DNA of 30,912 bases from a virus. Under the pieces are notes generated by a model that was not told the origin of the DNA, did no database searches, and saw only the letters and a list, made by a program, of their open reading frames with translations. The DNA lies in the IMG/VR virus record IMGVR_UViG_3300025141_000483, positions 1 to 30,912 of that record. The stretch is one strand, 5' to 3'. The position numbers and the translations under genes were made by a program. Shown here one piece after another: positions 1 through 30,912 of this stretch (position 1 is its first letter; each line of letters opens with the position of its first letter).

Positions 1-2
1 AA

Positions 3-104
3 CATAATTTAGATATTATTGATTATTTAAATGATGATGATACTAAACAATTTTTAGAATTAGAATATGAATTAGGTTATAGTGATTATAATCCAATACA
101 TTAA
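3..104 (+). CDS. C-terminal end of an unidentified protein (partial)
   Basis: An open frame enters from the left edge and ends at TAA 102-104, giving the last 33 residues of a protein. The visible part is acidic and rich in Asp, Leu and Tyr (it ends ELGYSDYNPIH). Its stop lies 26 bases before the start of the next plus-strand gene, which has a strong ribosome binding site, so the two look like one operon running into the window. No family is recognisable from this fragment. Confidence 0.55.
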   Translation, partial: HNLDIIDYLNDDDTKQFLELEYELGYSDYNPIH

Positions 105-130
105 GGCACGATAAAGGAGGTAAAAAGAAA

Positions 131-274
131 ATGAAAACAGATGAAAGAATAGAAGAAATTTTCAAGGAGTTAGACATCTCTGGAGATATCTGCCCTTCGG
201 AAGATGTAGAAGATTATTGGAAAAGAAAATTGATTGAGGTATATGAAATTCACAAGCACTGGATAATTTTATGA
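131..274 (+). CDS. Small acidic protein of unknown function (47 aa)
   Basis: The ATG at 131 is preceded by a near-perfect Shine-Dalgarno sequence (AAAGGAGGT, 114-122), which decides the start. The 47-residue product is charged and probably mostly helical, with two Cys-free halves apart from one Cys near residue 21. No family was recognised. It ends 3 bases before the stop codon of the convergent minus-strand HTH gene, so the left edge of the window holds a tail-to-tail junction between a plus-strand block and the long minus-strand block. Confidence 0.6.
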   Translation: MKTDERIEEIFKELDISGDICPSEDVEDYWKRKLIEVYEIHKHWIIL

Positions 275-277
275 ATG

Positions 278-964
278 CTATTTCCCCATCTCTTTGACGA
301 ATTTCTTCTTTTTTATTTTTATTACATCTTGGTTTTCCATTCTTTTTAAAATGGAAGGCATTACCTTTGTTAGTTTAGCAGTCAAATCAACTACATTATA
401 AGTTACATTTAATTGTTTGTTTTGAAGTCGTCCTAATATGCTATCAACATGTTTAATCTGATTTAGAAGATGTTCCATCGCCTTTAATTGGACTTGATAG
501 GACTTTATTTTGACTGGGAATTTCTTCTTACAGTGTGGGCAATCGACTGATTTTTGGTCGAGTTCTGGGTCCCTCTTAATATCATATAGCAACATCCACC
601 CTTCCTCATTTAGATTTCTTACTTGACTAATTGTATCAAAATATTGTTGTGCTAATTTAGATTGCATTTTCTCATCTTCCTTATACACTTGAATTGCTTG
701 TTGTCCTCTCTTTCTGAAATAAGCACTTACTATATCTTTGGAAATGTTCTCACTATATTTGTATCCAATCTCTGAAGAAATAGCAGCATAAGAAAGTCCT
801 TTGGATTTCATCTTTAATATGTCTTCTTTTGCTTTGTCTGAAAGAGCATCTATTCTTGAATATCCTTTTGAAGTTTTTCCTCGTCCATCTATGGTTATTC
901 TATTTTTTTTATGTCCTTTTTTCTTAGGTTTATCGTCTATATGCCTATAAGGATTTTCAATCAT
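278..964 (-). CDS. Helix-turn-helix protein, possible terminase small subunit
   Basis: A 228-residue basic protein. The N-terminus is Lys/Arg-rich. Residues about 41-84 (LSDKAKEDILKMKSKGLSYA and on) resemble a resolvase/terminase-type helix-turn-helix for site recognition. A single CPHC pair at residues 142-145 could form half of a zinc site or a dimer-bridging site. The last third is helical and Lys-rich. It is the last gene of the left minus-strand module, directly downstream of the RusA-like resolvase. An N-terminal HTH, a helical middle and a basic tail fit a small terminase subunit, and no other gene here fills that role, but it lies far from the large subunit at 23462-24874. It could equally be a virus-specific DNA-binding regulator. 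Confidence 0.6.
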   Translation of the reverse strand: MIENPYRHIDDKPKKKGHKKNRITIDGRGKTSKGYSRIDALSDKAKEDILKMKSKGLSYAAISSEIGYKYSENISKDIVSAYFRKRGQQAIQVYKEDEKMQSKLAQQYFDTISQVRNLNEEGWMLLYDIKRDPELDQKSVDCPHCKKKFPVKIKSYQVQLKAMEHLLNQIKHVDSILGRLQNKQLNVTYNVVDLTAKLTKVMPSILKRMENQDVIKIKKKKFVKEMGK

Positions 965-984
965 ATGTTACTAACGAGTAACTA

Positions 985-1359
985 CTATTTATAGTTTTCT
1001 ATGATTTCAACTTCACAGCGGGGATTTTCCTTATCAATCTCTCCGAATTGTCCTATAATCTTCTTAACTATCTTGTAATCATCATCTTCTATATTTCCAT
1101 TCTCTATTAGAGCGTCTGCTGTGAATTTATCTATCACTGCTAATGAATTTCCAATATCTCTCCTTATCTTGTTTGGATAATAGAATGTATAAATTAGAGT
1201 TACTTCTCCATTTAGTTTCTTATCTGGGATTGCTATTTGTTCTTTGAATGTGGATTTCAATTTGTTAGATAAATGATAATGCCAATTCCTATATCCATTT
1301 TGATTAAGCCAATAATTCTTCTTTCCAACTTTCAAGTATAACGGAACAGCAAACTTCAT
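985..1359 (-). CDS. rusA: RusA-like Holliday junction resolvase
   Basis: A 124-residue protein, close to the usual length of RusA endonucleases (about 120). It carries the family signature: a hydrophobic strand (LIYTFYYPN, residues 55-63) followed by RRDIGNSLAVIDKFTADAL and then ENGNIEDDDYKIVKK. These supply the conserved Asp/Asn cluster (D68, N71, D77), a later Asp (D82) and the acidic turn at 91-94 that bind metal in RusA. RusA homodimers cut four-way junctions symmetrically, and tailed viruses use them to resolve branched replication intermediates before packaging. The start ATG overlaps the stop of the upstream zinc-ribbon gene (ATGA), so the two are translationally coupled. Confidence 0.8.
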   Translation of the reverse strand: MKFAVPLYLKVGKKNYWLNQNGYRNWHYHLSNKLKSTFKEQIAIPDKKLNGEVTLIYTFYYPNKIRRDIGNSLAVIDKFTADALIENGNIEDDDYKIVKKIIGQFGEIDKENPRCEVEIIENYK

Positions 1360-1526
1360 TTTCTAAAAGGACTAAAACTATCTTCTTCGTGTATTATCTT
1401 TCCTTTTGATTTTCTCATAAATCCTTTAATCTTAATAAAACAATTCTTACATACAATTAAAGTCTTTCCATCTTGTTCAGTTTCATATAACATTTCTGCT
1501 TTCTCTTGACATTTTTCACAAATCAT
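1356..1526 (-). CDS. Small zinc-ribbon protein (56 aa)
   Basis: This short gene has ATG 1526 overlapping the upstream stop as ATGA and its own stop overlapping the RusA start as ATGA. The product begins MICEKCQEKAEM and has a second Cys pair (VCKNCF) about 20 residues on, so it has the C-x2-C ... C-x2-C layout of a rubredoxin-like zinc ribbon, followed by a basic tail (KGFMRKSKGK). Such mini-ribbons usually bind nucleic acid or a partner protein. The double stop/start overlap strongly supports that it is translated. Function is unknown; its neighbours suggest DNA recombination or nuclease work. Confidence 0.75.
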   Translation of the reverse strand: MICEKCQEKAEMLYETEQDGKTLIVCKNCFIKIKGFMRKSKGKIIHEEDSFSPFRK

Positions 1527-1930
1527 ACTACATATTTCTCCAACACTTTATTTAAAGATTTTATAGGGTCTTTGGTTTTGGACTTCTTCCATTCCTTTTT
1601 CACTTCTTTTAGATTAACTATAATTAAATTAGTGTCTTCATATCTTTTTTCCATTTTAGACAACCAATGGGGTGACATCGCTTCCTGTAATTCATAGTTG
1701 TAGAAATTGACTGGTTTCCTAAAATTTTCTCTCATTACCATTTGAATATCTGGAAAGTTATTATCTAATTCTCTTATACTATGTTCTGTATAGATTTGAC
1801 AATTATTTATGTTTGGGTGTTTCCTTCTTAGTTGTCTTACTAATAGAAGTTTAATTATATCGTGTAAGTCGACAGCTTCATTAAAATTCCTCATTGCTAT
1901 TTTATTGTTCTTGGTGTAGTTTATCTGCAT
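1523..1930 (-). CDS. Possible PD-(D/E)XK-type nuclease
   Basis: 135 residues from ATG 1930; an in-frame TTG at 1960 would add ten residues. After a helical N-terminal half the protein has NNFPDIQMVM, a spacer, then NFYNYELQEAMSPHW, a helix and the strand TNLIIVNLK. The order strand-PD, strand-ExQ, helix, hydrophobic strand is that of restriction-endonuclease-fold enzymes, with E-L-Q standing where E-x-K is commoner. This assignment rests on motif spacing only and is tentative. The C-terminus is Lys-rich. Its stop overlaps the start of the zinc-ribbon gene, placing it in the same coupled cluster as the RusA-like resolvase. Confidence 0.5.
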   Translation of the reverse strand: MQINYTKNNKIAMRNFNEAVDLHDIIKLLLVRQLRRKHPNINNCQIYTEHSIRELDNNFPDIQMVMRENFRKPVNFYNYELQEAMSPHWLSKMEKRYEDTNLIIVNLKEVKKEWKKSKTKDPIKSLNKVLEKYVV

Positions 1931-2051
1931 CTTTGTAATTTGAATATAAGAATTGGACAACTTCGTGTGTTGTTTTCAAACCTAACTCGTATTTTAGAGT
2001 CATTAGCTTGTTTCTTAATTCTTTAGTTGATTTTAGTGTTGTGTATTCCAT
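1902..2051 (-). CDS. Small overlapping ORF (49 aa), hypothetical
   Basis: An open frame from ATG 2051 to TAA 1904-1902 bridges the 60-base gap between the zinc-ribbon protein ending at 2023 and the putative nuclease. It overlaps the former by 29 bases and the latter by 29 bases if the latter starts at 1930. The product begins MEYTTLKSTKELRNKLMTLK and is amphipathic and helical. Every other gene in this stretch is linked to its neighbour by overlap, so a gene filling this gap is expected. No strong Shine-Dalgarno sequence is visible, hence the modest confidence. Confidence 0.45.
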   Translation of the reverse strand: MEYTTLKSTKELRNKLMTLKYELGLKTTHEVVQFLYSNYKDADKLHQEQ

Positions 2052-2463
2052 CGTTTTGATTTACGAACATTTGAATATCATCTTTGAAGTCTGATAATCT
2101 TCCGTTGTAAGTGTGAGTGTGAATTGAGTTCAAATACTTTTCTATTGGAAAGTTGAGTATCCTTTCGTCCGTTTTAATTTGGATATTCTTTACTCCCATT
2201 CCTTGAACTTTCAGTAAGATATCTTTGCTTACACCATAACCATTAAATTTTCTCATTAAATGCTTTGAGTTTCTTCGAGTATAAAATGTATCACCCATAA
2301 CCTTTCCAACATAGTTCCCATTAAATTTAATCTCTTTTTCAAAACCTCCTAATTGGATTGGGCTAATTGAGTGAACATAATTACATCTAAAACAAAAATA
2401 ATCCTGAGTATCCATATTCTTCTTATATCTTGTTGAATTACAAGCAGGACATTTATCTACCAT
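2023..2463 (-). CDS. Zinc-ribbon protein of unknown function
   Basis: 146 residues from ATG 2463, chosen because GGAG lies just upstream and it starts directly with the ribbon; an upstream ATG at 2493 would extend deep into the SWIM gene. The N-terminus has four cysteines as CPAC ... CFRC with 15 residues between the pairs, a classic zinc ribbon like those in primases, transcription factors and transposases. A conserved-looking domain follows (GDTFYTRRNSKHLMRKFNGY, then a GV-K-I strand), which I do not recognise. It overlaps the SWIM gene by 11 bases. A role in nucleic-acid binding within the left module is an inference. Confidence 0.65.
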   Translation of the reverse strand: MVDKCPACNSTRYKKNMDTQDYFCFRCNYVHSISPIQLGGFEKEIKFNGNYVGKVMGDTFYTRRNSKHLMRKFNGYGVSKDILLKVQGMGVKNIQIKTDERILNFPIEKYLNSIHTHTYNGRLSDFKDDIQMFVNQNDGIHNTKIN

Positions 2464-2695
2464 TTGGCTCCGTAAGTAAGTTAATTCCAGCACAGATATG
2501 CTTACACAAAGTTCCGGGATATAGGCTTCCGTGTTGACAAGTGCAGCTGAAGTCCAATTTAGAATATTTTATTGGCTTGTAAAAGAAAACTACTTCTTGT
2601 TCTCCTATCTTTAAAAATATCTTACTATCAGTTTTGAGTTCAATCTTTGTGTCTTTAATCAAATCTTTTGCGTTGTTAAATATATTCATTCTCAT
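2453..2695 (-). CDS. SWIM zinc-finger protein (80 aa)
   Basis: The C-terminal half contains FSCTCQHGSLYPGTLCKHIC, which fits the SWIM consensus C-x-C-x(n)-C-x-H with n = 10, followed by the usual hydrophobic helix (AGINLL). SWIM domains bind DNA or proteins and occur in MuDR transposases, SNF2 helicases and archaeal proteins. Here the finger stands almost alone after a short beta-rich lead (IELKTDSKIFLKIGEQEVVF), as in small archaeal SWIM proteins. ATG 2695 is the first Met. The 3' end overlaps the downstream zinc-ribbon gene by 11 bases. A role as DNA-binding adaptor to the neighbouring nuclease-like proteins is inferred. Confidence 0.75.
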   Translation of the reverse strand: MRMNIFNNAKDLIKDTKIELKTDSKIFLKIGEQEVVFFYKPIKYSKLDFSCTCQHGSLYPGTLCKHICAGINLLTEPNGR

Positions 2696-2761
2696 GGTTA
2701 AAATTCAAGAAGGAGGGCGAACAAGGAATGGATAAATCCTTATCTCATAAGCAGATTATGC

Positions 2762-3184
2762 CTATTTAGAAACCTCTCCATCTTGAGCGTATTTTGCGAA
2801 AATCTCGGCGTGTGCTATAATCTGAGTTGAGGAGATTAATCCTTTTAGATTGTCTTTGTTAAGTTCGAATAGTTTAAGTGCTGAGTTTAGACATGCTAAT
2901 CTTGTAATTTGTTTTTGTTTTTCTGCAAAATCCACCCTACTTTGACCATATTTTAATGCTTGTTGCACTGGCGCTTTGAATGGAGGTTTAGAAAATCCAC
3001 CACCATCACTTTGTTTCATTTTAACGAATACAACTTTATCTTCTCTAATACTAATCTCTGCCTTTCCTTTTTTAACCCAATCAAATTTAACATTGTCTGC
3101 TACATTCAACCAGTTCTCCATTGTGCCGTTGTCGAATAGAATACTTCTCTTTTCAACACTTACTGCTTTTATTTCTCCATCCAT
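2762..3184 (-). CDS. Possible single-stranded DNA-binding-like protein
   Basis: 140 residues. The first 55 residues are strand-rich with a small-barrel look (MDGEIKAVSVEKRSILFDNG, then FDWVKKGKAEISIREDKVVF). A Gly/Pro/Lys linker follows (SDGGGFSKPPFK) and then a helical C-terminal half. An OB-like barrel, a flexible linker and helices would suit an ssDNA-binding or annealing accessory protein, but no diagnostic motif is present. It is the first gene after a clear leaderless promoter, and leads the zinc-finger/nuclease/RusA cluster, which supports a DNA-metabolism role. Treat the function as a guess and the gene as secure. Confidence 0.7.
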   Translation of the reverse strand: MDGEIKAVSVEKRSILFDNGTMENWLNVADNVKFDWVKKGKAEISIREDKVVFVKMKQSDGGGFSKPPFKAPVQQALKYGQSRVDFAEKQKQITRLACLNSALKLFELNKDNLKGLISSTQIIAHAEIFAKYAQDGEVSK

Positions 3185-3195
3185 GTTATTTCTAA

Positions 3196-3220
3196 GTCTT
3201 ATATATATTTAAACCTTTCG
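3196..3220 (-). promoter_or_regulatory. Archaeal BRE/TATA promoter, leaderless
   Basis: On the minus strand CCGAAAGG is followed directly by TTTAAATATATAT, a textbook BRE plus TATA box. The TATA centre lies about 24 bases before ATG 3184, so transcription should begin at or next to the start codon. Confidence 0.75.
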
Positions 3221-3228
3221 GTTATAAA

Positions 3229-3483
3229 TTAGTAGTCGTCGTCATCTTGACAAACTTCCCAGATACCTACACCACTTGTTTCCTTAATTGTTCCTTCGTC
3301 TTCTAATCTTTTAATCCAAAATTTGTAGTATTTTTGTTTTAGACTTGGATTGAGAAATCTTCGGCCCATCCAACCCTGTGTGTATCTATTTTTAAGTAGC
3401 CATAGTTCATCTATTGAGATGAAATGCTTCTCTTTTACTTTCTTTCTAAATTGGTTAAATGCTTTCTTTTCGATTAATGTCAT
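3229..3483 (-). CDS. Winged-helix-like small protein (84 aa)
   Basis: An 84-residue protein starting with ATGA overlap on the stop of the upstream winged-helix gene, so the two are co-translated. The order of a helix (FRKKVKEKHFISIDELWLL), a basic aromatic segment (RYTQGWMGRRF) and a helix leading into a likely wing (FWIKRLEDEGTIKETSGVGI) resembles a winged-helix DNA-binding fold. It ends with an acidic tail (DDDDY). Together with the preceding gene it probably forms a small transcription-regulator pair; the target is unknown. Confidence 0.6.
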   Translation of the reverse strand: MTLIEKKAFNQFRKKVKEKHFISIDELWLLKNRYTQGWMGRRFLNPSLKQKYYKFWIKRLEDEGTIKETSGVGIWEVCQDDDDY

Positions 3484-3827
3484 TTCATATACTTCTCAAA
3501 TGCCTGCTCTCCGGCAAGAGTTAAGAGATAATAATTTCTTCTTTTGTTCTTTCCTACATTTCTTTGGAATAGTTCTATCATCTTTGTATCTAATAATTGT
3601 TTGACATGATTTGTTAATGTGTTGTGATGTATAGGCACAGATTTATTTGAATAAATCCTTCTCAAATCTGGGATTGAAAGTGGTAGTGAAGTTAGATAAA
3701 AATGCTTCAAAGTCTGCCAAATCCTTGAATTTGGGGAAAGATTTAAATAGATTACACAATTTTCATTGTTGTTATATCTACTGTTTTGGAATAATAAGTT
3801 TTGTATTTCGCTGTGTTGTTTTTTCAT
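3480..3827 (-). CDS. Winged-helix transcriptional regulator
   Basis: 115 residues. Residues about 38-110 fit a winged helix: a first helix (WQTLKHFYLT), SIPDLRRIYSNKS, the recognition helix region (HHNTLTNHVKQLLDTKMIEL) and a wing ending in NYYLLTLAGEQAF, which matches the strand-turn-helix typical of MarR/PadR/ArsR-like archaeal regulators. The N-terminal 35 residues are polar. It sits first in a two-gene unit after a 180-base gap that carries a candidate promoter. It likely controls viral transcription; whether of its own or other promoters cannot be seen. Confidence 0.7.
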   Translation of the reverse strand: MKKQHSEIQNLLFQNSRYNNNENCVIYLNLSPNSRIWQTLKHFYLTSLPLSIPDLRRIYSNKSVPIHHNTLTNHVKQLLDTKMIELFQRNVGKNKRRNYYLLTLAGEQAFEKYMK

Positions 3828-3944
3828 TTTATTTAAAAAATCCCCTCTTTCTTTTTTTCATTAGATATTATAGTTACCACTAAGATTTCGAGAAGGAAAG
3901 GAAAACTTCTCTTTTTAACCTTATGAATTTAGTTTATATAACAA

Positions 3945-4003
3945 CAAGAGAAATTCGTTGAACAACTCTTGCCCTTTTACTAACAAACACCACTATTTAA
4001 ATG
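3945..4003 (-). promoter_or_regulatory. Candidate promoter and leader hairpin before the winged-helix gene
   Basis: The 183-base gap 3828-4010 has a TATA-like TTTAAATAG on the minus strand (about 4001-3993). Some 25 bases later, near the expected transcript start, lies the inverted repeat CAAGAG-N15-CTCTTG (3972-3946). The winged-helix ATG is over 100 bases further on, so a structured leader is possible. A run of AAAGAGGGGA lies about 17 bases before that ATG as a weak ribosome binding site. Nothing else is recognisable in the gap. Confidence 0.35.
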
Positions 4004-4010
4004 TTTGGAG

Positions 4011-4373
4011 TTAAAGTTCTCCTTCATCAACATATTCGTCCATACTTGCCCATCTTGTCCATATCATTTTCTCACTATTCAAAGAATAGAAGTGTCTGTC
4101 TAAATATAGCGTTGTTTCTTTCATAGAGCCGTCCTGTCGAGCTGTTTTAATCTGTAAGATGTCTGGTATCTCATCTTTCTCATAAAAGTGTTTTTCCATA
4201 GGAACTCGGACCTGCATCAATCTTTCTAAATTACTTTCAATTAACATATCAAAATCTTCTTTTCTAATCATATAAACTAAAGCTTCTTCTTCCATTCTAT
4301 TAATTGGAAATGTGCCTTTATACAATGGTTTGTCTTTTTCCCAATAGGCACTCCCAATTCCTATATTCCTCAT
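4011..4373 (-). CDS. Hypothetical protein (120 aa)
   Basis: A 120-residue mixed alpha/beta protein with no recognised motif. The start is decided by GGAAGGT about 9 bases before ATG 4373. The sequence is soluble-looking, with several aromatic and acidic stretches (FPINRMEEEALVYMIRKEDF; WTRWASMDEYVDEGEL at the end). It is the last of four overlapping genes following the metallophosphoesterase and may be an accessory of that unit. Confidence 0.65.
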   Translation of the reverse strand: MRNIGIGSAYWEKDKPLYKGTFPINRMEEEALVYMIRKEDFDMLIESNLERLMQVRVPMEKHFYEKDEIPDILQIKTARQDGSMKETTLYLDRHFYSLNSEKMIWTRWASMDEYVDEGEL

Positions 4374-4669
4374 TTGCTTTTTACCTTCCTATATATATTA
4401 TAATCCACTATGTTTGCGAGTGGAATAACAACATAATCAATATCCCTATCATCTCCTTTTCCAGCTTCTATTTCGTTATATAGAACATAAGCGAAGTCAT
4501 CGTGCTTGTAGTATTTACCAGTAGTATGAAATGCTGTTAATAATTCAGTTGGAGAAGTGGTTTCTAACTCGCTTAGTGTCCCTCTTGTTTCCGACGTAAT
4601 ATCCAACCATATTATTTCATATATTACATCTCTTTTAGTTAATGCCTTGATTTGTTTTTGGTTCATCAT
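4370..4669 (-). CDS. Hypothetical protein (99 aa)
   Basis: 99 residues, starting at ATGATG with AAAGGAG about 5 bases upstream and overlapping the previous gene by 35 bases; its stop overlaps the next start. The product has strand-like segments (DVIYEIIWLDI, DYVVIPLANIVDYNIYRKV) around a polar middle. No family was recognised. The tight overlaps place it in the metallophosphoesterase transcription unit. Confidence 0.65.
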   Translation of the reverse strand: MMNQKQIKALTKRDVIYEIIWLDITSETRGTLSELETTSPTELLTAFHTTGKYYKHDDFAYVLYNEIEAGKGDDRDIDYVVIPLANIVDYNIYRKVKSK

Positions 4670-4967
4670 ATTTCTCCTTTGCTTGAGCCCTTAAATCATT
4701 TTCGGTTAGACTTGGGACTACTTTGCTTGGTTTATTATAAAAAAATTCCAGATAATTTCTTCGCCACTCATTACACTTGTTAGAAAATGAAGTTCCATCT
4801 GGAGCATCGTGATAGATATTTTCCTCGTGTAACCCTCTCAACTCCCACTCATAAATTGATAATCTGAAAGCATAATCCAATATTCTCGAGTAATCTCCAC
4901 CACTATACATCTCTTTAACTTTTTTTTCAAGAGTTCTCATATTTTTAGGGGTTGCTTTCTTAGTCAT
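4635..4967 (-). CDS. Hypothetical protein (110 aa)
   Basis: 110 residues, basic at the N-terminus (MTKKATPKNMRTLEKKVKEM) and helical throughout, with a Trp/Arg-rich centre (NKCNEWRRNYLEFFYNKPSK). ATG 4967 overlaps the metallophosphoesterase stop by 8 bases, so it is translationally coupled. No motif is recognised; it may be a small partner of the phosphoesterase. Confidence 0.65.
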   Translation of the reverse strand: MTKKATPKNMRTLEKKVKEMYSGGDYSRILDYAFRLSIYEWELRGLHEENIYHDAPDGTSFSNKCNEWRRNYLEFFYNKPSKVVPSLTENDLRAQAKEKYDEPKTNQGIN

Positions 4968-5808
4968 AGAACGGATAGAACGTTGGACTAAAATTCTCTA
5001 CACCTCTTTTTCCTGTATCAAAGTCCAATATCCAATACCCTTTATGTGCTGGTAATTTTTTTAGTTTCATAAATTGACTTTGCCCACAGAGAGTTCCCCC
5101 CTCTAATCCATGAACATTTCTAATGAACATATACAATGCTTTATGATAGTGCCCTTCCACAATTATTTGTGGTTTCTTTCCACCTTCCAAACTTTCAATT
5201 AATTTCTGTAATTTATAACTTGTAGCATATGCGCTACCATCTCCTGGGTGGAATAGTTTCATTACAACTCCTTTGGCTAATTTGACATCTGCTTCATCTT
5301 CTCCAAGAAATGTGAAGTTATCAAGTCGATGGTCTAATTCCGTTCCAACACAAACTCCACCATTATTTTTCTTCTTATACCACTGGTCGTGATTTCCAGT
5401 AATTCCATAAATATCAATTCCTTTGAAATGCCTCTCAAACAATTCAGTAGCATAATCGATTTGCTGATGGAAACCTACTTGTGCTAATTCGTAAATATGT
5501 CCGTCTCTTCCAGACATTCCCTCTAAAATATCTCCTGCGTGGTAAACATCTGTTATCTTTTTTCTCTTGAAGGTTTTTGCAGCGTGAATTAAAGCGCCCT
5601 CATCAAATTTCTCGTGCCCTATGTGAGTATCAGACAGAATTCCTATCCTTCTGTGGCCAGTTTTGGAATGATTATAAGTCCGATTAGAAACGTTTGATTT
5701 GCTTGGTTGTTTTAGAACAAGTCCTAATTCTCTGTTTGTTAAATTATATTTTTTAACAGTTTTCAAAATCCTCTTTTCTTCTGTAGATAATTTTTCTTCC
5801 AAACTCAT
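4960..5808 (-). CDS. Calcineurin-like metallophosphoesterase with N-terminal HTH-like segment
   Basis: 282 residues from ATG 5808; a GTG at 5832 would add eight. All metal-binding motifs of the calcineurin-like/Mre11 superfamily are present: SDTH (59-62), GD in HAGDILEG (92-93), GNHD (138-141) and GHYH (219-222), so it should be an active di-metal phosphoesterase or nuclease. The N-terminal 50 residues (TEEKRILKTVKKYNLTNREL) look like a helix-turn-helix, which would give it DNA binding. It lacks Mre11 capping-domain length. Comparable phage enzymes act as DNA nucleases or nucleotide/RNA phosphoesterases; the substrate here is not visible. It leads a four-gene overlapping unit. Confidence 0.85.
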   Translation of the reverse strand: MSLEEKLSTEEKRILKTVKKYNLTNRELGLVLKQPSKSNVSNRTYNHSKTGHRRIGILSDTHIGHEKFDEGALIHAAKTFKRKKITDVYHAGDILEGMSGRDGHIYELAQVGFHQQIDYATELFERHFKGIDIYGITGNHDQWYKKKNNGGVCVGTELDHRLDNFTFLGEDEADVKLAKGVVMKLFHPGDGSAYATSYKLQKLIESLEGGKKPQIIVEGHYHKALYMFIRNVHGLEGGTLCGQSQFMKLKKLPAHKGYWILDFDTGKRGVENFSPTFYPFYD

Positions 5809-5837
5809 AAAATCCCCAATATAATATATCACTTACA

Positions 5838-5855
5838 TTATATATATTTTACTAT
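5838..5855 (-). promoter_or_regulatory. TATA promoter of the phosphoesterase unit
   Basis: The minus strand reads AAAATATATATAATG just downstream of the oligo-T terminator. The TATA centre is near 5847, so a transcript would start about 5822 and the ATG at 5808 would have a short leader; the GTG at 5832 would lie upstream of the start site. This favours ATG 5808. AT-richness lowers specificity. Confidence 0.45.
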
Positions 5856-5861
5856 TATTTT

Positions 5862-5926
5862 TTAAAAAAAAAGAAACCTGCTTTTTAACGAGAGCAGGAA
5901 CTCGCAACCTAACTTTACAAAAGAAA
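5862..5926 (-). ncRNA. Possible short non-coding transcript (speculative)
   Basis: A TATA-like box (TTTAAATAG, 5953-5945) lies at the 3' end of the acidic membrane-protein gene. A transcript starting about 25 bases later would run roughly 60 bases to the oligo-T terminator, contains no meaningful ORF and could fold the CCTGCT/AGCAGG stem. It may just be a chance TATA in AT-rich DNA upstream of a normal terminator. Confidence 0.2.
5864..5898 (-). terminator. Hairpin plus oligo-T terminator
   Basis: On the minus strand a 6-bp stem CCTGCT / AGCAGG (5898-5893 with 5882-5877, 10-base loop) is followed by TTTC and nine T residues (5872-5864). It lies 58 bases after the stop of the acidic membrane-protein gene and ahead of the phosphoesterase promoter, as expected for the end of a transcript. 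Oligo-T alone terminates archaeal RNA polymerase; the stem may strengthen it. Confidence 0.65.
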
Positions 5927-5955
5927 CATTCTTTCGAAGTTCTACTATTTAAACT

Positions 5956-6429
5956 TTATGCTAGAACTGCTGAAACCACTGGAGTTTCGTCTTCTTCGTA
6001 ATCTACTTCTACGTCAAATGTTTGATAACATTTTTCGTCTGCATCATCCAAATACTTGAACTTAACAGAGTAAAATACAGAATAGTCTTCCCAGTCATCG
6101 TCATCAACACTAACTCCGAAATCTTTAAACCATTTCAATTCAATTTCATCTTCGTCATATTCAACTCCATCACATTCTAAATACAAACTATCTTCTTCAT
6201 ATTCATCAAGGAATTCGTCGTGTGCCGCATCTAAATACGTCGATTCAAAATCAAACTCTCCTTCCGTTTCTACTGTCTGATTAACATATTCAATAACTGT
6301 TATTACTTCTCCAGGAATTTCTACTTCTACTTCGTTGACTACTTCTCTTGGCATAAAACCATAGACCAATAGACCTCCAAGTATTAGTGCGCAGATTATT
6401 CCTACCCAAAAATCATTACTTTTTGCCAT
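5956..6429 (-). CDS. Membrane-anchored acidic surface protein
   Basis: 157 residues. A short basic/polar start (MAKSNDF) is followed by one hydrophobic helix (residues about 8-26, WVGIICALILGGLLVYGF) and then an outward-facing domain very rich in Asp and Glu (for example DEFLDEYEEDSLYLECDGVE and SVDDDDWEDY). It looks like a signal-anchored protein with a strand-rich acidic ectodomain containing two cysteines. The start is set by GGGAGGT seven bases before ATG 6429. It is monocistronic, between its own promoter and a terminator. Possible roles are host-surface modification or superinfection exclusion; none is proven by sequence. Confidence 0.7.
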   Translation of the reverse strand: MAKSNDFWVGIICALILGGLLVYGFMPREVVNEVEVEIPGEVITVIEYVNQTVETEGEFDFESTYLDAAHDEFLDEYEEDSLYLECDGVEYDEDEIELKWFKDFGVSVDDDDWEDYSVFYSVKFKYLDDADEKCYQTFDVEVDYEEDETPVVSAVLA

Positions 6430-6503
6430 CTTGTCTTACCTCCCTTGTGATTGTTAAGTTTGAGCTTATCGTCAGTTTAGTCATAAAAAGAGGTGTCATT
6501 TGA

Positions 6504-6512
6504 GTATTTAAG
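6504..6512 (-). promoter_or_regulatory. TATA box for the acidic membrane protein
   Basis: CTTAAATAC on the minus strand lies about 24 bases before an ATG at 6484 that opens a 22-codon leader ORF overlapping the real start at 6429. The message should therefore have a leader of about 55 bases carrying the GGGAGGT site used by the gene. Confidence 0.4.
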
Positions 6513-6514
6513 GA

Positions 6515-6967
6515 TTATGTGGAACTATAATGGAACCTAAAAATATATAAATGATTGTTACTTTCTATTAGTTTGCATTTTAGATTTTTTGTAAATCTAT
6601 TAATTTCGGATTGGTTGCTTCCATTAGTGTATAGAAAAAAGTAATCTCTTGCTTCTTCATTTAGCTTCTCAACTATTCTATCCTCATCCTTACAACCTTT
6701 CAGATAATAGTAAAGGATATCGTGAACACCCCACGCAGATTTAAACATATCATCATTCATAACATATTCCTTGAATTGTGAGTTCTCATAAAAATCTTTT
6801 TCAATTTCAATTCCTGTCACCATGCTTCCATATTTGAAAGCAAGTCCAAGAACTTGTCCGTTCCCACTTCCCAAATCCAAGAAAGTTTTACCTTTACAAT
6901 ATTTTTCAAAAGCAGGTTCTATTTCATAAGTTATGCTCGGGGTGTAAATTCCTTCTTTAGTCATCAT
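6515..6967 (-). CDS. Small class I SAM-dependent methyltransferase
   Basis: 150 residues from ATG 6967 (GGAG eight bases upstream; it overlaps the fibre gene stop by 11 bases). Motif I is clear, FLDLGSGNGQVLGLA (about 29-43), followed by the acidic strand end VTGIEIEKDF (about 50-59) that binds the ribose hydroxyls of SAM. The DLGSGNGQ form resembles DOT1-like and small archaeal protein or nucleic-acid methyltransferases. The protein is short for the fold (usually 180 or more), so the C-terminal strands are minimal. There is no DPPY or Cys motif of DNA methylases. The target is unknown; its position after the fibre genes would also fit modification of a virion or host protein. Confidence 0.75.
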   Translation of the reverse strand: MMTKEGIYTPSITYEIEPAFEKYCKGKTFLDLGSGNGQVLGLAFKYGSMVTGIEIEKDFYENSQFKEYVMNDDMFKSAWGVHDILYYYLKGCKDEDRIVEKLNEEARDYFFLYTNGSNQSEINRFTKNLKCKLIESNNHLYIFRFHYSST

Positions 6968-7862
6968 AATAATACTCCAAAGTTGCAATAACATTTGTCA
7001 AGTCCATACTTGCCCCCATCATTCCAGATACACTAAACCAAATAGTGATTATGTCTTCGCTTACAAAATCATCTGTTCCCCTTGCCTGTGTAAAACTATC
7101 TTTTTTATTTGTTCCTGTCGCTGTGGTTAAAGCATTAGTCCAAATAGTAGTCGCACCTTTCTTAACAATGATGTTCAAACCACTTAATTTTCCAGTCATT
7201 GAGGCATCCCAATTTACAGACAATCCTACAATAGAGCCATCTCTTATCATAGTTAGCCCTTTTCCAGTAGTCATTTGAACTCCTCCCAATTCCATAGCTT
7301 GCTCAGCGATTAGTCCTACTGAAAATGTTGCTTGTCGTGTGAATGTCGTATTTTGCTTAGTTCCTTTAACTGCTCTATCAAAAGTAGTATCGCCAGTCCA
7401 AGTGTTTGATGTAGCAAAACTAAAAGAAAGAGTATCAGAAATTAAAACGATAGGACTTGTTACTGCTAAATTTGTATCATCATCTATGTCTATAGTTCCA
7501 AGTGAAAGAGTATCGTCTGTCAAAATGATAGGACTATCTGCTGCTAAATTTGTATCTGAACTTATATCTATTGGAAGTGTGGGTAATCCTGCTTCCGTTG
7601 CAGTTTGATTAATCCATTCGCTTGAACCCGTATCATAAGCAAGTAATTCATTATCTGCTACTGGAGTAGTAATATCCACATCACTTAATTCATCTAAACT
7701 TGTAATCTCCACTAAATCTAATGAACCATCATCATTTAGTTTGACTGGAACATAATCTCCACCAGTCGTCTTTCCGTGTAGTAAAGAATTCTTAGCCTTC
7801 GCTGTATCATTGTGTTCGATATTCAAAATATCTGGGTAAGGTTTCTTGTTTTCTAAACTCAT
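6957..7862 (-). CDS. Tail fibre / receptor-binding protein with tandem shaft repeats
   Basis: 301 residues. The first 50 (MSLENKKPYPDILNIEHNDT, then GKTTGGDYVPV) form a module also present in the short gene just upstream and probably attach the fibre. Next comes SLDELSDVDITTPVADNELL ... SSEWIN, a motif common in phage tail fibres. Residues about 98-122 and 124-148 are a tandem repeat (IDI-DTNLA-SPI-L-DTLS), typical of a trimeric shaft. The C-terminal half is strand- and Thr-rich and probably bears the tip. ATG 7862 overlaps the upstream stop as ATGA. Homologues usually recognise host surface glycans or proteins. Confidence 0.7.
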   Translation of the reverse strand: MSLENKKPYPDILNIEHNDTAKAKNSLLHGKTTGGDYVPVKLNDDGSLDLVEITSLDELSDVDITTPVADNELLAYDTGSSEWINQTATEAGLPTLPIDISSDTNLAADSPIILTDDTLSLGTIDIDDDTNLAVTSPIVLISDTLSFSFATSNTWTGDTTFDRAVKGTKQNTTFTRQATFSVGLIAEQAMELGGVQMTTGKGLTMIRDGSIVGLSVNWDASMTGKLSGLNIIVKKGATTIWTNALTTATGTNKKDSFTQARGTDDFVSEDIITIWFSVSGMMGASMDLTNVIATLEYYYDD

Positions 7863-8008
7863 TGTATATCTCCATTGGCGTCCACTAAGAGAGGAACAAA
7901 GTCCCCTCCAGTGGTCTTTCCATAGAAAACAACTTTCTTCATCTGGGCATCATCATCAAATTCAATATTAAAAATATCTTGCTCAGGTTTCTTGTTTTCT
8001 AAACTCAT
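7839..8008 (-). repeat. Direct repeat at two fibre-gene starts
   Basis: The same 24 bases, beginning ATGAGTTTAGAAAACAAG, occur at 8008-7985 and at 7862-7839, each opening a gene. After that the copies diverge at DNA level but stay similar in protein. This is a tandem duplication of a 5' module. Confidence 0.8.
7859..8008 (-). CDS. Short paralogue of the fibre N-terminal module (49 aa)
   Basis: An open frame from ATG 8008, one base after the upstream stop, to TGA 7861-7859 overlapping the fibre start. The product begins MSLENKKPEQDIFNIEFDDD and contains GKTTGGDFVPLLVDANG, matching the first 45 residues of the downstream fibre protein; the first 24 bases of the two genes are identical. It may be a small virion adaptor, or a relic of a fibre gene whose distal part was lost. 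The frame is intact and coupled on both sides. Confidence 0.7.
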   Translation of the reverse strand: MSLENKKPEQDIFNIEFDDDAQMKKVVFYGKTTGGDFVPLLVDANGDIQ

Positions 8009-8009
8009 C

Positions 8010-8198
8010 TTACTTATTCAAAATAGGCCAATCTCTAATACCCCATACTGCTAAGATAGCCCCTATGTCTATCATTGCCGCTGTAAAGAATGTGTTAAAG
8101 TCCATTGCTCCTCCCAGCCACGCTCCGGCTGTTCCAAGAAATGCACTACCTCCGATTAGAAGTCCTGCCCATTTTGTTTTTGAATTATACCAACTCAT
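8010..8198 (-). CDS. Small two-helix membrane protein, holin-like
   Basis: 62 residues with two hydrophobic segments (WAGLLIGGSAFLGTAGAWLG, residues 10-29, and FFTAAMIDIGAILAVWGI, residues 37-54), short polar ends and small Gly/Ala-rich helices, as in phage holins. The start is secure: AAGGAGGT lies nine bases before ATG 8198. It neighbours another holin/XhlA-like protein and the propeller protein, a position often used by lysis cassettes. No peptidoglycan hydrolase is found nearby, consistent with an archaeal envelope. Confidence 0.65.
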   Translation of the reverse strand: MSWYNSKTKWAGLLIGGSAFLGTAGAWLGGAMDFNTFFTAAMIDIGAILAVWGIRDWPILNK

Positions 8199-8221
8199 TT
8201 TTGAATACCTCCTTATAGTTA

Positions 8222-8431
8222 TTAAGAGAGAACCCTATTAATAAATATTCCTATACCCGCGCCTATTGTCGCTATTACTCCACTCACATATGCTACTTTT
8301 TTCTTTATTCCCTTAATCTCTTTATCGTGTCTATTCACGTTTCCATTAATATCTTTCAAGTGTTGCTTAATTCCACCAATGTCTGTTTTGATTTGAATTA
8401 TATAGTCGAGGATTTGGTCTTGTTTACTCAT
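8222..8431 (-). CDS. XhlA-like membrane-tethered coiled coil
   Basis: 69 residues from ATG 8431, which overlaps the upstream stop as ATGA and has GGAGAAAG upstream. The order is that of hemolysin XhlA-type phage proteins: a helical coiled-coil segment (KQDQILDYIIQIKTDIGGIK and following KEIKGIKKKV) and one C-terminal membrane helix (YVSGVIATIGAGIGIFI). XhlA proteins assist holins in bacteriophages. A membrane-associated lysis or anchoring role here is inferred from this architecture and the adjacent holin-like gene. Confidence 0.65.
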   Translation of the reverse strand: MSKQDQILDYIIQIKTDIGGIKQHLKDINGNVNRHDKEIKGIKKKVAYVSGVIATIGAGIGIFINRVLS

Positions 8432-8772
8432 TTCTTTCTCCATACAAATAACGTATTAGTTGCCCTTGCCTTATCAAAATTAAGAACTATGGTTAATGAT
8501 AGAACTATCCCTATTAATCCATATAGTGCTTGTCCTTCTGCTAAAAACATTGAAGTAAGGATTAAGATTAGTCCGAAGTATTCGTGTCCTATGAAGTCCC
8601 AGAATTGAAATCCCCATTGATACACATGTTCAACATATAGAAAACTACCAGTCAAAAGTAATATCATTCCAATCAAAGTATTTGTATAGAATAAGATTAT
8701 CGCAATTCCTAAAAAGAAAAAGAAAGTTCCCCACATCCTTCGGTAGTAATTTGGTAGTGGTTGCCTTTTCAT
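8428..8772 (-). CDS. Multi-pass membrane protein
   Basis: 114 residues with about four hydrophobic segments (MWGTFFFFLGIAIILFY; TLIGMILLLTGSFLYV; FGLILILTSMFLA; LYGLIGIVLSLTIVL), short loops and a basic tail (FVWRKK). No family is recognised. The start has GAGGAG about seven bases before ATG 8772; the same GATGAGGAGAAAAATAT leader precedes the propeller gene. Its place between propeller and holin-like genes suggests a role in envelope passage or lysis. Confidence 0.65.
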   Translation of the reverse strand: MKRQPLPNYYRRMWGTFFFFLGIAIILFYTNTLIGMILLLTGSFLYVEHVYQWGFQFWDFIGHEYFGLILILTSMFLAEGQALYGLIGIVLSLTIVLNFDKARATNTLFVWRKK

Positions 8773-8789
8773 ATTTTTCTCCTCATCAT

Positions 8790-9827
8790 TTAACTCTCGT
8801 CCAATGTCATTAATGAGCTGGGACTTACCATAATGAGTAATTTATTTGTATCATATTCAACTAATTGTGCCTTGCTGTTTGCAGTCTTTAAATTTGCTAA
8901 TGAGGCATTTGAATTAGCTCCGAGATTTTTAACTTGCCAAGTTACTCCACTATCAGTCGAGCGGTATAATGCTGCATTATTACCATGTTCTGCATTAAAA
9001 GTCCAATTTACAAAATAAACATTTCCATTAGTTATTTTTAATAGATTAGAACCATAGGTGTATGTAAAGTTGCTGTTGAGATACATTCTTGGTGTAACTG
9101 CTCCTGCAGTATCAAATGTTTCTATTGCTGGGTCAGCTTCTGGATTAAAATAAATTCCTGTTGTAGCCGTTAGTGGCACTATTGTGCACGTTGAACCACT
9201 TGCATCCGCTGAAACCGACTTCCCAGTATCTGCCCAATTAACCCCTCCATCTGTAGTTTTCCATATCTTCTTATCTTCAAAAATTGCAAATCCTGTTGAG
9301 CCATCCAGCATAGCAATAGCTCTGCAAACTGAAGTTTCACCAGTAGCACAAACTGTCCATGTATCGCCAGCATCTGTTGAATAATAAATGCTTCTTGTTG
9401 TCAGATTGGAACCTCCACATACTGCTACTGTGGCTGTTGGAAATGATGCATCGTTTATTCTTCCACTTCCGGCAGGACTTGTACTTGAAGCTGACCAAGT
9501 ATCTCCGCTGTCAGCAGCTTTGAAGCAATTCGGCGCATTATTGTCAAAACATATCGATTTTGTTTTATCTGCTGCACAGACTTTCAGAACACCATTCATA
9601 TCACTAAAATCAGTAGTTACAGTTGCCCAAGTCACTCCGCTATCGGTTGTTCTTCGTGTGGCAGTTCCGTACGTTCCTGTCCATGTTGTAGCGCTATTAT
9701 TTATTATCCCTAAAATATTGCCTCCCGTATTAATTAAATTATTCCAAATTGAATTATGAAATGTATTAACTTCACTTGCATATAATACATCACCATCTAC
9801 TTTTGGAAATTCGCCTTCACCTGCCAT
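8790..9827 (-). CDS. Asp-box (BNR) beta-propeller tail protein, sialidase-like fold
   Basis: 345 residues. It carries five Asp-box motifs of the S/T-x-D-x-G-x-T-W type: TTDSGVTW (60), AADSGDTW (104), STDAGDTW (150), TTDGGVNW (191) and STDSGVTW (290). These mark turns of a sialidase/Ycf48-like propeller of about six blades. The first 27 residues (MAGEGEFPK..GD..YASE) are nearly the same as those of the upstream gene and probably dock to the tail. No sialidase arginine triad could be identified by eye, so it may bind rather than cleave glycans. With no lysin in the window it is the best candidate for host-surface glycan recognition or degradation. Confidence 0.75.
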   Translation of the reverse strand: MAGEGEFPKVDGDVLYASEVNTFHNSIWNNLINTGGNILGIINNSATTWTGTYGTATRRTTDSGVTWATVTTDFSDMNGVLKVCAADKTKSICFDNNAPNCFKAADSGDTWSASSTSPAGSGRINDASFPTATVAVCGGSNLTTRSIYYSTDAGDTWTVCATGETSVCRAIAMLDGSTGFAIFEDKKIWKTTDGGVNWADTGKSVSADASGSTCTIVPLTATTGIYFNPEADPAIETFDTAGAVTPRMYLNSNFTYTYGSNLLKITNGNVYFVNWTFNAEHGNNAALYRSTDSGVTWQVKNLGANSNASLANLKTANSKAQLVEYDTNKLLIMVSPSSLMTLDES

Positions 9828-10327
9828 TTATATTTTTCTCCTCATCCGTATTCCACCACAGTTTGAATATTAGTAATACTTGAACCGCCACCCCCACCGC
9901 CGGTGGCTAACACTTTAATCTGAAAACCATTAGCTTTCATACCTGCTGTTAAAGTTGCTGTAACTTCATATGTTTGTGCTGTATTAACAGTTAATCCAAC
10001 GGGACCATTTCCTTTAAGAACCGTTTTATATGAAATTATATCTGCATACGCTCCATCTGTTTCTTTAATTTGTGCTTTTAATTGAGCAGTTCCTCCAGTC
10101 GAGCCCGCCCCTGTTGCACTTTGCAAGGAAACTGTCATTGCTACCTTCACATAAGTTGCTCCATTAATGCTTGTCGTGACTGCTGTTAATTCGTGTTCTG
10201 CTTCTGCTCCGGAAGTATTAAAGCCACTTCCAGTATAAACCTCTAATATTTTATTGTGGAAGAAATTAGCTTCACTTGCATATGCTATATCTCCTGCACT
10301 CTTTGGAAATTCGCCTTCACCTGCCAT
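9802..10327 (-). repeat. Repeated 5' module of two appendage genes
   Basis: A 26-base identity, beginning ATGGCAGGTGAAGGCGAA, opens both the gene at 10327 and the gene at 9827, and similarity in protein continues to about residue 27 (YASE-N-FHN-I). The conserved start suggests a shared docking domain maintained by selection or recombination. Confidence 0.75.
9842..10327 (-). CDS. Tail fibre or appendage protein with shared docking module
   Basis: 161 residues. The N-terminus MAGEGEFPKSAGDIAYASEA matches the propeller protein, followed by a Thr/Ala/Gly-rich beta-sandwich-like domain (AEHELTAVTTSINGATYVKV, VSLQSATGAGSTGGTAQL) and a Gly run (GGGGGGSS) near the C-terminus. ATG 10327 overlaps the upstream stop as TAATG. 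It is probably a structural appendage that shares an attachment point with the propeller protein. Confidence 0.65.
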   Translation of the reverse strand: MAGEGEFPKSAGDIAYASEANFFHNKILEVYTGSGFNTSGAEAEHELTAVTTSINGATYVKVAMTVSLQSATGAGSTGGTAQLKAQIKETDGAYADIISYKTVLKGNGPVGLTVNTAQTYEVTATLTAGMKANGFQIKVLATGGGGGGSSITNIQTVVEYG

Positions 10328-10482
10328 TATTTCCTCTCATTAATATCATTTAATTTTTCGTAAATATCTTTAATCGCATCTTGAATTTCTTTCAAACTTC
10401 CACCTGCAAATTTATCTGTTGCTACTAATTCTTTCTTAGTTCCTATTTCGCTTTTTATTGTTGCTTTTGTTTTCTTTGCCAT
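10327..10482 (-). CDS. Small helical protein (51 aa)
   Basis: A coupled small gene: ATG 10482 overlaps the preceding stop as TAATG and its own stop overlaps the next ATG as TAATG. The product is basic at the start (MAKKTKATIKSEIGTKKELV) and then amphipathic helical (SLKEIQDAIKDIYEKLNDIN), like a short coiled coil. It may be a chaperone or connector for the neighbouring fibres. Confidence 0.7.
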   Translation of the reverse strand: MAKKTKATIKSEIGTKKELVATDKFAGGSLKEIQDAIKDIYEKLNDINERK

Positions 10483-11513
10483 TAGTATAAGTTATACATT
10501 ACTGCATAATGATTTAATACATAAACTTGTTCAGCTGCACTTGTCATTTCAACTTTCATCTTTAGCTGTGTTCCTGTATTTGTAAATCTATGAATTTCAT
10601 TAAGAGTTGCTTCTTCCCAATTTGAACCATTGTTCGCAGATAAATAGTAAGTTGCTGATGTTCCAGTATTTGCATCTTTATTTGCCACTAATATTGCATT
10701 TGTTATTGTATCGCTACTCGCGGTAGCAGTAGAAATAAAATCAGCAGATGCTGGAGTATTTAATAGATATCTTACGAAATATACTTTGAGAGATGCATTT
10801 CCCCAGTTGCTGCAATTAACAAATGTCCTAAGTTCAATATGCCATTCATCTCCATCCACCAGGGAGCTCAAATCAACTCCAGTATCTGTTTCGACTGAAT
10901 AATCTGTAGAAACACCAGCACTGTCAGTCGAAGGATTAATATTTATTCTTAACTTTTCATATGCGGGGCCGATTGTAGCGGTTTCACCTCCACCACCGCC
11001 ATTACCTTTCACCCGAAGATTTGCATAATTCCCACTCTCATCTACAATTCTTATCGCACACCACGAACAGCTGGATGCCCCATTTCCACTGGCATGATAA
11101 TTATAATACAAAAATATGGATGACTGGGTATTAAAATTTGGTGCATTTATACCATCTCCTGTTGCGTAATCTGCATCAGTGCCTCCAGAGGATGATGAAT
11201 AGACTTTTAAATACTTAGCGGGTTCAGTCACCGTTCCTACAACAGTCCAAATATTTGCATCAATAGACTCATCTGCAAATTCATCAAGAATATTGGCTGA
11301 CATGGGTATGACATTCAATATCTCTGACGTAGGGTCTATATTGTCTGACGTATATAAGGTATCTTTTTTCAAATTTTCATATTCTACATCTAAATCTGAA
11401 TCATATCCTATTAAGTCTGCATTAAAGATTACTTGTGCTTGATTTTTAAATACCTTTCCAAATGCATTCATTACTTCATCTGCGTCTGCTACTGAACCAT
11501 CTTTTATTGCCAT
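10482..11513 (-). CDS. Tail fibre protein with lectin-like jelly-roll domain
   Basis: 343 residues. The middle (residues about 95-255, for example SSIFLYYNYHASGNGA, RIVDESGNYANLRVKG, DGDEWHIELRTFVNCSNWGN) has the strand pattern of a LamG/concanavalin-like sandwich. The C-terminus (LSANNGSNWEEATLNEIHRF..TGTQLKMKVEMTS) is a module also found at the end of the protein encoded at 12472-13200. Both features point to carbohydrate binding at the tail tip. The gene has its own promoter (TATA near 11539) as well as a GAGAGGT site about nine bases before ATG 11513. Confidence 0.65.
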   Translation of the reverse strand: MAIKDGSVADADEVMNAFGKVFKNQAQVIFNADLIGYDSDLDVEYENLKKDTLYTSDNIDPTSEILNVIPMSANILDEFADESIDANIWTVVGTVTEPAKYLKVYSSSSGGTDADYATGDGINAPNFNTQSSIFLYYNYHASGNGASSCSWCAIRIVDESGNYANLRVKGNGGGGGETATIGPAYEKLRININPSTDSAGVSTDYSVETDTGVDLSSLVDGDEWHIELRTFVNCSNWGNASLKVYFVRYLLNTPASADFISTATASSDTITNAILVANKDANTGTSATYYLSANNGSNWEEATLNEIHRFTNTGTQLKMKVEMTSAAEQVYVLNHYAVMYNLY

Positions 11514-11534
11514 ATTATATTGAACCTCTCAGTT

Positions 11535-11550
11535 TATTTAAATTTATCGT
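11535..11550 (-). promoter_or_regulatory. BRE/TATA promoter before the lectin-like fibre gene
   Basis: The minus strand reads CGATAAATTTAAATAAAC; the TATA centre at about 11539 lies 26 bases before ATG 11513. This is the spacing of a leaderless archaeal promoter and would allow separate expression of fibre genes. Confidence 0.5.
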
Positions 11551-11564
11551 TATTGAGTGGTAAA

Positions 11565-12422
11565 TCATTCTACTTCTCCTATAACAAATGTCTGAATATC
11601 AAATTGGTTATTTTTACTAATTGGGCTTATTTGTTCTACGATGAATGGAACATCTTTCCCACTTTTTATATCGTCCATAATAAATTCTCCTGCAGTAGTT
11701 GTTACACTACTTGCTGTAAAATTAAGACTTGCTAAAAAATAATTACTTGCTGTTACACTCGGAGTTCCTGTCGTGGTATCTGCACTACTTGTGTTCATAT
11801 CTCCTAATAAGTTCCAACCAGATGTCAAAGCACTTCTATCCTTAGTCCATTCATAATAATCTGTAGCTCCACTTGTATCAGAACCAAATCTAATCTTGAC
11901 TGCGTCTGTGGAAGCCAATTTATTAACTGATGTTGTGTCTGTTATATATAACCAATAATGTAAATAAGCATCTGTGAAGTTTGCTGTTGATACAGTTTTA
12001 CTTGCTGAACCTGTCGCAACACTTGAACCTGTTTTAATAATATTCAAACTTGCAGTTCCCTCTCTGAATAAATTTGAACCTGTCTGAAGTGTGACTTCCA
12101 TATCTGCACTTGTTGCCCAACCGGAAGTTGCTTCACAATCACTTAATGTTGTGAAATAATTCCCACTTGCTATTCCAACTTGTCTGATTGTGCTTGTTGT
12201 TTCTTCTGTGGAGTAAAGTAGTCCTTCCCATTGGATTTGTTTATTAACATTGAAAGTTGTAGAGGCAAAGGATTTTTCTTTCAATACTTCATCCATATTA
12301 GTTGTTGAAACATTAGCATTTGTTGTCGATTGCCCCCATAACATCTTGTTTGGAAATGCACTTGTCGATTGCCCAGCTAACCAATTCCTAACGGCATTTC
12401 GTCCTTCATCAGTGAAAACCAT
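11565..12422 (-). CDS. Tail fibre/baseplate protein with carbohydrate-binding-like domain
   Basis: 285 residues. The N-terminus (MVFTDEGRNAVRNWLAGQS) and the following strand-rich 75 residues look like the attachment domain of many phage tail fibres. Residues about 90-250 form a Ser/Thr-rich sandwich (DCEATSGWATSADMEVTLQT, TASLNIIKTGSS, LHYWLYITDTTSV, WNLLGDMNTSSADTT) that matches the pattern of carbohydrate-binding discoidin/CBM-like folds. It ends with a short strand domain (FDIQTFVIGEVE). Inferred role: receptor contact at the tail tip. Confidence 0.6.
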   Translation of the reverse strand: MVFTDEGRNAVRNWLAGQSTSAFPNKMLWGQSTTNANVSTTNMDEVLKEKSFASTTFNVNKQIQWEGLLYSTEETTSTIRQVGIASGNYFTTLSDCEATSGWATSADMEVTLQTGSNLFREGTASLNIIKTGSSVATGSASKTVSTANFTDAYLHYWLYITDTTSVNKLASTDAVKIRFGSDTSGATDYYEWTKDRSALTSGWNLLGDMNTSSADTTTGTPSVTASNYFLASLNFTASSVTTTAGEFIMDDIKSGKDVPFIVEQISPISKNNQFDIQTFVIGEVE

Positions 12423-12471
12423 CTAAATCTTAATACTCCTTTCTTTAATTATGTTCCGAAAGTTTTTTAAA

Positions 12472-13200
12472 CTAATATTCAACTTCTACACTCGTCACAT
12501 TAATATTTGTGCCTACTAGCCTCCATCTTAAATCTGTTCCTGTTGTTGTGAAAGTATGGGAAACTCCGTCTGTCACTTCTTCCCAAGTTGTCCCACCATC
12601 TGCTGAGAGTGATGGAGTTACACTTCCTGCACCCTCTGTGGTGAGAGTTATTTTAGCAGAAGTTATGGTTTCTTCATTCAAATAAATTGGTTTACTAATT
12701 GCTGTTTGAGAACTCGCAAATTCTAATTGCCCATCGCTTGTATCCCAAGTAGCTGTTGTTCTACCTGTATCCTTAAAAGTAGTTCCATATAAATTATCAA
12801 TATATTTTCTTTGAGGATTGACAACTCTTATGGTTACGAAAGCAGTTCCAGTTTCGCCCAATTCGCTTGTTCCTAATATTGCTGCTCCCGGATGTCCGAG
12901 AAAAAAACCTCTGAATGGGTCTCCCCACTTATTAGTTCCCCAAGTTCCCAGACTGACACTTCCCCAAATCATACCAGTGCCAGCATATTCTCCGAAATTG
13001 TAAAGTCCGGAAAGCGGATGGTTGTAAACCAAAGTTTTCCCAGTTATCTGTTTCTTTTTCACTATAAGGTGTCTTTCTTTTGGTTTGACTTTTCGAGGGG
13101 TCATAATTAGAATTTGAGAACGTAATCTTCCAATATCTTGAGAAGTCAGATTTCTTTCGTTTTGTTGTTGTGCTTCTCCAACATCTTCGCCTAATGTCAT
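12472..13200 (-). CDS. Tail tip structural protein with C-terminal Ig-like module
   Basis: 242 residues from ATG 13200, which overlaps the hub gene stop as ATGA; an upstream in-frame ATG at 13236 lies inside the hub gene. The N-terminal 60 residues are polar and basic, followed by a Gly/aromatic-rich block (YAGTGMIWGSVSLGTWGTNK) and a C-terminal module (LSADGGTTWEEVTDGVSHTF, then TGTDLRWRLVGT) shared with the fibre protein at 10482-11513. Position after the hub suggests a hub-to-fibre linker. Confidence 0.6.
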   Translation of the reverse strand: MTLGEDVGEAQQQNERNLTSQDIGRLRSQILIMTPRKVKPKERHLIVKKKQITGKTLVYNHPLSGLYNFGEYAGTGMIWGSVSLGTWGTNKWGDPFRGFFLGHPGAAILGTSELGETGTAFVTIRVVNPQRKYIDNLYGTTFKDTGRTTATWDTSDGQLEFASSQTAISKPIYLNEETITSAKITLTTEGAGSVTPSLSADGGTTWEEVTDGVSHTFTTTGTDLRWRLVGTNINVTSVEVEY

Positions 13201-14504
13201 TCTATATCTTCCTCCATAGTCAATGTAGTTCTCCAACCACCATTATTATACACATGGTCGACGCCCTGAACTCTTAGTGACTTCTCTGTTAAACCGGCAA
13301 AATCTGCGGTGACTTGTCCCATTAAACCTCTCTCAAAAGAAGTAGTCCCATTTATAACAATCTTAACTTTATATCGTGGAGATGATTTTTGTTCAATAAA
13401 ATCTTTACCAAATTGCTTACCCATAAATGTGGCCTTTCTTCTAATTGCGTTGTTAAATTCCCCATCATCATCAACTACCCAAGGACTTCCAGTATCTTGC
13501 CAATTACTATCAATCTCATTAAAGTTCATAGTATATGGATAAGAAGCACCTAATGGAAAGTTGCCTGTTGGCCCGGGAGGTGTTTGACCATCTGTTTCCC
13601 ATTTTGTTATATCTGCTTTAAATTCTTCTAAAATCAAATCAGAACTTGTGTCTTTCTTGTCAAGATATTTCCACTTAGCACCTATTTCAGTCATAGATAC
13701 TTGATTATAATAAAGTGTGTGATTTCCATGATTATAGCAATCTTTTCCAACATTAACAATAGCACAGTTGAAAACTCCCCAAGTTCCTTTTTGCACATCC
13801 ATATCTTCTACATCTGCTTGTGTCCAAGTATAACCCTCTTGAATTTGATTATTTTTGTAAGTCCAAACCAAAGCATTATCTTTGTTTATATAGAAAATAT
13901 ATTCTCCATCTCCTGTGTATTCGTTTCCAGATAACTGGCTGATTACTTCATATGCAGTTTTATAATTCGATACGATAGATTTAGTAGCAAAACCAGTCCC
14001 ATCACTTTTTGTTGTAACAATGGTAGTATTTGCTTCTTCTGTTCCCGGACTTAAATGTCTTACATGAGTTGGGTCTGAAGCTTGATTAAGATTATTCACT
14101 TGGTCGATGACTTCTTGTATAACTACATAAGGTTTTTTATTGGTAGCAGAAGTGATTAATACTCTTGTTCCTAAAAGTTCAGCAGTTCTATTTGCTCCTT
14201 TAATTCTAATCATTCGTCCAGCATCAGAAAAAGTCCAACCAATCTCTGTAACAATACCATCTGTAACTAAATCACTTTCAGTAGCACTTGCACCCCGATA
14301 TAAGAATAATTCAATTCTATCGTCTATTGCTAGTGTTGTTGATAATGTTTTGTTAGGGTTTGCTAATGTTAAATTGAATGTGTCTTGTCTTACTGCCAGA
14401 GTTTCTTTAGCAGCAATATTTGAAACATTGACTGTTGAGTAAGTAGTCTCCCAAGTAAGTCCATCTTTCTTGTATACTCTAATCTCTGCTCGTGGGAAAC
14501 CCAT
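13197..14504 (-). CDS. Tail hub / baseplate protein
   Basis: 435 residues with the layout of phage hub proteins (gp27/gpD-like): a first barrel (RAEIRVYKKDGLTWETTYST; DRIELFLYRG; GWTFSDAGRMIRIKGANRT), a middle domain (AYEVISQLSGNEYTGDGEYI FY, then NALVWTY) and a last barrel (SPRYKVKIVINGTTSFERGL, KSLRVQGVDHVYNNGGWRTT). It follows the tape measure by one gene, the standard place for the hub that caps the tail tube. ATG 14504 overlaps the preceding stop as TAATG. Confidence 0.65.
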   Translation of the reverse strand: MGFPRAEIRVYKKDGLTWETTYSTVNVSNIAAKETLAVRQDTFNLTLANPNKTLSTTLAIDDRIELFLYRGASATESDLVTDGIVTEIGWTFSDAGRMIRIKGANRTAELLGTRVLITSATNKKPYVVIQEVIDQVNNLNQASDPTHVRHLSPGTEEANTTIVTTKSDGTGFATKSIVSNYKTAYEVISQLSGNEYTGDGEYIFYINKDNALVWTYKNNQIQEGYTWTQADVEDMDVQKGTWGVFNCAIVNVGKDCYNHGNHTLYYNQVSMTEIGAKWKYLDKKDTSSDLILEEFKADITKWETDGQTPPGPTGNFPLGASYPYTMNFNEIDSNWQDTGSPWVVDDDGEFNNAIRRKATFMGKQFGKDFIEQKSSPRYKVKIVINGTTSFERGLMGQVTADFAGLTEKSLRVQGVDHVYNNGGWRTTLTMEEDIE

Positions 14505-14935
14505 TAGTCAGTCAATACGCCCTTTATGTTGTATTTAACCATAGACCCTTTCGTTCTTGTAGCCCCTGAATAGTAGTCCCCCTCTTTCGGTTGTCTGGCC
14601 ATATTCATACTTTCCAAACTAATCGATTGCCCAGATGTAAAGAATATATCATCATAGATTGTGCAACTTGTAGTTAGTTTTGCAAAGTCTCTCCAAAGAG
14701 AAACACTCATCCCATTAGTAACTAAATTCTTTTCATTAAAAACTCCTTGAATAGAAACTATTGGATTTTCTCTACCCACATAATCTACTTGAGAAATACT
14801 ATCTGCACTTGATGTCTTACCCGGTAAAACTGGTGAGTTAATATTATTCTTCCAAGCAAAAGTAATGTCTGTTCCACCTAATAAAACTGCTGTTCCTGAA
14901 TTAACTGCTGAACTTGATAATCTTGTGTCTGTCAT
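14504..14935 (-). CDS. Tail protein downstream of tape measure (distal tail-like)
   Basis: 143 residues, strand-rich (GTAVLLGGTDITFAWKN, NPIVSIQGVFNEKNLVT, MVKYNIKGVLTD). It begins three bases after the tape-measure stop and ends in a TAATG overlap with the hub gene. In siphoviruses this slot holds the distal tail (Dit) protein that links tube and hub. There is no sequence signature strong enough to confirm it. Confidence 0.6.
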   Translation of the reverse strand: MTDTRLSSSAVNSGTAVLLGGTDITFAWKNNINSPVLPGKTSSADSISQVDYVGRENPIVSIQGVFNEKNLVTNGMSVSLWRDFAKLTTSCTIYDDIFFTSGQSISLESMNMARQPKEGDYYSGATRTKGSMVKYNIKGVLTD

Positions 14936-14938
14936 TTT

Positions 14939-16588
14939 TTAAAAGAAATCTCTAAATCCGCCTCCACCTCCTTGTTCTTCATATGTTACCTTAACAGTGG
15001 TTACAATTTCTTCTGGAATTTCATCTAATTTATCAATTATCTCTTGAATATCTCCTACTGCCACATCTTTCATAGAAGTCCATTCAGAAGATGCTAATTG
15101 TAAAGCATAGACTAAAGGGAACTTGTCTTTTACAGGCCCACTATAAGCTATCAGAATTCCTAACTCTGCAACCTTCCCAATCATTTGTCCTAATTTAGTC
15201 AAATCTAAATCTGCCACTTCTCTTACAATCTCTTTCAAATTCTCTATTCCTCCCATGTCACTTATAGCACTGGCTACTTCTTGTATCGCTGGAATTTCTG
15301 CATTTTGCCAAGTATTGAATAGTTCCTCAAATTCTTTCTTAGCAAGTTCCACATCGGCTGCCCCCGAAATAAATATTTGTTCTGCTTCAGTTCTGCTTAG
15401 TTCCCCACTGGCTAATTCAGGTATTAGTTCCTCAAATTTTGGAGCCCCCCCAACACTTGGCATTTGGAAAAGAACCTCAGTCGCATAAACAAATAACAGT
15501 TTTATAGGTATTCTTGCGAGCATCCCAGCTCCTTGCCCCACCAATTTGGGAGCGATTTTTAACCCGAAGGCCTTAGCTATCCATGCTGAGATAACTCCTG
15601 TAAGTCTTGCTGCCCCATGAAGGATAGGGCCAGTTATCCTTGATGTTATTTTCAAAGACCAAGTTAAACCTTTTCCAAACAATTTTTTAATTGCTCTCCC
15701 TTTAGTCAATATTCCATCTAAACCCGCCTTTCCTAAAACTAGTTTCAAAGAAGCAGCGAATAATGTAAATTGTGCTAAGATAGACCCCAGACTAAATGCT
15801 GTGAATGCGCTTGCTAATGACCAAGCTGTTAAGTGAGGGTGTTGTTCTACAAATTCAGTAATCCACTCTACGAAGGAAATAAAAGTTGGAAGTAATGGTG
15901 CGAAAGCTTCTGCTAATGCTCCACCGATTGCGAATTTCAAGAATTTCCATTGTGCTCCAAAGGCTGCTAATGCTTGGTTTGCTTCATTGTTTGCTCCTGC
16001 TACTTCCATAAAAGTAGAAATAGAACTACTCATAATTGTTTGTAATCTTCTCGCCGCCATCATTGCACCGAATAGAATTCCTAACCATTCCATCTTGAAA
16101 CGTTTGGTGTTCTCGGTCGCCTTTTCCATCGCTTTTCCTAATGGTTGAACAGCCCCCGTTAATCTATTGAATGCTACTTTTCCACCACCTTTAAGAGTTT
16201 TGATTTCAAGGTTCATCTTTTTCAACTCCTTTTCCAGCTTCTTCACACTAATTCCCGCTATCTTTGCTCCCGCCTTTAATGTGATAAATCCTTGGTGGAA
16301 AGTCTCAGTATTCATTCTTTGAAGCTCTCCCATCTGTTGCATTCTTGTGAGTGGTTGCCTCGCTTCAATTTGTTTTGCCAGAAGCCTGAATGCCTCTCTT
16401 GTATTATATGCTTGATGCCTTACTTGTGCCAAGCCGTCAGCCAGCAAGTTCATAGATTTGGGTTTCCCCATCATTCCGAGGTTCTTTAAAATTTGCTTCA
16501 GTTGCTTACTCATTCCAACTAACTCAGCGGTAGCTTTTTTAACGCCAACTGTATGCACGCCTAATACTATCTCTTCTAACGATACCAT
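14939..16588 (-). CDS. Tape measure protein
   Basis: 549 residues. N-terminal helices with basic residues (residues 15-160) are followed by several long hydrophobic helices (MEWLGILFGAMMAARR; WSLASAFTAFSLGSILAQFT; LTGVISAWIAKAFG) and an acidic helical C-terminus ending in a Gly run (EEQGGGGGFRDFF). It is the longest tail gene and directly follows the frameshifted chaperone pair, as in lambda-like tails. At about 0.15 nm per residue it predicts a tail near 80 nm, shorter than lambda. ATG 16588 overlaps the stop of the chaperone -1 frame (TAATG). Confidence 0.85.
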   Translation of the reverse strand: MVSLEEIVLGVHTVGVKKATAELVGMSKQLKQILKNLGMMGKPKSMNLLADGLAQVRHQAYNTREAFRLLAKQIEARQPLTRMQQMGELQRMNTETFHQGFITLKAGAKIAGISVKKLEKELKKMNLEIKTLKGGGKVAFNRLTGAVQPLGKAMEKATENTKRFKMEWLGILFGAMMAARRLQTIMSSSISTFMEVAGANNEANQALAAFGAQWKFLKFAIGGALAEAFAPLLPTFISFVEWITEFVEQHPHLTAWSLASAFTAFSLGSILAQFTLFAASLKLVLGKAGLDGILTKGRAIKKLFGKGLTWSLKITSRITGPILHGAARLTGVISAWIAKAFGLKIAPKLVGQGAGMLARIPIKLLFVYATEVLFQMPSVGGAPKFEELIPELASGELSRTEAEQIFISGAADVELAKKEFEELFNTWQNAEIPAIQEVASAISDMGGIENLKEIVREVADLDLTKLGQMIGKVAELGILIAYSGPVKDKFPLVYALQLASSEWTSMKDVAVGDIQEIIDKLDEIPEEIVTTVKVTYEEQGGGGGFRDFF

Positions 16589-16809
16589 TATTTCTTCCTA
16601 TTTTTTTTCATTTGTTTTTCTCTTTCTTTGCTTTCCTCTTGCAAAAGTTCGATTAATACCCAAAATCTTGGTGATGGCATAGTCATAATCTCCGATATAC
16701 TAATGTGGAACTTCCTTAACATTATGTATATTCCTTTGACTATGGCAACTTCCAATGGGACGGATTTCCTAAAAATCCTATCCTCTATTCTTCCTTTGCC
16801 GATTTCAAC
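16588..16809 (-). CDS. Tail assembly chaperone, T-like part in the -1 frame
   Basis: After the slippery site, the -1 frame stays open for 73 codons and ends in TAA exactly overlapping the tape-measure ATG. It has no good start codon of its own, as expected for a domain made only by frameshifting. The encoded segment begins VEIGKGRIEDRIFRKS and contains HISISEIMTMPSPRFWVLIE, which resembles the T-domain pattern of siphovirus tail chaperones, then a basic helical tail (ESKEREKQMKKNRKK). The fusion product would be 166 residues (93 from the first frame plus 73). Confidence 0.8.
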   Translation of the reverse strand, partial: VEIGKGRIEDRIFRKSVPLEVAIVKGIYIMLRKFHISISEIMTMPSPRFWVLIELLQEESKEREKQMKKNRKK

Positions 16810-17087
16810 TTTTTTTGCTCAAGTCCATTAACTTTGAGTATCATATCGCTTACCTTAGCTATGAACTCTCTATCATTTATCGCTTTAAGTTGTTCTTTTG
16901 GAACCTCTTTCCACGCTTTATGTAGAGTAGTTACCAACAAATATTCGCTTGCTTCACCCATTTTGTCTTGGGTTTGTAGTGTTGCGAACTTAGCTTGTTC
17001 TTCAATACTCAATGGTTTAATGGGTATGCTCTCGCCGTTGTATTCGAGAATTTCCCCTTCGGAGATAAACTTATTTACATCTACCAT
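16785..17087 (-). CDS. Tail assembly chaperone, G-like
   Basis: 100 residues, mainly helical and charged, with a strand-rich lead (EILEYNGESIPIKPLSIEEQ) typical of siphovirus tail assembly chaperones. It lies between tail-tube and tape-measure genes. Codons 91-93 are CAA AAA AAG, giving the heptamer A AAA AAG in the right phase for a -1 slip; normal termination follows seven codons later. ATG 17087 overlaps the upstream stop as TAATG. The product is expected to coat the tape measure before tail-tube polymerisation. Confidence 0.8.
   Translation of the reverse strand: MVDVNKFISEGEILEYNGESIPIKPLSIEEQAKFATLQTQDKMGEASEYLLVTTLHKAWKEVPKEQLKAINDREFIAKVSDMILKVNGLEQKKLKSAKEE
16809..16815 (-). promoter_or_regulatory. 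Programmed -1 frameshift slippery heptamer
   Basis: A AAA AAG in X XXY YYZ phase, the same heptamer as in bacterial dnaX. A seven-A run (16816-16810) precedes the G at 16809. The zero frame stops at 16785; the -1 frame continues to 16588. Confidence 0.8.
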
Positions 17088-17350
17088 TATCCTAATGTTT
17101 TCCTCCTTTGTGGTTCTTCTTTTTCAGTTGTCTTCAACTCCTGAATATCTTGGGTGATTTGTGAGAGGAGGGGGATAAGGTTGAGATACATATATCTCGT
17201 GTTAAGTAACTGCCTTATCCCAACTGCATAAACATTACCACATTCTTCCTCGCAGTATTCTTTGAATTCCTTTAGAGTGCCTATTGGAATACCTGAAACT
17301 TTGAAAGTAGTTTTGGTCTTGTTATCTATCTCCTCTACAAATTCTGCCAT
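17087..17350 (-). CDS. Small ribbon-helix-helix-like protein in the tail operon
   Basis: 87 residues. The core (TFKVSGIPIGTLKEFKEYCE, then GNVYAVGIRQLL) has the strand-helix-helix rhythm of RHH DNA-binding proteins, followed by an amphipathic helix and a basic tail (KTTEKEEPQRRKTLG). Both ends overlap neighbours as TAATG, so it is co-expressed with the tail tube and chaperone. A DNA-binding protein here is unusual; a structural minor tail role is the alternative. Confidence 0.6.
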   Translation of the reverse strand: MAEFVEEIDNKTKTTFKVSGIPIGTLKEFKEYCEEECGNVYAVGIRQLLNTRYMYLNLIPLLSQITQDIQELKTTEKEEPQRRKTLG

Positions 17351-17916
17351 TAGAACTTATTGCCTGTAGTGTATGCGCTCAATGCTGATAATGCACTGGT
17401 CGTATCACAGCTCTCCTTTTTCCAATTTTGACCTCCATCAGGGTCTTCAGTCGATAGTTTGAATTTCAGAGTTCCTGTCAGGTTTTCTCCAGCATTAAAG
17501 TTGCTTTCCATACCTTCTACACAATAAGTCTCGGCGTAGATTTGTCTGTAAGCTTCTGAACTTGTTCCAACTGCTTCTGCTCCGGAAGTGATACTTGTAT
17601 CATTTGTCCAAAGAATTGCTACTCTGTATCTCGTAACTGTGCTCGAAGTAATGCTTGTAGCTGAACTTGTTGCGCCAGAGAAAATCCAATCAGTATCACT
17701 AACTGCGACAGGGATTGTATCAAAACTTAAATCAATATCTTCCTTTGTTCCAATACTTGTAATCTTTCCACCGAAAGTGTCTAAACCTTCAATATCGAAA
17801 TTTCCACCGGATGCTGCGAAACTTGTAGTTTTAGTTCTCATCTCTACTTCACTTCCACCAATAGGGCTCACACTAACAAATGCTTTGTCATGCCATGCTT
17901 CTGTTTGAAATGCCAT
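17350..17916 (-). CDS. Major tail tube protein
   Basis: 188 residues, Ser/Thr/Gly-rich and almost all strand, e.g. FVSVSPIGGSEVEMRTKTTS, GGNFDIEGLDTFGGKITSIG and LTGTLKFKLST, as in siphovirus tube proteins. The pattern GG..FDIEGLD.FGGKI resembles tail tubes of archaeal and bacterial siphoviruses. It lies after the connector and terminator genes and before the chaperones. GGAGG lies about 16 bases before ATG 17916, which is long spacing. Confidence 0.7.
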   Translation of the reverse strand: MAFQTEAWHDKAFVSVSPIGGSEVEMRTKTTSFAASGGNFDIEGLDTFGGKITSIGTKEDIDLSFDTIPVAVSDTDWIFSGATSSATSITSSTVTRYRVAILWTNDTSITSGAEAVGTSSEAYRQIYAETYCVEGMESNFNAGENLTGTLKFKLSTEDPDGGQNWKKESCDTTSALSALSAYTTGNKF

Positions 17917-17964
17917 TTTTTATTATTCTATTCCTCCTTGTAGTTCTTCTCTTTTCATTCTTTA

Positions 17965-18396
17965 CTATGCGCCCTCTAAGGCTTGTTTAATTCCTTTTCT
18001 TACTTTCTTCCCGAAATTATTTCTAATAAACTCTGCTGTTTTCTCCATAAATCCAAACTGATGTCCGCCCTTTGGTTCTGTTCTGCTTCCCCAATTCAAA
18101 GCTCCCAAATCTCCAGTTTCTAATGCTACATTAAGTGGGACATTACCCCTTCCTCCTGCGATTTCACCATCAGTTCTACTTACGATAACCCAACTTTGCT
18201 TTTCTTCTGGGAAATTAATAATGTTTGCCCTTGTTCTTCCTGTTGCCTGTGGAACTATTTGTTGTGCGAACTTCCTTCCAAGTTTCGCAGTTTCTTCTAC
18301 TGCTTCTGATGTTCTTTGGTCTATAGCCCTTGCTCTTTTTTCAAATTTTCTAATAACCTCCTCTAAGCCAATCACCCTTACTATTTGTTGTGCCAT
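17965..18396 (-). CDS. HK97 gp10-like head-tail joining protein
   Basis: 143 residues from ATG 18396, which overlaps the upstream stop as TAATG; an in-frame ATG at 18435 would run into the upstream gene. The helical start (VRVIGLEEVIRKFEKRARAI), the basic Gly-containing middle (PQATGRTRANIINF) and the C-terminal helix (EKTAEFIRNNFGKKVRKGIK) match HK97-gp10 family proteins, which sit in the neck between connector and tail terminator. Confidence 0.75.
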   Translation of the reverse strand: MAQQIVRVIGLEEVIRKFEKRARAIDQRTSEAVEETAKLGRKFAQQIVPQATGRTRANIINFPEEKQSWVIVSRTDGEIAGGRGNVPLNVALETGDLGALNWGSRTEPKGGHQFGFMEKTAEFIRNNFGKKVRKGIKQALEGA

Positions 18397-18821
18397 TATA
18401 TTCTTTTCCTCGCTATTATCCCTACATCTCTCCAATGAACTTTCTTTCCTTCATCATTCAAATTCCAATTAAAATTAGAACTTCCCAATGTTGTAGAATA
18501 GAAATCTGTAAGACTTGCTTTATTAGCATAAATACTATTTGAGATTGTGTCTACTTCGGATGCTTGGTCAGAGTATATGCTCATAAGAATATTGAATATC
18601 TTTTCAGATTTACTACTATCAAATGTTTTATTTTCTTCAGAATCGCTCAAAGATAATACCACAAATGGAAAACCATCAAATCCCTTTCCTGCCATTCTCG
18701 GCATACTTGGGTAAATCCACTTTTTCTTATATCTTCTTCGTGGGTCAGTAACATTGTTTTTTATGAAACTCTCCATAACAGAATAAGGTTCTGTAAAGAT
18801 ATTGGAATTGGTTATAGCCAT
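18396..18821 (-). CDS. Tail terminator / neck protein
   Basis: 141 residues, with FPFVVLSLSDSEENKTFDSS, FNILMSIYSDQ and a later SNFNWNLNDEGKKVHWRDVG. The mixed strand-helix pattern (a hydrophobic strand, then a long helix counting out SEVDTISNSI) suits tail-terminator or gp17-like minor tail proteins that close the tail tube at the neck. GGAGGT lies about seven bases before ATG 18821. The assignment rests on position and general pattern. Confidence 0.55.
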   Translation of the reverse strand: MAITNSNIFTEPYSVMESFIKNNVTDPRRRYKKKWIYPSMPRMAGKGFDGFPFVVLSLSDSEENKTFDSSKSEKIFNILMSIYSDQASEVDTISNSIYANKASLTDFYSTTLGSSNFNWNLNDEGKKVHWRDVGIIARKRI

Positions 18822-18822
18822 T

Positions 18823-19617
18823 TTATACTACCTCCAAATTCTGCTTCCTTAGTAGTAGGTTGATTTCTTTAATTCTGCTATCCATTCTTTCAATATCAAT
18901 CGCACCCAATGAGTTATTTCCTTCTGAAACTGATTTGAAGACGGCTGAATTAACCATTCGTTTTACACAAAGTAGGATATCTAATTCTTTTGCTAAATTC
19001 GGAGGCGTGGCAAATCCATAATTATAAACTGCTTTAATCTTTCTTTTTCCGTTTTCTGGTTTGTTATCAATAAAACTAATCTGTGATGAACTGCTTTCAA
19101 CTAAATAATCACTTCCTAATCCTTGAGATAGTGTTTCCCATACTGGTGTGTCTGTTTCTGCCGCAGTATTTCTGGCTATACTTGTGATACCTAAAACTGG
19201 ATAGTTTTTCAAAAAGAATTCATCTTGTAAAAATCTAACATCTAAATATTCCGTGGCCGAAGAACTCTCAAAAGTTCGCCCAGTCATAGTTTCTAATTCT
19301 TCTTCTGATTGGTTAATTAAATCTTTAACAGCACTATCTTGCATATCTGAATAATTATAGTCGATGGAAACAACAACTCCAGAAGTAGGAGCACTATCGA
19401 AAGTCAATTCTCCGTCATCATAATCAACTGATACTCCGCTTGTTACTTGTGTGCTATCAGTATAAACTGCTACACTTGTAGAAATTAAATTATCATTAGG
19501 AACGCTAAATGCTGATAATGTATCGTTTCCTGTTCCAACTGCTTCGCTTCTCACTTTTGTGAAAGCGTTTTTCCCTAAGTAGTCCCAAATATCCTGCGGA
19601 TTTATGTATTTTACCAT
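18823..19617 (-). CDS. Head-tail connector (gp6/adaptor-like) with inserted beta domain
   Basis: 264 residues. A helical part (SAVKDLINQSEEELETMTGR and the C-terminal LAKELDILLCVKRMVN) matches connector proteins that form a dodecamer under the portal. Residues about 25-90 contain a strand-rich insertion (FSVPNDNLISTSVAVYTDST, VSVDYDDGELTFDSAP). Such adaptors are usually 100-150 residues, so the protein is long. It follows the capsid gene. AAGGAG precedes ATG 19617 by 11 bases, partly inside a possible hairpin. Confidence 0.65.
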   Translation of the reverse strand: MVKYINPQDIWDYLGKNAFTKVRSEAVGTGNDTLSAFSVPNDNLISTSVAVYTDSTQVTSGVSVDYDDGELTFDSAPTSGVVVSIDYNYSDMQDSAVKDLINQSEEELETMTGRTFESSSATEYLDVRFLQDEFFLKNYPVLGITSIARNTAAETDTPVWETLSQGLGSDYLVESSSSQISFIDNKPENGKRKIKAVYNYGFATPPNLAKELDILLCVKRMVNSAVFKSVSEGNNSLGAIDIERMDSRIKEINLLLRKQNLEVV

Positions 19618-19631
19618 GTGTGTCTGTTCTC

Positions 19632-19680
19632 CTTTTTCTGCGAAAAAGAAAAATAAAAAATAAAAAAAAATAAAATTTAT
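19632..19680 (-). terminator. Oligo-T block after the capsid gene, then SD hairpin
   Basis: Reading the minus strand after the capsid stop, T-rich DNA (runs of five to ten T, 19680-19643) should slow or stop archaeal RNA polymerase. It is followed by a 6-bp stem CTTTTT-CGCAG-AAAAAG (19648-19632) whose right arm overlaps the AAGGAG site of the connector gene. This could lower downstream expression relative to capsid protein. Confidence 0.5.
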
Positions 19681-19687
19681 TTACAGA

Positions 19688-20635
19688 TTAATCTGTTATT
19701 CCTCTAATTACGCAATAGGCATTTGGATACTTAACTGCGAACGCAAGTCTTTGAGTAGCTTGAAATTGTTCGATATCAGTTGCTATCTTATAATCTCTCC
19801 TGAACCTTAGTTGTCTTCTGTTTCCAAGTAATCCAAATTGTTTAGATACTCCGACAATAGCGTCGGCATTAGATGTTTCACCAGAACCTGTTCCGTAAGA
19901 AAGATTGATAGGTAATTGAGTTGAGCTCTTTACTTTCATTCCATAGATAGTTCCCAAAACACCTTCTTTCAATAATGGACTTCCCCATGTTTCATTGTTA
20001 AACATCGGTCGTGCATTACCATCAGTTAATAATCTTAAACTACCAACTGTTCTTGGTGCCCAGTATGATATATCTGGGGATGGGTGGTTATCTTGAATTA
20101 CTTGGTCCACTGCCTTTGAGACAGGCGTTAATGAGATAGTTGCCGAACCTGTTCCGGTTGTTCCAACTGTTCCATCTGCCCAAACGGCATTAGTGAATGA
20201 ACCAGTGTATCTTAGACCTTCGAATGGTGACGCTGTTGCGCCTGTTCCGTTAAGAACTCCATCATCAATCTTCAGAGCAAGGTCTCTTGCCATTTGTTCT
20301 GTCAAGTGATTTGCTAAAGATACATTGTTATCTTCTAAAACTTCAGTAGAGGCTTCAATCAAACTCGCTACTTTTTTGGCAGTTAATGTAATCCTACCAT
20401 AAGCGGTTTCGCTTGCAGTTATAGTGCCCGTTTCAGCTACCCAATATGCGGTTGATGCTCCAGTTGCTTTTGGAATATGCATAACATCACTTCCCATGCT
20501 TACGACTTCTAAGTCTGGCAAGGTAATAGATTTGGCTTGAATTAAATCAAGCACTCGTGCTGCAAATTCGTCTGGAACAAGATAACCACCTGCGCTGTCA
20601 GTAGCTTCTCTCAAAGCTTTGATTATGTCAGCCAT
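19688..20635 (-). CDS. Major capsid protein, HK97 fold
   Basis: 315 residues from ATG 20635, right after the scaffold stop; an in-frame ATG at 20662 would overlap the scaffold. The start MADIIKALREATDSAGGYLV followed by PDEFAARVLDLIQ is the N-arm of HK97-family capsid proteins. The E-loop and P-domain follow (STAYWVAETGTITASETAYG, RDLALKIDDGVLNGTG), then the A-domain (VSKQFGLLGN) and the closing P-domain strand. The N-terminal delta (scaffold) domain usual in HK97 gp5 is absent; a delta-like sequence is in the upstream ORF. Confidence 0.9.
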   Translation of the reverse strand: MADIIKALREATDSAGGYLVPDEFAARVLDLIQAKSITLPDLEVVSMGSDVMHIPKATGASTAYWVAETGTITASETAYGRITLTAKKVASLIEASTEVLEDNNVSLANHLTEQMARDLALKIDDGVLNGTGATASPFEGLRYTGSFTNAVWADGTVGTTGTGSATISLTPVSKAVDQVIQDNHPSPDISYWAPRTVGSLRLLTDGNARPMFNNETWGSPLLKEGVLGTIYGMKVKSSTQLPINLSYGTGSGETSNADAIVGVSKQFGLLGNRRQLRFRRDYKIATDIEQFQATQRLAFAVKYPNAYCVIRGITD

Positions 20636-20636
20636 A

Positions 20637-20963
20637 TTAATTATTCGTAGAGAAAAGTCCACTTGCTATTGCAAGTTCTCCTAATGAAGCGTTCTTCAAA
20701 GTTTTTGTGGTATCTGCTGCTTCCTCAACCAGTCCTCGTTCAGAATTCATAGCTTCTTTAATAGACTTTGCGATTTCATTTGCGATTTCTTTAACAGATT
20801 TTGCTTCTTCTAAGTGTGTTACAGGCAGTGTGCCCTTTTCCTCAACTTCTTCAGCTTCTTCGCATTCGCAGTCTTCTTCTTCAGCTTCTTCTTCAACTAC
20901 TTCTTCAGCATCTTCCAAAACTTCTTCGACTTCTTCAACAGGAGCCTCGTTTTCCTTTTTCAT
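20637..20963 (-). CDS. Capsid scaffold protein from an internal start
   Basis: In the second protease frame, AAAGGAGGT lies eight bases before ATG 20963, a near-perfect ribosome binding site inside the gene. The 108-residue product begins MKKENEAPVEEVEEV, has a long Glu-rich stretch with a CECE element, and ends in an amphipathic segment (EIANEIAKSIKEAMNSERG; KTLKNASLGELAIASG) like HK97 delta domains or scaffolds. It stops two bases before the capsid start. The arrangement resembles lambda Nu3, which is the in-frame C-terminal part of protease C. Confidence 0.75.
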   Translation of the reverse strand: MKKENEAPVEEVEEVLEDAEEVVEEEAEEEDCECEEAEEVEEKGTLPVTHLEEAKSVKEIANEIAKSIKEAMNSERGLVEEAADTTKTLKNASLGELAIASGLFSTNN

Positions 20964-21104
20964 TTCCTTCGACCTCCTTTCAATTATTTGAGTATCACTA
21001 AGTGCTTTCGCCAGTGAAAAATGAGCGTCAGGATATGCAGGAACTCCCACAGCCGACGTTTCTAATAAACTAATCTTCATAAACCTTCTTCTTTTAACTG
21101 CCAT
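20637..21104 (-). CDS. Protease C-terminal segment plus scaffold (second frame)
   Basis: This 155-residue frame opens at ATG 21104, eight bases before the stop of the first protease frame. It begins MAVKRRRFMKISLLETSAVG and continues VPAYPDAHF, which is the C-terminal strand signature (LxETSxVGVPAxPxA) of prohead proteases, followed by a Glu-rich scaffold region. So the protease is split over two frames: the N-part carries the catalytic residues, this part the closing strands. It could be made by reinitiation (GAGGAAG lies upstream), by frameshifting (+1 or -2), or be one protein with a sequencing indel. Confidence 0.75.
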   Translation of the reverse strand: MAVKRRRFMKISLLETSAVGVPAYPDAHFSLAKALSDTQIIERRSKEMKKENEAPVEEVEEVLEDAEEVVEEEAEEEDCECEEAEEVEEKGTLPVTHLEEAKSVKEIANEIAKSIKEAMNSERGLVEEAADTTKTLKNASLGELAIASGLFSTNN

Positions 21105-21519
21105 CAATTTCTTCCTCAATTACCTCAGTAGGTTTTCCACCAATGCTAAATCCAACAGGCATTCCTTTCTGCATATAGTCCCACAATAATTCTGCTTCTG
21201 GGTGTGCTTCATTTAATCTTGCTACTGCCATAAGTTTATCTCCATCTTGCTCTCCATCAACCCAAACACCCATAATATCTTGCCACCTATAAACTCTCTC
21301 ACCGGTTACAGGGTCTCTGCCGTGATTAGGAAATAGAGGGATTGTTCCACCCTTTAATTGTAAAATCATATCATCAATACACATTTGGTCGATGACTTCT
21401 CCATCTCTATCTTCTTTCAATCCAGAAATAGGAACTTTGATAAATCTCTCGCTGCCATCCTCAGATTTCTCTACCCAACTCTTTACTACTGGTGCGAATA
21501 TATTGAATTCTTTACTCAT
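21094..21519 (-). CDS. Prohead protease, N-terminal part (split)
   Basis: 141 residues with HK97/U35-type prohead protease features: VPISGLKEDRDGEVI, the catalytic His in PLFPNHGRDP (about residue 90) and the catalytic Ser in MPVGFSIGGKP. The frame stops at 21094 just before the region where the family continues with its C-terminal strands, which are found in the overlapping next frame. On its own the protein would lack those strands. Expected role: cleaving scaffold/delta domain during prohead maturation. Confidence 0.8.
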   Translation of the reverse strand: MSKEFNIFAPVVKSWVEKSEDGSERFIKVPISGLKEDRDGEVIDQMCIDDMILQLKGGTIPLFPNHGRDPVTGERVYRWQDIMGVWVDGEQDGDKLMAVARLNEAHPEAELLWDYMQKGMPVGFSIGGKPTEVIEEEIDGS

Positions 21520-21563
21520 TTGTCATAGCCTATGCTAAACGCATACTTTTCAGTAGTAACAAT

Positions 21564-21574
21564 CTTATTTAAGT
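21564..21574 (-). promoter_or_regulatory. TATA-like promoter before the protease/capsid genes
   Basis: ACTTAAATAAG on the minus strand in the 78-base gap after the portal. The expected transcript start is near 21545, leaving a leader of about 25 bases before ATG 21519. It could raise expression of scaffold and capsid genes over the portal. Confidence 0.4.
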
Positions 21575-21597
21575 GTGTTGATTATTTTTTAAACAAA

Positions 21598-23208
21598 TTA
21601 TACTCTTACTTTTATCGCTCTGGATAACTTCTCAATTCGGAAAGCTTCGACATCTAAATCTTTCTTACTTACCTTACAAATATATTTCCAATGTTGGTCA
21701 GTCCAATACAATGTAAATTCGTCTGCTGTTTCAATATAAAGTATATTGGCGTTGTCGAATGGTGCAACCCTCTCAACTAATCTCACGAAATCTTCAAATC
21801 CAACTTCAAGTCCTTCCAATCCCTTTGTAATAGATTTGACTTTGTTGTCTATTGGTGGTTGTGGTTCTTCTTCTCTACCCTGTTCTTCATTTCTATCTTG
21901 TCGAAAGTCTGCTCTATTATCATCTCCAGTCTTGTTTCCCATCAACCCTTCAGGAAGTTCTCTCTCTTTGCCCATCATCTCTCTTGCTTCCTCGATAGTG
22001 ACTGCTCCGACTTGTGTTAGGATTTGAACTATTTGGGCTTCCCTCATTTCATCAATCTTATATCCTCTATTGAACACCATAGTGACTGTCTTACTCATCC
22101 ACAATTCTTTATTCAGTTGGTTCTCTAAGTTTTTCTGTATGAAAGAAATCTTTTTGTAATATCCTTCTAACTCTTTTGCTGTTCCTCCACCGGTTACTGC
22201 TTTGTCTGCTGTTGCCGTCCAATTAACTCTTGCCGGAGGAACTCCAAATGCAATTAAAATAATCTGTGTGAAATGTTTGATTAGTTCTGTAAATTGTAAG
22301 TCCTTATTGAACTTCTCAATCTGTTGTGCTTGAACATTACCAGTAACAACCATTGCTCTGAATTTGTTCTGTTTCTTTTGTAAGTCTTTGATGGCTTGTT
22401 TAATCCCTTTGTAGTTTCTATCGTCAGGTGTTGCATCTGGCATTGTTAACATCCAATTAGGCATACCATCATTTTCAAAAAACTTACCAGCATATTCTTT
22501 CGCAAAGATAAGAGTAGCAATATCTGAAAGAAGTGGTTCAAGAGGAGTTATACCATAAACTCCACCACCAACATTTACCAAACTCAAATGAATAATATCT
22601 TCTGATTTGTAAATCCTTTCACTACCACCAACACTCTGTTGATAACTTCTTACTCGTCCGGTATCATCAGCATTGATTTTAATTGTAGAACTTTTTAATA
22701 ATTGTAAATCGTTTGTCTTTTCTTTCTTCTGCTCAACAATCTCAAACACACTTTCCTTCAAAGTTTTCCCAGTATCATTCATCATACTTGCTTCCATCTC
22801 TTTCAATACATCAAGAGTTACTTCGTTAATCAAATCTTCCATCTCTTTTTCAGGAACACTCAATTTCAAAATGTAAGCATTACCAGTCACTAATAAATCA
22901 AACAAAGCATTAGTCATTACTTTAAAGAAATTAGATTGTAATTGAAAAAACTTTGCTTTCTTAACAGCATTCTTACTTCCATCAAATCTCCACTGGTCTG
23001 CCATAATGTCTTCAATGATTGCAGAAACAACACCCATAACTTCTGGGGATTTTTTCAATACATTATAGAGAGTATCTATATCAACACCCTTCTCGCCAGT
23101 AAATATTTCTTTATCTATTCCTTGGGTAAAGCTTCCTACGTCTGGGTCTAATCCTCTGATTGTAGACGCCTTTTCCAAATTATCTTCTATATTAACAGAT
23201 TTTTCCAT
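21598..23208 (-). CDS. Portal protein
   Basis: 536 residues, normal for siphovirus portals. Recognisable parts are the N-terminal wing (LYNVLKKSPEVMGVVSAIIE), FKVMTNALFDLLVTGNAYIL, the IKSEDIIHLSLVNVGGGVYG ITPLEPLLSD block, and the stem/crown helices (ELIKHFTQIILIAFGVPPAR). The C-terminus is acidic and Glu/Arg-rich, then a small alpha/beta tail (LYIETADEFTLYWTDQHWKY). It heads a separate transcription unit with its own leaderless promoter rather than following the terminase directly. It forms the dodecameric DNA gate at one capsid vertex. Confidence 0.85.
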   Translation of the reverse strand: MEKSVNIEDNLEKASTIRGLDPDVGSFTQGIDKEIFTGEKGVDIDTLYNVLKKSPEVMGVVSAIIEDIMADQWRFDGSKNAVKKAKFFQLQSNFFKVMTNALFDLLVTGNAYILKLSVPEKEMEDLINEVTLDVLKEMEASMMNDTGKTLKESVFEIVEQKKEKTNDLQLLKSSTIKINADDTGRVRSYQQSVGGSERIYKSEDIIHLSLVNVGGGVYGITPLEPLLSDIATLIFAKEYAGKFFENDGMPNWMLTMPDATPDDRNYKGIKQAIKDLQKKQNKFRAMVVTGNVQAQQIEKFNKDLQFTELIKHFTQIILIAFGVPPARVNWTATADKAVTGGGTAKELEGYYKKISFIQKNLENQLNKELWMSKTVTMVFNRGYKIDEMREAQIVQILTQVGAVTIEEAREMMGKERELPEGLMGNKTGDDNRADFRQDRNEEQGREEEPQPPIDNKVKSITKGLEGLEVGFEDFVRLVERVAPFDNANILYIETADEFTLYWTDQHWKYICKVSKKDLDVEAFRIEKLSRAIKVRV

Positions 23209-23225
23209 ATTATGTTTAATTATCG

Positions 23226-23244
23226 CTTATATTTAAACTAACCG
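23226..23244 (-). promoter_or_regulatory. Leaderless promoter of the portal gene
   Basis: The minus strand reads CGGTTAGTTTAAATATAAG; the TATA centre (about 23232) is 24 bases before ATG 23208. No Shine-Dalgarno sequence precedes the ATG, in keeping with a leaderless message. Confidence 0.7.
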
Positions 23245-23257
23245 ATAGTTTTTTAAA
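23242..23257 (+). promoter_or_regulatory. Leaderless promoter of the lone plus-strand RHH gene
   Basis: CCGATAG followed by TTTTTTAAA (23249-23257) lies 26 bases before ATG 23279 and back to back with the portal promoter, so the two promoters share about 30 bases and may be co-regulated. Confidence 0.6.
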
Positions 23258-23278
23258 CAATGGTTCCATTAGATAAGT

Positions 23279-23527
23279 ATGGTAAAAGTGTTATCGAAAG
23301 GAAGATACTACGAATACCCTAACAAAGTTGTGGAAGGGTGTTTGATAGATAAGAAGATAAAAGAGGACTTCAACCAGTTTGTAAAGGACAAACAGATAAG
23401 TAAATCCAAACTTCTTGAGGAGTTTTATAAGACAATTCTTGTAAGATTTCGAGATGGAAGTTTAAATAGCAGCGAGGGATACGTCACCATAAATATCCTT
23501 CGAAGCCCTATTTGCAAGCGCCAGTGA
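23279..23527 (+). CDS. Ribbon-helix-helix-like regulator, antisense to the terminase end
   Basis: 82 residues, the only complete plus-strand gene inside the structural region. After a basic strand (MVKVLSKGRYYEYPNKVVEG) it has a helix-turn-helix pair (KIKEDFNQFVKDKQISKSKL LEEFYKTIL) resembling RHH regulators. The last 66 bases run antisense to the 3' end of the terminase gene. Its leaderless promoter backs onto the portal promoter, so it could repress or balance head-gene expression. Codon use looks ordinary for the genome. Confidence 0.7.
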   Translation: MVKVLSKGRYYEYPNKVVEGCLIDKKIKEDFNQFVKDKQISKSKLLEEFYKTILVRFRDGSLNSSEGYVTINILRSPICKRQ

Positions 23528-24874
23528 AATCACTGTATCGTCGTATTTTCCAAACTTGAATTTTATTTTGGCTTTAGTCTGAGGACTTGGAGCAATCTGA
23601 ACATCTTTCAATTCTTTTAGGAGTTGTTCGGAATACTTCAATGTCTTCGGACAATCTTTGCTTGTGGGTATTGTTATTCTTGAGTTTTCAAATTCTGTCT
23701 GTAAATCAAATAATAAGTTCTTCTTTTCTTCTGCTGTGAAATGAAATGGCTCAACATTTGTAAAGTCTGCTTGTAGTTCTTGTAATGCAAATTCTCCTAA
23801 TCCTGTTTTATCGACGACAATCTTTGATGGTAGAAAATCCCTAATCAATTTCCTTAATATCCCTTTTTGTATTTTGAAATTAGCTCTGAACCTTTCTGCT
23901 TTCACAACTTTCTTTGTTCCATCTTTCTGTTTCTCTAATACTGTAATAACAGTCCAGTCGCCTGTTGGACTTGTCGCTATATCATAACCCATGAAGTAGG
24001 TGTTTGCTGGGTGCCCATATTCCATAAACTTTTCCATAGTGTCCAAATTCTTTTCTAAAATATTCCAAGGATATAATGCGTTTGCTGAACTGATAGGCCT
24101 TAACATATACTCCTGTTGGAAAGATAATTCTCCCATTTCTCTTTTAACTTGAGGTATAGACCTTTGTTCATCTGTATCTCGATTATCCATAGTATACTTC
24201 ATTTCCCAAGTTGGTTTTCCATTCACAACAACCGGGTATTCGTCAAAGTAATATTCATCATTATTTTTCAAATCGTGAAGTAAATCGACAGGAGTATCTG
24301 GTGTTCCCACCACAAATATCTTCCCCCTATTCAACTGAACAACAGGACTAACAGCAGTCCAGAATAAACTCTTATCATCATACTTTCCACCCTCGTCACA
24401 AAGAAGATAATCAATTCTCAATCCTCTAACTCCTTCTCCAAAAGTTCTACAATAGAAAGTAGAACCATTCTCCAATACAATTTCTGTTTGTTTCCAAGTT
24501 GCTTCTTTCCCAGATGCTGCGAAATCTCTTAATAAATCATTCTCTACAATCATACCTCTTACTAATTTCAAAACTTGTTTGGAATGCTCGAAGTTGTGGG
24601 AAGTTACCAAGAATTTCAATCCCTGTCTGAAAACAGCTTTCCAAAGAAAATATGCTGCGAACCAATTAGTCTTACCTGAACCTCTAAATGCCATAATACA
24701 AAGTCGTGGATATTTTTCTGCTAACCTCCACCAATCTTTATGAAATTCCCCTACCTGAAATCCCAATACATTTTCTGCAAAATAAACAAAATCTACAGCA
24801 CATTCTGCTAAGAAATATTCCAACTGATTTTCATTATATTCTGTATTCTTCAATATTTGCTCGAATGTTCTCAT
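23462..24874 (-). CDS. terL: Terminase large subunit
   Basis: 470 residues. ATPase: Walker A FRGSGKTN (63-70), Walker B DYLLCDE (155-161), coupling motif VVGTPDT (188-194). Nuclease: Asp residues in GYDIATSPTGDW (298), VVDKTGLGE (355) and KYDDTVIS (445-446), as expected for the RNase H-like domain. This is the packaging motor and DNA cutter. It is the last gene of the right-hand operon and its start overlaps the glycosyltransferase stop. The 3' end overlaps the opposite-strand RHH gene by 66 bases. Confidence 0.92.
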   Translation of the reverse strand: MRTFEQILKNTEYNENQLEYFLAECAVDFVYFAENVLGFQVGEFHKDWWRLAEKYPRLCIMAFRGSGKTNWFAAYFLWKAVFRQGLKFLVTSHNFEHSKQVLKLVRGMIVENDLLRDFAASGKEATWKQTEIVLENGSTFYCRTFGEGVRGLRIDYLLCDEGGKYDDKSLFWTAVSPVVQLNRGKIFVVGTPDTPVDLLHDLKNNDEYYFDEYPVVVNGKPTWEMKYTMDNRDTDEQRSIPQVKREMGELSFQQEYMLRPISSANALYPWNILEKNLDTMEKFMEYGHPANTYFMGYDIATSPTGDWTVITVLEKQKDGTKKVVKAERFRANFKIQKGILRKLIRDFLPSKIVVDKTGLGEFALQELQADFTNVEPFHFTAEEKKNLLFDLQTEFENSRITIPTSKDCPKTLKYSEQLLKELKDVQIAPSPQTKAKIKFKFGKYDDTVISLALANRASKDIYGDVSLAAI

Positions 24875-26112
24875 TATACATTTTCAAATAAAGTAATCCA
24901 TTCTTTAGCAAGATTATCCCAGTCATAGGTTAGTGCGAACTTCCTACAAGCTTCACTTTCCTCTTTTAGTTTTTTCTTGTCTCCTTTCCAAGAGTTATAA
25001 TAATCTTCCATTATATTGGCCATTTCAATCTCATCTGAAAAGTAGAATGGGATTGTATTCTGTCCTACTTGAGGAACACATCTTCCGTGACTGTCTTGTA
25101 ATAGTGGTATCAGTGCGCCGTGACCCTCACTTTTCATAGTGCCATAATCCATCTTCGTTGGGTCTTCTGGAACTTTATTCCCTGTTAATTCAAATCCTGT
25201 TGTGAACGCAGGCATAGCGATTGGAACTCCACTTCCCTGTGCTTCAATTCCCGGCAAACCAAATCCCTCTCCGCCAGTGTTGTAACAGAAGAAGTCCATC
25301 ATGTTATAGATTTCGTTCATATTATCTGGTTGAATTAGTTGTCTTGTATTAACATCCATATTGCTTTTAGTTAATTTCACTTTATCACCCAACTTGTATT
25401 TGTCAATTATGTGAGCTAAACTCCACCCACTTTTCGGAGGTTCTGCATCTGTATGTAACATAAGGATAGTGTCATCTTTGCCTTTGCTAAATTCGGCGAA
25501 GGCCATAATCAATCTATCCAACATCTTCCTTTGTTGGTTTCTACCTACCCAACCAATTACAAACTTATCCTCAATTTGATATTTCTTTCTTATTTCACTT
25601 CTGTCAGCCATAGGATAAAATGTTTTCGTATCTACGCCATGAGGAATACAATGAACTTTCTTAGCACCCATCTTATTCATCATATTCTCTCCCCACCTAC
25701 TCATAGCGATATTAACATCACAAGCATCAAAAATCTGGCTCCAATCCATCGCCCAACCATTACTATCAATAGGAGTATACATAATCCACTTTCCTCTCCA
25801 CCCATCTTTCTTAGCTTGGAAAACTCCTTGAATAAATCCACTTTGCCAACCTACATCACATAGAGTTACTAATACCTCTGGATTATACTTTTTCAAATTG
25901 GAAGTAACATTATCATAGGAATATTCAATCTTTCCATTAGGCAACATCCAATAACCCTCTTTCCGTTGGTGAGGTCTATCTCTTGATTGCCAACCTACGT
26001 GAAGGAACTCCCAGTCCGGTTTCTCCTTAACCCACCTACTTAATAGGTTATTCCATACTTGCCCATAACCTGTGCTCGTTAATGGATTATCTCCGTAACT
26101 CAATATCTTCAT
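24874..26112 (-). CDS. GT4-type glycosyltransferase
   Basis: 412 residues with a two-domain GT-B fold. The N-lobe opens with a Gly-rich loop (NPLTSTGYGQVWNN); the C-lobe has FVIGWVGRNQQRKMLDRLI and an intact E-x7-E motif in GGEGFGLPGIEA, the hallmark of GT4 retaining enzymes that bind a nucleotide sugar. ATG 26112 overlaps the upstream stop as ATGA. It probably acts together with the preceding methyltransferase-glycosyltransferase on virion proteins, host surface glycans or lipids; the acceptor cannot be read from sequence. Confidence 0.85.
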   Translation of the reverse strand: MKILSYGDNPLTSTGYGQVWNNLLSRWVKEKPDWEFLHVGWQSRDRPHQRKEGYWMLPNGKIEYSYDNVTSNLKKYNPEVLVTLCDVGWQSGFIQGVFQAKKDGWRGKWIMYTPIDSNGWAMDWSQIFDACDVNIAMSRWGENMMNKMGAKKVHCIPHGVDTKTFYPMADRSEIRKKYQIEDKFVIGWVGRNQQRKMLDRLIMAFAEFSKGKDDTILMLHTDAEPPKSGWSLAHIIDKYKLGDKVKLTKSNMDVNTRQLIQPDNMNEIYNMMDFFCYNTGGEGFGLPGIEAQGSGVPIAMPAFTTGFELTGNKVPEDPTKMDYGTMKSEGHGALIPLLQDSHGRCVPQVGQNTIPFYFSDEIEMANIMEDYYNSWKGDKKKLKEESEACRKFALTYDWDNLAKEWITLFENV

Positions 26113-28094
26113 TTCAATTCCTCCATCAACTTCTTAGCACTTTCTTTCCAAGAGAAGTTCTCTCTAACAAACTTACTTCCTTTCATTCCTTTCTCTCCTG
26201 CTTCTTTTTGATTTTCATAAACATATCTCATTTGTTTCTTCAAACTTTCAAAGTCAGGTTCGGCTAACATATTTCCCGGAACATAGAAATTTAAATCTGC
26301 TTGTTTTGTTTCTTTGCTATCTATGAAATAAGTGAATTCCTTTTTACAGAAATCCATATGTCCTGAATTAACATCTTTTGTAGCAATCATCGGCAATCCA
26401 CAAGCCATAGCATTTGCCATTGTAAGTCCAAATCCCTCTCCCCTCGTAGGTGCTACAAAACAATCAGATTTCTGATAATACTGGACTAATTCCTTTTCAG
26501 GAACATACTGGTCGTTAATCATTATCTTTGGGTTATCATGTCCTAAAAGTGTTTTAATGATATCTGCATAATTTTTTCCAATTTCAAAGAAGGTAGATAT
26601 TTTCAAAAGCAGAAGAACATTTTCATCTTTAAATTCTTCATCAAATGCTTTGACAAGTAATTCAGTCCCTTTCCTATCCCCTTCCTTTCCAGTCCAACTA
26701 TTCACGGATAGGAATATAAAGTTTTCCTTTTCTTCCCCTTCTTTCGCTTTCTTATTGGGTTTGTAAATCTCACTTACTCCGTGTGGAATAACAACGATAG
26801 GTATGTAAACTCCATTCCACTTGAATAAATTTTTAGTAGCTTCGCTTGGAACAAATAGCTTTGATACCTTATTTATTTGAGGAACCCACGTCTCAGGTAT
26901 CTTAGTTCCTTCGTGAACAAACATAGCATAAGGTTTCCCATAACCATCTCTCCAAAAGTGTGGAGCTTCTGAGAATATTGTACAACTCTTTTCTCCCGGA
27001 TTGATTGGTTCATTAAGATATTCCAGTCCCTCATTCACATCATACTGATTAGTCCATATATCACTGGTCTGAACCTTTGTTAGTTTGCTTAATTCTTTTA
27101 GTAACTCTCTGTTTGCTGTCGCAATACCTGTCGGATTGAAAACATTCCCTTTGAAGATTATTTTAGAAACATATTCTCTCCCATGCTCTATTAAAGGTGT
27201 AAGATTATCTTTCACATCAATCTCGTGTTCTGGGTCATCTAAATCTATAAATTCCATATGCTTTCCAGATATAATAATATTCCAAGGGTTTTTATCTTTA
27301 TGCTTTATTTTGTTTAATTCTGTAAGAGTTTCATTTACTGGTGGAAAGTCTCCATTCAATTTATGATAAGTCCAAAAGTTAATTCCTCTAATCCAATCTC
27401 TTTCTTCCCCTTTTCGTCTGCTCTTAAACTTCTTTTGCTCAAAATCTGAAATAACCTCTATATCCTTCTCCTTAGGAATTACATTAGGTGGCGCATTGAA
27501 ATATGGAAGTTGTAAATATTTGTTATCACAAACTATGTGAGAGATTGTAGAAGTGGTATCACTTGTATGTCTTTTGGAAGTTCCTAATTCATAACTATCA
27601 GTTCCTTTAATATATTCTAAGATGGGGGTAATGTTTTGCTGTCCGCAAGCACCTTTGTCATTTTCAGGAGGAGTTTCAATAATTAAGTGGTCGCACATTT
27701 TAGTTAGGGCATTCATCGTTCTTTCCACATCCCCTATATGATGAACAACATTCAAAGCCAATACTACATCAAAGTGTTCACATTTTGATAATTCTTCCAA
27801 CATTGTCGGAGTTATGTGTTTATTAAGGAAAATTGTATTATCGTTATCATTTTCTTCACAAAGCTTTTTCAATGTATCTGACTCATAACTTTCAACCATC
27901 ACACAAGTAGCATCGAAATCCTCGGCAATCTTAAAACTGAAGTATCCCTGTGCGGCACCTAAATCGAGAATAGTTATTGGCCTCTTGTATTGTTGTAAGA
28001 ATTTTTTGATAATCTCATATCTCTTTCCACATTCTCTATCTCCTTTTTGGGTGACTTCCCCTTTAACAATTCTGTCTTGGTAGTTGTGGCTCAT
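26109..28094 (-). CDS. Fusion: SAM methyltransferase, kinase-like segment, GT4-like glycosyltransferase
   Basis: 661 residues. Residues about 38-145 are a class I methyltransferase (ITILDLGAAQGYFSFKIAED motif I; FDVVLALNVVHHI; HLIIETP). Residues about 240-290 contain HKDKNPWNIIISGKHMEFID LDD, matching the H-x-D-x4-N and D-x-x-D pattern of a kinase catalytic loop (H265, D267, N272, D284). From about 312 a GT-B glycosyltransferase follows (FNPTGIATANREL; PHGVSEIYKPN; RGEGFGLTMANAMACG). In the last motif the second Glu of E-x7-E is Asn561. GGGGGG precedes ATG 28094, which overlaps the chaperonin stop (ATGA). It may build and methylate a short glycan. Confidence 0.8.
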   Translation of the reverse strand: MSHNYQDRIVKGEVTQKGDRECGKRYEIIKKFLQQYKRPITILDLGAAQGYFSFKIAEDFDATCVMVESYESDTLKKLCEENDNDNTIFLNKHITPTMLEELSKCEHFDVVLALNVVHHIGDVERTMNALTKMCDHLIIETPPENDKGACGQQNITPILEYIKGTDSYELGTSKRHTSDTTSTISHIVCDNKYLQLPYFNAPPNVIPKEKDIEVISDFEQKKFKSRRKGEERDWIRGINFWTYHKLNGDFPPVNETLTELNKIKHKDKNPWNIIISGKHMEFIDLDDPEHEIDVKDNLTPLIEHGREYVSKIIFKGNVFNPTGIATANRELLKELSKLTKVQTSDIWTNQYDVNEGLEYLNEPINPGEKSCTIFSEAPHFWRDGYGKPYAMFVHEGTKIPETWVPQINKVSKLFVPSEATKNLFKWNGVYIPIVVIPHGVSEIYKPNKKAKEGEEKENFIFLSVNSWTGKEGDRKGTELLVKAFDEEFKDENVLLLLKISTFFEIGKNYADIIKTLLGHDNPKIMINDQYVPEKELVQYYQKSDCFVAPTRGEGFGLTMANAMACGLPMIATKDVNSGHMDFCKKEFTYFIDSKETKQADLNFYVPGNMLAEPDFESLKKQMRYVYENQKEAGEKGMKGSKFVRENFSWKESAKKLMEELK

Positions 28095-29515
28095 TTTTCC
28101 CCCCCTTGTAATATTTGGTCAAGCTTCAAAATTATACAAGCAACATCATTTGCAGAGTTAATAGCGTTTATCTTCAAAACACTTGGTTCGATAATTCCTC
28201 TTTCTTCTGCTGAACTAATTATAAGTTGTTCATCAACACCCATAGTTTTCTTTCCATTATTGTGTTCCGTTTTCAAAAGTGTTAGTGTCTCAATAGCATC
28301 TAACCCACAATTCTCAGCAAGTATCAAAGGTATACTCTCCATCGCTTCGGCAAACTTCCTAATCGCAATCTGTTCCTTACCACCAACTCTCTTAGCAAAT
28401 TCCTCTAACATAAGGCTTAATTCAGTTTCAATACTTCCCGCACCTGTTACTACCATGGTGTCGTGTCTTAAAATCCCCATAACATCATCTACTGCTCTCG
28501 CAGTTTCATCAAGAGTGTTATCTGTCTGCCCACCAAGAAGAAGTGTTTGAATTTTACTTGCCTTATTCTTTAAGATAATTGTAGTAGTCTCTTTATCATA
28601 GATACATCTACCTAATCCCACACTTTCCTTAAATTCTTCATCTGGGTCTTGGATTGCTGTTGCGCCTGTCACCAAACAAATATTATCAATATGGTCTCTC
28701 GCATAAGCCACCACACTCATAATACCCTTCTTAGTCAAATAGTTCTCGAACAATGGATTTGTGTCGGAATAGAAACAAATCTTAACATTTTCTTTTTCCA
28801 GCTTATCTGCGATATTCTTCATAAACTCTTTCTGCTTGTTTTCAATATCTTCCAAATCACTCGCATTACTTGCTTGTATCTTACTGAACTCTAAATTACT
28901 TCTCAATTCCAAGACGGCCACATTACCTTCTGCTTCAAGAGGCATTCTATCATTTATCGTATAACCTTCAAAAGCATAACCTTTGATAATCTGGGAACCT
29001 AATGGGTCTGAGTTCTTTTTCTTAAATATCTTTAACTTCTTCCTATCTGCTTCTTTCAATAGACTTGCCAGATGGATTGCTAATTTCTTGTTAATCTTAC
29101 TTCCGAAGGTTGTTAGGATTAAATCTTCTTTTTTACCAGCATATTGAGATTGGATTAAATGTTCAATACATTTATCTCGCGCCAAATTATATCCTTTAAT
29201 AACTGTTGTTTGATGAACGTTCTTGTTAAGTAACTCCATAGCTTTCTCAAGTAGTTGCCCTGTTAATATTAATGCTGTGGTTGTTCCATCTCCAATCGCT
29301 TTCTCTTGCCCTTCTGCAAGTTTCTTAAATAATCCGCCAATGGGATTATCAATTTTAGTATTTCTCATAATCGTAGCACCATCATTAGTCAAAATAACTT
29401 CCTCGCCCTTAACCAACATCTTATTCATACCTCTCGGACCCAATGTGCTTCTAACCAAATTAGAAATATCTATTCCCAATTTGATATAATTGAACTTGGG
29501 TTCTTGTTCCATCAT
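28091..29515 (-). CDS. Group II chaperonin (thermosome-like)
   Basis: 474 residues against about 545 in cellular thermosomes. Equatorial ATPase motifs are complete: STLGPRGMNKMLV (23-35), LTNDGATI (42-49), GDGTTTA (75-81), the catalytic Asp region LDETARAVDD (335-344), VTGAGSIETELSLMLEEFAK (356-375) and a C-terminal block (NCGLDAIETL; GIIEPSVLKINAINSANDVA). The apical part keeps the helical-protrusion region (about 205-240) that forms the built-in lid. The shortening is at the N-terminus (about 25 residues missing), in the intermediate/apical loops and at the C-terminus. It probably folds virion proteins, alone or mixed with host subunits. ATGATG overlaps the upstream stop. Confidence 0.92.
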   Translation of the reverse strand: MMEQEPKFNYIKLGIDISNLVRSTLGPRGMNKMLVKGEEVILTNDGATIMRNTKIDNPIGGLFKKLAEGQEKAIGDGTTTALILTGQLLEKAMELLNKNVHQTTVIKGYNLARDKCIEHLIQSQYAGKKEDLILTTFGSKINKKLAIHLASLLKEADRKKLKIFKKKNSDPLGSQIIKGYAFEGYTINDRMPLEAEGNVAVLELRSNLEFSKIQASNASDLEDIENKQKEFMKNIADKLEKENVKICFYSDTNPLFENYLTKKGIMSVVAYARDHIDNICLVTGATAIQDPDEEFKESVGLGRCIYDKETTTIILKNKASKIQTLLLGGQTDNTLDETARAVDDVMGILRHDTMVVTGAGSIETELSLMLEEFAKRVGGKEQIAIRKFAEAMESIPLILAENCGLDAIETLTLLKTEHNNGKKTMGVDEQLIISSAEERGIIEPSVLKINAINSANDVACIILKLDQILQGGEK

Positions 29516-29664
29516 AATCGATTTAGGAAGGCTCTAATGAGTTCTTTTTCCTCATCAGTATAAATCCCTGAATTTAGTTCTTTATCTGCCTGTGCCCTAT
29601 CAAATTCAATCGTGGGGGTATATTTCTGTGTAGGTATCCTCACCTTATCATTCGTGATTACCAT
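29512..29664 (-). CDS. Small protein upstream of chaperonin (50 aa)
   Basis: ATG 29664 overlaps the preceding stop, and TGA 29514-29512 overlaps the chaperonin ATG. The product begins MVITNDKVRIPTQKYTPTIE and ends TDEEKELIRAFLNRL with a C-terminal amphipathic helix. No family recognised. It may be a cofactor or substrate adaptor of the chaperonin, or simply a coupling ORF. Confidence 0.6.
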   Translation of the reverse strand: MVITNDKVRIPTQKYTPTIEFDRAQADKELNSGIYTDEEKELIRAFLNRL

Positions 29665-29774
29665 AAGGCCATCCACAATGATTTAATTAACCAAAGTAAT
29701 CCTAAAGTCATAGCAATCGCTAATAACAAACTCCAAAATTTACTTAGTGCTGTCGTTTTTATTTTCTTTTTCAT
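29658..29774 (-). CDS. Single-span mini membrane protein (38 aa)
   Basis: ATG 29774 overlaps the AbrB-like gene stop as ATGA. The product is a basic start (MKKKIKTTALSKF) followed by one hydrophobic helix (WSLLLAIAMTLGLLWLIK) and a short Trp-containing end. No family recognised. The stop/start overlaps on both sides support translation. Confidence 0.6.
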   Translation of the reverse strand: MKKKIKTTALSKFWSLLLAIAMTLGLLWLIKSLWMALW

Positions 29775-30229
29775 ATTTCCACTTCCTCTGTATCAGAGTT
29801 TTCTTCTTCTAACTTAATTGCTTCTTCCACTTGTTCCTTATCCAATCCATACCAATCTTTCTTTTTCGCCGTAACACCCAAAGTGCCGAATTTACTTTTA
29901 TCTCGTGCATCGGAATTATCCTCTAACAGCTCATCATATTCCTCAACCACAATCCTCTTATCAATAACATCAAAATAAAGTGCTATCTTAGTTTCGTGTG
30001 TCCAACCCAGAAACCTTACCCAAGCATTAGGTAAAAGTGCGAAAGCAGTTTTATTATTTCTATTGAGGGTTAATCTTTTTACTTTGTAAATCTTATCTAA
30101 AAATTTTCTATCCGATAATTTTTCTAATTCCTTATGTGCGTTTTGAGCATTACTCTCGTCGTGGATTGGTTTTCTTTCGCTATTCAAATCTTTCGGCCTT
30201 CCTCTTGGGTATGTCTTTTCTTCTTCCAT
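29771..30229 (-). CDS. AbrB-like DNA-binding regulator
   Basis: 152 residues. The N-terminus has a GRP element (YPRGRPKDLNSERK), like an AT-hook. Residues about 50-95 (KVKRLTLNRNNKTAFALLPN AWVRFLGW...KRIVVEEY) fit the swapped-hairpin AbrB/SpoVT fold: strand, LP-x-W/ll loop, strand, and a final V-V-E strand. The C-terminal half is acidic and possibly a dimerisation or interaction arm. It is second in the operon and is a candidate autoregulator acting on the operators at 30421-30535. Confidence 0.7.
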   Translation of the reverse strand: MEEEKTYPRGRPKDLNSERKPIHDESNAQNAHKELEKLSDRKFLDKIYKVKRLTLNRNNKTAFALLPNAWVRFLGWTHETKIALYFDVIDKRIVVEEYDELLEDNSDARDKSKFGTLGVTAKKKDWYGLDKEQVEEAIKLEEENSDTEEVEI

Positions 30230-30231
30230 TA

Positions 30232-30414
30232 CTAATCTTTATATATACCCCCCTTTAAATACTTTTCCCCTAGTATTTCTACTTTCTGTTCTATCTTATC
30301 TAATTTATCTTGTAAGGGTTTGAGTATCCGTAGGTGGTCAAGTCCCTTGTTAGGACTTGTGCCGAAATTTTTTAACCATTCATAATTCTCTAAACTTATC
30401 TTTACGAGTTTCAT
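30232..30414 (-). CDS. Ribbon-helix-helix-like protein with coiled-coil tail
   Basis: 60 residues from ATG 30414, chosen because it lies 24 bases from the TATA centre; a TTG at 30423 in the same frame lies further upstream. VKISLENYEWLKNFG (4-18) followed by SPNKGLDHLRIL is the strand-helix-helix pattern of CopG/RHH proteins. The second half (LQDKLDKIEQKVEILGEKYL) is a short coiled coil. As the first gene after the operator region it may bind the AGGT/ACCT sites. Confidence 0.65.
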   Translation of the reverse strand: MKLVKISLENYEWLKNFGTSPNKGLDHLRILKPLQDKLDKIEQKVEILGEKYLKGGIYKD

Positions 30415-30420
30415 AATATT

Positions 30421-30450
30421 CAAAGGTACCCCCCATATATAAACCTTTGG
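30421..30450 (-). promoter_or_regulatory. Operon promoter flanked by an inverted repeat
   Basis: BRE CCAAAGG (30450-30444) and TATA TTTATATATG (30443-30434) lie 24 bases before ATG 30414 (leaderless). The TATA is flanked by a perfect 7-bp inverted repeat, CAAAGGT at 30421-30427 and ACCTTTG at 30443-30449, so a dimeric regulator bound there would block TBP or polymerase. Confidence 0.7.
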
Positions 30451-30534
30451 GTATGTATTTAGGTATATTAGGTAAACCTATGAGGTAGCGATTTAGTTAC
30501 CTATATACTTATGGGTATATATTTAGGTAAACCT
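30450..30534. repeat. Operator-like repeat cluster
   Basis: GGTATGTATTTAGGTA (30450-30465) recurs as GGTATATATTTAGGTA (30514-30529). Two short palindromes with AGGT-AA-ACCT cores lie at 30469-30480 (TAGGTAAACCTA) and 30525-30534. Together with the promoter-flanking repeat this gives at least three AGGT/ACCT sites within about 115 bases, suggesting a multi-site operator. Confidence 0.6.
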
Positions 30535-30540
30535 TATATG

Positions 30541-30698
30541 GTAATATTATATTTTTTTGGGAAAATAATAGCATTGCTAAGCCCTATTTTTCACTTATCA
30601 GTAGGAACAAAAGCCCCACCACTACTAAAAAGTAATAAAAATATAAAAAATATGGGTATATAGATATATGTGTTTTATAACTATTATGTTGTGACTTG
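30541..30698. other. Non-coding remainder of the divergent region
   Basis: No supported gene lies in 30541-30698. It is very AT-rich, with a small TAGCA-T-TGCTA palindrome at 30569-30579 and another ATGGGTATATA copy near 30652-30662. An ORF on the minus strand here reads as low-complexity hydrophobic sequence and overlaps the plus-strand gene, so it is not annotated. Confidence 0.5.
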
Positions 30699-30715
30699 CG
30701 AAAAGTATATAAGGT
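30699..30715 (+). promoter_or_regulatory. BRE/TATA leaderless promoter of the plus-strand gene
   Basis: CGAAAAGTATATAAGG: BRE CGAAA followed by TATA, whose centre (about 30709) lies 26 bases before ATG 30735. The gene has no Shine-Dalgarno sequence, so it should be leaderless. Confidence 0.7.
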
Positions 30716-30734
30716 ATTTTCGGCTTGGTATATT

Positions 30735-30908
30735 ATGGTTACAAAGAAAGCAAAGCAGAAGGAAGGAAGAGAAGAGGACAGCACAGAAGAAGATTGTTTT
30801 TTGGGTGTGTTGTTAAAATCTCAGAAGTGGTATGGAAAAAAGAAAGGCGAGTACTTTACTTGTGGAAAAGATTGTCCTTGTAAAGATTGGGGGTTACCAA
30901 ATGAATAA
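30735..30908 (+). CDS. Small basic/Cys-rich protein (57 aa)
   Basis: 57 residues from ATG 30735, which fits the promoter spacing better than an in-frame TTG at 30696 lying upstream of the predicted transcript start. The N-terminal half is charged (KKAKQKEGREEDSTEED). The C-terminal half has CGKDCPCKDWG, a cysteine cluster that could bind zinc. It is divergent from the chaperonin operon, so likely an early gene; the shared intergenic region suggests joint control. Confidence 0.6.
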   Translation: MVTKKAKQKEGREEDSTEEDCFLGVLLKSQKWYGKKKGEYFTCGKDCPCKDWGLPNE

Positions 30909-30912
30909 AGAA
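30901..30912 (+). CDS. Start of the next plus-strand gene (partial)
   Basis: ATG 30901 overlaps the stop of the preceding gene by eight bases and reads MNKE to the window edge. Given the coupling habit of this genome it probably opens the next gene of a plus-strand operon, but only four codons are visible. Confidence 0.35.

Follow-up and report, generated by a model that had tools for sequence, protein, structure and literature searches.

The need of capsids for chaperonins became apparent from phages with GroEL or GroES-like parts of their own, and to our knowledge the corresponding question for archaeal viruses, whether group II chaperonins fold their capsids, has barely been tested. Thermosomes have been found in all 18 genomes of marine group II (MGII) virus clade 1, where they grouped with the chaperonins of the MGII hosts (Nishimura et al. 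2017, PMC5332604), and several further thermosomes are present in predicted archaeal viruses (RaFAH 2021, PMC8276007). The ICTV profile of the Aoguangviridae gives GroEL/GroES, not a thermosome (PMC10768690).

The window analysed here comprises an entire IMG/VR virus record (30,912 bp, class linear), in which a chaperonin gene lies just upstream of the genes for head formation and packaging (Table 1). This open reading frame spans the full Cpn60_TCP1 profile (Pfam, E 2.9e-103), and its best PDB chains are all archaeal group II chaperonins, not GroEL. An AlphaFold model based on an alignment of 51 relatives (pLDDT 91.7, pTM 0.86) contains the equatorial, intermediate and apical domains, with no sign of a broken equatorial domain, and is structurally closest to Mm-cpn and the thermosomes (TM 0.92 to closed Mm-cpn, 9cpk). 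The built-in helical protrusion, already recognised in the original prediction, is visible both in the alignment and in the model (helix 218-241), in a region that is 4 residues shorter than in cellular copies. The motifs GDGTTT, NDG and RAxDD are present, and D60, D91, K161 and D386 of Mm-cpn correspond to D45, D76, K140 and D344 of the window protein; we take K161 to be the nucleotide-sensing lysine and D386 to be the hydrolysis aspartate. These four ATPase residues and the motif GDGT[TS]T are kept in 18/18 family copies at 40-55% identity. The combination of a GroEL-type apical domain and a GroES partner, characteristic of group I, was not found for the window chaperonin, and a search for Cpn10/GroES-type genes gave none in the window or nine relatives, some of which may be incomplete records (11/14 control genomes were positive). 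The original prediction of a virus-borne group II chaperonin of 474 residues with its ATPase motifs is thereby confirmed at the level of sequence and model: the gene encodes a complete thermosome-type subunit with a predicted intact fold.

Table 1. Features of the window around the chaperonin gene and the head genes
Feature	Position	Strand	Evidence or remark
Archaeal BRE/TATA promoter AAAGGTTTATATA	30436..30448	-	34 nt before ATG 30414; heads the operon that runs to the chaperonin
Ribbon-helix-helix-like small ORF (class by eye)	30232..30414	-	homologues in L008, L009, L010
Small AbrB/SpoVT-like protein (class by eye; Pfam empty)	29771..30229	-	homologues before the chaperonin in L004, L006, L008, L009, L010
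50-aa ORF, TGA overlapping the chaperonin ATG by 4 nt (ATGA)	29512..29664	-	sequence reading
Group II (thermosome-type) chaperonin, 474 aa, ATG start	28091..29515	-	Pfam Cpn60_TCP1 E 2.9e-103; best PDB matches archaeal group II; AF2 pLDDT 91.7
Methyltransferase-glycosyltransferase fusion (GT1)	26109..28094	-	Pfam PF13489 + PF00534; 4-nt overlap with chaperonin
Glycosyltransferase, GT4-like (GT2)	24874..26112	-	Pfam PF00534; PHROG 2170
Terminase large subunit	23462..24874	-	Pfam Terminase_6N/6C; PHROG 38
Portal protein	21598..23208	-	Pfam Phage_portal E 2.6e-31
Probable prohead protease (position and sequence look; no Pfam/PHROG match)	21094..21519	-	kept between portal and MCP in relatives
HK97-type major capsid protein (MCP), proposed main client	19688..20662	-	Pfam Phage_capsid E 1.7e-37

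Overlaps of the chaperonin gene cluster with glycosyltransferase and terminase genes had also been predicted. The overlaps are real (chaperonin/GT1, 4 nt at 28091-28094; GT1/GT2, 4 nt at 26109-26112; GT2/terminase, 1 nt at 24874), but the direct neighbour of the chaperonin is a methyltransferase-glycosyltransferase fusion, of which the glycosyltransferase half is kept at the same place in relatives. The chaperonin-to-glycosyltransferase overlap is peculiar to the window record, and relatives have cargo of as much as about 7 kb between the two genes. On the upstream side, the ATGA overlap with the 50-aa ORF suggests translational coupling, and the ATG at 30414 is, by promoter spacing, likely to be the true start of the ribbon-helix-helix-like ORF. 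No Rfam matches or tRNAs were found within the window.

A profile scan of IMG/VR identified nine records with chaperonins of 40-54% identity, after which identity drops to 33% or less among the matches listed. All nine encode the same capsid protein (49-70% identity) and have a common gene order, with local exceptions: chaperonin, optional cargo, GT1, GT2, terminase, portal, protease and capsid. Since these records had been found through the chaperonin, the search was repeated with the terminase alone, which retrieved about 33 records with at least 40% identity. Wherever one of these terminase-sampled records extends 10 kb or more beyond the terminase on the upstream side, the chaperonin is present (13/13), including one (G008) in which it is just beyond the terminase flank. 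The records lacking it are fragments whose upstream sequence is shorter than 8.7 kb. The distance between the two genes varies from about 3 to 13 kb across the family. The chaperonin is thus a core gene of this archaeal tailed virus family, as far as the records reach. Among the listed records of the phage collection, no named virus has a TerL or MCP with more than 30% identity to the family.

About 35 IMG/VR records (L225-L257 and the window) form one virus family. A 9.4-kb fragment from another metagenome (L002) is near-identical to the window (TerL 100%, MCP 99.7%), with 89.5% identity for the 20637 protein. The island between the chaperonin and glycosyltransferase genes of relatives (L215:7433-14185; L219:12913-17926; L005:9400-13002) has a variable content, including GDP-mannose dehydratase/epimerase, TPP enzymes, aminotransferase, radical SAM/SPASM proteins and extra glycosyltransferases; the window has no such island, only the methyltransferase fused to GT1. 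Elsewhere in the relatives, a RuvB-like AAA ATPase, an ATP-dependent DNA ligase and a Ku-domain protein are clustered in L005:659-3992 (minus), like a viral end-joining module, and a P-loop ATPase in L004:1678-3709 (minus) is apparently split by intein-like pieces (GTGKT|C ... HN|S) with a separate HNH-like ORF in between, by eye a possible split intein.

TATA-like boxes peak about 30 nt ahead of the operon-head starts. The BRE/TATA motif AAAGNTTTAWA is found at 32 sites where 15 would be expected. It lies repeatedly at a distance of exactly 34 nt from the following ATG, both in the window (30448-30436 (-) and 3218-3206 (-)) and in L004, L005, L007 and others. These leaderless archaeal promoters indicate that the hosts of the family are archaea. 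They also rule out a bacterial host, which had been considered from the RuvB, Ku and ligase genes of a relative. When hosts were sought through the terminase, about 1,180 archaeal genomes, a sample outside which Nanoarchaeota and Asgard archaea fall, yielded no close relative. These genomes represent the phyla to which metagenome-assembled genomes (MAGs) of Bathyarchaeota (398 genomes), Methanotrichaceae (345), Thermoplasmata (243), Aenigmatarchaeota (156) and Diapherotrites (19) belong, and the phylum of G023 (23). The best match comes from a viral contig of 21.9 kb that was binned into an Aenigmatarchaeota genome (L207, G1097:C1), and at 31% terminase identity it is too weak to name a host. 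The same contig encodes a protein of 1229 aa with matches to the DNA methyltransferase and ATP-dependent ligase families.

In two phylogenetic trees, the family chaperonins form one clade with support of 100/100, outside all cellular clades of a sampling without Asgard archaea, Nanoarchaeota and CCT. Placement inside a host clade with host flanking genes, which would have spoken for contamination or a chimeric assembly, was not observed. The stem of the clade is long (1.4-2.1 substitutions per site). The other 23 sampled viral thermosomes, which are likely to be those of the published MGII viruses, form a clade of their own (100/99) with at most 33% identity to the focal family. As a single joint viral clade is not rejected (AU p 0.21), a separate acquisition cannot be claimed. 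The original view of viral thermosomes as rare does not hold, since one profile scan of IMG/VR gave more than 517 loci, as a lower bound, with group II-type relatives. A plain scan with the window protein gave zero matches, probably from over-specific peptide patterns, and in INPHARED there was no full-length match to the window chaperonin, only weak matches of GroEL type. The group II-like chaperonin of a Brocadiaceae MAG (L097) sits at the end of a very long branch and is either bacterial group III or misbinned.

The subunit itself has a derived anatomy, examined in a detailed alignment of ten family copies, with the N-terminus and the ATPase residues scored in 18. The shortened N-terminus and apical (lid) loops originally seen in the window are common to the family. 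Only 6-11 residues precede the conserved Ile in 18/18 copies, compared to 26-46 where the ATG of a cellular copy could be identified, so that about 20 N-terminal residues are absent from all 18; in most copies, in-frame stops upstream rule out a missed start. The C-terminal tail is 5-14 aa in the ten copies measured. Deletions common to the ten aligned copies comprise 4 residues of the lid, 10-14 residues after Mm-cpn (Mm) position 177 in the intermediate domain, and 3 residues near Mm 392, and the residues Mm D45 (replaced by N), G53 and D514 are changed in all ten. The family thus lacks the N-terminal strand and long C-terminal tail that are usual, but not strictly defining, group II traits. 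In thermosomes, the N-terminal segment provides a strand of the equatorial sheet common to neighbouring subunits. As it is this inter-subunit strand that is missing, subunit contacts have probably been altered across the family. The trimmed subunit is a natural experiment on the contacts that a group II ring can lose. A short N-terminus (12-19 aa) is also found in one subclade among the more than 517 IMG/VR loci (L013-L083; e.g. L042, L060, L081).

Divergence of the chaperonin was compared with that of nine other genes in 10 genomes (45 non-independent pairs). Its mean pairwise identity is 0.49, slightly under that of portal, terminase and protease (0.52-0.55), a pace of divergence like that of the core virion genes, and its distances correlate with those of all nine genes (permutation p 0.0005, the floor value). 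The strongest correlate, as the best of nine comparisons, is the MCP (r 0.925; leave-one-out r 0.86-0.94). Partial correlations of tree distances with the chaperonin, given the other genes, are 0.71 for MCP, 0.54 for the probable connector and 0.41 for the protease, and negative for the terminase. The co-divergence of MCP and chaperonin is a lead rather than proof, and could mirror a shared recombination history of adjacent genes.

We propose, with a probability of roughly 0.6, that the chaperonin is a vertically inherited, functional core gene encoding the sole subunit of a virus-specific group II ring that folds virion proteins, the MCP first. Group II chaperonins form double rings of 8- or 9-fold symmetry. 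From the family-wide alteration of the N-terminal strand and of parts of the equatorial contact sheet, we infer that the viral subunit would assemble into a ring of its own. This ring would shut its built-in lid upon ATP hydrolysis and, late in infection, would fold virion proteins, beginning with the major capsid protein. Head assembly would then not depend on how much host thermosome is present or on how specific it is. Capsid folding by the viral chaperonin is plausible, and a dedicated ATP-driven ring for virion proteins, probably the capsid, appears the most likely role, with weak backing from the MCP co-divergence. This suggests that viruses of the family fold their own capsid proteins without relying on the host. 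As originally suggested, the chaperonin may form a homo-oligomer and may replace or remodel the host thermosome. More tentatively, the ring may be virus-only, with altered contacts and in co-evolution with the capsid protein, a capsid-folding machine incompatible with host subunits and possibly of non-standard architecture. The chaperonin could also serve the glycan cargo rather than head assembly, as a sugar-nucleotide island follows it in relatives.

The viral subunit may, however, mix with host subunits. It could then act as auxiliary host support, adding to the host thermosome for general folding under infection stress with no dedicated virion client, which we consider unlikely. Archaeal group II chaperonins readily form hetero-oligomers, and metabolic genes (sugar-nucleotide enzymes, TPP enzymes, radical SAM) make up the variable adjoining cargo of relatives; yet the gene occurs in every family record of adequate coverage and diverges along with core virion genes, and the alterations of the N-terminal strand, the stem-loop glycine and the C-terminal tail argue against such mixing. 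Loss of folding activity in favour of another role, e.g. a decoy role towards cofactors of the host thermosome or that of a structural scaffold for assembling glycans or virions, is quite improbable: the very long stem and the family-wide deletions do point to a shift in constraint, but the tested residues for ATP binding and hydrolysis persist in all 18 copies scored, at 40-55% identity, and the predicted fold retains both lid and intermediate domain. Host contamination or a chimeric assembly, conceivable for a single metagenomic contig, can be dismissed for a gene outside the sampled cellular clades, as the same arrangement recurs across many divergent IMG/VR records of different metagenomic origin, which provides independent syntenic evidence against it.

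With a thermosome that is apparently indispensable to a virus family, group II folding of archaeal virus capsids becomes directly testable, and two recombinant proteins of one genome suffice for this.

Compared with known systems, the window chaperonin has in common with archaeal thermosomes (Mm-cpn of Methanococcus maripaludis, the T. acidophilum thermosome and ACII) the three-domain fold, the tested ATPase residues, the helical protrusion and the lack of a co-chaperonin. It differs from them by its 31-33% identity, the missing N-terminal strand, a short C-terminal tail without GGM repeats, the lid (4 residues) and intermediate-domain (10-14 residues) deletions, and the non-conserved Mm G53 and D514. 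The group I GroELs of phages have no helical protrusion; these homologues (PHROG 5725; Bacillus phage AR9, Cellulophaga phi14:2) are likewise virus-encoded chaperonins, but reach a TM of only 0.5-0.58 to the window model. The nearest viral structure is BFVD A0A240F7F9, 'Thermosome (Fragment) [uncultured virus]' (TM 0.79, 23% identity). The Aoguangviridae, or magroviruses, are archaeal Caudoviricetes with a chaperonin, as here. Also comparable are the MGII-virus thermosomes (Nishimura 2017, PMC5332604) and those noted by RaFAH (PMC8276007), group II chaperonins of archaeal tailed viruses for which an aid to virion assembly has also been proposed. Thermosomes in archaeal viruses are thus already known; what is new is a second lineage, the status of the chaperonin as a core gene, and the derived subunit.
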